NCBI GenBank assembly: GCA_015654985.1
Contig: JAATFW010000316.1
Location: 1 to 48,115, forward strand
Reading direction: 5' to 3'
Length of the DNA: 48,115 nt
From: Sphingobacteriales bacterium
GTDB lineage: Bacteria; Bacteroidota; Bacteroidia; Sphingobacteriales; Sphingobacteriaceae
The notes beneath the pieces were generated by a model. It did no database searches and was not told the origin of the DNA. It worked only from the letters and a program-made list of their open reading frames with translations. Positions 1 to 48,115 of the stretch are shown piece by piece. Numbering within the stretch: the first letter of the stretch is position 1; each line of letters begins with the position of its first letter. Made by a program: the position numbers and the translations under genes.

Positions 1-25
1 GTGTTTCTTTTATTGGCTTTGCCAT
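1..25 (-). CDS. 5' end of an unidentified gene (8 codons visible)
   Basis: Only the first eight codons (MAKPIKET) lie in the window and the gene continues beyond base 1. The start is supported by a well-formed promoter about 22 nt upstream on the same strand rather than by protein similarity. The product cannot be named from eight residues. Confidence 0.5.
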
Positions 26-47
26 GATTATTTGTGATTAAATAATA

Positions 48-79
48 CAAATATAATGTTTTGTTGGATTTAATTCAAA
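48..79 (-). promoter_or_regulatory. Bacteroidota-type promoter for the gene at the window start
   Basis: On the minus strand TTTG (79-76) is followed after 20 nt by TATATTTG (55-48). This matches the Bacteroidota housekeeping consensus TTTG-N19-21-TAnnTTTG. It points at the ATG at base 25. Bases 80-225 show nothing else I can interpret. Confidence 0.65.
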
Positions 80-225
80 ATCACCTTCCAGTTATCGTCC
101 GGAAACCAGTTAAAGATAGCCCATTTCAAAAACTTCAGATTAAGACATCATTGTGCTCATGCCCATTCGTCCCAGCCTGAAAGTGATTGGGTGCATAGAA
201 GCGTTCAAGATTGGTAACATATCTT

Positions 226-1521
226 TTATCTTGATAACAACGACGGTGTTCTGTTGTTGAACGTATACCCCAGTCCCAGCATGAGATAGTTTGGTTCATT
301 AAAGTTTTTTAGGTTATATCCGATGTGAAGGAACGAGCTCCTGCTGGTTTTGATCTTTAAGACCACAGCCTCATACGTGCCCCGGAAATCTCCTCCCTTA
401 TGCGCCACGTTGCTCCCAATTCCTATGCCGATGGTGAAAATGGGCATCATATAATCCGCCCTTGCAGAAAATCCCAACGCCACCTGCCGTTCCCAGCTAG
501 GTTTGAAAAAATCCTGTTGTGTGCCTATGATATAATCTTTTGTATAAACGTTTGCGCTCCCGTCGTATATGGCATCCAATGAAAGGCCAGTCCGAAACCT
601 GTATCCCCAATTGTACATAGGCGCAAAATAGGCTCCAATAACAGGATATTTAAGGGGGGAGGCCACCTGTGCACCAAAGAAATCAACCCCCTTTCTCCTC
701 CAGGCTCCAAAAACGACCGCATCGTAACTGATATGCCGGGGAAACTTAGGTATTGTACTATTGTCCGTCTTTTGGTTTTTCGGATCAGCTTTAGAAACGT
801 CATAAATCAGGCCTATTTTAAGCCCCGAAGCATTCACCCCGGCATTGGGAAACTCAGTATTACCGTTTGAAAAGTGGGAAAAGTCGATTCCGCTGGTCAT
901 AGCTATTCTTCGCGCAAGCTGCCACTTAAAATAAAGGCCAAGATTTATATAAGCGTTAACCCCTGATCCAACAACCACGTTATTGGGATTGGTTTGCGGA
1001 TCATAGGGCTTCCATCCCCACGAAAGTCCAAAATTCCATTCATAATCCAGGGAAAAACGTGAACTTATTCTTGATATTGCAGAACTTTGGAACAGGTAGA
1101 TCGCGATAGGAGAACCCAACTCCGCGCTATGTCCAAAATCATAGCAGGCCAGGCCGATACCCTGATGGGTATTTGGAAAGGCGTAGCTTCCCAGTGTGCC
1201 CTCAGGCAGAGCGAAAGAGTATTTTAAGTGTCCCGATTGAGATTGCGTGACGGATAAACCGCTGATGTTGGCCTGCTTATAAAAAGGGGCAGAAGGGATC
1301 ACCCGGGCAGGCCTGAATTCCATACCGATTTGGTGGGTAAATCCCATGGGCTTTTCTCGCAGTGCTATTGTGTCTGTTTCGTTACTGTAATAGATTTTAT
1401 CATGGTACACAGCTTTCGAAGAAAGGGGTAATAACAAGCAGGTCAGCAGGAAATATATAAGCACGGGGGAGGTCTTTTTTACAGACACTCTGCAGCGGTT
1501 CTGAGCGTAACTAAAAAACAT
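226..1521 (-). CDS. PagL-like lipid A 3-O-deacylase / acyloxyacyl hydrolase
   Basis: Predicted outer-membrane beta-barrel enzyme that would remove a 3-O-linked acyl chain from lipid A. The start was placed at the ATG at 1521, because a longer reading needs a TTG codon at 1557. A hydrophobic stretch at about residues 19-35 fits a signal peptide. The central motif HFSNGN (about residues 216-221) matches the His-x-Ser catalytic signature of PagL, with a nearby Glu as candidate third residue. Alternating aromatic and hydrophobic strands run to the C terminus. At 431 residues it is much longer than Pseudomonas PagL, but the long form is common among Bacteroidota acyloxyacyl hydrolases. It is transcribed alone. 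Family placement is fairly secure; the exact substrate is inferred. Confidence 0.75.
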   Translation of the reverse strand: MFFSYAQNRCRVSVKKTSPVLIYFLLTCLLLPLSSKAVYHDKIYYSNETDTIALREKPMGFTHQIGMEFRPARVIPSAPFYKQANISGLSVTQSQSGHLKYSFALPEGTLGSYAFPNTHQGIGLACYDFGHSAELGSPIAIYLFQSSAISRISSRFSLDYEWNFGLSWGWKPYDPQTNPNNVVVGSGVNAYINLGLYFKWQLARRIAMTSGIDFSHFSNGNTEFPNAGVNASGLKIGLIYDVSKADPKNQKTDNSTIPKFPRHISYDAVVFGAWRRKGVDFFGAQVASPLKYPVIGAYFAPMYNWGYRFRTGLSLDAIYDGSANVYTKDYIIGTQQDFFKPSWERQVALGFSARADYMMPIFTIGIGIGSNVAHKGGDFRGTYEAVVLKIKTSRSSFLHIGYNLKNFNEPNYLMLGLGYTFNNRTPSLLSR

Positions 1522-1826
1522 GAATAAATAATTTCCTGAAGTCCCTTTTTCGCGCAAATTAGCTTATTTTTCCAGAATGCGGGTAACGGTATATACTTTC
1601 CCGTGATTTCATCAAGCCAGTCTCATTGCCTGGGTATCTCAATTACTTCTCCGGAAACGTCTCTTTGTAGATGATTGTTATTGGACTCGTCTGTATAACG
1701 TCGCCATAAAAACTATACTGGAGGATGCTTATAACAGGCATACGGGCAAATAACTTTATCCACTTAGAAAAAATAGCGTTCACATGAACCGTCATGCTTT
1801 TCAAAGATCACACTGTGAACGAAGCC

Positions 1827-2555
1827 TTAAAATCCGCTGACATCCCGCTTCTTCTTCCGCTGCCGGCCAAAGTAATCAATGAGGAAGTAAACAATGAAAA
1901 GTGCTGTACTGATAACCGATATCCATAATACCCCCTTGTCGAGATTACCGTTCCCTGCAAACATCGCTATTAGTATCACCAGGGGCAATGTGCCTGCTAA
2001 CGAAGCGAGTATAAACCGTCCATACCCCATCCTCAACGCCCCGCCAACGAAGTGCATTGCATCATTGGGCAATAACGGTGATGCCCGGATAGCTACAATA
2101 ACCCCCACACCGTAGTGCCGTACCCATGCTGTTACTTTTTTCTGGCTCTCTTTTCCTATAAGCTTTCTTACAGCAAAAGGCCCCAGTGCGGCTCCCGTAA
2201 AATAACCTGCAGTGGCAGCAGCCATCACAGCGGTAATAGCTATCAGTCCACCCAGCCACGGCCCGTAACATAAAACGGCCACGATCATCAGGAGAAAATT
2301 CGGAACAAAGAGCAGAAAAGCCTGCAGGATCATGGCAATGATGATGATAACCGGCCCCCACAGGCCAAATTGCCTTACCCACGCCTCCGTTCGCTGTTTA
2401 TCTTCACTCATCAGCACATGGAACCCTTCATTGATCTCCATCCTGAAAGAAGGGATGAAAAGGTAGCTGCCCACCAGCATCAGGAGTATCCCAACTGATA
2501 TCCAGAACGGTAACCTGCTTTCTTTATGATCTGTTGTTTGAATTTCTTCAGACAT
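1827..2555 (-). CDS. TVP38/TMEM64 (VTT-domain) inner-membrane protein
   Basis: Integral membrane protein of the VTT/DedA-like superfamily, whose members are linked to lipid scrambling and envelope homeostasis. About six hydrophobic segments are visible. The central part carries the family pattern GxxxGPxxxRKLIG followed by RASPLLPNDAMHFVGGA, typical of TVP38 proteins. The C terminus is short and very basic (GRQRKKKRD), as expected for a cytoplasmic tail. The start is the ATG at 2555; an upstream reading would need a TTG. No operon partner is seen. Substrate unknown. Confidence 0.8.
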   Translation of the reverse strand: MSEEIQTTDHKESRLPFWISVGILLMLVGSYLFIPSFRMEINEGFHVLMSEDKQRTEAWVRQFGLWGPVIIIIAMILQAFLLFVPNFLLMIVAVLCYGPWLGGLIAITAVMAAATAGYFTGAALGPFAVRKLIGKESQKKVTAWVRHYGVGVIVAIRASPLLPNDAMHFVGGALRMGYGRFILASLAGTLPLVILIAMFAGNGNLDKGVLWISVISTALFIVYFLIDYFGRQRKKKRDVSGF

Positions 2556-2740
2556 ATCTTTTGTAAATACCCATAACAAACAAAAAAGGTAAAGGGTTGC
2601 TTTTTATTCAGTGACTGTTGCCGTCAAACGGTTGTTAATCAGTTTGATAATTTTCGCGGAAAAGTCAGTATTCCTGTATGCCTGTTGATCATCCACCCGG
2701 TACCGGCAAGCCGGAGAAAAGAGAATAAAGAGAATTTTGC

Positions 2741-2748
2741 TAAGTTTG
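2741..2748 (+). promoter_or_regulatory. -10 element for valS
   Basis: TAAGTTTG matches the TAnnTTTG element of Bacteroidota promoters and lies 29 nt before the valS ATG. No clear TTTG is seen at the -33 position. Confidence 0.45.
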
Positions 2749-2776
2749 CAGATCAAATAACACCTCCGTTAAGAAG

Positions 2777-5530
2777 ATGAGCATTTCTAAAACATATAGT
2801 CCGAAAGAAGCAGAAGAAAAATGGTACAGATACTGGCTGGAGAAAAAGTTCTTCCACTCGGAACCTGACGAACGCGAACCGTATACTATTGTGATCCCTC
2901 CGCCCAATGTTACGGGGGTCCTTCACATGGGGCATATGCTGAACAATACCATACAGGATGTGCTCATTAGAAAAGCCCGCATGCAGGGGAAAAATGCCTG
3001 CTGGGTGCCCGGAACGGATCATGCTTCTATTGCTACAGAAGCAAAAGTGGTTGCCATGCTCAAAGAACGAGGCATTGAGAAGAAAGATATCAGCCGGGAA
3101 GATTTCTTAAAGTATGCCTGGGAATGGAAAGAAAAGTACGGCGGTATTATTCTCAAACAGCTTGAAAAACTTGGCGCTTCATGCGACTGGGACCGTACCC
3201 GTTTTACCATGGATGAAGCCCTTTCGGAAGCGGTAACCGATACGTTTATATACCTCTATAAAAAAGGATGGATCTACCGCGGGATCCGTATGGTTAACTG
3301 GGACCCTAAAGGAAAAACAGCCGTTTCTGATGAAGAAGTGCTCCGAAAGGAAGTAAACCAGAAGCTTTACTATATCAGGTATGAAGTTGAAGGATCCACG
3401 TTGCATGGGGGCGACTCCACGCTGCACCTTGAAGGTGAGAATCGTTCTGATGAACAGCACGAACAGTCCAGTAACCTGCAACCCGCAACCCTCAACCTGC
3501 AACCCGCAACCCGCAACTTTATTGTTATTGCCACAACCCGGCCCGAAACCATTATGGCCGATACTGCAATTTGTATCAATCCCAACGACGAACGGTATCA
3601 TTATTTAAAAGGGAAACGGGTGATCGTTCCCCTGATCAACCGCCCGATCCCCGTTATTGAAGACGAATATGTGGAAATGGAATTTGGCACAGGATGTTTA
3701 AAGGTTACTCCCGCCCATGATCTGAACGACTATGAACTGGGGCTCAAACATAATCTTCCTGTGATTGATATCCTCAGCGACGACGGTACCCTAAATGAAA
3801 AAGCACAGATCCTGGTTGGCGAAGACCGCTTTGCTGCCAGGAAAAAAATAGCGGTTATTCTCGAAGAAGCCGGTTTCCTTGATAAAGTAGAAGACTATAA
3901 ATCGCAGATCGGTTTCTCGGAACGCACCGACGCTGCTATTGAACCCAGGTTATCCATGCAGTGGTTCTGTAAGATGGAAGAGATGGCAAAACCCGCCCTT
4001 GATTATGTTCTGAACGGGGAAATCAAACTCATTCCTGATAAATTCGTAAATACCTACCGCCACTGGATGGAAAACGTTAAGGACTGGTGTATCAGTCGCC
4101 AGTTGTGGTGGGGGCAGCAGATTCCCGCCTGGTATAATGAAAAAGGAGAATGGGTAGTTGCAAAAACAAGGGAAGAAGCCGAAGCTGAATTTAAAAGTTC
4201 CGGACTTTCATTTCAGGCAATACGGCAGGATGACGATGTGGTAGACACCTGGTTCTCATCCTGGTTGTGGCCCGTTTCTGTTTTCGATCCATCCGTTTGC
4301 GGACATCCTGAGAAAGAAGGAAATGCCGACCTGAATTATTACTATCCTACAAACGACCTCGTTACTGCTCCCGAAATTCTCTTTTTCTGGGTTGCCCGGA
4401 TGGTCATGGCGGGAAATGAATTCCGGGGGCAGGTACCTTTCCGCAACGTTTACCTCACCGGTATCGTGCGGGACAAGCTTGGAAGGAAGATGTCTAAATC
4501 ACTTGGCAACTCTCCCGACCCCATCGAACTTATTGAAAAATATGGTGCTGATGGTGTAAGGGTTGGAATGCTTCTGTGTTCTCCGGCGGGTAACGACCTC
4601 ATGTTCGACGAATCATACTGCGAGCAGGGCCGTAATTTTGCCAATAAGATCTGGAATGCGTTCAGGCTTGTTAAAGGGTGGACCGTAACCGAACCTTCTG
4701 ATGATCTGCAAAAAGAAAACGATGCAGCTATCACCTGGTTTGAAAACCGGTTTAATGAAGCATTATCCGAAATAGAAAATCATTTCAGGCAATACCGGCT
4801 TTCCGAAGCTCTGATGGCTATTTATAAGCTGGTGTGGGACGATTTCTGTTCCTGGTATCTTGAAATGATCAAGCCGGGATATCAATTACCCATAGATAAA
4901 CAGACCTTTGAAGCAACGAAAACCTTTTTTGAAAAGATTCTGAAGCTGCTTCATCCTTTTATGCCATTTCTTACCGAGGAGTTGTGGCATGATGAAATAT
5001 TAGCTGCCAGGGAAGAAACAGACTGCTGCATAGTAGCTGCTTATCCTGTATCTCAGAAAACGGACGAAATTCTGCTGAAAGAGATGGAGGTTATTAAACA
5101 GATCATTTCAGAGATCAGAAATATCCGTAATAGTAAACAGATCTCTCCGAAGGAGCCTTTGCCGCTCGCCATTAAATCCAATTCAGACCTCTCTTACAAC
5201 AGTTATCTTGGTATTATCAACAAACTCGCCAATATAAGCCAGGTGACTTTCACGGAAGATAAGATAAGCGGAGCCGCTTCTTTTATGGCTGGTAGGGATG
5301 AGTTTTATGTAAGTTTAGAGGGGAATATAGATGCTGAAGCTGAACGTGAGCGTATTACAAAGGAAATTCAGTACCTGCATGGCTTTCTGAAAGCCGTAAC
5401 CGGAAAACTTTCCAACGAACGGTTTGTTCAGAATGCTAAGCCGGAGGTTGTAGAAAACGAACTTAAAAAGAAAGCAGATGCCGAAGCCAAGATCGCTATC
5501 CTGGAAGAGAGCCTCGCTGCTTTAAGCTAA
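2777..5530 (+). CDS. valS: Valine--tRNA ligase
   Basis: Class I aminoacyl-tRNA synthetase that charges tRNA-Val and edits mischarged Thr. HIGH-type motif HMGH (about residues 50-53) and KMSKS (about 570-574) are intact, as are editing-domain motifs ATTRPET and [15 protein letters not shown]. The C terminus has the charged coiled-coil arm usual for ValRS. At 917 residues it is somewhat longer than typical Bacteroidota ValRS. The excess lies at about residues 206-247, between the strand YYIRYEVEG and [11 protein letters not shown] in the CP1 editing domain, where many family members have only a short turn. The second half of that insertion is encoded by a seven-unit heptad repeat (3471-3519). 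The reading frame is maintained on both sides, so the gene is probably functional. Confidence 0.97.
3471..3519 (+). repeat. Heptad repeat array inside valS
   Basis: Seven consecutive 7-nt units: GTAACCT, GCAACCC, GCAACCC, TCAACCT, GCAACCC, GCAACCC, GCAACTT. In the valS frame it encodes the 7-residue repeat NLQPATL / NLQPATR followed by N, because three heptads equal seven codons. Read on the other strand the units are RGTTNNN (e.g. GGTTGCG), the general form of the intergenic arrays in this window. Confidence 0.9.
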
Positions 5531-5664
5531 AATTAAATCAGGGCCTGGTGTATAAATGTGGTCCAGGTATAAAACAGGTTCCCGGCTTATAATTTAGTGT
5601 TATATTAAAGATAAAATAGCTTGTTATACTTTTTAAAAAAAAAGATTTTCAAGCAATTATGTTT

Positions 5665-5699
5665 ACAACTTACAACTTACAACTTACAACTTACAACTT
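5665..5699 (+). repeat. Heptad repeat array (ACAACTT x5)
   Basis: Five perfect tandem copies of ACAACTT, 134 nt after the valS stop and about 90 nt before the first lipoprotein gene. The other strand reads AAGTTGT. The rest of 5531-5788 shows only a weak CCTGG/CCAGG inverted pair (about 5553-5577) that might be a poor terminator. Confidence 0.95.
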
Positions 5700-5788
5700 A
5701 TTATTTTATACAGATTAATCCAACAACAAGTGTCATGCATCTGAAATCGATGACCATTGTTAAAAGCTCAAACTTAAAATCCTTTAGT

Positions 5789-6430
5789 ATGAAATCAGCC
5801 CTTTTATCACTTGCCTTACTATTGCTTTTTGCCTGTCAGCCGCCCTCTCCCAAAAAGAAAACGGCAGAAAAACCAGGAGTTGATCCTAAAATCCTTGTTT
5901 CGTGTGAAGGAATAGGTGAAATAAAGGTTACCGACACCTATGAAGGCCTTAAGCAAAAGTTCGGGGCAAAGTAGTTAACTGTACATGAGAACAACGTATA
6001 CGGCAGGTACTCCACAATATGGGAGGGTAAACCAAAACAAATCAATATATATTGGAAAGAGAAAAAAGAACCTTTTAAGCATATCAGTTATATTGAAACT
6101 AACGACCCTAATTCTCCTTACATGACAAGCGACAGTCTCCGTGTGGGGCTTTCCATGCCTGATTTGGTAAGACGCAACGGCTTTATGCCTTTAACTTTCA
6201 ATAACTTTTATGCAAGGGATGAAAGCGGACTTATAACCAGTTTTAACAATGGTGATATTCCAAAGAAAAATCCCTGTTTTGAAGGATTGCTTGAATGGGT
6301 GAGCCAGTCGAATATTTATAAAAAAGATTACGATGCCTTTAAGAAAAGGGAGGTGGTGGAGTCTTCCGATCAGATTTTTGACCACATGGAGGTAATGCTG
6401 GGCCGTATGCGGGTTTCTGCAAAGAAATAA
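5789..6430 (+). pseudogene. Lipoprotein gene interrupted by one in-frame TAG
   Basis: The reading frame starts with a lipoprotein signal peptide (MKSALLSLALLLLFAC, lipobox Cys16). It runs to a TAG at 5972-5974 and then continues open in the same frame to the TAA before 6431. The halves align collinearly with the intact neighbour at 6486-7142: CEGIGEI against CWGIGEI, QKFGAK against EKVGRK, YWKEKKEPF against HWKEKKAPY, SPYMTSDSLRVG against SPYHFANGIKIG. A single-base nonsense change in a formerly intact gene is therefore the simplest reading. The family is not one I can name. An alternative in-frame ATG lies at 5735, but the lipobox favours 5789. Confidence 0.8.
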
Positions 6431-6485
6431 GGAATCTGATGCCAAAACAATTAAGGCGGAAATTCCATTTTTAAAAGAAAAAGCT

Positions 6486-7142
6486 ATGCGTATTTTTTTC
6501 ATTCTTTCTGCACTTCTTCTTTTTGCCTGTAATAACCCTTCCGGATCGGGCAATAAACAGGCCGGAAAGGTTTATTCAATTGCCGGGAACCAGGATGGAG
6601 GCGAGGAGATTACCTGCTGGGGAATTGGAGAAATAGATCTTGATGATGATATGGCCTCTTTAGAAGAGAAAGTTGGCAGGAAGGGTCTAAGCCAGGATTC
6701 TTTGATGAAGGAAGGGGCCTTTGAAGGTTTTGTTACCAAACTTTGGAAAGGCACAGCCAAAGAGATCGTGGTGCACTGGAAAGAAAAAAAAGCACCTTAT
6801 GCTGTTATCGACTATCTTGAAGTTGTACAGCCCGCCTCTCCTTACCATTTTGCCAACGGTATAAAGATAGGAACAAGCCTCAATGATATTATAAAACTTA
6901 ACGGAGGTACCGCTGTAAACCTGTATGGTTTTGGATGGGATTACGGCGGCACTTTTATTGATTTTGGCAAAGGAAAGCTTGCCGGAGATATACCTTGTTT
7001 TGGCGGGGTTTTCGCCTTGCCGGATAATATTAAAACCGACGATTCCAGGGAAATAACGGGTGATATAAAGATTACTTCATCGCATCCTGCCTTAAAGAAT
7101 TATGAGGTGAAGCTGGTTGCAATAAGGGTGGTGAATAAGTAG
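6486..7142 (+). CDS. Lipoprotein of unknown function, paralogue of the upstream broken gene
   Basis: A 218-residue protein with a lipoprotein signal (MRIFFILSALLLFAC, Cys15), so presumably anchored to the inner or outer membrane and facing the periplasm. The mature part holds a conserved CWGIGEIDL segment, an acidic stretch, a strand-rich core HWKEKKAPYAVIDYLEV, and GFGWDYGGTFIDFGKGKL. It is tandemly arranged with the broken paralogue that ends 55 nt upstream, suggesting a local gene duplication. I do not recognise the family and propose no function. Confidence 0.8.
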   Translation: MRIFFILSALLLFACNNPSGSGNKQAGKVYSIAGNQDGGEEITCWGIGEIDLDDDMASLEEKVGRKGLSQDSLMKEGAFEGFVTKLWKGTAKEIVVHWKEKKAPYAVIDYLEVVQPASPYHFANGIKIGTSLNDIIKLNGGTAVNLYGFGWDYGGTFIDFGKGKLAGDIPCFGGVFALPDNIKTDDSREITGDIKITSSHPALKNYEVKLVAIRVVNK

Positions 7143-7197
7143 GAAGTAAGTATCAAGTATCAAGTATCAAGTATCAGGTAGCAAGTATCAGGGAGCA
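7142..7197 (+). repeat. Heptad repeat array (AGTATCA type) on the lipoprotein stop codon
   Basis: Units GGAAGTA, AGTATCA (x4), GGTAGCA, AGTATCA, GGGAGCA in unbroken 7-nt register, starting at the last base of the preceding stop codon. The same AGTATCA unit forms the array at 41605-41639. Confidence 0.93.
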
Positions 7198-7272
7198 GGA
7201 CAGGATCAGGTAGAAGATGGCTGCTGCCAGTGTGCAGGAGCTGACTGACAATGGCAGACGGCCTGACCGCTT

Positions 7273-7725
7273 TTATCTATATTCAGGCAGGGATTCAAGG
7301 AACTGATAGTTTTTCAGTTCAAAATCAATTTTGCAATAATAGTGCTGAAGCCCGTTGCTGACGGCCAGGAGGGGGATGCGGTGTATGATATTGTACCTTG
7401 CTATCTGATCAAATACTTTTTGATTAATGGGTATAGAAGGGGCTTTACATTCAATCAGCAGTACTTTTTCTCCTTTTGAATTAAAAACCACTACATCGGT
7501 ACGCTTTTGCAGGGAATTTAGTTTTAACCCTCCTTCCAGCCTGATCAGCGACCTGGGATATCCCTTTTCCCTGATGATGAACTGAACAAAGTGTTGCCTC
7601 ACCCACTCTTCAGGAGTTAATACAAGAAACTTTTTTCTTATCTCATCAAAGATATAAGTGATCTCTGTCTCCTGTTTAATTTTAAAAGGATAAGCAGGAA
7701 GGTTCAACTGAACGGGATTAAACAT
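7273..7725 (-). CDS. Small HsdR N-terminal-like (PD-(D/E)XK) protein
   Basis: A 150-residue protein resembling the N-terminal nuclease-fold domain of type I restriction HsdR subunits. The pattern RTDVVVFNSKGEKVLLIECKA gives the Asp and Glu-x-Lys of a PD-(D/E)XK active site, and LTPEEWVRQHFVQFI is the usual preceding helix. No helicase domain, methylase or specificity gene is nearby, so this is not a classical restriction system. It is divergent from holA across a hairpin-rich spacer. The start was placed at the ATG at 7725; the longer frame to 7800 adds residues unlike the family. The cellular role is unknown. Confidence 0.75.
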   Translation of the reverse strand: MFNPVQLNLPAYPFKIKQETEITYIFDEIRKKFLVLTPEEWVRQHFVQFIIREKGYPRSLIRLEGGLKLNSLQKRTDVVVFNSKGEKVLLIECKAPSIPINQKVFDQIARYNIIHRIPLLAVSNGLQHYYCKIDFELKNYQFLESLPEYR

Positions 7726-7903
7726 CACAGGGCGAAAGTCGGAAAAAAATATCAATTGGATTATATGTAATGTTTTATAAAAAAACTCATTGTTTCGCAA
7801 ATAGCGGGGCAGGAAATGAAACGGCCCCGGCCCCCAGGCATTTCGGAGCTGTGCAGGTATGGGTCAGGAGACAGATAAGGGATATGTCCCGGCAGGTCCT
7901 GTC

Positions 7904-7962
7904 ATATACCCGGAGTGTACCCGGTTTTTTATTCAAAAAAGCCGGGCACACCCCGGGTATAT
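7904..7962. repeat. Near-perfect 27-bp inverted repeat (strong hairpin)
   Basis: Left arm 7904-7930 (core CCCGGAGTGTACCCGG then six T) pairs with right arm 7935-7962 (six A, then core CCGGGCACACCCCGGG) across a four-base loop, with one bulged G at 7941 and two or three mismatches. Further partial copies of the core lie at 7971-7990 (inverted) and 8051-8069 (direct, degenerate). It lies in the 469-bp gap between the HsdR_N-like gene and holA. It could be a bidirectional terminator-like structure, a regulatory RNA fold or a small palindromic element. Confidence 0.75.
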
Positions 7963-8104
7963 AACGGATATACTACGGGCACACTCCCTGTCTTTCTCCG
8001 GTTTTTCTTCTGCTTTTTCATTGTTCCTCTCCCTTTAAAACGGTCCGGAATACATCCGGGGTGCAGGGCAAATTGCAGTTTCTCCTCATTTACCGGCTTC
8101 CGCA

Positions 8105-8123
8105 TTTTCCGGCTGCCGGAAAA
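8105..8123. repeat. Short hairpin upstream of holA
   Basis: TTTTCCGG and CCGGAAAA form an 8-bp stem with loop CTG, about 70 nt before the holA ATG. It is the last of several GC-rich folds in the spacer 7726-8194, in which I see no gene. Confidence 0.5.
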
Positions 8124-8194
8124 ACCAGGAAAAAATCGGGTCGCTATATTTTTCTGGCGAAACTCCTGAGCCATTTTTCTATCTTAGCGTCGTA

Positions 8195-9223
8195 ATGACT
8201 GCTGCTGCTTTATTGAACGATCTGAAAGCCCGGAAGTTTAAACCGGTTTATCTTTTCCATGGCGAAGAACCCTATTATATAGATCTTTTCAGCGATTATA
8301 TTGAAGAGAAACTGCTCACTGATGCGGAAAAAGGTTTCAACCAAACAGTATTATACGGGCGGGATACCGATATGGTAACAGTGCTGAATGCTTCAAAACG
8401 CTATCCCATGATGAGTGAATTTCAGTTAGTACTGATAAAAGAAGCTCAGGAACTGAAGTGGGGTAAAGATACGGATGATAAAAAAGCGTTTGATCCTCTT
8501 CTTGCTTATCTTGAAAAGCCTCTGGCAAGTACTGTTCTTGTGTTTTGCTATAAACACGGAAAGTTCGATAAACGTAAGAAAACTTACAAAGCCATCGAAA
8601 AGAACGGTGTGATTTTTGAATCGGCAACTATTTACGACAGCAAAGTGCCGGCCTGGGTAGAGGATTTTGTCAGGGAGAAAGCTTACGGAATAAATCCCAG
8701 GGCTGCAGCCCTGATCGCAGAATATCTTGGTAACGATCTTTCTAAAATATCCAATGAGCTTGAAAAGCTGATGCTGAATGTTCCTAAAGGGAACGAAATT
8801 ACAGCCGAACATGTCCAGAATAATATCGGGATCAGCAAGGAATACAATGTTTTTGAATTACAGGATGCTCTTGCTAAACGCGATATCCTGAAGGCGAACC
8901 AGATTATCAATTATTTCGGATCAAACCCCAAAGCCAATCCGATTCAGATGGTATTGGGGGCATTGAATACCTGGTTTACCAAGATCCTTAAATATCATTA
9001 TGTAACGGACCGCAGTCCGCAGAACCTGGCCCGCGAGCTCGGGGTGAACCCTTATTTTGTAAAGGACTATGATCTGGCGGCTAAAAGCTTTAATTTATCA
9101 CGTACTTTTGATGCCATCAGCTATCTGAGAGATTATGATCTGAAAACCAAAGGAGTAGACTCAACAGGGAATACAGAGGACGGGGATCTGCTGAAAGAGC
9201 TGGTGTTTAAGCTTTTACATTAA
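8195..9223 (+). CDS. holA: DNA polymerase III subunit delta
   Basis: Clamp-loader delta subunit that opens the beta sliding clamp. The 342-residue length and N-terminal KPVYLFHGEEPYYIDLFSDYIEEKLL are typical, followed by a nucleotide-binding-fold-like domain lacking a functional P-loop. Helical segments such as LIAEYLGNDLSKISNELEKLML and the collar domain (NPIQMVLGALNTWFTKILKYHY) are clear. TATCTTAG at 8180-8187, close to TAnnTTTG, lies 7 nt before the ATG and may be its -10 element. The gene stands alone on this strand. Confidence 0.93.
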   Translation: MTAAALLNDLKARKFKPVYLFHGEEPYYIDLFSDYIEEKLLTDAEKGFNQTVLYGRDTDMVTVLNASKRYPMMSEFQLVLIKEAQELKWGKDTDDKKAFDPLLAYLEKPLASTVLVFCYKHGKFDKRKKTYKAIEKNGVIFESATIYDSKVPAWVEDFVREKAYGINPRAAALIAEYLGNDLSKISNELEKLMLNVPKGNEITAEHVQNNIGISKEYNVFELQDALAKRDILKANQIINYFGSNPKANPIQMVLGALNTWFTKILKYHYVTDRSPQNLARELGVNPYFVKDYDLAAKSFNLSRTFDAISYLRDYDLKTKGVDSTGNTEDGDLLKELVFKLLH

Positions 9224-9453
9224 ATACATCAAGCTGAAATAATCTTATCTATAAAACTGTTCTTTAAAGGAAGATGAGAGACTGGTAAACTGTATAAGCA
9301 CTCATGAACACCTTTAAAAACAGCTTCCGCCGCAGGATATATACAACTCTTTCAGGAGGTGGCATTACAGTCTTAATGTCTCTGGGCCGCAGTCGGTCTC
9401 CTGATTGTGATTGTCAGTGATTTTAATGACTGTTATGAAAAGGTTCCTGATGA

Positions 9454-10788
9454 TTACGGGAAAAACTTTAACCGTTCGCCCATTCTCTGTTCGTTGAAAC
9501 TGCCATTATTGTAAGCCAGATGACCTGATACAATAGTGTGGGTAACCGCTGAATTAAATGTATACCCTTCAAAGGGGCTCCAGCCGCATTTTGATAAAAT
9601 GTTTTCTTTTGATACCTGTAATTTCTTCTTAAGATCGATCAGTACAATGTCGGCCTTATATCCTTCCCGGATAAACCCCCTTTCTTTCAGTTTAAAACAG
9701 ATCGCCGGGTTATGTGCCATTTTCTCGGCAATCTTTTCAAGCGAGATCATTCCCTGATTGTAAAATTCGAGCATGGCAGAAAGTGAATGCTGTACCAGCG
9801 GCCCTCCCGAAGGTGACTTAAGGTAAGGCCTTGATTTTTCCTCTGCTGTATGAGGAGCATGGTCGGTTGCAATTACGTCAATCCTGCCGTCTAGCACTGC
9901 TTCAAAAATAGCCTGCCTGTCGCCGGCCGTTTTTACAGCGGGGTTCCATTTTATCAGGTTGCCTTTTTCGGCATAGTCCAGGTCGGAGAACCAGAGGTGG
10001 TGGATACAGGCTTCAGCGGTAATCTTTTTATCCTTCAGCGCAACAGTATTATCAAACAGGTGCGTTTCCCTGGCTGTAGAAATGTGAAGAATATGCAGAC
10101 GCGAGCCATGTTTCTTTGCAAGGCTAACAGCAAAGGACGACGATTTGTAACATGCTTCAGCACTTCGTATCAGCGGGTGCATCTTTGGAAGTATATGGTC
10201 TCCGTATTTTGCTTTAAAAACTTCCATGTTATGGCGGATCGTCTCTTCATCTTCGCAGTGGGTGGCAATAAGCATGGGCGTTGATGAAAAAATAGACTCC
10301 AGTGTTTTCTCATTATATACGAGCATATTACCTGTAGACGAACCCATGAAGATCTTTATGCCGCATACCTGGCGTGGATCAGTCTTCAGAACCTCCTCCA
10401 GGTTGTCGTTCGTGGCACCCATGAAGAAAGAGTAGTTAGCCAGCGATGTTCCGGACGCTATCTGGTATTTTTCTTCCAGCAGTTGCTGGGTGATGGTGTT
10501 TGGGATAGTATTGGGCATTTCCATATATGACGTGATCCCTCCTGCGACAGCCGCCCTGCTTTCGGTGAAAATATCAGCTTTATAGGTCAATCCCGGTTCG
10601 CGGAAATGGACCTGATCGTCGATGCAGCCCGGCATCAGGCAGAGCCCTTCGGCATTGATCTCCTGATCAGCTTTAACATTAATTTCGGGAGCTATTTTCC
10701 CGATAATCCCTTCTTTAATAAAAATATCGGAAGAAAAGATTTGACCTTCATTAACTATTGCTGCGGCTTTTATAAGGATGGATGACAT
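9454..10788 (-). CDS. pyrC: Dihydroorotase (Bacteroidota type)
   Basis: Metal-dependent amidohydrolase that interconverts carbamoyl-aspartate and dihydroorotate in pyrimidine synthesis. Family signs are PGCIDDQVHFREPGLT near residue 60, MEMPNTIPN, GIKIFMGSSTGNMLV with the likely carbamylated Lys, ATHCEDE, LHILHIST, ATDHAPH and the C-terminal GYKADIVLIDL. The usual Asp-x-His-x-His metal motif reads Asp-Asp-Gln-Val-His, i.e. the first His is replaced by Gln. I recall this variant from other Bacteroidota dihydroorotases, so it does not by itself mean loss of function. The start is ATG 10788; a GTG two codons upstream is possible. The preceding 230-bp gap (9224-9453) shows no feature. Confidence 0.9.
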   Translation of the reverse strand: MSSILIKAAAIVNEGQIFSSDIFIKEGIIGKIAPEINVKADQEINAEGLCLMPGCIDDQVHFREPGLTYKADIFTESRAAVAGGITSYMEMPNTIPNTITQQLLEEKYQIASGTSLANYSFFMGATNDNLEEVLKTDPRQVCGIKIFMGSSTGNMLVYNEKTLESIFSSTPMLIATHCEDEETIRHNMEVFKAKYGDHILPKMHPLIRSAEACYKSSSFAVSLAKKHGSRLHILHISTARETHLFDNTVALKDKKITAEACIHHLWFSDLDYAEKGNLIKWNPAVKTAGDRQAIFEAVLDGRIDVIATDHAPHTAEEKSRPYLKSPSGGPLVQHSLSAMLEFYNQGMISLEKIAEKMAHNPAICFKLKERGFIREGYKADIVLIDLKKKLQVSKENILSKCGWSPFEGYTFNSAVTHTIVSGHLAYNNGSFNEQRMGERLKFFP

Positions 10789-10934
10789 ATGCACTAATTA
10801 AAAATGATGGCTAAGTTAAGGATTTATCATCACTATGTCTTTTCTCCTGAAATCTGAACTCTTTTAGCCGCTGCCTTGTTATTTTCATAATAAGTAGTAA
10901 TATCTTACGGTTCACAACCATCACGACTTGTAAA

Positions 10935-11738
10935 ATGAAAATTGATTTAAGCAATAAAACAGCACTTGTAACCGGCGGAAGTAAGGGGATAGGGAAAGGC
11001 GCTGCACAGGCCCTTTCTGAAGCAGGAGCACAGGTATTTATTTGTGCACGCGACTTAACAGATCTGGAAGAAACCGTAGCAGAGATTTCAGAAAAAACGG
11101 GGAATTCTGTTAAAGCGGTGCAGGCTGATATCGTCAGGCAGGATGATGTTGACAGTATGATGGAAACTATAAAAGCACATTCCGGAGGGGTTGATATTCT
11201 TGTCAACAATGTGGGTGGAATAGGACAGGCTGCTCCTTTTGAAGATATCCCCGAAGATGACTACCTGCAACTGTATGATCTGAATGTGGTAACGATGATC
11301 CGGATGATCAAGGCTGTAGTGCCTGGAATGAAGGCCAGGTCGTGGGGCCGTATTATAAATATGTCATCTGAAAACGGCCTTCAGCCCTATCCTGATATGA
11401 TCCCTTATAATTTAACGAAGGCGGCCATCATTAATCTCAGTAAAGGTGTTTCCAAGCTTTACGGCAGATATAATATCCTGGTAAATACTGTTTCCCCTGC
11501 TTTTATTTATACCCCCCTGGTGGATGATATGCTGCGGGGGCAGGCAGAGAGCAAGGGAATTTCAAAGGAAGAGGCGCAGAAGCAATTTCTTGAACAGAAC
11601 AGGCCGGGTATAGAGCTGAAGCGTCCGGGTACTATCGAAGAAGTAGGTGCGGCGGTGGTGTTTCTGGCTTCCGGGCAAGCTTCGTTTATTACCGGTACCA
11701 ACCTCAGGGTTGACGGCGGTTCTGTTTCAACCATTTAA
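10935..11738 (+). CDS. SDR family oxidoreductase
   Basis: Classical short-chain dehydrogenase/reductase of 267 residues. The Rossmann motif TGGSKGIGKG (residues 13-22), DIVRQDD, NNVGG, and the catalytic Ser...Tyr-x3-Lys (INMSSENG; YNLTK) are all present. The C-terminal GTNLRVDGGS is the usual cofactor-site end. NAD(P) preference and substrate cannot be told from sequence. It is transcribed alone, followed by a partial copy of its own 3' end. Confidence 0.9.
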   Translation: MKIDLSNKTALVTGGSKGIGKGAAQALSEAGAQVFICARDLTDLEETVAEISEKTGNSVKAVQADIVRQDDVDSMMETIKAHSGGVDILVNNVGGIGQAAPFEDIPEDDYLQLYDLNVVTMIRMIKAVVPGMKARSWGRIINMSSENGLQPYPDMIPYNLTKAAIINLSKGVSKLYGRYNILVNTVSPAFIYTPLVDDMLRGQAESKGISKEEAQKQFLEQNRPGIELKRPGTIEEVGAAVVFLASGQASFITGTNLRVDGGSVSTI

Positions 11739-11812
11739 AAATCAGGGGTATATCAGCGCATTAGTAAGAATACCGGTCAACCGTGTTCTGTTTCATCCAT
11801 TTAAAACTCAGG
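11719..11812 (+). repeat. Duplicated 3' end of the SDR gene
   Basis: A 28-bp segment including the SDR stop codon (11719-11746) recurs at 11785-11812 with two mismatches, 66 bp downstream. Upstream of the second copy, TACCGGT and CAAC also recur in the same order as before the first, with the intervening bases missing. The second copy thus looks like a deleted duplicate of the gene's tail. Confidence 0.8.
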
Positions 11813-11836
11813 AGGCGGCTGTCTGCTAATAAACAC

Positions 11837-11844
11837 TATCTTTG
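11837..11844 (+). promoter_or_regulatory. -10 element for the DEAD-box helicase
   Basis: TATCTTTG ends 6 nt before the ATG at 11850, so the transcript would begin at or very near the start codon. Confidence 0.6.
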
Positions 11845-11849
11845 CATTT

Positions 11850-13253
11850 ATGCCCTCTTTCGAAGATTTTAAATTAAACAGGCAAATACTGAATGCTATC
11901 GCTGATGCCGGCTATACTCAACCAACGCCTATTCAGCAGAAAGCAATTGCTCCTGTTCTTTCGGGGCAGGACATCATGGGAATTGCACAAACAGGCACGG
12001 GTAAGACTGCTGCTTATGTGCTGCCGATACTTATGAAGCTGAAATATGCCCAGGGAGATGATATCCGCGCACTGATTCTGGCTCCAACACGTGAACTGGC
12101 CATGCAGATCGAAGAGAACATCCGTGCGTTTTCAAAATATACGGATCTGAGGACTGTTGTAATATATGGCGGACTTGGTCCGAAGACCCAGATTGCCCGG
12201 CTGGCGCAGGGGCAGGATATTCTTGTTGCTACTCCCGGTCGTTTTCTGGATCTTTACCTTGAAGGCCATATCCCGGTAAAATCACTACAATTCCTTGTTA
12301 TTGACGAAGCGGATAAAATGATGGATATGGGCTTTATTGGCTCCATACACCGTATTCTTGAGGTGGTTCCGCGTAAGCGTCAGAACCTGCTCTTTTCTGC
12401 TACGATGAGCGAACTGGTGCATAAAATAGCAGGAGATTTTTTGAAGTTTCCGGTTATAGTAGAGGCCGACCTTCAGGCGACTCCTGCACAGACCGTTCAG
12501 CAGGTATTGTATTATGTGCCTAATTTTAAGACTAAGCTAAACCTGTTGCAGCATCTTCTGAAAAGAAATGAGGACCTGAACAGGCTGATGATTTTTTGCA
12601 AGACTAAAACTGTTGCAGATAATATTTTCAGGTTCCTTGAGCGGAAATACGGTACTGACCAGGTAAAGGTGATCCACGCAAACAAGGGCCAGAATACCCG
12701 CATTAATTCGATGAATGCATTTAAGGAGGGTGATGTGAGGATCATGGTAGCCACGGATGTTGCTTCACGCGGGATTGATGTAAGTAATGTAAGTCATGTA
12801 ATTAATTTTGATGTTCCTATTATTATTGAGGATTACGTTCATAGAATAGGCCGTACGGGCAGGGCCTTTAATACGGGCGATGCTATTACATTCTGCAATC
12901 CGGCTGAGGAATATTATATCAGGAAAATAGAGAAGCTTATCCGGCAGAAAGTTCCTGTTGGGGATGTTCCGGAAGAAGTTTTTATCGAAGAAACGCCTTA
13001 TGAAGAAAGGCAGGCGATAGCAAGGGAAATTGACGCTCAGAAACGGAAGGACGACCCGGAGTTTAAGGGTGCCTTTCATGAAAAGAAAAATGCAAAATTT
13101 GTAAAGCCTGTAAAGAAGGGCACCGCTGATGCCGCAAAACAGGTAAAGGATAAAGCATTTAAGCTGGGCGGACGAAAAGGCTCGTCTACCTCGTATAGCA
13201 GAACAGCGGGAAGTGCTAAAACGGGGGTTCCAAGAGGCAGGAGGAAGGGATGA
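11850..13253 (+). CDS. DEAD-box RNA helicase (RhlE-like)
   Basis: ATP-dependent RNA helicase of 467 residues. Q motif (FEDFKLN...PTPIQQKAI), Walker A AQTGTGKT (46-53), PTRELA, TPGR, DEAD (about 151-154), SAT, and HRIGRTGRA are all intact. The C-terminal 90 residues are rich in Lys, Arg, Gly and Ser, a probable RNA-binding tail as in RhlE proteins. Likely roles are ribosome assembly or RNA turnover. Its stop overlaps the next gene's start (ATGA), implying translational coupling. Confidence 0.93.
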   Translation: MPSFEDFKLNRQILNAIADAGYTQPTPIQQKAIAPVLSGQDIMGIAQTGTGKTAAYVLPILMKLKYAQGDDIRALILAPTRELAMQIEENIRAFSKYTDLRTVVIYGGLGPKTQIARLAQGQDILVATPGRFLDLYLEGHIPVKSLQFLVIDEADKMMDMGFIGSIHRILEVVPRKRQNLLFSATMSELVHKIAGDFLKFPVIVEADLQATPAQTVQQVLYYVPNFKTKLNLLQHLLKRNEDLNRLMIFCKTKTVADNIFRFLERKYGTDQVKVIHANKGQNTRINSMNAFKEGDVRIMVATDVASRGIDVSNVSHVINFDVPIIIEDYVHRIGRTGRAFNTGDAITFCNPAEEYYIRKIEKLIRQKVPVGDVPEEVFIEETPYEERQAIAREIDAQKRKDDPEFKGAFHEKKNAKFVKPVKKGTADAAKQVKDKAFKLGGRKGSSTSYSRTAGSAKTGVPRGRRKG

Positions 13254-13504
13254 AGATAAGGCTTACTCCTTTGAATATTGCTTCTGCTGCTTTATTGGTA
13301 GCTTTAATTTATCCGTTGATCTATAACCCCGCACCGGTGGGAAAATCTGCGAATACTGTTCTGCTACTCTGCCTGGTGCTTTTGTGTGCTGTATCGGATA
13401 TCCTGTTCAGAGGATTCCTGCGCGATTTAAAACGTATTTGGATAATTGAGATTCTATTTATCATCTTTGCAGCAATATTATTGCTGATCATTCATCGTTT
13501 CTGA
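13250..13504 (+). CDS. Small membrane protein of unknown function
   Basis: An 84-residue protein with about three hydrophobic segments (residues 9-26, 36-52, 62-82) and little else. It overlaps the helicase stop by four bases (ATGA), strong evidence that it is translated with the helicase. I do not recognise a family. Confidence 0.7.
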   Translation: MKIRLTPLNIASAALLVALIYPLIYNPAPVGKSANTVLLLCLVLLCAVSDILFRGFLRDLKRIWIIEILFIIFAAILLLIIHRF

Positions 13505-13546
13505 ACAAAATGCCGGCATAACAAATATCTGTGTAATCAAAATAAA

Positions 13547-13882
13547 ATGAAGAAAGCTGAAATAAAACTGACTATAGAGCTTGACGATAATAACGTTCCT
13601 GAAAATATTACCTGGGAATCTACAGATTCGGATAATAAAGAACAACTGGCAACAAAGGCAATGATCCTATCCCTTTGGGACCATCATTATAAAAATTCTC
13701 TCAGAATAGACCTTTGGACCAAAGATATGCCGGTTGACGAGATGAAACGCTTTTTCTACGAAACTCTTCAAACCATGGGCGATAGTTTTCTGCGGGCTAC
13801 CGGCGAGAAAAATATTGTGGAAGATTTGAGAGATTATTGTGCACATTTTGCGGAAAAAATGGAGATTAAGGAGGGGAGTTGA
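13547..13882 (+). CDS. gldC: Gliding motility protein GldC
   Basis: A 111-residue protein matching GldC, a small soluble protein first found through Flavobacterium gliding mutants, of unknown biochemical role. The recognisable core is LRIDLWTKDMPVDEMKRFFYETL with RATGEKN and the C-terminal YCAHFAEKMEIKE. GldB usually sits beside GldC in Flavobacteria; here neither gldB nor other gld genes are in the window. GldC is widespread in non-gliding Bacteroidota, so its presence does not prove motility. Confidence 0.88.
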   Translation: MKKAEIKLTIELDDNNVPENITWESTDSDNKEQLATKAMILSLWDHHYKNSLRIDLWTKDMPVDEMKRFFYETLQTMGDSFLRATGEKNIVEDLRDYCAHFAEKMEIKEGS

Positions 13883-13886
13883 GGAT

Positions 13887-13947
13887 GATGAATTATGAAT
13901 TATGAGTGATGGGTGATGGGTGATGGGTGATGGTGATGGTGATGGGG
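13887..13947 (+). repeat. Heptad array decaying to hexads
   Basis: Units GATGAAT, TATGAAT, TATGAGT, GATGGGT (x3) in 7-nt register, then GATGGT (x2, 6 nt) and GATGGGG. It begins four bases after the gldC stop codon. Confidence 0.9.
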
Positions 13948-14010
13948 TTAGCCGGTGGGGGCGAAGGGTCGGAACTATTCGTTGTATCAGGTGTAAAGCC
14001 GCAAAAGAAT

Positions 14011-14028
14011 AATGATTAATTAATCATT
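14011..14028. promoter_or_regulatory. 18-bp perfect palindrome, possible operator
   Basis: AATGATTAATTAATCATT reads the same on both strands. It is flanked by TCAGGT / ACCTGA in inverted orientation and lies just upstream of TAACTTTG (14046-14053), a candidate -10 element for the membrane protein at 14171. It would sit near the -33 region, where a dimeric regulator could bind. No regulator is known. Confidence 0.4.
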
Positions 14029-14170
14029 GATACCTGAATATTCAATAACTTTGGGAGTTAGCAATTGAGAATTTTGAAACTGATAAATCATACACCCCCG
14101 GTTTATAATTGCAATAGTTCAATAATATTCCTGAACCTTCAATCTCAAAGCGCAAGTCATAATTAAATAA

Positions 14171-14587
14171 ATGAAATCAATAAATTATACAGGTCTTTTA
14201 GGTGCATTGCTCATTATTGGCGGAGGGCTTAGTCCCATGGTTCATTTGCCTGTAGTCGGAAACTGGAATTACTGGGATCTTCATTCGGGTCTGGCCGCTA
14301 TTGTCTATATTCTGGCCGCCCTTGGAATTATTGCAGCCCTTACGGGTAAGTCGGGCCTGTTGAAATTTACGGGCTGGGCTGAACTGCTGCTTATTCTGTT
14401 GACCCTTGTTGCCGTGCATTTTAAGGTTAATGATTCTTTTAGCTTTATCCCCTTTAAAAAGCTCGCCAGAGTAGCCGCCGGTATCGTGCATTATCGCTGG
14501 ACAGGCTGGATATTACTTATGCTTGGTTCGGTCGCTATGATTATTGCAGGAAAAAGGAAAAAAAGTGCTGCTGTAAACCTACAATAA
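14171..14587 (+). CDS. Four-helix membrane protein of unknown function
   Basis: A 138-residue protein with four hydrophobic segments (about residues 7-25, 39-58, 65-83 and 110-128) and a basic C terminus (GKRKKSA). The GGGLSPMVHLPVVGNWNYW segment after the first helix and a paired HYRWTGW before the last are notable. I do not recognise a named family. Its 3' end overlaps the convergent ogt gene by nine bases. Confidence 0.7.
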   Translation: MKSINYTGLLGALLIIGGGLSPMVHLPVVGNWNYWDLHSGLAAIVYILAALGIIAALTGKSGLLKFTGWAELLLILLTLVAVHFKVNDSFSFIPFKKLARVAAGIVHYRWTGWILLMLGSVAMIIAGKRKKSAAVNLQ

Positions 14588-15076
14588 AGACGCCTGCCCG
14601 ATCTGCATCATTTTTGATTCATGCTCTAGCAGCCATTTTTTTCGCCACAAGCCACCTGCATAGCCAACCAATTCACCTGAACTACCGATAACACGATGGC
14701 AGGGAATAACGATCATCAGATTATTTTTGCCATTGGCTGAAGCGATAGCGCGGATAGCCAGGGGATTTCCCATACGGCGTGAAAGAGCGGCATAACTAAT
14801 GGGAAAGCCAGCCGGGATCTTTAACAGTTCAGACCATACTGCCTGCTGGAAACTAGTGCCTTTCTGTGCAATAGGAAAATCAAAAGAGGATCGTTTTCCG
14901 GCAAAATATTCTTCGAGTTGCTTCGAAGCAAGTTCTGTAAGGGATGAGGAAGTTTCCTCTGCAGGTTGCTCCATGGTTAGAAGTTCCTCCCTGGTGCAGC
15001 TGATACAATAAACATTGTCTCCATCGGCTTTAATGGTAAGCTTTCCTATTGGGGTTTGAATAGAGGAGGAGAACAT
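14579..15076 (-). CDS. ogt: Methylated-DNA--protein-cysteine S-methyltransferase
   Basis: Suicidal repair protein that removes alkyl groups from O6-guanine. The active-site PCHRV (Cys126) with downstream GYAGGLWRKKWLLEHE is unmistakable, and the N-terminal ribonuclease-like domain is present (165 residues in all). There is no Ada domain, so it is an Ogt-type single enzyme. Convergent with the upstream membrane protein. Confidence 0.94.
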   Translation of the reverse strand: MFSSSIQTPIGKLTIKADGDNVYCISCTREELLTMEQPAEETSSSLTELASKQLEEYFAGKRSSFDFPIAQKGTSFQQAVWSELLKIPAGFPISYAALSRRMGNPLAIRAIASANGKNNLMIVIPCHRVIGSSGELVGYAGGLWRKKWLLEHESKMMQIGQASLL

Positions 15077-15089
15077 GAGACTGCGTATA

Positions 15090-15117
15090 AGTTGAAAGTT
15101 GTGAGTTGAAAGTTGTA
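15090..15117 (+). repeat. Heptad array (AGTTGAA / AGTTGTG)
   Basis: AGTTGAA, AGTTGTG, AGTTGAA, AGTTGTA in exact 7-nt register, 14 bp upstream of the ogt start. This is one of the few arrays next to a gene's 5' end. Confidence 0.88.
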
Positions 15118-15264
15118 TGTGTAAATTGCCTGAAATGCTTTGTTAAAGATAAAATGACTTATTCCATTTTATCTTTAACAATAGTATGAATTGCAGTTTA
15201 AAGGTACAAATTCTGACTGATATGAAGCGCTGTTTTCTCATACTTCATATCTGATGGTATATAC

Positions 15265-15272
15265 TATCTTTG
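15265..15272 (+). promoter_or_regulatory. -10 element for ccmB
   Basis: TATCTTTG ends 6 nt before the chosen ATG (15278). An upstream in-frame ATG at 15254 would lie ahead of the expected transcript start, so this element decides the start. Confidence 0.6.
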
Positions 15273-15277
15273 TAACA

Positions 15278-15937
15278 ATGGATTTAATAGGGCAGATCAA
15301 ACACCTTGTAAAGAAAGAGATCGTGCTGGAGTGGCGTTCGAAATACGCATTGAATGGCATCCTTCTGTATGTGGTTTCAACCATTTTTGTTTGCTATCTG
15401 TCGTTTAAACAGATCAGCCCTGTTACATGGAATGCGCTGTTCTGGATCATCATGCTGTTTGCATCTGTAAATGCCATAGCAAAAAGCTTCGCGCAGGAGA
15501 ACAAGGCGAGGCAATTATATTATTACAGTATTGCCGACGCCAGGGCTGTGATCCTTTCGAAGATCATCTATAATATTCTGTTACTGCTGCTTCTTTCCCT
15601 GATTGCACTGGCCTTTTATACGCTGGTTTTCAATAACCTCATTGGAGATCCTTTATTTTATCTTCTCTCAGTCCTGATCGGCAGTATCAGTTTTGCTTCG
15701 GTATTTACCATGATTTCCGGCATCGCTTCCAAGGCAGGCAACAGCGGCGCCCTGATGGCCATCCTCAGCTTTCCTGTTATTATTCCTCTGCTCATGTTGC
15801 TGATCAGGTTTTCGAAAAATGCAATGGATGGGCTCGACAGAAGCGTTAGTTTTGATGAAATAGGTGTGCTTGCTGCTATTAATATTATAGTGGTTACCGT
15901 ATCACTGCTGCTGTTCCCATTTCTGTGGAGGGACTAG
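15278..15937 (+). CDS. ccmB: Heme exporter protein CcmB
   Basis: Membrane subunit of the CcmABC complex of system I cytochrome c maturation. The 219-residue protein has six hydrophobic helices, and its N terminus LVKKEIVLEWRSKYALNGILLY and the segment AKSFAQENKARQLYYYSIADARAVILSK are CcmB hallmarks. No ccmA, ccmC or cytochrome c gene is adjacent; the next gene is an L,D-transpeptidase. The heme-related role is therefore assigned by family only. Confidence 0.9.
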   Translation: MDLIGQIKHLVKKEIVLEWRSKYALNGILLYVVSTIFVCYLSFKQISPVTWNALFWIIMLFASVNAIAKSFAQENKARQLYYYSIADARAVILSKIIYNILLLLLLSLIALAFYTLVFNNLIGDPLFYLLSVLIGSISFASVFTMISGIASKAGNSGALMAILSFPVIIPLLMLLIRFSKNAMDGLDRSVSFDEIGVLAAINIIVVTVSLLLFPFLWRD

Positions 15938-15943
15938 GCTATA

Positions 15944-15985
15944 AGTTTAAAGTTTAAAGTTTAAAGTTTAAAGTTTAAAGTTTGT
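15944..15985 (+). repeat. Heptad array (AGTTTAA x5 + AGTTTGT)
   Basis: Five perfect AGTTTAA units and one variant, beginning six bases after the ccmB stop codon. Confidence 0.95.
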
Positions 15986-16127
15986 GGGGTGAGCTGACGC
16001 AGGGATAAGCGGTTTTGATGTTGAAGGCAAATGAATTATTCCGTTCTTTCATAATTGGCATGATCTTTTCTTTATAAGAAACATAAACACATACAAAAGT
16101 ATATTTATGGTTAATGATAACCCATCA

Positions 16128-17780
16128 ATGCGAATTAAGGGACTTTTTAAGAGTATAATTTTAACAACTGTAGTCGCAATGGTGCTCTTTTCTCTGAGCA
16201 ATTGCAGCAAAAGGAAGTCAGGTGAACAACCTGTACTTGACAGCGCCTATGTAACTGAATATATGAATTCAAAGCCTGCCTTTAAAGATGATCTCTATTG
16301 GGCAATGCAGTTCTATAAGGGACGTGAATATAAACTGGGATGGTTTAAGGACCATGAAGTGGTTCCTCAGGCTGAAAAGATGCTGAGTGTAATTAATAAG
16401 GCCGGAGAAGAAGGACTGAACCCGAGCGACTACAAGGTTATTGATTTTGACAAGCTGTTTAAAGAGCTTAAGGGCGTTAAACGGGATCTGGACAGGAGAG
16501 ACGAGGTGGAAAAAGAAATAGATGCCGGGCTTTCTGCTACCTACATTAACTGGGCTTCCGACTATTACAGGGGATTACTTGAAGTCAGCGAAACCAGAAA
16601 GAACGAATGGGATGTAAAAAGAAACAGGATGAAACTTGATGCTGCTTTGATGGCTGTTCTTGGAGAGCGGGAAAGCAGCCTGCCTTATGCGAACTTTCAA
16701 CCTATGCATCCTGAATATGCTAACCTGAAAAAGGCCCTTGCAAACTACAGAAAGATACAGTCTGAAGGAGGCTGGGCTAAGATTCCGGAAGGGACCAGTA
16801 TAAAAGTTGGACAAAGTTCTGATATTGTTCCTATGATCCGCAAGCGGCTTTCAGCTTTCATTGTACAGGGAAATCCTAAAGACCAAAATGAAAACAACGT
16901 TTTCAGCAGCGAACTTTCTGCTGCCCTTAAGAAATTTCAGGAACAAAATGGTTTGAAGCCGAACGGGACCTTAACCTCTGAAACTATTCGTTTTATGAAT
17001 ATTCCCGTAGAGGAAAGGATCAGGCAGGTGATCATTAACATGGAAAGATGGAGATGGATACCTCAGAGCTTTGAACCTAACTATTTGATAGTAAATATTC
17101 CTGAGTTCAGGCTCCGTGTGTTTGAAGCCGGAAAGGAAAAGATGAACATGAAGGTGATTGTGGGGAAGGAACTTCATTCTACCCCTATATTCAGCGATAA
17201 GATGGAGAATGTTGTTTTATCTCCTTACTGGAATATCCCTCCGGGAATTCTTAAAAATGAGATTGCGCCCAAGGCTTCTGCTAATCCCGGCTTTTTAGCC
17301 GCTATGGATATGGAGGTAATAGGCAGGGATGGAAATCCGGTTGATCCTTCTTCTGTTGACTGGTCGGCAGCCGGCACCGATAGTTTTGCATATACTGTGC
17401 GGCGGAAACCAGGCCCTAAAAATGATCTGGGAGATGTGAAATTTATTTTTCCGAATTCCATGAATATTTATCTGCATGACACGCCGCATTCTGAGCTTTT
17501 CAGTCAGTCAAAACGGGATTTCAGTCACGGATGTGTCCGTATAGAACGCCCGATTGATCTTGCTGTTTATTTATTACGTAATGTGCCGGGATGGGACCGC
17601 AATAAAATAATGGAGCAGATCAATACCAGACAGGAGAAATACGTGCCTTTGAAAGAAAAGTTACCTGTATATCTTGTTTATTTTACAGCTTCTGCCGACG
17701 CCAGCGGCAATGTGAGATTTTATGATGATCTGTATGGACATGATAAAAAGTTAAAATCGATGTATTTTGGGAAGCTGTAG
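16128..17780 (+). CDS. L,D-transpeptidase (YcbB/LdtD-like) lipoprotein
   Basis: Periplasmic cell-wall cross-linking enzyme. From ATG 16128 it starts with a lipoprotein signal ending LFSLSNC, which favours this start over 16107. A helical N-terminal domain is followed by a peptidoglycan-binding segment (GQSSDIVPMIRKRL...FQEQNGLKPNGTLTSETI, about residues 225-288) and a YkuD catalytic domain. The catalytic signature SHGCVRIERP has Cys469; the upstream HDTPH is the second usual element. Domain order equals that of E. coli YcbB. It is expected to form 3-3 cross-links or attach ligands to peptidoglycan. Confidence 0.9.
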   Translation: MRIKGLFKSIILTTVVAMVLFSLSNCSKRKSGEQPVLDSAYVTEYMNSKPAFKDDLYWAMQFYKGREYKLGWFKDHEVVPQAEKMLSVINKAGEEGLNPSDYKVIDFDKLFKELKGVKRDLDRRDEVEKEIDAGLSATYINWASDYYRGLLEVSETRKNEWDVKRNRMKLDAALMAVLGERESSLPYANFQPMHPEYANLKKALANYRKIQSEGGWAKIPEGTSIKVGQSSDIVPMIRKRLSAFIVQGNPKDQNENNVFSSELSAALKKFQEQNGLKPNGTLTSETIRFMNIPVEERIRQVIINMERWRWIPQSFEPNYLIVNIPEFRLRVFEAGKEKMNMKVIVGKELHSTPIFSDKMENVVLSPYWNIPPGILKNEIAPKASANPGFLAAMDMEVIGRDGNPVDPSSVDWSAAGTDSFAYTVRRKPGPKNDLGDVKFIFPNSMNIYLHDTPHSELFSQSKRDFSHGCVRIERPIDLAVYLLRNVPGWDRNKIMEQINTRQEKYVPLKEKLPVYLVYFTASADASGNVRFYDDLYGHDKKLKSMYFGKL

Positions 17781-17784
17781 TTGG

Positions 17785-17812
17785 GGTTGAAAGTTATGGG
17801 TTGAAAGTTGAA
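17785..17812 (+). repeat. Heptad array (GGTTGAA / AGTTATG)
   Basis: GGTTGAA, AGTTATG, GGTTGAA, AGTTGAA in 7-nt register, starting four bases after the transpeptidase stop codon. Confidence 0.88.
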
Positions 17813-17905
17813 GGAAATTGTGGATCGTCGAACTACAATTCCTTCATTTGGGAGGCAGTTTCTCCCGCTACTCGTTTTCGCTTCTGCAATTACTAAATAA
17901 ACACT

Positions 17906-17913
17906 TACCTTTG
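17906..17913 (+). promoter_or_regulatory. -10 element for the DUF3820 gene
   Basis: TACCTTTG ends only 3 nt before the ATG at 17917. It excludes an upstream start at 17818 and suggests a leaderless mRNA. Confidence 0.6.
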
Positions 17914-17916
17914 AGG

Positions 17917-18129
17917 ATGAATCCTGAAATTCTGACGCAACTGGTTACGATGAAAATGCCTTTTGGCAAATATAAGGATACGCTGATCTGTAATCTTCCT
18001 GAATCATATCTTGTATGGTTCTCGCAAAAGGGGTTTCCTCAGGGAAAGTTGGGAATGCTTCTGCAAACGATGTATGAGATCAGGCTGAACGGGCTTGAGT
18101 ATTTGCTGGCTCCATTGAAAAAGAATTAG
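17917..18129 (+). CDS. DUF3820 family protein
   Basis: A 70-residue protein matching the small DUF3820 family: MPFGKYKD, LPESYLVWFSQKGFPQGKLG and the C-terminal MYEIRLNGLEYLL. Function is unproven; members have been labelled putative quorum-sensing-regulated virulence factors in Pseudomonas, which need not apply here. Its 3' end is partly repeated 60 bp downstream. Confidence 0.85.
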   Translation: MNPEILTQLVTMKMPFGKYKDTLICNLPESYLVWFSQKGFPQGKLGMLLQTMYEIRLNGLEYLLAPLKKN

Positions 18130-18189
18130 GATAGGGTTAGCAGATGAACAAGCTTCGGCCTTTTATTTCTGAAATTGAAAAAGAATTAG
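18114..18189 (+). repeat. 16-bp direct repeat of the DUF3820 gene end
   Basis: ATTGAAAAAGAATTAG, which includes the stop codon, occurs at 18114-18129 and identically at 18174-18189, exactly 60 bp apart. Looser similarity continues for about 15 bp after each copy (GGGTTAGCAG against GGGCTGTTAG). Confidence 0.85.
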
Positions 18190-18195
18190 AGCAGG

Positions 18196-18241
18196 GCTGT
18201 TAGCTTTGCCCGTTAACTGATGGTAGCTATTGGCTAACAGC
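18196..18241. terminator. Possible bidirectional terminator stem
   Basis: GCTGTTAGC (18196-18204) and GCTAACAGC (18233-18241) form a perfect 9-bp stem with a 28-nt loop, between convergent DUF3820 and FabH-like genes. There is no clear T run, so the terminator role is only a guess from position. Confidence 0.35.
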
Positions 18242-18244
18242 TTC

Positions 18245-19213
18245 TTAAAAGGCAATTAGTATTCCCGCATACGTTAATCCACCTCCATAACCTGCCAGCA
18301 GCAGGCGATGTCCCCTTTTGATTTTTCCGGATAATACCGCCTGATGAAAAGCCAGGGGGATGGAAGCTGAGGAGGTATTACCGAAATACCGGATGCTTTC
18401 GGGCATTCTGTCTAATGGATAATCAAGTTCCGCAGAGACTGCTTCTATAATTCTCAGATTGGCGCTGTGAAGAATAATGAAGTCTACCTCTTTAAGGGTT
18501 GTATTGTTTGCAGCCAGTACTTCCCTTACTGTATTAATTGCTGTTTGGACGGCCCATTTAAAAACAATCCGCCCGTTCTGATGGCTTTTGCTGTCGGCGA
18601 TAACCGGTATCCCATTTATTTCCGGTGAGAGACTGGAACGGTAAAGGTATTGCCCGCCGCCGCCGTTTGTACCTGTTATTGAATTCATGATCTTCTCCTC
18701 CACTGACGCTTCGATAAGAGCAACTCCGGCACCGTCGCCAAAGAGAATGCAGGTACTGCGATCGAAAAAGTTAATGACTTTAGATAAGGTATCTGCGCCA
18801 AATACCAGTACCTTCCGGTAAGTGCCTGCCATAATGAGGCTTTTGGCGAGGATAATTCCGTATATAAAACCGGCGCAGGCAGAAGAAAGATCTATGGTCC
18901 CTGGATTATTAATGCCGAGCCGGTATTGAAGCTGACTGGAAACGCTCGGTACGGTATGGTCGGGAGTAGTGGTAGAAACTATAATGAAATCAGTGCCCTC
19001 TAAATTAAGTTCCGGATTTTCGAGAAGTAGTTTTTGAGCGGCTTTGTAGCAAAGATCACCTGTATATTCATCGTTGCCGGCATATCTTCTTTCAATGATG
19101 CCGGTACGGCTTGTTATCCATTCGTTGTTTGTTTCAACAATATCTTCAAAGTACTGGTTGGTGATTATTTTCTCAGGGGCGTATGAACTCAGGGCGCTTA
19201 GTTTTGCTTTCAT
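18245..19213 (-). CDS. 3-oxoacyl-ACP synthase III (FabH-like)
   Basis: Ketoacyl-ACP synthase III family enzyme of 322 residues that condenses an acyl-CoA with malonyl-ACP. Catalytic Cys113 sits in DLSSACAGFIYG, the His in ILHSAN (canonical FabH has HQAN) and the Asn in FGNTSSAS. GDGAG and the C-terminal AGYGGGLTYAGILI complete the thiolase fold. No fab cluster (plsX, rpmF) is adjacent, so it may be a secondary FabH paralogue for branched or special starters. The precise substrate is unknown. Confidence 0.88.
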   Translation of the reverse strand: MKAKLSALSSYAPEKIITNQYFEDIVETNNEWITSRTGIIERRYAGNDEYTGDLCYKAAQKLLLENPELNLEGTDFIIVSTTTPDHTVPSVSSQLQYRLGINNPGTIDLSSACAGFIYGIILAKSLIMAGTYRKVLVFGADTLSKVINFFDRSTCILFGDGAGVALIEASVEEKIMNSITGTNGGGGQYLYRSSLSPEINGIPVIADSKSHQNGRIVFKWAVQTAINTVREVLAANNTTLKEVDFIILHSANLRIIEAVSAELDYPLDRMPESIRYFGNTSSASIPLAFHQAVLSGKIKRGHRLLLAGYGGGLTYAGILIAF

Positions 19214-19413
19214 CTGCTATTGCACATTCTTTTTATTTACGTTTCTCCAGGCCCATGGTCTGCTACCTGTGGCTTTCATGAAGGATGTAAAGAATTGCAA
19301 ACTAAAGTAAATTTATGTTATAAGCATTACTCAAAAAATAAAAACAGCATCTCTCCTTTAATGCATTGTTCCTTTTCCTGATAGGGCTGGATAGTAAAGC
19401 GTTTGCTATAGTG

Positions 19414-20589
19414 TTATTTCTTCCCGCTTTTTGATCCTCTTTTGATCTCATCTTCTGTCGGTTCGATATGATTTTCTTCTTCAAGCTCCACCCTTACTTT
19501 TTCACTTTTTGAGCGCAACCTTTTGCTCTTCATAGGGCTTTCATCCGGATTTTCATCGCCCAGTAAAACTCCCCACGGCTTAAACATTTCTGAACGGTCG
19601 AAAATGATCTTCATGACAGCGATAATCGGGAGTGAAAGAAACATTCCTGAAACTCCTGCAATAGCACCCCCAATGAAAACTCCCACAATAGCACCAAGAG
19701 CGTTAATACGTACTTTTGATCCCACAATACGGGGCATGAGGATATTATTATCCAGGAACTGAACGGCTGCAATAGTTCCGAGAACAATTAACACAGGTGT
19801 AAACGACTGGGAAGAAGTAAGGGTTAAGAGCACTCCTATAATATTGCCAATAAGCGCTCCTACGTAAGGAATGAGATTCAGTAATGCAAAAAGTATTCCT
19901 ATTAACAGTGCATGTTTAATGCCAAGCAGCAACAGAAGGCCGCCCAGCAGCACTGTCATATAGGAAATCTGAATAAGCAACCCGATCAGATAGCTCTTAA
20001 TAATAGATTCGCTTTCTCCTAAAACTTCTTCTACTTTTTCATGATGATCAGCCGGGAACCACATAAAGACGAACCGGAGAAGTAAGTTTTTATAGGTAAG
20101 CATCAGGAAAACATAAATAGGCAGCAATCCAAAGAAGACAAATGCAGACGAAACGGAACCTGCGGCTCCGCCTACGATAGAAGTTGCGTAGGTAAGCAGC
20201 TTATTGCTCTGTTCATTAATGAATTTAATTTGCTCTGTTGTTGAAAAATCACTGATATCGTTAATCCATTTGCTCAGTGAGTTCAGATGTAAGCTTACAT
20301 TTTTTTGTATCTGGGGAAAATCTGAGATCAGACGACCTACCTGCGAGGAAAAAAACCAGACTATCAAGGCTACAAAGGTTAGCATTAATAAAATTGGTAT
20401 GAGAATAGCCAGCGAGTTTGGAATCCGTTTTTTTCGAAGGAAGCGGTATGGCGACAACAGGACAATGCTTATAAAAAATGCCATAATTAATGGCATAATA
20501 ATATTACCTCCAAGCACCATAAGTGCTCCAAGTAAAAAAAGACCAAGGAGTTCTATAGAACGTCTTACAGTGAGTGGAAATTCTTTCAT
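19414..20589 (-). CDS. AI-2E family transporter (PerM/YdiK-like)
   Basis: A 391-residue inner-membrane protein of the AI-2 exporter-like superfamily (formerly UPF0118). It has about eight hydrophobic helices in the usual grouping, the conserved LNLIPYVGALIGNIIGVL and the C-terminal DNNILMPRIVGSKVRINAL...GAIAGVSGMFLSLPIIA. After the last helix comes an unusually long and highly charged tail of about 50 residues. Despite the name, most members have other or unknown substrates. Confidence 0.88.
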   Translation of the reverse strand: MKEFPLTVRRSIELLGLFLLGALMVLGGNIIMPLIMAFFISIVLLSPYRFLRKKRIPNSLAILIPILLMLTFVALIVWFFSSQVGRLISDFPQIQKNVSLHLNSLSKWINDISDFSTTEQIKFINEQSNKLLTYATSIVGGAAGSVSSAFVFFGLLPIYVFLMLTYKNLLLRFVFMWFPADHHEKVEEVLGESESIIKSYLIGLLIQISYMTVLLGGLLLLLGIKHALLIGILFALLNLIPYVGALIGNIIGVLLTLTSSQSFTPVLIVLGTIAAVQFLDNNILMPRIVGSKVRINALGAIVGVFIGGAIAGVSGMFLSLPIIAVMKIIFDRSEMFKPWGVLLGDENPDESPMKSKRLRSKSEKVRVELEEENHIEPTEDEIKRGSKSGKK

Positions 20590-20673
20590 TATAGAGTTGC
20601 TAAGTAAATAACAAACTAAGATAAAATTGTTTTTAGTAATAGCATAACAATTTTATTGCCGCATAGCCAGTCG

Positions 20674-21819
20674 TTAGCCTTGCTGTTTTTCTTTATTCAT
20701 CAGCAGTATCATAACTGTTATTGATGCACCCAGTAATGACATACAGGCGAAGGCCCATCGAAGTCCGGCAGCATGCGAGATATAACCGATAAGAGGAGGA
20801 ACGATAAGAAACCCGAAATAACCTACAGTAGAGATGGCTGCTACGGCAGCACCTGTGCCCATTGCCTTTGATTTGCCGGCGATACTGAACACAAGGGGCA
20901 CTACGCAGGATACACCAAATCCGATCAGCATAAAACCTAACCCCGCAGTAAGTGGAAATGGAAACAGGGCGGCGAGGGTCATTCCGCCAAAGATCATTAG
21001 TCCGCTGTATTTAAGCATCGCAATCACGCCAAACCGGCCTACGAGTTTATCTCCGACAAATCTGCCCGTTGCCATGGCAATCATATAAACCACATATCCC
21101 AGTGTTACCACATCTTTTGATGCATGCACTGCCTTTTGAAAATAAATTCCGCTCCAGTCGTACATTGTGCCCTCGCAGGCCATAGACGCAAAGGAAATGA
21201 GCCCGAATTTTAAAAGGGCTTTATCAGGAAGTATAAAGCTGGTTCTTCCTCCGCTGGAAGACGGCGGCTGGGGAATACTTCCCGGAAATGCAAAGAACCC
21301 AAGGACCACAAGAAGAAGGCCTGTAGTAAGAAGGTGGTAAGAGGGCGAAATATCTGCTGTTACCATCAGGGAGCCAACTGCTGCTCCGGCAAAACCGGCA
21401 ATACTCCAAATTCCGTGAAATGTGGTAATAATAGAACGGCTATACAAAGCCTGAACACCAATCGACTGGGCATTCATCGCAATATTTAAAAAGTTACGTG
21501 AAGAACCAAAAAAGAACAGGATAATTACCAGTTGCCAGATGCCGGTTGCAAAACCAATAAGGCTTAACATCAGGTTAAACAAAATGGCTCCGGCCATCAT
21601 GATCGTACGGCTGCTGAACCGTTGTAATAATAAGCCGGTAACCGGCAATGTAAGCATCAGGCCGAGAGGAAGGGCAAACAGAACCGATCCAAGGGCTGCG
21701 TCGCTGAGGCGGAGGTTTTGTTGGATGGCCGGAATTCTCGAGGCCCAGGTAGAAAACCCAAATCCTGATATGAAGAAGAAAAGTGCAATTGCAATACGGG
21801 CCCTTTTGGGAGAGATCAT
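20674..21819 (-). CDS. MFS transporter (YbjJ-like)
   Basis: Twelve-helix major facilitator of 381 residues. The start GFGFSTWASRIPAIQQNLRLSDAALG is typical of the YbjJ-like MFS subgroup, and GRFVGDKLVGRFG is the loop motif before the second half. The start is ATG 21819. TACTTTTG on the same strand (21834-21827) ends 7 nt upstream and would lie inside the coding region if the start at 21903 were used. Substrate unknown. Confidence 0.85.
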   Translation of the reverse strand: MISPKRARIAIALFFFISGFGFSTWASRIPAIQQNLRLSDAALGSVLFALPLGLMLTLPVTGLLLQRFSSRTIMMAGAILFNLMLSLIGFATGIWQLVIILFFFGSSRNFLNIAMNAQSIGVQALYSRSIITTFHGIWSIAGFAGAAVGSLMVTADISPSYHLLTTGLLLVVLGFFAFPGSIPQPPSSSGGRTSFILPDKALLKFGLISFASMACEGTMYDWSGIYFQKAVHASKDVVTLGYVVYMIAMATGRFVGDKLVGRFGVIAMLKYSGLMIFGGMTLAALFPFPLTAGLGFMLIGFGVSCVVPLVFSIAGKSKAMGTGAAVAAISTVGYFGFLIVPPLIGYISHAAGLRWAFACMSLLGASITVMILLMNKEKQQG

Positions 21820-21826
21820 GGGAGTA

Positions 21827-21834
21827 CAAAAGTA
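21827..21834 (-). promoter_or_regulatory. -10 element for the MFS transporter
   Basis: Minus-strand TACTTTTG matches TAnnTTTG and ends 7 nt before the ATG at 21819. Confidence 0.5.
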
Positions 21835-21956
21835 TAAAAAAAAATCTCCCGACAGAGCGCTTAATTGACAATTAATAATAAAGGAGGATGCTTGTCTGTT
21901 CATAATCTTATATAAGGATGTTGCCGGGCAATCGCTTCCGGCTGACAGCTAATTCT

Positions 21957-21964
21957 TATCTTTG
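21957..21964 (+). promoter_or_regulatory. -10 element for the MutS-like gene
   Basis: TATCTTTG ends 5 nt before the ATG at 21970, another probable leaderless or very short-leader transcript. Confidence 0.6.
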
Positions 21965-21969
21965 CGGCT

Positions 21970-23781
21970 ATGAATAATTCCCAAATTAACCGGTACCGCG
22001 AAATGGCCGGTGAATCGGAGAAAGAAATAAAAAGATATGAAGGGCTAATAAACCGGTATTCCTTTCTGAGGCTGTTTGTGCTGGGGTTCGGAGGCTTTAT
22101 TATCTGGCAAACCGTTTCTTATGAGAAAGTTTGGCTTACAGAGGCTGCTTTTTTCGTGGTGGTCATTTTGTTTGCCTGGCTCGTAAGCAGGCAAAGCCGG
22201 TTTGATAAAGAGAAGCAGTTTTATACATCGCTGAAAAAAGTGAACGAAAATGAAACAGGCAGCATTCTCAATCAGGAAAATATCTATTCCGATGGTTCGG
22301 CCTATTCTAATGACCGGCATGATTATTCATCCGACCTTGATATCGTTGGCAGGGCTTCATTGTTCAGTTTGATAAATCGTTGTGCTACGCTATCCGGGAA
22401 TGAAAGGCTTGCAGGCTGGCTGTTAAAGCCGGCTGCTAATCCTGAAATCAGGGAAAGGCAGGCAGCAGTAAAAGAACTTGCATCAAAAGCCGACTGGAAA
22501 ATGAAGTTTCAGGCCGTGCTGTTATTTGCAAATTCTGGTAGTAACAATGACGGGATCGCCGGTCTGATGAAATATCTGAACTTTATCCCTGATAAGAAGA
22601 AAGGCTGGATCCCCATATATCTTAAGCTTGTACCCTGGATGTTTTTTTCAGCGGCGGCACTTGCTTATTTTTATCCCCCTTTGCTGCTTTTTCTCTTCCT
22701 TCCCGGGATCATAAATATTGTTCTCGTATTATCGCAGCAATCAGACGTTAATAAAACGGAAAGAATGATCGGTAAGGCCGGTAATACTTTATCACATTAT
22801 TCGGAAGCGTTCAGGATGCTGGAGAATGAGCAGTTGACATCACCATTATGCCTGCGGCTTCAGAGTGAATTTAAGGGAAATAATAATATCGTCTTATCTG
22901 AACAGGTAAAGCAGCTTTCTATATTGCTTAACAGGCTTGAATACCGGATGAATATGTTTGTAGGGCCCCTCCTGAATATTACTATGGCCTGGGATGTGAA
23001 GCAGCTAATTGCTATTGAAAGCTGGAAAGCAGAAAACCAACGTCTGATAGCACGGTCTTTTGATGCCCTGGCATCTATGGAATCGCTGCTCAGTATCGCC
23101 GGTCTGCATATCAATTATCCTGAATGGTGTTTCCCGGAGATGACAGACCAGGAACATTATACCCTTTATGCAAAATCAGTCGGTCATCCGCTTATTGCTG
23201 CGGAAAAGAGGGTTAACAATAATTTCATCCTGGAGAATGAGCATAAGATAGATATCATAACCGGGTCTAATATGGCGGGCAAAAGTACTTTCCTCCGTAC
23301 CCTGGGAATTAACGCTGTTCTTGCTTTTTGCGGAGCCCCGGTTTGTGCCGGAGAGATGAAGATCACCAATATGCAGATCTTTACGTATATGAGGATTAAG
23401 GACTCGTTGAACGAAAGTATTTCAACTTTCAGGGCAGAACTTAACCGTCTGCAGTTGCTGCTCGACGTTTTGAAAGGTAGCGGCAAGGTTTATTTTCTCA
23501 TCGACGAAATGCTGAGAGGGACCAATTCGGCTGATAAATACCGCGGATCTAAGGCTGTAATTGAAAAACTTATCAGTCAGGGTGCCGTTGGTATCGTAGC
23601 CACACACGATTTGCAGATAGCTGATCTGGAACAAAAATATCCCGGCTATATCCGTAATTTTTATTTTGATATCCAGGTGCAGGGAAATGAAATGCATTTT
23701 GATTATAAACTGAAAGAGGGGGCCTGTAAAACATTTAATGCTTCATTGTTATTGAAACAGCTTGGAATTGATATCATCTGA
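21970..23781 (+). CDS. Membrane-anchored MutS-like ATPase
   Basis: A 603-residue protein with a MutS-type C-terminal ATPase but no mismatch-recognition domain. Two hydrophobic pairs (about residues 35-73 and 215-255) suggest membrane anchoring, and a helical MutS core follows. The ATPase has Walker A GSNMAGKST (about 427-435), the segment DSLNESISTFRAEL, Walker B VYFLIDEMLRGTNS and the His switch IVATHD. Related proteins are widespread in Bacteroidota and annotated as DNA mismatch repair proteins, but the membrane segments and missing N-terminal domains make a role in mismatch repair doubtful. Confidence 0.85.
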   Translation: MNNSQINRYREMAGESEKEIKRYEGLINRYSFLRLFVLGFGGFIIWQTVSYEKVWLTEAAFFVVVILFAWLVSRQSRFDKEKQFYTSLKKVNENETGSILNQENIYSDGSAYSNDRHDYSSDLDIVGRASLFSLINRCATLSGNERLAGWLLKPAANPEIRERQAAVKELASKADWKMKFQAVLLFANSGSNNDGIAGLMKYLNFIPDKKKGWIPIYLKLVPWMFFSAAALAYFYPPLLLFLFLPGIINIVLVLSQQSDVNKTERMIGKAGNTLSHYSEAFRMLENEQLTSPLCLRLQSEFKGNNNIVLSEQVKQLSILLNRLEYRMNMFVGPLLNITMAWDVKQLIAIESWKAENQRLIARSFDALASMESLLSIAGLHINYPEWCFPEMTDQEHYTLYAKSVGHPLIAAEKRVNNNFILENEHKIDIITGSNMAGKSTFLRTLGINAVLAFCGAPVCAGEMKITNMQIFTYMRIKDSLNESISTFRAELNRLQLLLDVLKGSGKVYFLIDEMLRGTNSADKYRGSKAVIEKLISQGAVGIVATHDLQIADLEQKYPGYIRNFYFDIQVQGNEMHFDYKLKEGACKTFNASLLLKQLGIDII

Positions 23782-23791
23782 AGCTGATATG

Positions 23792-23826
23792 CTTATAACT
23801 TACTGCTTATTACGTATCACTTAACA
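23792..23826 (+). repeat. Degenerate heptad array
   Basis: CTTATAA, CTTACTG, CTTATTA, CGTATCA, CTTAACA keep a 7-nt register ten bases after the MutS-like stop codon. Units are much diverged, so this may be an old array. Confidence 0.55.
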
Positions 23827-23856
23827 CCATGTTAATTTACTAAGGCCTGAAATCTC

Positions 23857-24789
23857 TTAAAGCCGGTATCCCCTTAAAAATTCATCAACCGTCATTTTTT
23901 TCTTTCCTTCCAGTTGCAGCTCTTTTATCCCGATAAATGCGTCTGAGGCGGCAAATCTTAAATAGCTTTTTCCGTCGCTGACGTATTCGCCGGGTGCTAT
24001 GGAGGGCTTTTCAAGATATAATTCAGCCTGGAAGATCTTTAATGTTTTTTCGTGCAGGAAAGTATAGGCTGCGGGATAAGGACTTAGGCCTCTGATATGA
24101 TTATAAACTTTTTCTACAGGCCTGTTCCAGTTTATCTGGCAATCTTCTTTAAAGATCTTCGGCGCATGTTTAACAGTATGAGGGCCTGAATCTGAATTTT
24201 GCAGCAATTCTTTCTGCGACACTTCCTTGTAGTTCCCTGTTTCTATTGCTTTCACCGTTTTTACAAGCAATTCTGCACCGGTATGCATCAGCTTATCGTG
24301 AATCTCGCCTGCCGTTTCAATTTCTCCGATAGGAACTGTTTCAGAGAAGAGGATGTTGCCCGTATCAATTTCCTGTTGCAGAAAGAATGTTGTTACTCCT
24401 GTCTTTTTCTCACCGTTAATTACTGCCCAGTTAATCGGTGCTGCTCCGCGGTAATCGGGAAGCAGGGAGGCGTGCAGATTAATAGTGCCCTTAGAGGGCA
24501 TACTCCAAACAATTTCCGGCAGCATCCTGAAGGCTACCACTACCTGAAGATCAGCCTGAAAGGCTTTCAGTTGCTCAAGAAATCCTGGATCTTTAAGTTT
24601 TACCGGCTGCAAAACCGGGATATTCTTTTCTGCAGCATATTTTTTTACTGCAGATTCATTGAGCTTTTGACCCCTGCCTGCAGGTTTATCAGGTGCTGTT
24701 ACCACAGCTACTATATCAAAGCCTGCTTTCAGCAATGCATCGAGAGATGCAACTGCGAATTCAGGGGTTCCCATAAAGATTATTTTCAT
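23857..24789 (-). CDS. fmt: Methionyl-tRNA formyltransferase
   Basis: Formylates Met-tRNA(fMet) for translation initiation. The N-terminal MKIIFMGTPEFAV, PDKPAGRGQKL, and the catalytic region NLHASLLPDYRGAAPINWAVINGEKKTGVTTF with EIDTGNIL are canonical, and 310 residues is the normal length. def (peptide deformylase), a common partner, is not adjacent. The 234-bp gap upstream (24790-25023) holds two short repeats described separately. Confidence 0.96.
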   Translation of the reverse strand: MKIIFMGTPEFAVASLDALLKAGFDIVAVVTAPDKPAGRGQKLNESAVKKYAAEKNIPVLQPVKLKDPGFLEQLKAFQADLQVVVAFRMLPEIVWSMPSKGTINLHASLLPDYRGAAPINWAVINGEKKTGVTTFFLQQEIDTGNILFSETVPIGEIETAGEIHDKLMHTGAELLVKTVKAIETGNYKEVSQKELLQNSDSGPHTVKHAPKIFKEDCQINWNRPVEKVYNHIRGLSPYPAAYTFLHEKTLKIFQAELYLEKPSIAPGEYVSDGKSYLRFAASDAFIGIKELQLEGKKKMTVDEFLRGYRL

Positions 24790-24877
24790 TTGTATTACTT
24801 GTTTTTTAACGGTAATGAAGCTGTTATGAGCACTTTGTTTTCACTGTGTTATTTGTTTTTAAAGGTGTTCAGGAGAC

Positions 24878-24996
24878 CGCTTCGCTAAGTTCATTCCGGT
24901 TTGTGATCTCTGCAAAAGCTCATGATGGTTTCGTTAGAGTAATTATTGATATATAATCGTTTCTTTTATCAATCAATAGGGTCGCTTCGCTAAGTT
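24878..24996 (+). repeat. 14-bp direct repeat upstream of fmt
   Basis: CGCTTCGCTAAGTT occurs at 24878-24891 and again at 24983-24996, with 105 bp between starts, in the fmt-DUF1343 gap. Confidence 0.7.
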
Positions 24997-25023
24997 ATGG
25001 TTAATAATAATGTAAACCCAGCT

Positions 25024-26301
25024 TTACGGATACAGTAAATACTTCTTTCTCATTGACTTATATTCAGATAAATCAGGTTCCCAACTGCTGCGTATTTCTT
25101 CCTCTGATTTCCCGTCAATGATTTGTTGTTTGAGTTTGTCGGTCCCTGCAAGCTTGTCAAAGTTACCTATTTGGTTGTTTTGTTTAAAATCAAAGAATTT
25201 TTCTTTTTCCGGGTATGCCTGGTACATCTCTATCAGCCATCGGAGATTGATATGGCCGGTCTTTTTAAAGATGTCCGTATCATACTCCCTGAGATCAATC
25301 CCATAGCATTTCTGATCCATATGGAGAGGTGTTTCGCTCATACCCTTAATGCTCACAGGAGTGAAACTAAAGCTGTATTTTCCAACAAGCATTGGATTGC
25401 CAAGTACCTGAAAAGGAAAATTGGTGCCGCGTCCCTGACTGATAACGGTTCCCTCAAACAGACAGAGGGAGGGATATAAAAGGACAGACTGTTGTGTGTT
25501 TAAATTTGGCGAAGGCTTAACGGGAAGGACATAAGGGGTACTGTGGGTATAATTACGCATTTTAACTATTTTTAATTTGCATACAGCCTTATTTTTAAGC
25601 CAGCCTTCACCGTTAATCATGCGGGCATATTCGGCAATGGTCATTCCATGTACTACCGGCACGGGATGCATGCCGATGAAGGATGTGAACTTTTCTTCAA
25701 GAACGGGGCCGTCAACATAAAAACCATTGGGATTTGGCCTGTCAGTAATCATTAGCTCCAGATGATTTTCTGCGCATGCTTCCATTACATAATGGAGGGT
25801 AGAGATATAGGTGTAAAAGCGTGCCCCGGCATCCTGTATGTCGAAAATCATGAGATCAAGTCCCCGTAAATCTTCAGGAGAGGGTTTGTAATGACTCCCG
25901 TATAAAGATATCACAGGGATTCCGGTTTCAGGATCGGTATTGCTTTTAACCGTGGCACCTGCACTTGCCTGCCCCCTGAAGCCATGCTCGGGACCGAAAA
26001 TCTTCACGATCTTGATCCCCCTCTTACGCAGGCTGTCGACGCTCATGCGCTTCCCTATGAGGGAAGTTTGATTAATTACCATTCCGACCCGCTTTCCTTT
26101 CAGATATGAAATGTACATCTCTGTTTGATCTGCCCCTGTCTGTAATCGTCCTGCAGGAACATTGCCGGCAGGTATTGCATTGTTTCCGGATCCTGATACA
26201 AGGACAGGATGTGCCGCCTTTATATTAGCCCGGCAGTCCGGATACCCGGGAGCATTGATCCCCAGAAGTACAGAAAGAAGTGTTATTAAGTATGATTTCA
26301 T
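25024..26301 (-). CDS. DUF1343 protein (NamZ-like exo-beta-N-acetylmuramidase)
   Basis: Exported 425-residue protein of the DUF1343 family, now known through NamZ as an exo-lytic N-acetylmuramidase acting on peptidoglycan fragments. The signal peptide is MKSYLITLLSVLLGINA. Core motifs are GKRVGMVINQTS, IFGPEHGFRGQASAG, IFDIQDAGARFYTYISTLHYVMEAC, DRPNPNG and the C-terminal FEGTVISQGRGTNFPFQVLGNP. It is probably periplasmic and used for muropeptide recycling or wall turnover. The start is ATG 26301. Confidence 0.9.
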   Translation of the reverse strand: MKSYLITLLSVLLGINAPGYPDCRANIKAAHPVLVSGSGNNAIPAGNVPAGRLQTGADQTEMYISYLKGKRVGMVINQTSLIGKRMSVDSLRKRGIKIVKIFGPEHGFRGQASAGATVKSNTDPETGIPVISLYGSHYKPSPEDLRGLDLMIFDIQDAGARFYTYISTLHYVMEACAENHLELMITDRPNPNGFYVDGPVLEEKFTSFIGMHPVPVVHGMTIAEYARMINGEGWLKNKAVCKLKIVKMRNYTHSTPYVLPVKPSPNLNTQQSVLLYPSLCLFEGTVISQGRGTNFPFQVLGNPMLVGKYSFSFTPVSIKGMSETPLHMDQKCYGIDLREYDTDIFKKTGHINLRWLIEMYQAYPEKEKFFDFKQNNQIGNFDKLAGTDKLKQQIIDGKSEEEIRSSWEPDLSEYKSMRKKYLLYP

Positions 26302-26310
26302 CTCGTTTTG

Positions 26311-26357
26311 ATTTGTGAGTTTCTGCAAATACTCATGATAGCTTCAATTGAAGTAAA
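26311..26357 (-). promoter_or_regulatory. Upstream block of the DUF1343 gene, repeated beyond its 3' end
   Basis: The segment starting TTTGTGAGTTTCTGCAAA on the plus strand, continuing with CTCATGAT, is similar to 24904-24946 (TTTGTGATCTCTGCAAAA, then CTCATGAT). The two blocks, roughly 45 bp at about 75 percent identity by eye, bracket the gene in direct orientation. Each is also upstream of a minus-strand gene (DUF1343 and fmt). Confidence 0.5.
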
Positions 26358-26465
26358 AGATCTTAATTTCCGGCAAAAATTCATTTAACCTATAATAAGA
26401 ACTATAAGGTAAAACAAAGGATAGAAATTTGCATCTTTGCTAATGTACAAAAAAACGTTAAAAGC

Positions 26466-27686
26466 TTGAATCTTTCAGCCTTTATAGCACAAAGAATAAC
26501 CTTTAAGTCAAAGCGGACATTCTCAAAATTGAGTGTACGTATCGCTATTATGGGTATCATGCTGAGCCTTGGTGTGATGATATTGTCGGTAGCGGTGATG
26601 AAAGGGTTTAAATCAGAGATTCGTGAGAAAGTGCGTGGTTTCTCCGGAGATATTATTATCATGAAGTATGATCTTAATGCATCTTATGAAAATTCGCCAT
26701 TTTCTGTTAACCATGATACTTTAAAGAGCATCACCTCATTTCCCGAAATTCAGTACGCCCAGCCCTATGCGTTAAAACCAGGGATCATTAATGCAAATAA
26801 TGAGATAGAGGGGGTTGTGCTGAAAGGTGTGGATAAAACATTCCACTGGGACTACTTCAAAAAGATTATGGTTGGCGGTAAGGTGATCGACTTTACAGAC
26901 AGCCTGAAAGCAGGGAATCAGATTATTATATCTAAGTATATCGCAGATCGTCTGCACCTGAAAACGGGCGACGATTTCCTGATGTATTTTGTACAGGAAC
27001 CTCTCCGGAAAAGGAAGTTCATCATAGCAGGAATTTATGATCTCGGAGTTGAAGAAGTAGATAAAACATATGTGATTGGAGACCTGTCCCTGATCCGCAG
27101 GCTGAATAAGTGGAAAGACAGCCAGGTAGGAGGGTATGAATTGCGGGTGAAGGATTTTAATGCACTTGATCCTGCCGCGGCTAAAGTATATGACAGTCTT
27201 CCTGTAAATCTTAAATCATGGTCGATAAAAGAATACTATCCCACAATTTTTCAATGGCTCTCGCTGCTTGACGTAAATACCCAGGTAATATTAGTGCTTA
27301 TGCTTTGTGTTGCTTTGATAAATATGATTTCAGCCCTCCTGATCATTATTCTCGAACGGACTAATATGATCGGCATTCTTAAAGCACTGGGAAGCACAAA
27401 CTGGGACATTCAGAAAATCTTTTTAACCAACGCAGCTTATCTTATCGGTTTCGGACTACTGCTTGGCGACTTGCTGGGCGTTGGGCTGGGGCTTTTTCAA
27501 ACGTATACCCATTTTTTTCAGCTTGATCAGGCTTCTTATTATATGTCGTTTGTTCCTGTGGAGCTTGATATAGCGGATATACTTCTGTTAAATGCCGGCA
27601 CCCTTGTTATTTGCCTGCTGATACTGATCATCCCTTCAACAATGGTTACGAGGATCTCTCCTGTGAAGGCGATTGCATTTCAATAA
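26466..27686 (+). CDS. LolC/LolE-like ABC transporter permease
   Basis: A 406-residue FtsX-superfamily permease resembling lipoprotein-releasing LolC/E. The N terminus (FIAQRITFKSKRTFSKLSVRIAIMGIMLSLGVMILSVAVMKGFKSEIREKV) is split here only for reading; it contains the first helix and typical MKGF element. A periplasmic domain of about 200 residues precedes three C-terminal helices, with ERTNMIGILKALGSTNWDIQKIF as the cytoplasmic coupling helix. The start codon is TTG. CATCTTTG at 26432-26439 is a likely -10 element. The ATPase partner (LolD) is not adjacent. Confidence 0.85.
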   Translation: MNLSAFIAQRITFKSKRTFSKLSVRIAIMGIMLSLGVMILSVAVMKGFKSEIREKVRGFSGDIIIMKYDLNASYENSPFSVNHDTLKSITSFPEIQYAQPYALKPGIINANNEIEGVVLKGVDKTFHWDYFKKIMVGGKVIDFTDSLKAGNQIIISKYIADRLHLKTGDDFLMYFVQEPLRKRKFIIAGIYDLGVEEVDKTYVIGDLSLIRRLNKWKDSQVGGYELRVKDFNALDPAAAKVYDSLPVNLKSWSIKEYYPTIFQWLSLLDVNTQVILVLMLCVALINMISALLIIILERTNMIGILKALGSTNWDIQKIFLTNAAYLIGFGLLLGDLLGVGLGLFQTYTHFFQLDQASYYMSFVPVELDIADILLLNAGTLVICLLILIIPSTMVTRISPVKAIAFQ

Positions 27687-27727
27687 GTTGAAGGTTGCGG
27701 GTTGAAAGTTGAAAGTTGTGGGTTATA
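27686..27727 (+). repeat. Heptad array overlapping the permease stop codon
   Basis: AGTTGAA, GGTTGCG, GGTTGAA, AGTTGAA, AGTTGTG, GGTTATA: six units in perfect register, the first beginning on the last base of the TAA stop. ACTTACC, ACTTACA, ACTCATT at 27850-27870 may be a degenerate inverted-orientation counterpart before the convergent gene. Confidence 0.93.
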
Positions 27728-27880
27728 CCTGGCACTTCGTGATTATGAACCGCAAAATAACTTGTCTTAAATTCAAATTAGTTTTCGAAATCGCTGAAAA
27801 GGTATAGAACTTAACTCTTAATAACCTGCCGGGAAACTTATAAAGTAATACTTACCACTTACAACTCATTTCCTCCCGTA

Positions 27881-29224
27881 CTATCTGGTACTGAAATTCA
27901 GTTTAAGGTTAAGTCCCGCAGAACCAAAGCGTATGTTTTGAGTTCCCAGTCCACCGAGCGGATATTTAACAAACGGTTCGAAAGAGAGTTTGCTTTGCCT
28001 GCCTACGGGATATCCAAATCCTACAGAAAGGTTCAGCATGCGTGCAAAATCGAAGCTGCTGTTATTCCCTGAGGTTTTTTCGTTTTTATAGGCGTCGGCG
28101 CTGTTATCGTTTGTATTATATTCATAATTATAAGTATAGGCCTCATCTATAAAAAAGTTTGAGCTAATTCCTGCAACTACATAAAGATCCTTTTTCTTTT
28201 CAAGAAGCATGTACTTAATATTAACCGGAACATCCAGACCAAGTAAGGATGCATCATATCCATTAATAGAATAGTTGAGTGATGATGTTTTGGCTTGCAG
28301 ACTCGTTGCTAAAAGGGCTTCACCAGAGGACGGCTTTGCGAGGAACACAGCAGCAGCCTGTTCTGGTATCATTTTTTCATACTTCAGGGTGTTTTGAGCA
28401 ATTGATATACCTGTGGAAAGTTTTAATTTCTTAGTAACGGCAATTTCAGAAGAAAGTCCGGCACCTGTGTTCATTCCTGATTTGCTTCCTTCTGAATAGT
28501 TAAAATAGGTACCTGCAAATACACCGAAAGAAAGTTTGCCGGCTTTTCTCTCTTTTGAACTTTTTGTATCAGTAACGACTGACAGCCTCGCAAGCTTTTC
28601 ACCCTGCAGCCTGATTTGTTCTTCTCGTGTATCTACCGGTGATTTTTCTTCTACTGGTTGCTGTGCAGATACAGGATCCTTTGTTGTGGGGCTATTCTGC
28701 CGGGCATATACAGGTTCCTTTAATGTTGAATCTTTCTGCTGAGCAACTGTTAAATGCGTTGCAGAAGGTTTCGCTACAGCCAAAGGCCGCGTTTCAGCGT
28801 TAATAAGAGCTTCGTTTGCGGCAGGTTTAGCGGATTCTTTAAATGAAGAAGCTGTTTCCTTTAATGAAGCCATACGTCTGCCTGCGACAGAATTAACAGG
28901 CAAATGTACAGGTAATTGCTTTTTAGCAGTTTGCTGATCTTCCGAAGCATAATTCTCTGTTGCTTGTTGTTTCTGAACCGTTTTGGACGGTGCTTTACTG
29001 ATAAGTACGACGTCCTGATCCCGTTTCAGGTATGCCCAGGTTCCCAAAAGAAGCAAAACGGCTGCAGCTACACTTAGCCAGTATACCAATGGCCGGCGGT
29101 TGTCTTTAGAGCCGGGAAGATTTTTACGTAACTTTTTCCATCCTATACCGGAAGAATCATCCTCGTATAGATCGAAGACGTACTTTATTCGTTCCGAAAG
29201 TCTTTTATCAAACTGGTCGTACAT
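27881..29224 (-). CDS. Membrane-anchored protein with C-terminal beta-barrel domain, partner of the ECF sigma factor
   Basis: A 447-residue protein in three parts. Residues 1-45 are soluble and charged (FDKRLSERIKYVFDLYEDD), reminiscent of sigma-binding N termini of anti-sigma proteins. One helix follows (LVYWLSVAAAVLLLLGTWAYL, about 46-66). Then comes a long linker rich in Lys, Gln, Ala, Ser and Thr (about 75-225). Residues 230-447 look like an outer-membrane barrel with amphipathic strands (FGVFAGTYFNYSEG... ending NIRFGSAGLNLKLNFSTR). The gene overlaps the sigma gene by 17 bases. The anti-sigma role is inferred from topology and context only. Confidence 0.7.
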   Translation of the reverse strand: MYDQFDKRLSERIKYVFDLYEDDSSGIGWKKLRKNLPGSKDNRRPLVYWLSVAAAVLLLLGTWAYLKRDQDVVLISKAPSKTVQKQQATENYASEDQQTAKKQLPVHLPVNSVAGRRMASLKETASSFKESAKPAANEALINAETRPLAVAKPSATHLTVAQQKDSTLKEPVYARQNSPTTKDPVSAQQPVEEKSPVDTREEQIRLQGEKLARLSVVTDTKSSKERKAGKLSFGVFAGTYFNYSEGSKSGMNTGAGLSSEIAVTKKLKLSTGISIAQNTLKYEKMIPEQAAAVFLAKPSSGEALLATSLQAKTSSLNYSINGYDASLLGLDVPVNIKYMLLEKKKDLYVVAGISSNFFIDEAYTYNYEYNTNDNSADAYKNEKTSGNNSSFDFARMLNLSVGFGYPVGRQSKLSFEPFVKYPLGGLGTQNIRFGSAGLNLKLNFSTR

Positions 29225-29771
29225 AGTTGTCCTCCTGTTGATTCCAATATTTTCTAAGTTTCTCTTTTGCCCTGCTAAGATAAACTCTTGAGGAGCTTAC
29301 AGGGATGCTTAACATATCTCCAATTTCATCGTGACTGTATCCGTCTATTTCATAAAGGTTAAACACTGTTCTTTGAATATCAGGAAGATCATTAAGCATG
29401 TTAAGAATATCCTTCACTGTCAGGTTCTCAACCGCTTCCGCTGCCCGTCCAATATATCCCGCTTCATCAATGTCCACCTGATTCATATGCTTTAAATTTT
29501 TTCTTCTGTGATCTATTGCTGTATTTACTACTATTCTACGGAGCCAGGCCTTAAAAGGCTGCGTTTCATTGAAAAGCTGAATAGCTTTAAAAACTTTAAT
29601 GAATGAATCATTTACAACTTCCAGAACATCGTCCCTGTCGGTAAGATAACGCAATCCAACGCCCATGGCGTAGCCATAGAAATGCTTATAAAGCTTTTCC
29701 TGGAACTTTAATTCGCCTGATTTGCACTTTTGAATCAGTTCTTGTTCAGAAATTCCGGGTGTTTTCTGCAT
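29208..29771 (-). CDS. ECF RNA polymerase sigma factor
   Basis: A 187-residue extracytoplasmic-function sigma factor. Region 2 is visible as DDVLEVVNDSFIKVFKAI and FKAWLRRIVVNTAIDHRRK, and region 4 as LPDIQRTVFNLYEIDGYSHDEIGDMLSIPVSSSRVYLSRAKEKLRKY. Regions 1.1 and 3 are absent, as expected. The 17-base overlap with the downstream membrane protein makes that protein its probable regulator. A perfect ACCTGTACAGGT palindrome lies 20 nt upstream. No SusC/D or FecR gene follows, unlike the common Bacteroidota ECF arrangement. Confidence 0.92.
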   Translation of the reverse strand: MQKTPGISEQELIQKCKSGELKFQEKLYKHFYGYAMGVGLRYLTDRDDVLEVVNDSFIKVFKAIQLFNETQPFKAWLRRIVVNTAIDHRRKNLKHMNQVDIDEAGYIGRAAEAVENLTVKDILNMLNDLPDIQRTVFNLYEIDGYSHDEIGDMLSIPVSSSRVYLSRAKEKLRKYWNQQEDNYVRPV

Positions 29772-29790
29772 TAATTACCGGGTCTGTTTA

Positions 29791-29802
29791 ACCTGTACAG
29801 GT
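29791..29802. promoter_or_regulatory. 12-bp palindrome upstream of the sigma gene
   Basis: ACCTGTACAGGT is a perfect palindrome 20 nt before the sigma-factor ATG and might be an operator. The rest of the 199-bp gap to mazG shows only AT-rich sequence with a small AATAAATACG-type repeat. Confidence 0.35.
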
Positions 29803-29970
29803 ATTTGTTTTGCCTTCTTACCTGGTTAAAAATAAGCTATCTCCCTGAATTTTACTTATGTAAAAGATAAATTTATAACCATCCAACACTATAAATACGT
29901 AATAAATACGCGAATATTGGGATAAACGCTACATGGAGATAATTCTTTTAATATTCTCCTGTTTTCTGTT

Positions 29971-30783
29971 TTAGCCTTCTGCTTTTTTTGCTTCATTCCA
30001 GAAGACATCCATTTCAGAGAGGGTCATATCTTTAAGGTTTTTTTTAAGTTCAGATGCTTTCATTTCGAGGTACTGAAATCTCTTTATAAATTTTTTGTTG
30101 GTTTTCTCGAGGGCGTTTTCCGGGTTGATATTTATGAAGCGCGCATAATTTATCAGAGAGAAAAGCAGGTCGCCAAACTCACCTTCGGCTTTTTCTGTAT
30201 CAAGCGGAACATTTTCTTCCGTATTAAATTCATCCCTGAATTCCTTCATTTCCTCTTCAACTTTTTCCCATACCTGGGCCCGGTTTTCCCAGTCGAAGCC
30301 AACCCCCCGTACTTTCTCCTGAATGCGCGATGCTTTTACCAGAGAAGGAAGTGATACAGGAACCCCTGAAAGAACTGATTTATTACCTTCCTTTAGTTTA
30401 ATCTGCTCCCAGTTACGTTTTACAGCGGCTTCGTCTTCAGCAATTACTTCTCCATAGATATGAGGATGACGGATAATGAGCTTATCACAAAGACTGTTAA
30501 GAACGTCTGTGATGTCAAAGTCGCCGGTTTCTGAAGCAATACGGGCATAGAATGCGAGATGCAGCATCACATCTCCGATCTCTTTCTTTATTTCCTGTTT
30601 ATCACCTTCAAGAATGGCGTCGGATAGTTCATAAGTTTCTTCAATGGTGAGATGGCGAAGGCTCTCCATGGTTTGCTTTTTATCCCATGGACACTGTTCC
30701 CTTAATGTATTTAGAACAGTAAGCATCCGTTCGAAGGCCAAAGCTGGTGTATCTGCAGTAGATGGAGGTATATTGCCGGGCAT
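29971..30783 (-). CDS. mazG: Nucleoside triphosphate pyrophosphohydrolase
   Basis: House-cleaning enzyme that hydrolyses (d)NTPs to NMPs. The 270-residue two-domain layout matches MazG: the first repeat has LREQCPWDKKQTMESLRHLTIEETYELSDAI and KKEIGDVMLHLAFYA, the second VGFDWENRAQVWEKVEEEMKEF and GEFGDLLFSLINYAR (EExxE / ExxD metal sites). TAAGTTTG (30816-30809, minus) ends 25 nt before the ATG and is its likely -10 element. Confidence 0.94.
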   Translation of the reverse strand: MPGNIPPSTADTPALAFERMLTVLNTLREQCPWDKKQTMESLRHLTIEETYELSDAILEGDKQEIKKEIGDVMLHLAFYARIASETGDFDITDVLNSLCDKLIIRHPHIYGEVIAEDEAAVKRNWEQIKLKEGNKSVLSGVPVSLPSLVKASRIQEKVRGVGFDWENRAQVWEKVEEEMKEFRDEFNTEENVPLDTEKAEGEFGDLLFSLINYARFININPENALEKTNKKFIKRFQYLEMKASELKKNLKDMTLSEMDVFWNEAKKAEG

Positions 30784-30911
30784 AATAGTTTTCAGTTTGT
30801 AACGCCTGCAAACTTAGGGAAATTCATTTATATGCGTAAAAAAGGATCAGCATATAAATGAATTTATAATTTATTAGCTGCCAGCTATTGATTCCTGTGC
30901 CTGTATAATAA

Positions 30912-32099
30912 TTACACTCCTGCTTTTTTCTTAATATCAGAAGGAACAGCTTTCCTGTTTACCATGAAAGAAGTGGTTTTGTATTTAACAAAATTTTTGG
31001 TGACATATAAATATCCCTTATAGTCATTTGTCGTACCCCAGGAATTCTTTACGATATAATACTCTCTTCCATTCTGATCTTTGGCAAGCCCGATAATGTG
31101 CATTCCATGATCGTCGGTGGTATTGTAGTTGTCGAATGCTTTCTGACGTTCTTCGGGAGTAATATCCATTTCGGACTTTGGCCCGTTAAACATTTCTTCC
31201 TTTTGCTTATCGGTCATATCATCGAAGTTTACTTCAGGAACGTAAGCCACTCCATTTTTCCAGCTAAAGCCTTTTTCGCTCACATCGCCTCCCCAGGCCA
31301 CGGTATATCCATTTTTTAAGGCGTTATCAATGATGCCGGTAAGTTCGTCTGTCTTTACGTTATATACCTGTTCAAACGACCAGTTGTCGGGCACTAAAAG
31401 AGTGAACTTTTGATAGTAAGGATGGTCTGTGAGGGATGAAAATTCAACATAGTCATTCGGATTAATGCCAACAACCTCTTTGGCAAAACTTTGAGGTGTA
31501 TAGAATTTACCTTCATAGCTAAACGTTTCAGGAACCTTTCCAAGATATGCATCTATAGCAGCCGTGTAGGCGGCCAGCCAGTTTGGTGTTAATTCTCTAT
31601 TTGGGTTTTTAATTACAGCCTGCAGCATTGCCTCTGTAACAGCCGACATTTCCGCAAACTTGTTTTTATTAGTTCCATAATTTAATCCTGAATAAACACT
31701 TCGGGGAAGTGCCCCGTATTTGCTGTACATATTGATGACATCATGAAACGCGCCCCCATCACCCAGGGAAACTGCTCCGTGCATCCGCACAAAGTTTTTT
31801 GCTTTCTCAATATATGCACATCTGGCAGAAAATATCTGGGAAAGCTCCACCGGCTTTTTACCCTGCCTGATCATTTCTGACTCAAGAAATGAATTCGTAG
31901 AATAGCTCCAGCAGGTACCGGACGATCCCTGGTTTTTAATCGAAGTAGTTTCAAGATTGATGATGTCGGTAAACTTAAAGCCTTCTTTACTGGCTATGCT
32001 TTGATTGGATTTCAGCGAGTTTACAAGATTGTCCTGTGAAAAAGAACTGCTGGCTGTCAGAAGAATGGCAACTGATAATGCAAATAGTTTAAACTTCAT
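30912..32099 (-). CDS. Exported C1-family cysteine peptidase (PepC/bleomycin hydrolase-like)
   Basis: A 395-residue papain-fold peptidase with signal peptide MKFKLFALSVAILLTASSSFSQ. The oxyanion Gln and catalytic Cys are in NQGSSGTCWSYS (Cys63), the catalytic His in DDHGMHIIG and the Asn in VKNSWG. The insertion between the two halves resembles aminopeptidase C / bleomycin hydrolase, but the export signal places it in the periplasm or outside, unlike cytoplasmic PepC. The 203-bp gap upstream (32100-32302) shows no clear promoter. Confidence 0.88.
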   Translation of the reverse strand: MKFKLFALSVAILLTASSSFSQDNLVNSLKSNQSIASKEGFKFTDIINLETTSIKNQGSSGTCWSYSTNSFLESEMIRQGKKPVELSQIFSARCAYIEKAKNFVRMHGAVSLGDGGAFHDVINMYSKYGALPRSVYSGLNYGTNKNKFAEMSAVTEAMLQAVIKNPNRELTPNWLAAYTAAIDAYLGKVPETFSYEGKFYTPQSFAKEVVGINPNDYVEFSSLTDHPYYQKFTLLVPDNWSFEQVYNVKTDELTGIIDNALKNGYTVAWGGDVSEKGFSWKNGVAYVPEVNFDDMTDKQKEEMFNGPKSEMDITPEERQKAFDNYNTTDDHGMHIIGLAKDQNGREYYIVKNSWGTTNDYKGYLYVTKNFVKYKTTSFMVNRKAVPSDIKKKAGV

Positions 32100-32302
32100 T
32101 GTTTGTGTAAGAAAATTGTATTAAAAAACGCAAAAAGCGCCTCAGAAAATGGTGTTTGTGGTCCTGAAGTGCTAATGCTTGCTTTTGTGTGTGTTAAAAA
32201 TGGTAAAATTAAGACATAAAGTGTGAAATTCAGGAAAAACTATAATAATTTTACAATTGAGTTTTATCAATCGATATAAAATAAGCTAAACCGACCTGTT
32301 TC

Positions 32303-35300
32303 TTAATCACAATCTGGTGTTGTGAAAATATCAGTTTCTGAATTCCCGTTAAGTCCCATACTTTCTCCTCTTGCAAGCTGCCACCAGAATTTAGCACGTT
32401 GCTTCGGACTGTTACCCTCTTCGTCCATAGTTTCCGCATTAAACAAGCGTCCGTTTGCCATCACATATTTGATATTTTCGGTATTTCTGATATCGTCGAG
32501 AGGATTGGCGTCGAGAACAATCAGGTCGGCCAGCTTTCCAACTTCCAGAGAGCCAAGTTCGTTATCCATACCAAGATACGAGGCTCCGTTTATTGTAGCG
32601 CAGCGAATAGCCTGTAACGGGCTCATTCCGCCCTGAGCGAGCATCCAGAGTTCCCAGTGGGCTCCGAGTCCTTGCAATTGTCCGTGAGAGCCGAGGTTCA
32701 CTTTTGTTCCCCCGTCTGCAATTTGCCTTACAGCCTTGGAAACTTCAATATGGCCATAATCGCCAAATTCAGAAGTGGTCCGTCTTCTCGACCTGCTATC
32801 GATAATTGCCCTGGGGACAAAGTTGAGCAGCCGCTCTTTCTCCCACACGTTGGTCCGGTCGTACCAGAAGTTTTCGCCAAACTGAGATCCATAACTGACA
32901 ATGAGAGTAGGGGTATAGCCTGATTTGCTGGCGTTCCAGAAGGATTTTACGTCCTTGTAAACAGGCAAAACCGGAATATTATGTTCGATGCCTGTATGTC
33001 CGTCGGCTATCATGGTCATGTTGTGAAAAAATGTCGAACCGCCTTCGGGAACAACCTCCATTTGCAGCTCACGTGCTGCCTGTATGATCTGCTGGCGTTG
33101 TTCTCTTCTTGGCTGATTATATGACTTTACCGAGAATGCCCCAACGGCTTTCATCCTCCGCAAATTAGAGCGGGCATCATCAAGGCTATTAATTACGGCT
33201 TTAAAGTCGCCGTCGGCTCCATAAAGGATCGTTCCTGTGGAATAGATCCTCGGGCCGACCATTCTTCCTGACCGTACCATTTCAGCCTGACTAAATACCA
33301 TTTCAGTATTAGATGAAGGGTCATGTGAGGTAGTGACCCCATAAGCCAGGTTGGCAAAGTAGCTCCAGTCCTGTTGGGGAGAAATTCCGTCAGGACTGGT
33401 TGGAAGGTGGGCATGGACGTCTACCATGCCGGGCATAATCGTTTGATTGTCGGCACTGATCACCAGGGCATCATCCGGTACCTGTACTTTTGATGCCGGT
33501 CATACCGCTACGATCCGGTTTTTATCAATTACAATAGTTCCGTTCTCTATCACTTCATCTCCTTTCATCGTAATGATGCGGGTGTTTGTAAATGCGATCT
33601 TCCCGGAGGGTGCATCCGACGCCAGCTTTAGTCCTATTTCCGTCCCCGTGCTATCAGCCGGCGGAATATTCCGGGGGGCTCCTTCTGCGAACGAAAAAGA
33701 GTTCTTAATCTCTCTGCTGAAATATTGCGGGCCTAATGTCCAGTTTAGCTTTTTGCTGTCGCGGCTCCAGTGAATATAAGTTCCTGCATCCCTGGTAACC
33801 CTGGTTAAGGGCAATGCTTTGTTTTCGGCCGATAACTCAAGAGCGTTCGATGTATTTACAAGAGGTGTTATATAGGCGTTAAAAAGCTCGGTAAAGGCAA
33901 GCCATTTTCCATCAGGACTTGGAACGAACTGATTGGCATATTGAGAAACATAGTGGGTCCTGATATTATCACCGTTCAGATCCATGCTTTTAAGCGCTTT
34001 CTTTTCTCCATCGCGCCCCTGGAAGAAGATCCTTGAATCGCTGGCGTTGAACATCGGCCTGATCCCGTTATCTGATATTTTAACCGGGCTTCCGCCATTG
34101 ACAGAGATTACGTAGATGCCCGGATTTTTTCCATAAGTATATCCTAAGCTATTGTTGCCGGTGCCCTTACGGTAAACAATCTTGTCGCTTTTATTTGAAA
34201 ACCGGGGAGAATAATAGAACCCTTTTTCGGTGGTCAGGGAACTTACGCGGCCACTGCGTATATCGAGTTTGTTCAGTGACCCTTTATTTTCATCATTCCA
34301 GTTTACATATATCAGCCATTTTCCATCCGGACTAAATTCCGGTTCAAACTCAAAATCGGTGCCATTAGTAATCCTCTTAGGCTCGCCGTTAGGCAATTCC
34401 TTTGTATAAATATAACCTGCTGCGTTAAATGCTACCATTTTTCCATCAGGAGAAGTAGTAAGCTGGCGGATCATCTTAACATTAAAATTGTCGCTGAATA
34501 CTTTATGGTCAAAATGGAGGGCCTCTGTGATGGTTTGAGAAGAGGTGGCCTCGAACGGAATTTCTGAAACAAGCTGTGAGTTAATATCCAGTTTTCTTAT
34601 TTTTCCCTTCGCATAGAAAATAATAGCTCTATTGTCAGGTGTCCAGGCAAATCCGGGATAAACTCCAAAAACGGCCCATGTTTCCTGTTGGTCACGTGAT
34701 AGATCATCATATACGGGCCACTCTTCCCCGCTTGAAAGGTCCTGTAAATACAATACCGATTTCAGTCTGACCCTTTTTACAAAAGCGAGCATTCTTCCAT
34801 CGGGTGAGGGCTGGGGGCGAAAAGCACCGCCAGTGCCACCGGCGATATTTTCGGTTTCTCCTGTTTCCCTGTTAAGCCGTTTAATGGCATAAATCTCTCC
34901 GTTGGGATCTTTATTGTACTGGAAATAAGGGCCCGGACTTACATCCTCACTGTAATAAATATATTTTCCATCGGGGGAAACGGCTGGTTCTCCCGCGTCC
35001 TGCTGGTCGTTTTTTCTTTTTGTAAGCTGTACACCTTCGCCCCCTGATATATGGTACATCCACATTTCACCAGCTCCCAGCGAACGGGTGCCGGTAAAGT
35101 GTTTTCTTGCAATCAGGTATTGATTATCCGGAGTCCAGACTGCGTTATTCAGCAGCCTGAAACTTTCGTTTGAAACAGCATGTTTGTCTGTTCCATCGAT
35201 GTTCATCACCCAGATATTATCACCGCCATTCTTATCGCTGGTATACGAAATGTATTTTCCATTGGGACTGAAGCGCGGCTGAACCTCGAAAGCCAGGCCT

Positions 35301-35542
35301 CCGGCCAGAAGCGTGGCCCTGCCACCTGTAACTGGCATTTTATAAATATCTCCCAAAAGATCGAAGACAATTTCTTTTCCATCAGGGCTCACGTCAATGT
35401 TCATCCAGGTGCCTTCATCAGTCGTAACAGATACTATTTTTGATGGTCCCAAAGGTTTTTCTACATTCCATCCGGATGATTTCTGTTGCCCAAAGGCACA
35501 GGAAGAGATAAGAACTGATAAGAGCAAATATAATCTGTTCAT
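32303..35542 (-). pseudogene. TolB-like propeller/amidohydrolase gene split by an in-frame TGA
   Basis: One continuous frame of about 1,080 codons encodes an exported protein. It has a signal peptide (MNRLYLLLSVLISSCAFG), a beta-propeller with repeated SPDGK blades (about residues 45-640), and a C-terminal amidohydrolase domain with VDVHAHLP, SHDPSS, NLGSHGQ and KLADLIVLDANPL. It is cut by a TGA at 33502-33500, between NRIVAV and PASKVQVPDDA, where the family would have Gly (GGA to TGA is one base). No frameshift is seen. The first part is therefore an intact propeller lacking its hydrolase. The start is ATG 35542; TATATTTG at 35572-35565 (minus) is the -10 element and rules out a start at 35575. 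Confidence 0.82.
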
Positions 35543-35564
35543 GTTTTTAAACCCAAGTGTCTTG

Positions 35565-35572
35565 CAAATATA
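35565..35572 (-). promoter_or_regulatory. -10 element for the amidohydrolase gene
   Basis: Minus-strand TATATTTG, ending 22 nt before the ATG at 35542. Confidence 0.55.
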
Positions 35573-35665
35573 CACCTTCTGAAATTGCTATAAAAACAAA
35601 GGGATGGAAATGATCAACCAGCATTTTAATGGTATTGCAATTTGTAATTCGTATTAAATGGTATT

Positions 35666-35714
35666 ATAACTCATAATTCATAACTCATAACTCATAACTC
35701 ATAACTCATAATTC
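35666..35714 (+). repeat. Heptad array (ATAACTC / ATAATTC x7)
   Basis: ATAACTC, ATAATTC, ATAACTC (x4), ATAATTC: seven units between the divergent amidohydrolase and recQ genes. The opposite strand reads AGTTATG / AATTATG, the same unit as in the trpB-trpA array. Confidence 0.95.
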
Positions 35715-35770
35715 ATCCCCCCCTCGTACAGCACATTTCCCGGAAATATTACATCTTTGTAATATAGCAA

Positions 35771-37663
35771 ATGGCAATTTATCAGATACTTAAAAAATAC
35801 TGGAACTACGATGCCTTCCGCCCTGTGCAGGAAGACATTATTCAATCGGTATTGCAGGGAAGAGATACACTGGCGCTGCTGCCTACCGGAGGAGGGAAAT
35901 CTATTTGTTTCCAGGTACCTGCAATGGTTAATCCCGGAATCTGTATCGTTGTTTCCCCTCTGATCGCTCTTATGAAAGACCAGGTAGAGGGCCTGAAGGC
36001 AAAGGGCATTGAGGCGGTATCGATCGTCTCCGGAATGGGTAAACGGGAGGTAGATATTCTTCTGGATAATTGTGTTTACGGCCAGATCAAGTTTCTATAC
36101 CTTTCGCCGGAGCGGCTCCGGTCTGATCTGGTAAAGGAGCGGATCAGGTATATGAATGTAAACCTGTTTGCTATAGATGAGGCACATTGTATTTCACAAT
36201 GGGGATACGATTTCAGGCCGCCTTATCTTCTGCTTTCAGAATTAAGGGAGCTTCATCCGCAGGTACCGGTTCTTGCTTTAACAGCCACGGCTACCGAACG
36301 TGTTGCCGAAGATATCCAGCAAAAACTTCTATTCAGGAAATCCAATGTTTTCCGTAAAAGCTTTGAGCGAAAAAATCTTAGTTATGTGGTGGCTACTGAA
36401 GAAAATAAATACAGAAGGCTTTTTTCTATTGCCGCCAATATAGAAGGATGCGGAATTGTCTATGTAAGGAACAGGAGAGAAACACAGGAAGTTGCCCGTT
36501 TGCTTAATTACGAAGGATATAATGCTGATTTTTATCATGCCGGTCTTGATTCTCCAAGCCGCAGCCTGAAGCAGGAATCGTGGAAGACGAATAAAACCAG
36601 GATAATTGTGGCAACAAATGCCTTTGGGATGGGAATAGATAAGCCGGATGTGCGCTTTGTGGTTCATCTCGATCTCCCTGAAAGCCTCGAAGCCTATTAC
36701 CAGGAAGCCGGACGTGCGGGCCGTGACGAAAAACGGGCCTATGCTGTTTTATTGTACAATAAGTCTGACCGGGTGCAGCTTGAGAAAAAGCTCGAACTCA
36801 GCTTCCCCTCCATTGACGAGATTAAGCAGGTATATCATGCTCTTGGTAATTATTACCAGATCGCCCATGGGGCCGGTGAAGGCATGGTATTTGAATTTGA
36901 CCCCGGTGAATTCTGCAACCGTTTTAAGCTCGATGCTATTAAGACACTGAATGCCTTAAAGTTCCTGGAGCATGATGAATATATCAGCCTGACCGAAAGT
37001 GTTTTCCTCCCATCGCGTATAAAGATTACGGTTGCCGCCGAAGATCTTTATCGCTTCCAGGTAGAATTTGCAGGTTACGATTCTTTTATAAAGTTATTGT
37101 TACGGTCGTATGGTGGCCTTTTTGACCAATATTCGCCTATACGGGAAAGCGAACTTGCCCGCAGAAGCGGTACGACTACAAAGAACGTAATACAGACACT
37201 CGAAAAGCTGGAAGAACTGGAGCTCCTGAGCTATCTTAAGCAGACGGATAAACCCCAGTTGCAATTTATAAAACCGAGGGCCGATACTCAAAGCCTTTAC
37301 ATTGATTCTAAATATATAGCTGCACGTAAGCAAATTATGCAAACCCAGGTGAAAGCTGTAATCAACTATGCTGAAGAGAAAAAATGCCGGAGCCGTATGC
37401 TGCTGCAATATTTTAATGAACCGGACGCTGAGAAGTGCGGTGTCTGCGATGTTTGTCTTGAAGAAAAGCGGCTGGCAAACAGCGAAGGGCTTTTCGAGCA
37501 GATTACCTATGAGCTGATCCAGTTACTTACTTCACAACATCTGGGACTGGAAGAAATAATAACTACCGTTCGTTCTGGGAATGAAAAGGAAAGAATAGCA
37601 GCGCTACGAAACCTGCTTGATGCGGGTAAGGTTAAAACAGACGGAGTAAGGTATTATATATAG
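35771..37663 (+). CDS. recQ: ATP-dependent DNA helicase RecQ
   Basis: 3'-5' DNA helicase for recombination and fork repair. Walker A LPTGGGKS (about residue 37-44), DEAH in AIDEAHCISQWG, TATATERV, and QEAGRAGRDE are intact. The RQC zinc site is KKCRSRMLL...EKCGVCDVC (about residues 539-562). After the winged helix the protein ends at residue 630 with a short C-terminal extension; I see no clear HRDC domain. CATCTTTG at 35752-35759, near the -10 consensus, precedes the ATG by 11 nt. Confidence 0.94.
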   Translation: MAIYQILKKYWNYDAFRPVQEDIIQSVLQGRDTLALLPTGGGKSICFQVPAMVNPGICIVVSPLIALMKDQVEGLKAKGIEAVSIVSGMGKREVDILLDNCVYGQIKFLYLSPERLRSDLVKERIRYMNVNLFAIDEAHCISQWGYDFRPPYLLLSELRELHPQVPVLALTATATERVAEDIQQKLLFRKSNVFRKSFERKNLSYVVATEENKYRRLFSIAANIEGCGIVYVRNRRETQEVARLLNYEGYNADFYHAGLDSPSRSLKQESWKTNKTRIIVATNAFGMGIDKPDVRFVVHLDLPESLEAYYQEAGRAGRDEKRAYAVLLYNKSDRVQLEKKLELSFPSIDEIKQVYHALGNYYQIAHGAGEGMVFEFDPGEFCNRFKLDAIKTLNALKFLEHDEYISLTESVFLPSRIKITVAAEDLYRFQVEFAGYDSFIKLLLRSYGGLFDQYSPIRESELARRSGTTTKNVIQTLEKLEELELLSYLKQTDKPQLQFIKPRADTQSLYIDSKYIAARKQIMQTQVKAVINYAEEKKCRSRMLLQYFNEPDAEKCGVCDVCLEEKRLANSEGLFEQITYELIQLLTSQHLGLEEIITTVRSGNEKERIAALRNLLDAGKVKTDGVRYYI

Positions 37664-37712
37664 TACCTGGAATAATTTCAGCCCCCGGATTAGATTTCCA
37701 GAGGCTGGACAT

Positions 37713-38486
37713 TTATCCTTCTTTTAATGATCTTATGAATTCCGGGATTTTTTCCATATAGTTTTCACAGCCCAGCAGCTTCACAAAAGCACTTCCAACA
37801 ATCGCTCCATTTGCATATTCACTGGCTTTACTGAAAGTTTTGTTATTCGAAATACCAAACCCGATCATAGCAGGGTTTTTAAGTTTCATGTTTTTGATCC
37901 TTCTGAAGTAATCTTCGGTTTGAGTGGAAACAGCAAGGTTTTTACCTGTAGTTGATGACGACGAAAGAAGATAAATAAAGCCGTTGCTTAACTCATCAAT
38001 TTTGCGGATCCTCTCATCCGAAGTCTGAGGGGTGATCAGGAAAATGTTGCTGAGGTTGTTGCTTTCAAAGCATGAACGGTACATCTCTTCGTATTCATAC
38101 ACAGGAAGATCAGGTACAATTACGCCATCCACTCCTACTTCGGCACAGGATGCACAAAATCGTTCCACTCCATACTGAAGTACGGGGTTAACATAGCCCA
38201 TCAGCAATATGGGAATGGAAACCCGTTTGCGCAGGTCTTTTAACTGCTCAAAAAGTACTTTTACCGTCATTCCGTTTTCAATAGCCTTTTGGGAACTGTT
38301 TTGAATCACGGGCCCGTCTGCCAGTGGATCTGAATAGGGGATACCTATCTCAAGAAAGTCGGCTCCTGCTTTTTCGAGAGCCTCTGCTACATTGAGAGTA
38401 CTGTTTAATTCCGGATATCCGGCGGTAAAATATATTGAAAGGATAGATCCTTTTTTCTGTTCAAAGGTTTGTTTAATTCTGTTCAC
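37713..38486 (-). CDS. trpA: Tryptophan synthase alpha subunit
   Basis: Cleaves indole-3-glycerol phosphate and channels indole to TrpB. FLEIGIPYSDPLADGPVIQ carries the catalytic Glu46 and Asp57 (Glu49/Asp60 in Salmonella), and the phosphate-binding loop GFGISNN is present. It is the last gene of the trp operon. The start codon appears to be GTG (38486), preceded within 8 bp by a heptad array that fills the trpB-trpA junction, which could affect its translation relative to trpB. Confidence 0.95.
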   Translation of the reverse strand: MNRIKQTFEQKKGSILSIYFTAGYPELNSTLNVAEALEKAGADFLEIGIPYSDPLADGPVIQNSSQKAIENGMTVKVLFEQLKDLRKRVSIPILLMGYVNPVLQYGVERFCASCAEVGVDGVIVPDLPVYEYEEMYRSCFESNNLSNIFLITPQTSDERIRKIDELSNGFIYLLSSSSTTGKNLAVSTQTEDYFRRIKNMKLKNPAMIGFGISNNKTFSKASEYANGAIVGSAFVKLLGCENYMEKIPEFIRSLKEG

Positions 38487-38493
38487 GTTGTAG

Positions 38494-38535
38494 AGTTATG
38501 AATTATGGGTTATGAGTTATGGATTGTATGTTATA
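38494..38535 (-). repeat. Heptad array filling the trpB-trpA junction
   Basis: On the plus strand AGTTATG, AATTATG, GGTTATG, AGTTATG, GATTGTA, TGTTATA in 7-nt register. It covers nearly all of the 44-bp intercistronic region and includes the trpB stop codon (38533-38531). Confidence 0.9.
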
Positions 38536-39712
38536 GATTAAAGTATTTCATATAGGTATCCAGGTCTTTGTCCCCGCGGCCTGAAAGGCAAATAACCACT
38601 GTTTCATCGCCCTTAAACTTCATTTTGTCAAGATAGGCAAGGGCATGAGAACTTTCTATGGCAGGGATTATTCCTTCAAGCTTAGCCAGTTGCAGGCCGG
38701 CATTCATCGCTTCGTCATCGGTAATGCTTACATATTGAGCTCTTTTTGTAGCATACAGATGCGCATGCTGGGGCCCTATGCCCGGATAATCAAGGCCTGC
38801 AGAGATAGAGTAAGGTTCTACTACCTGCCCGTCTTCTGTCTGCATTACAATAGACCTGCTCCCGTGCAGTACCCCTTCTTTTCCTAACAGGGTTGTAGCT
38901 GCAGATTCTCCGGAGTCAACGCCTTTTCCGGCTGCTTCCACAGCAATCAGCTTAACACGCTCGTTGTCCAGAAAATGATAGAACATGCCCATCGCATTGC
39001 TTCCTCCTCCAACACAGGCCATCACGTAATCGGGACTCGAATTGCCGGTTTTTTCAAGAAGCTGCCATTTGGTTTCTTCAGAGATGATCGACTGAAAGCG
39101 TGCTACCATATCAGGATAGGGATGCGGCCCAACTACCGATCCGATAATATAGTGGGTATCAACAGGATTGTTTATCCAGTCGCGTAATGCTTCATTCGTT
39201 GCATCTTTTAAAGTTCTGCTTCCCGAAAGCGCAGGAATGACAGTAGCTCCCATCATTTTCATGCGTGCTACGTTAGGCGCCTGCCGCTCAATATCCACTT
39301 CACCCATGTATACCACACATTCCAGGCCTTTTAATGCACATACTGTAGCTGTTGCAACCCCATGCTGGCCCGCGCCCGTTTCGGCTATGATGCGTTTTTT
39401 ACCAAGGCGCTCTGCCAGCAGGATTTGTCCGACCGTGTTATTGATCTTATGGGCGCCGGTATGATTAAGGTCTTCCCGCTTCAGGTAAATATTAGCGCCA
39501 TATTTCTCAGAAAGGCGCTCTGCAAGGTAAAGAGGCGAGGGGCGTCCTACATAATCTTTCAGTAATCCGAGATATTCTTCTTTAAAAACCGGATCTGCGA
39601 TCATTTCCAGATAAGTCTCTCTTAATTCTTTAATATTGGGATAAAGCATTTCGGGGATATATGCTCCTCCAAAGGTTCCGTAATATCCATTTTCGTTTAC
39701 TTGATAGTTCAT
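38531..39712 (-). CDS. trpB: Tryptophan synthase beta subunit
   Basis: PLP enzyme making Trp from indole and Ser. [13 protein letters not shown] opens the protein, the PLP Lys is Lys89 in [11 protein letters not shown], and GGGSNAMG binds the cofactor phosphate. At 393 residues it is a TrpB1-type subunit. Its start overlaps the trpF stop by four bases (ATGA). Its stop codon lies inside a heptad array. Confidence 0.97.
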
Positions 39713-40398
39713 AAACCCTCCAATCCGCTGTTGCGGAATCTATTTATTTGGTTAAAAATAATTTTTAATTTATTCAGATCTTTCAGTCCCGGTTCTGTTT
39801 CAAAGCGGCTGTTCAGATCAAGTGCGTACAATCTTGAATCTTCTATATTTTCAATATCTCCAATGTTTTCAATTCCTAATCCCCCGCTCAGAAAATAGCT
39901 TTTGACCGTATTATTTTCATTTAGCAGCGACCAGTTAAATACTTGCCCCGAACCACCATGTTGCGTGGTTTTGGTGTCAAATAAGAAATAGTCGGCAAAT
40001 CCTTCGTAAGTATTGAGTATCGTGAAATCAAAACTTTCATCCAATCCAAATGCTTTGATCACTTCAACTCCCATTGCCCTTATAATCCCGCATGTTTCAG
40101 GGGATTCGGAGCCATGAAGCTGAACCGCGTTGAGGCTAAACTGTTCTGCCTTCCCCTGTATTTCGGCGGGAGAAGCATTTACGAATACACCGGTCTTTTT
40201 AATAGAGGGAGGAAGGTCGTCTAATATTCTTTTGTCAAGCGTTTCAGCAAATCGTTTTGATCCGGGATAAAAGATGAAGCCCATATAATCGGGCAGCAAT
40301 GCTGCCACCTGCCTGATATTTTCAGTATTCCGCATACCACAGACCTTGATCTTTAGTCTTTCGGTGTGCGGAACGGATAAATTGGATTCAATGCTCAT
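39709..40398 (-). CDS. trpF: Phosphoribosylanthranilate isomerase
   Basis: Third enzyme of the Trp branch. KVCGMR (active-site Cys20), [17 protein letters not shown]-like [25 protein letters not shown] and FFLSGGLG-like YFLSGGLG are in family order. 229 residues is slightly longer than usual owing to an N-terminal 15-residue extension. The start overlaps the trpD stop by one base (TGATG). A monofunctional TrpF with no TrpC beside it is notable. Confidence 0.93.
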
Positions 40399-41390
40399 CA
40401 GTCGACAGATAAAAGGGTTTTAAAACTTTTAAGAGCCCGTTTACTTAAAAGAGATTCTTCGGCCTCATAGTAACAGTCGGCGAAAGTTTTATCCTGCCGG
40501 ATCGTTTTAATAGCTATTGCTGCGTTGCTTAGCACTACATCGTTTTGAGCGGTGGTCCCTTTTCCGTCGAGTACATTAGTAAAGATAGTAGCTGATTCTT
40601 CCACAGAGCTTCCCCCGCTGATCTGTTCAGGGCAGATTTTTTCAAAACCCAGTTGACCTGGAGTATAAATAAATTCGCCTTCGTTGGAGAATGTTTTAAA
40701 ATTACCGGTAAGAGAAATTTCATCATAACCGTCGAGGGTGTGGAGTATGGTATACTGCTTATCGGACTTCTGATAGAGGTAGGCATAAATACGTGCAAGC
40801 TCCAGACTGAAAACACCCACTACCTGGTACCTGGGTTTTGCTGGGTTTACCATTGGGCCGAGCATATTAAAAAAGGTCTTTACTCCCAGTTCCTTCCGGA
40901 TAGGGCCAACATTTTTCATTGCAGAATGAAAAAGCGGGGCATGCAGAAAGCAGATCCCTGCTTCTTCAACACTTCTCTTGAGGTGAGAAGAGTCGTTCCT
41001 GAATTTATAACCCAGGAATTCCATCACGTTGGAAGATCCGCATCCCGAAGATACCCCGTAATTACCATGTTTGGCTACTCCGTAACCTGCACCGGCCACA
41101 ACGAAGGATGCAAGGGTAGAAATATTAAAAGTGTCTTTCCCATCGCCTCCTGTACCACAGAGATCAATTAACTGGTATTGTTCCAGTCCCGGATTAAGGC
41201 AAAGTTCAAGCATGGCATCCCTGAATCCCTCCAACTCGTCGACAGTGATACTGCGCATACAATAAGCAGTCATAAAGGCGGCCATCTGCGACGTATTATA
41301 TTTACCGCCGGTAATATTTGTCAGAATTGCCTTGGCCTCCTGTGAGTTGAAACTTTTGTGTTCAAATAAGTGATTTAATATTTGTTTCAT
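40398..41390 (-). CDS. trpD: Anthranilate phosphoribosyltransferase
   Basis: Transfers phosphoribose to anthranilate. The PRPP-binding GTGGDGKDTFNIS (79-91), KHGNYGVSSGCGSSNV, and FFNMLGPMVNP are canonical; 330 residues is normal. It is the first structural gene after the attenuator, whose terminator ends 30 nt before its ATG. trpE and trpG, which usually precede it, are not here. Confidence 0.96.
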   Translation of the reverse strand: MKQILNHLFEHKSFNSQEAKAILTNITGGKYNTSQMAAFMTAYCMRSITVDELEGFRDAMLELCLNPGLEQYQLIDLCGTGGDGKDTFNISTLASFVVAGAGYGVAKHGNYGVSSGCGSSNVMEFLGYKFRNDSSHLKRSVEEAGICFLHAPLFHSAMKNVGPIRKELGVKTFFNMLGPMVNPAKPRYQVVGVFSLELARIYAYLYQKSDKQYTILHTLDGYDEISLTGNFKTFSNEGEFIYTPGQLGFEKICPEQISGGSSVEESATIFTNVLDGKGTTAQNDVVLSNAAIAIKTIRQDKTFADCYYEAEESLLSKRALKSFKTLLSVD

Positions 41391-41420
41391 TTTAATTTAT
41401 TTTCTTTGCCCGGCAAGGCA

Positions 41421-41447
41421 AAAAAAAAGGTTGCCTTGTAGGCAACC
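41421..41447 (-). terminator. Attenuator terminator of the trp operon
   Basis: On the minus strand GGTTGCC (41447-41441), loop TACAA and GGCAACC (41435-41429) form a perfect 7-bp GC-rich stem followed at once by eight T residues (41428-41421). This is a textbook intrinsic terminator placed between promoter and first gene. No other gene ends here, so it must act as an attenuator. Confidence 0.88.
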
Positions 41448-41488
41448 CTGTTTCTTTCTATAAGAATATATACATATACAGTTTTGCC
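41441..41488 (-). promoter_or_regulatory. Candidate antiterminator stem of the trp leader
   Basis: GGCAAAACTG (41488-41479) can pair with CAGGGTTGCC (41450-41441): five pairs, a two-base mismatch and three pairs. The second strand contains the left arm of the terminator, so the two folds exclude each other. The first strand starts two bases after the leader stop codon, where a ribosome that finishes the leader would cover it. Confidence 0.6.
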
Positions 41489-41489
41489 A

Positions 41490-41540
41490 CTACGATTTGT
41501 AGAAGTGCCACCACCAGATATGTACGCTGTTTAGTTTCAT
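41490..41540 (-). CDS. trpL: trp operon leader peptide (WWW)
   Basis: A 16-codon ORF, MKLNSVHIWWWHFYKS, with three consecutive Trp codons (41516-41508). Three adjacent TGG codons in so short an ORF, between a good promoter and a terminator upstream of trpD, are strong evidence for a Trp-sensing leader peptide. By the usual logic, scarce Trp-tRNA stalls the ribosome on these codons, leaving the antiterminator arm free and allowing trpDFBA transcription. With ample Trp the ribosome reaches the stop codon, masks that arm, and the terminator forms. No Shine-Dalgarno sequence is seen, as is normal in this phylum. Confidence 0.88.
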   Translation of the reverse strand: MKLNSVHIWWWHFYKS

Positions 41541-41550
41541 TGCTGTGAGG

Positions 41551-41581
41551 CAAATATGATGATATCTTTTGTTTCTGCAAA
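41551..41581 (-). promoter_or_regulatory. Promoter of the trp operon
   Basis: Minus-strand TTTG (41581-41578) and CATATTTG (41558-41551) are separated by 19 nt, matching TTTG-N19-21-TAnnTTTG with one mismatch. The leader ATG is 10 nt further on. Confidence 0.7.
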
Positions 41582-41604
41582 ATTTATTTACAGTTCTGGT
41601 AGGA

Positions 41605-41639
41605 AGTATCAAGTATCAAGTATCAAGAAACAAGACAAA
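41605..41639 (+). repeat. Heptad array (AGTATCA x3)
   Basis: AGTATCA (x3), AGAAACA, AGACAAA in 7-nt register just upstream of the trp promoter, between the divergent trp and YitT genes. Same unit as at 7149-7190, some 34 kb away. Confidence 0.88.
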
Positions 41640-41749
41640 GAAAGTGTTGTCAATTTTTGCTATATTGGGAGACCGATAGTAATAGCCAAAGTATTTCATG
41701 GTTTTGCCTTGCTGCCTGATACTTGCTGCTGAAATATATCAGAACAAAT

Positions 41750-42634
41750 ATGATCAACAGAAAAAAGAAACACTATTTAACACTCAGAGAAAAAATTAAA
41801 AAAGTTTTGCTTGTTTGTGCAGGAGTCCTGCTTGCCGCTTTTGGCTTAAAGGGCTTTCTGGTACCTAATGGATTTATCGACGGAGGGGTAACCGGGATCT
41901 CACTGCTGGTCAATCATATTACAGGTGTTCCTGTATCGGTATGGCTCGTGGTATTTAATGCTCCGTTTATCCTTATCGGGCTGCGTCAGATCGGTAAATC
42001 CTTTGCTATTTTTACATCATTGGCGGTAGTAGGCCTTTCCATTGTAATATATCTCTTCGATTTTCCGGTAATTACCCATGACAAGTTGCTGATCTCGATT
42101 TTCGGAGGATTTTTTCTGGGTGCCGGAATCGGGTTTGCCATGAGAGGAGGCTGTGTTTTGGATGGAACTGAGATTATTGCCGTGTATGTTAACCGCAAGA
42201 GTGCTTTTTCTATCGGCGATACCATTATGGTTATTAATGTACTTATCTTTATCTGTGCTGCTTTTGTTTTAGGTATAGAGGCGGCGCTTTATTCGATACT
42301 TACTTATCTGTCGGCTTCAAAAACAGTCGATTTTATTATTCAGGGGATTGAAGAATACACCGGAGTTACTATCGTTTCGGCAAAAAGCAAAGAAATTAAA
42401 GAAGCCATTATTTCTAATCTTGGCAGGGGCGTTACCCTTTATAAGGGCGAACGCGGCTATGGAGGCAGTCAATACAGCGATAAGGAAATTGATATTGTAT
42501 TTACCGTAGTAACGCGCCTGGAGGTGTCGAAAATAAAAGAAGTGGTACGGCAGATCGACAGAAAGGCTTTTATGGTGATGAATGTTATTACCGAAACAAA
42601 GGGAGGTATTATAAAGCAAAGGCCGCTGCATTGA
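41750..42634 (+). CDS. YitT family membrane protein
   Basis: A 294-residue protein with five hydrophobic helices (DUF161) and a C-terminal soluble DUF2179 domain. FLVPNGFIDGGVTGISLLVN, AMRGGCVLDGTEIIAVYVNRK, and GVTLYKGERGYGG are family signatures. Transport is often assumed for this family, but no substrate is established. The start at ATG 41750 removes a short upstream extension. Confidence 0.88.
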   Translation: MINRKKKHYLTLREKIKKVLLVCAGVLLAAFGLKGFLVPNGFIDGGVTGISLLVNHITGVPVSVWLVVFNAPFILIGLRQIGKSFAIFTSLAVVGLSIVIYLFDFPVITHDKLLISIFGGFFLGAGIGFAMRGGCVLDGTEIIAVYVNRKSAFSIGDTIMVINVLIFICAAFVLGIEAALYSILTYLSASKTVDFIIQGIEEYTGVTIVSAKSKEIKEAIISNLGRGVTLYKGERGYGGSQYSDKEIDIVFTVVTRLEVSKIKEVVRQIDRKAFMVMNVITETKGGIIKQRPLH

Positions 42635-42728
42635 TCCCTGGATGAGCTCGTTTGCGGGCTGCTTATCCCCGGTAACAGTTTTTGCGGCTTTCAACAGGCT
42701 CATTGCCAATTAAGGGCATCTCATGCCC

Positions 42729-43544
42729 TTATTTAATCAGTGGATCTTTTTCTTTCGTGAACAAGCCGTAAACCTTTTTATCAACCCAGGCCGGTAAAAT
42801 TTTGTTCATCAGAACCGCCAGTTTCCCCTGCCCGGTCATAATGAGCGTTCGTTTTCGCCTTATAATTCCATCGGCAATAACAGCGGCAACTTCTTCTGCT
42901 GTCATCATTTTTCCCTCATCCATACTGCTTTCTCCCTGCTGAGATCCGTCTTTAGCCAGCGCTGTATTACGTATATTGGAAGCTGTAAAGCCGGGGGCTG
43001 CAACCATCACATGCAGGCCGGTCTTCAGGTTTTCAACCCTTAAAGCTTCCATAAAGCCATTCACGGCGAATTTGGAAGCCGAATAACCTGTCCTGCCGGG
43101 CAAGCCTCTGTATCCGGCAATGGAAGAGATGGCAACTACCGAGCCTTTACTTTCAAGTAGCCCGGGTAAAGCATGTTTTGTACAATATACCGTTCCCCAG
43201 AAATTTACATCCATCAGGTTTCGGATAACAACAAGATCAAGATCTTTAAATAAAGCCCTCATACTGATGCCCGCATTGTTTATCAGGATGTCGATACCCT
43301 TAAAGGTAAGCAGGGCCTGCTGGATGAGGTGTTTGCAATCTTCCTCTTTTGAAACATCGCATTGTACTGCGACTGCTTTAGTGCCGTATTCATTTTCGAT
43401 TTGACGGGTTATTTCACAAAGTGTAACATACTGGCGTGCTCCCAGAACAAGGTTTGCCCCTAATCGTGCGAATTCGTGGGCACATGCTTTGCCAATCCCC
43501 GAGGAAGCGCCTGTAATGATGATGGTTTTATTTTTCAGATCCAT
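42729..43544 (-). CDS. SDR family oxidoreductase
   Basis: A 271-residue classical short-chain dehydrogenase: TGASSGIGKA, NNAGIS, catalytic Ser in AISSIAG and Tyr-Lys in YSASK. A C-terminal helix-rich extension (MTGQGKLAVLMNKILPAWVDKKVYGLF) is seen in SDRs that act on lipids or associate with membranes. It is unlike the SDR at 10935 outside the core. Substrate unknown. Confidence 0.9.
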   Translation of the reverse strand: MDLKNKTIIITGASSGIGKACAHEFARLGANLVLGARQYVTLCEITRQIENEYGTKAVAVQCDVSKEEDCKHLIQQALLTFKGIDILINNAGISMRALFKDLDLVVIRNLMDVNFWGTVYCTKHALPGLLESKGSVVAISSIAGYRGLPGRTGYSASKFAVNGFMEALRVENLKTGLHVMVAAPGFTASNIRNTALAKDGSQQGESSMDEGKMMTAEEVAAVIADGIIRRKRTLIMTGQGKLAVLMNKILPAWVDKKVYGLFTKEKDPLIK

Positions 43545-43565
43545 ATTTAAATTTCGAAGGTGTAC

Positions 43566-44045
43566 TTATTTATCATCCGCACGGGCATTAAGGTCTCTGA
43601 AAGCGTGCAGGATCAGTTCAAGATATTCATTCTTTTTGTGAACCAGTAAGGTATCGTAAATTTCTGTATCTTCAATTACAGCGAGTCCGTCTTCTTTGAT
43701 CATACAGTTATCATTGTATTTCCAAAACCAGAGGTCAAATTTACGTTTGCGGGCCAGGTGTCGTTTATCTGCACTGTCGCAGATATAAATAGCTACGTTG
43801 TTTTGTATAGTAAAGAATGAATGGAAAATTTCTGAAATAGTTAACCCAATGCGTTCATCATATACTGATTTATGAGGATTGCCGGATACAACTTCAAGAT
43901 TAAAAGTGTAAATATTGTCTTTTATTAGCGGATAGTCTTCAAACATATAACCATAGCCAATAAAATAAGCATGGTACGCCATGTTTTGAGATGTAATAAA
44001 CTCGAAAGAGAGGTTACTTATTCTTATAAAAGGATAGGGGATCAA
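43566..44045 (-). CDS. DUF6169 family protein
   Basis: A 159-residue protein matching the Bacteroidota-specific DUF6169 pattern: N-terminal YPFIRISNLSFEFIT, the Tyr-rich middle, and KFDLWFWKY after a stretch that reads IYICDSADKRHLARKRKF. The likely start is TTG at 44045, overlapping the upstream small ORF by 32 bases; an ATG at 43982 is an alternative. No function is known. It probably forms a unit with the small ORF. Confidence 0.7.
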   Translation of the reverse strand: MIPYPFIRISNLSFEFITSQNMAYHAYFIGYGYMFEDYPLIKDNIYTFNLEVVSGNPHKSVYDERIGLTISEIFHSFFTIQNNVAIYICDSADKRHLARKRKFDLWFWKYNDNCMIKEDGLAVIEDTEIYDTLLVHKKNEYLELILHAFRDLNARADDK

Positions 44046-44190
44046 GAAAATTATATTTATCTTTCAGATCAGTTAACTTTCCGCCGTTCTGCAGATGCTC
44101 ATGAATAGCCCGTTTATCTTCAAGCATTTTTTTGAAGATCGCTGCCCCTTTGGAATTGAGCGGTTTTTTATGATTCTGCTGCGTATTCAT
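44014..44190 (-). CDS. Small protein of unknown function, upstream partner of DUF6169
   Basis: A 58-residue ORF with an ATG start: MNTQQNHKKPLNSKGAAI, then FKKMLEDKRAIHEHLQNG, GKLTDLKDKYNF and an ending VxPLS-like LDPLSFYKNK. It is basic and helical. I recall similar short proteins next to DUF6169 genes in other Bacteroidota. It overlaps the DUF6169 frame by 32 bases, so the two are probably translated together. The arrangement resembles a two-gene toxin-antitoxin unit, but nothing in either sequence proves that. Confidence 0.65.
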   Translation of the reverse strand: MNTQQNHKKPLNSKGAAIFKKMLEDKRAIHEHLQNGGKLTDLKDKYNFLDPLSFYKNK

Positions 44191-44250
44191 AACTATAATA
44201 ACAAAAGTACGGGAAATTATTGAAAAATCAAGATGGTTTTCAGAATGTCT

Positions 44251-44856
44251 TTATCCTGCATAAGGTATTCTGGTGGCAATGGAACGGGCGAGGGTAATTT
44301 CATCAGCATATTCAATTTCGCCGCCAAAAGCTATTCCCCTTGCGATAGTAGTTATTTTGACAGGGAGGTCTTTTAACTTTTTATAGATGTAGAAAATGGT
44401 GGTATCGCCTTCCATGGTTGCACTCAGGGCCAGGATCACCTCATCAATTTGTCCTGTTTTTACACGTTCAACCAGCCGTTCTATATTCAGATCAGAAGGG
44501 CCTACACCATCCATAGGCGAAATTAATCCTCCCAGCACGTGATATATGCCGTTATACTGGTTTGTATTTTCAATGGCCATCACATCGCGGGTATCTTCAA
44601 CAATGCAAACCATAGTTTTGTCACGCTTATGGGCAGAACATATTTCGCAAACTTCAGCGTCAGAGATATTTCCGCAAACGTTACAAAAACGTATTTCCTC
44701 CTTTAGACGTGTCAGTGCATTACTGAAGTGCTCCACCTCCTGAGCTGATTGGTTGAGGAGATGTAATACAAGCCGCAGCGCCGTTTTCTGGCCTACACCA
44801 GGGAGTTTTGAAAATTCATTTACAGCGTTCTCCAGTAAACGTGAGGAAAAGTTCAT
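44251..44856 (-). CDS. recR: Recombination mediator protein RecR
   Basis: RecFOR pathway protein that helps load RecA on gapped DNA. Helix-hairpin-helix [20 protein letters not shown], the zinc site [16 protein letters not shown], the Toprim domain ([27 protein letters not shown]) and the Walker-like C-terminal [23 protein letters not shown] are all present in 201 residues. The start is ATG 44856, since TACATTTG (44868-44861, minus) ends only 4 nt upstream. Confidence 0.96.
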
Positions 44857-44860
44857 CGTG

Positions 44861-44868
44861 CAAATGTA
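44861..44868 (-). promoter_or_regulatory. -10 element for recR
   Basis: Minus-strand TACATTTG ending 4 nt before the ATG at 44856; it implies a leaderless mRNA. Confidence 0.6.
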
Positions 44869-45130
44869 CATATGGAAGTCGTAGATCGGAAACCGTGGAT
44901 CAGATTTAAGTTATTTATCTCAAAGGAACGGCTGTATCTGTAAGGCATTCCTATTCAGTTTGGCTGTCAGCGAACTATTTTCCACATTTTTGTCAATTGA
45001 TTTTATTACATTTAACGCCTGATTTTTAGATTTGGCCGGAAATAATGATATTTTCTAACATTATGTTTCCAGGTAGTAAAATCTGTTCGGGAAAAACAGA
45101 TTCTGATTAAATTTTATTTTACTGACATAT

Positions 45131-45835
45131 ATGACAAGAGACGAGAAAATACGAAATGCATTTGACAATAAGGACTGGCAGGAAATAAAGGTTACCGATT
45201 CCTGGCAGATCTTTAAAATTATGGCTGAGTTTGTGGAGGGGTTTGAAAAGATGGCAAAAATAGGGCCGTGTGTGTCTATATTTGGTTCTGCCAGAACTCC
45301 GCAGGAGAGCAAATACTATAATATTGCTGAAGAAACAGCCAGACTGTTAACGGAACATGGATATGGTGTTATATCCGGCGGTGGACCGGGAATTATGGAA
45401 GCAGCTAATAAAGGAGCTTATGAAGCCGGGGGGAAATCTGTAGGCTTAAATATTGAGCTGCCTTTCGAGCAGTTTCATAACAAATATATCGACCGTGATA
45501 AATTGATGGAATTTAACTATTTTTTTGTAAGAAAAGTAATGTTCATGAAATACTCCCAGGGCTTTATTGTTTTGCCGGGCGGATTCGGAACCATGGACGA
45601 AATGTTTGAAGCAATTACTCTTATTCAAACGGGAAAGATCGCCCGTTTTCCGATTGTTTTGGTTGGCCGCGAATACTGGAGCGGGCTGCTCGACTGGGTG
45701 GAGAACCACATGCTCGACGCGAAAAATATCAGTGCCGATGATTTAACGCTCTATAGAGTTGTTGATACCGCCGAAGAAGCTGTAGAACATATTTTCCGTT
45801 TCTATAATAAGTATGTATTGAAACCGAATTTCTGA
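45131..45835 (+). CDS. LOG family protein (TIGR00730)
   Basis: A 234-residue Rossmann-fold protein of the LOG / lysine-decarboxylase-like family. GGGPGIMEAANKGAYEAGG and the catalytic PGGFGTMDEMFE define it; members hydrolyse nucleoside 5'-monophosphates (cytokinin riboside phosphate in plants). The bacterial role is probably nucleotide clean-up. TAGATTTG at 45027-45034 is a candidate -10 element with a leader of about 95 nt. Confidence 0.9.
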   Translation: MTRDEKIRNAFDNKDWQEIKVTDSWQIFKIMAEFVEGFEKMAKIGPCVSIFGSARTPQESKYYNIAEETARLLTEHGYGVISGGGPGIMEAANKGAYEAGGKSVGLNIELPFEQFHNKYIDRDKLMEFNYFFVRKVMFMKYSQGFIVLPGGFGTMDEMFEAITLIQTGKIARFPIVLVGREYWSGLLDWVENHMLDAKNISADDLTLYRVVDTAEEAVEHIFRFYNKYVLKPNF

Positions 45836-45867
45836 TAATTATTTAGCTGCACTCTTTAAACTTAAAC

Positions 45868-45902
45868 AATAAAGAACGCTGCCTGAGCAGGCGCTCTTTA
45901 TT
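45868..45902. terminator. Bidirectional terminator between LOG and DUF4097 genes
   Basis: AATAAAGA (45868-45875) and TCTTTATT (45895-45902) pair perfectly, enclosing a GC-rich inner stem (GCCTG / CAGGC). The A and T runs at the base would serve transcripts from both convergent genes. Confidence 0.75.
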
Positions 45903-45973
45903 GCCGGCAGTGCCGGGGCTGGCATTTATAAATTATCAGCATCCATTGCACCTGTCAATACCCTGTTTTAGGA

Positions 45974-47011
45974 TCACTTCCAGTCTATCGAAACCGAACC
46001 CGCAGAAGCATGGACGTAAATATCACTTCCTCCGCCATTCAGGGTTCCTTTTACACGGTCTTTCTCTACAGAACCATTAAAATTATTCATTGTACCCGCG
46101 CTGATCCTCCCTCCGCTAAGGTCAAGGGTATATCCTTTACTTTTAGGAAGGGCCACTGTAGCGCTTCCGGCGCTTACATTAATTTTAACCGATTTGCCCG
46201 CTTCCGTAAAGGAGACATGCAGTCCGCCCGCGCTGGTAGAGGCGTCGAGGCTGCAGGAGAGTTGCTCCAGGCGAATACTTCCGCCCGATGTGTGCGAAAG
46301 AAGCTCGCCTGATATACTGTTTCCTTTGATGCTTCCTCCGCTGGTCCTTGCTTTAATATTTCCCTGTAGCTGCTGAAGCGAAAGAGATCCTCCCGAAGTT
46401 GCAAGGTCGATAGTTCCGTTGCAGTTGCCGGCTTCGATACTGCCACCGCTGGTTTTCAGTTCAATGGTACCTTTACTGTCTGTTATATGGATGCTGCCTC
46501 CCGAGGTTTTGCCCGAGATTTTGCCGCTTAACGTCTTCAGGTTAAGGCTGCCTCCGCTTGTGCTGAAATCCTGGTTTCCTGTTAATCCCGTTAACAGGAT
46601 GCTGCCTCCGCTTGTATTGAGTTTCGACGATATTTCTGAGGGAACAGAGATCTTAAAAGAAATGCTTAAAGATTTTTTCCAGTTGATGTTTTTTTTCGGA
46701 GAAGCAACTGCTTTTAGTTCATCCCCGCTGGTGGAGATGTCAATATCATAATACTCATTTATCAGAGTGCTGATTTCTTCGCCCGTGAGGCTTTTGTCCC
46801 GGCTATTATTGGTCCTGACATAAACTTCCACCTTTGCTTCCCGGACGGTACCACCGGTTACCGTAAGGCTCCCTCCTGATGTGGACGCCCTGACATTTTT
46901 TATACCTGCGGCATTAAAAGACTTTGTCAGATAAGGTTGGTCTGAGTTATTTTGTGCACATGCAAGAACCGACTGTATAGCGGTTAACATAAATAAAATT
47001 AATTTTTTCAT
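45974..47011 (-). CDS. Exported DUF4097-like beta-solenoid repeat protein
   Basis: A 345-residue secreted protein with signal peptide MKKLILFMLTAIQSVLACAQ. The mature protein is built from about nine repeats carrying TSGGSI/L, spaced roughly 17-21 residues from about residue 45 to 260. This is the repeated strand-turn pattern of DUF4097/adhesin-like domains that form a right-handed beta-helix. Its neighbour is a FtsX-like permease. Function unknown; a periplasmic or surface structural role is plausible. Confidence 0.82.
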   Translation of the reverse strand: MKKLILFMLTAIQSVLACAQNNSDQPYLTKSFNAAGIKNVRASTSGGSLTVTGGTVREAKVEVYVRTNNSRDKSLTGEEISTLINEYYDIDISTSGDELKAVASPKKNINWKKSLSISFKISVPSEISSKLNTSGGSILLTGLTGNQDFSTSGGSLNLKTLSGKISGKTSGGSIHITDSKGTIELKTSGGSIEAGNCNGTIDLATSGGSLSLQQLQGNIKARTSGGSIKGNSISGELLSHTSGGSIRLEQLSCSLDASTSAGGLHVSFTEAGKSVKINVSAGSATVALPKSKGYTLDLSGGRISAGTMNNFNGSVEKDRVKGTLNGGGSDIYVHASAGSVSIDWK

Positions 47012-47085
47012 GAGCTTAAAAAATTTATATAATGAATGTTATTTATTAAATAATAAATAAAGGATTATAAATTAACGGTCCCTGC

Positions 47086-48115
47086 TTATTCAGTTCTCAA
47101 ACTTTTTACCGGGTTGGCCAGGGCCGCTTTTACCGCTTTAAATCCGATCGTTACAATAGCTATTGTTATGGCAATAGCAGCGGTAACAGCGAAAACTTCC
47201 CAGCCGATCGTTGTGTGATATGCAAATTCCCGGAGCCAGAGGTTCATTCCATACCAGGCCAGGGGCGAAGCTGCTATAACTGCCAGTATCACCAGTTTCA
47301 GAAAATCTGACGATAGTAAGGTGATGATTTCAGCTACGCCCGCGCCGAGCACCTTGCGGATCCCGATTTCTTTGGTCCTTTGTTCTGCACTGAAGGAAGC
47401 AAGTCCGAATAACCCCATACATGAAATAAAAATGGCGATAAAGGTAAAATACCTGATAACAGTCATTAACCGGGTATCCGCCTCGTAGTTCTTCTGAAAA
47501 TCGTTGTCCAGAAAGCTGTAATCAAACGGTTCATCCGGATTAAGTTTAGTCCAGGTGCTTTCAATGAATTTCATCAGTGTTCCTGTATCGCCGGGACCTC
47601 CATGTACAATCAGGTAATTATAGGTGGCATTTTTATTCACTTCGAAAGAAAAAGGTTTTATGGGATGTTGCAGCCCCTCGAAGTTAAAATCCTTCACCAC
47701 GCCCTGAATCTCTGTGGCATACACTCTGCCCTGGAAGTTCGAATAGACTATTTTTCCTACGGCATCTTCGGCAGAAGCAAAGCCAATCTCTTTAATGGCC
47801 TTTTCATTTAAAACGGCCCGGTCGAACGTATCGGCAGGCAGGCCCTCCGAAAATAAACGCCCGGCAGCCAGTTGAATTCCCAACGTCCGGAAATAGTCAG
47901 GATCAACCACATTCATCTTTACCCGCCTTGAATCATCTGCTGTTTGTCCTTCTTTGTAATAGGTGCCGTCGCTTGGGTTCTGAATGCCAGGATAATACCA
48001 CGAGGCTGCAACATCCAGAACCTGTGCATTATTTTTAATAGTATTCTTCAGAGAGGGATACAGCTTTTTCGCAATTTCACTTCTCAGGGGGATAACGATC
48101 TGCCTGTCTCTGTTA
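47086..48115 (-). CDS. FtsX/MacB-type ABC transporter permease, 5' end beyond the window
   Basis: The frame is open to the end of the window (the Met at 47916 is internal), so only the C-terminal 343 codons are present. MNVVDPDYFRTLGIQLAAGR is part of the MacB periplasmic domain. Three C-terminal helices follow with the coupling helix SAEQRTKEIGIRKVLGAGVAEI, and it ends NPVKSLRTE. This matches the second half of the large two-FtsX-domain permeases common in Bacteroidota. Substrate unknown. Confidence 0.88.
   Translation of the reverse strand, partial: NRDRQIVIPLRSEIAKKLYPSLKNTIKNNAQVLDVAASWYYPGIQNPSDGTYYKEGQTADDSRRVKMNVVDPDYFRTLGIQLAAGRLFSEGLPADTFDRAVLNEKAIKEIGFASAEDAVGKIVYSNFQGRVYATEIQGVVKDFNFEGLQHPIKPFSFEVNKNATYNYLIVHGGPGDTGTLMKFIESTWTKLNPDEPFDYSFLDNDFQKNYEADTRLMTVIRYFTFIAIFISCMGLFGLASFSAEQRTKEIGIRKVLGAGVAEIITLLSSDFLKLVILAVIAASPLAWYGMNLWLREFAYHTTIGWEVFAVTAAIAITIAIVTIGFKAVKAALANPVKSLRTE

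Follow-up and report, generated by a model that had tools for sequence, protein, structure and literature searches.

A probable ribosome-mediated tryptophan attenuator before trpDFBA in a Sphingobacteriaceae genome, one of two on a split trp operon

We analysed a 48,115-nucleotide stretch of Sphingobacteriaceae DNA (the window; contig JAATFW010000316.1 of assembly GCA_015654985.1) and found on its minus strand a leader region that is very probably a classical ribosome-mediated transcription attenuator for trpDFBA, and one of two attenuators regulating a split trp operon. The parts of this region, their order, conservation, frame and spacing, and the terminator and antiterminator pairings come from sequence; from these we infer the transcription start, translation of the leader, ribosome stalling and the response to Trp.

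The elements are arranged on the minus strand in the order promoter, leader ORF, antiterminator arm, terminator with T run, and trpD-F-B-A. TTTG, the candidate −33 element (41578..41581), is located 19 bases 5′ of CATATTTG (41551..41558), which by its sequence and by comparison with relatives is a candidate −7 element of the Bacteroidota sigma-A type. Placing the sigma-A box of Flavobacterium psychrophilum, reported at −12 to −5 (PMC9723704), on the window coordinates would leave a 5′ untranslated region of 6 nt (41541..41546). The leader ORF, MKLNSVHIWWWHFYKS, has 16 codons (41490..41540; ATG at 41540, stop codon TAG at 41492-41490), including three consecutive TGG (Trp) codons (41516-41508). 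Folding predicts a protector hairpin 1:2 over 41470..41525, formed by GUACAUAU...AUAUGUAU and an inner stem. Sequence, pairing tests and folding all point to segment 2, GGCAAAACTG (41479..41488), as the 5′ arm of an antiterminator, and to segment 3, CAGGGTTGCC (41441..41450), as the partner of either segment 2 or segment 4. The intrinsic terminator, recognized by sequence and covariation, consists of GGTTGCC-TACAA-GGCAACC (41447-41429) and a run of nine T (41428-41420), and takes up 41420..41447 altogether. A first-pass annotation of the window had named these elements, and direct reading of the sequence found all of them at the places given there, with two corrections: arm GGCAAAACTG begins one base, not two, after the leader stop codon, and the T run has nine residues, not eight. 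We shuffled the 450 nt before trpD 3000 times, preserving dinucleotides: a WWW leader followed by a terminator was seen in none of the shuffles, and any short ORF (ATG start) with W.W or WW followed by a terminator in 2; the WWW leader and terminator before trpD are not due to chance.

NCBIfam models confirmed the downstream gene order trpD-F-B-A, as had been proposed from the letters alone. Three minus-strand genes scored above curated cut-offs: trpD (40398..41390, ATG at 41390; TIGR01245, 298.6 bits), trpB (38531..39712; TIGR00263, 591.7 bits) and trpA (37713..38486; TIGR00262, 244.8 bits). The fourth, trpF (39709..40398), was recognized by phosphoribosylanthranilate isomerase models (best 163.8 bits), all below their curated cut-offs. 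The next gene-like ORF upstream of the leader is on the opposite strand (41723-42634, plus), and the transcript ended by the terminator is, therefore, most likely that of the leader itself. This divergent ORF gave a single NCBIfam match, far below cut-off. In other phyla trp genes are known to be controlled by TrpR, TRAP and T-box RNAs, and a trans-acting sensor of this sort (with the T-box reading tRNA-Trp) could be thought to control the terminator. We regard this as extremely improbable, given that neither TrpR nor TRAP had a match in the source genome (88% complete) and that no T-box family was among the 14 Rfam matches to window positions 40900-42000 at E values up to 10.

In the attenuation mechanism that we favour, RNA polymerase would start a few bases 5′ of the leader ATG and a ribosome would load at the 5′ end. 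When Trp-tRNA is plentiful, the ribosome would proceed to the stop codon and cover segment 2, segments 3 and 4 would pair, and transcription would end before trpD. When Trp-tRNA is scarce, the ribosome would stall on the UGG codons, leaving segment 2 free to pair with segment 3, and polymerase would read through. If the leader were not translated, segment 2 would be held in hairpin 1:2 and the terminator would form. In folds with the ribosome edge placed for each of the three Trp codons, the antiterminator formed as long as segment 4 had not yet been made (−14.5 to −15.8 kcal/mol); with the ribosome at the stop codon, the window RNA formed the terminator and not the antiterminator. The ribosome-free RNA folded into hairpin 1:2 plus the terminator (−34.6 kcal/mol, z −3.15). 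When the folds took in five bases of the T run, all six stalled states had the terminator in their best fold. The terminator thus wins as soon as segment 4 is made, so the switch would need kinetic trapping, and timing would matter. The switch of the E. coli trp attenuator likewise relies on kinetic trapping. Directly 3′ of the T run we noted GCCTTGCC (41419-41412, minus strand), which pairs with segment 4 in folds of the read-through RNA; a fold from 41505 that included the bases to 41412 kept the antiterminator and had segment 4 paired with GCCTTGCC. This pairing is a possible extra stabilizer of the open state.

We searched 60 relatives for the same arrangement; with the source genome counted in, the Sphingobacteriaceae were represented by 37 genomes. 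trpD was present in 31 of them (five had no match and one a 53-residue fragment), and 30 were assessable, the remaining one having just 183 nt upstream of trpD. A tandem-Trp leader followed by a terminator was found 5′ of trpD in 27 of these 30; the alignment of trpD upstream regions proposed with the first-pass annotation thus recovered both the Trp-rich ORF and the stem. Among 80 named trpD loci, 59 were taken by title as Sphingobacteriaceae or near kin, and 58 of these had the leader, in two cases more than 500 nt upstream of trpD. Removal of duplicates left 81 distinct trpD leaders. No leader was found directly 5′ of trpD in 32 loci from other families (21 named loci and 11 from the 60-relative search; one had only 206 nt upstream). 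In that short upstream region (L032, genome G048), repeats of about 50-60 nt with AAGCCCC.TAGGGGTG.CATCTTA occupy most of the 206 nt. Eight other-family genomes of the 60-relative search had their trpE and trpD matches on one contig, at most 1.4 kb apart. The trpD match in G005 (C77) and the trpE match in G012 (C1) are each in two pieces with in-frame stops, the result of either sequencing error or decay.

The conservation extends to frame and spacing. Of 77 anchored sequences (85 in total), 74 have the Trp codons in an uninterrupted frame 0, and 58 have a distance of 27 nt from ATG to TGGTGG. In 80 of the 81 trpD leaders segment 2 begins 13-19 nt past the last Trp codon. In an alignment of 49 of the 81 leaders, 97.5% of terminator cells were paired, six of nine pairs showed double changes, and double-change cells numbered 27 against 6.4 in shuffles. 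The terminator is, indeed, the strongest and best covarying element, as it would be if the leader peptide were incidental and the hairpin a partly leaky constitutive terminator that sets only the basal level of trpDFBA. We consider such a terminator very unlikely, in view of the tandem Trp codons kept in frame, the spacing and pairing of segment 2, and two observations described below, namely the same design with other arms before trpE and the three genomes in which the tandem-Trp leaders have been lost together.

For the antiterminator, 86.2% of cells were paired, compared with 28-56% in slid versions. The column pairing of 86.2% compares with 84.9% in shuffles (6 of 500 shuffles reached it), and the three double-change pairs with 1.9 (reached by 127 of 500), so that the column covariation of the antiterminator is modest. 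The energy of pairing between a leader's own segment 2 region and segment 3 was equalled by at most 5 of 100 shuffles in 73 of 81 trpD leaders and in 26 of 35 trpE leaders. Column counting was tried for hairpin 1:2 as well, and dropped because the position of the helix shifts by one column from one relative to another. Compared with base-composition shuffles, the stretch from ATG to segment 3 was among the best 5% in 60 of 81 trpD and 15 of 35 trpE leaders, and the local 1:2 hairpin had p of 0.05 or less in 50 of 81 and 14 of 35, respectively. The leader region thus shares with E. coli-type trp attenuators a tandem-Trp ORF in a conserved frame, a terminator before the first gene and, as judged by folding and comparison, a mutually exclusive antiterminator. 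The Trp-attenuator reading put forward by the first-pass annotation is borne out by the Trp ORF, stems and T run shared by relatives, by the compensatory changes in the terminator and by the conserved antiterminator pairing.

The leader might also act through translation, by reinitiation at trpD or as a trans-acting peptide, rather than through termination; a Trp leader peptide with functions in trans has been reported from Sinorhizobium (PMC7298713). We judge this highly improbable in the present case. The terminator lies between the leader stop codon and the trpD ATG, which are 99 nt apart, and the distance between the two ATGs varies from 116 to 525 nt across the 81 leaders, which does not favour reinitiation.

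In E. coli there is a single Trp leader, before trpE. In the source genome trpE is found together with trpG and trpC on contig C70, where a second WWW leader and terminator (locus L001 of genome G000, about 700-898) precede trpE-trpG (898-2900), with trpC farther down the contig. The leader reads MLNAGHTQNWWWHANRSAGNRYVYTA and is followed by the terminator AACCCGGCG-CGAAAA-CGCCGGGTT. The trp genes are thus split into trpEGC and trpDFBA, and each half appears to carry an attenuator. The first-pass annotation had singled out the start of the operon at trpD; this is true, and is explained by the split, the trpE half being elsewhere with an attenuator of its own.

The second attenuator is likewise conserved. 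A strict rule found a leader 5′ of trpE in 26 of 32 Sphingobacteriaceae loci, and a looser rule (L072, L073) and inspection by eye (L071, with a GTG start) brought this to 29; tandem Trp codons were absent upstream of trpE in the other three (L075, L078, L082). Both leaders could be judged in 30 genomes, of which 27 had both and three neither, the genomes lacking the trpD leader being the very ones without tandem Trp codons before trpE (G007, G031 and G013; loci L022, L026, L031, L075, L078 and L082). As G007 and G031 belong to one genus and G013 is a reduced genome, these represent at most two independent losses. Loss of the tandem-Trp leaders, as read from these upstream regions, is coordinated between trpD and trpE. 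At L022 the GATATTTG box and a terminator-like hairpin are kept while the leader ORF is gone. In other families, 9 of 11 trpE loci had a leader by the strict rule; one of the others had a single Trp codon and one had WCC.

We compared the segment 2 regions of the two operons by exchanging them. For all 81 trpD leaders and for 34 of 35 trpE leaders, a leader's own region outperformed the mean of the regions from the other operon. In swaps within a set it outperformed the mean in 47 of 81 and 30 of 35, respectively; swaps among trpD leaders matter little because the arm is conserved. The stem letters thus differ between trpD and trpE while the mutual exclusion of 2:3 and 3:4 is kept, which is the strongest argument for a switch. 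The differing stem letters on the two halves of one split pathway also provide matched test objects (with predicted 5′ regions of 6 nt and none), and the two attenuators suggest how a regulon may stay together after operon fission in a genome without a TrpR or TRAP match.

The rarity of such attenuators in Bacteroidota is weaker than the first-pass annotation had claimed, since Trp leader RNAs are already on record there (RF01692, PMC2864571, PMC6414381). Rfam family RF01692 (Bacteroid-trp), an entry in Table 1 of PMC2864571, resembles the window leader in having a short tandem-Trp ORF, a hairpin over the Trp codons and a position 5′ of trp genes in Bacteroidota. The alignment of the window leader covers model positions 1-131 and scores 32.7 bits, below the gathering score of 49. 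Nine of 17 trpD loci given to the model matched it at 32.7-47.5 bits and none above 49, compared with 0 of 12 Sphingobacteriaceae trpE loci and three of five other-family trpE loci. In a phylum sample of 296 genomes, 27 had a match above cut-off, with a single family (f26) accounting for 25, and the 29 genomes with any match under strict filters included none from the window's family, of which the sample held at least eight. Eight RF01692 members that we inspected by eye stand before trpE-like (seven) or trpB-like (one) ORFs, with TTTG-to-ATG gaps of 5-22 nt; the window leader differs in standing before trpD, with a gap of 10. RF00513 (Trp_leader) also shares the Trp-codon leader, antiterminator and terminator, and differs in belonging to another phylum; in a search of 1.1 kb it reached 30.6 bits (E 0.00055), below its gathering score of 41. 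In a profile built from eight RF01692 loci and nine other-family leaders, trpD leaders scored higher than trpE leaders (reported medians 18.2 vs 10.2 bits); with the nine other-family leaders alone the difference was small (12.5 vs 9.8). These scores bear on which leader is ancestral, and may also reflect convergence.

In F. psychrophilum, structured 5′ regions before amino-acid operons give clues for leader peptide attenuation (PMC9723704), and a Bacteroid-Trp RNA before its trp operon has been compared with the E. coli attenuator (PMC6414381); these are putative attenuators of the leader-peptide type, upstream of amino-acid operons, as here. The available excerpts of both accounts describe neither a split operon with two attenuators nor a near-leaderless leader cistron, and neither twin trp attenuators in Sphingobacteriaceae nor near-leaderless Trp leaders turned up in open-licence papers, which were searched mostly by title. 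This kind of attenuator is thus already known in the phylum, and the window adds a member from a family that goes undetected when the Rfam model is applied at its cut-off. Two points supported by sequence go beyond this finding: the probable presence of an attenuator on each half of the split operon, and leader cistrons that are probably near-leaderless.

The short distance from promoter to ATG, pointed out in the first-pass annotation, is real and conserved. Of 81 trpD leaders, 80 have TTTG and 67 have [TC]A..TTTG no more than 60 nt from the ATG; when 66 leaders were aligned by their −7 box, T stood at the first two places of the −33 element (TTTG) in 93% and 100%. Using the F. psychrophilum box position, we took a TTTG-to-ATG gap of g as a 5′ region of g−4 nt. 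The gap is 4-13 nt in most leaders: among the 80 trpD leaders with TTTG, 69 have a gap of 13 nt or less, as do 30 of 32 trpE leaders from all families (35 in total); when [TC]A..TTTG within 60 nt is demanded, the counts are 56 of 67 and 22 of 23, respectively. A gap of 4 was seen in seven trpE leaders, six from the source genome's own genus and so not independent; their boxes read TTCATTTG, without the expected A at the second place, and each has TTTG 20 nt before the box, where a −33 element is expected. The source genome has gaps of 10 before the trpD leader and 4 before the trpE leader, corresponding to predicted 5′ regions of 6 and 0 nt; a second TTTG at gap 19 in its trpE leader has no −33 partner. 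The pattern TANNTTTG...ATG...TGGTGG was also tried on this genome and gave nine matches, none on the contig of either leader (boxes CATATTTG and TTCATTTG); one match that we inspected (L048) proved to be where an ordinary reading frame begins.

Our control consisted of ordinary ORFs, trp ORFs included, that code for at least 150 aa and are preceded by 60 nt of non-coding sequence; they came from the window and from Sphingobacteriaceae loci. [TC]A..TTTG within 100 nt was present in 38 of 248, with a gap of 13 or less in 11 of the 38 (3 of 8 for window ORFs alone). Short gaps are thus common to some ordinary ORFs and not unique to Trp leaders, and, the sequences being related, we give no p-value for the comparison. 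In Bacteroides thetaiotaomicron 3.7% of 5′ regions are reported to be shorter than 10 nt (PMC7366714), in F. psychrophilum 5.5% are leaderless and the median is 24 nt (PMC9723704), and in F. johnsoniae 87% are longer than 10 nt (PMC6847099). Against these baselines the leaders stand out more sharply than against our own ORF control. With promoters so near the ATG, the Trp leader cistrons are probably near-leaderless, the start site being placed from sequence. The lack of a Shine-Dalgarno sequence, which had been presented as a peculiarity of this leader, is genuine and yet not special, being general in the phylum (PMC6847099).

Attenuation of this kind demands a ribosome close behind the polymerase, and a conserved attenuator is, thus, an indirect sign of transcription-translation coupling, here in Bacteroidota, which do without Shine-Dalgarno sequences. 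We tentatively propose, with a little less than even confidence, that mRNAs of Sphingobacteriaceae Trp leaders start 0-10 nt before the ATG, so that, with no need for a Shine-Dalgarno sequence, a ribosome would load on the newly emerged 5′ end and pace the polymerase; and that the splitting of the operon left the attenuator most similar to the phylum-wide one before trpD and a diverged one, with other stem letters and the same logic, before trpE, keeping both halves under one Trp signal. Farther 5′ of the trpD leader promoter, CTTGATACTT-like tandem repeats occupy window positions 41627-41604 (minus strand), and a similar stretch is found near the same place in a relative (L004).
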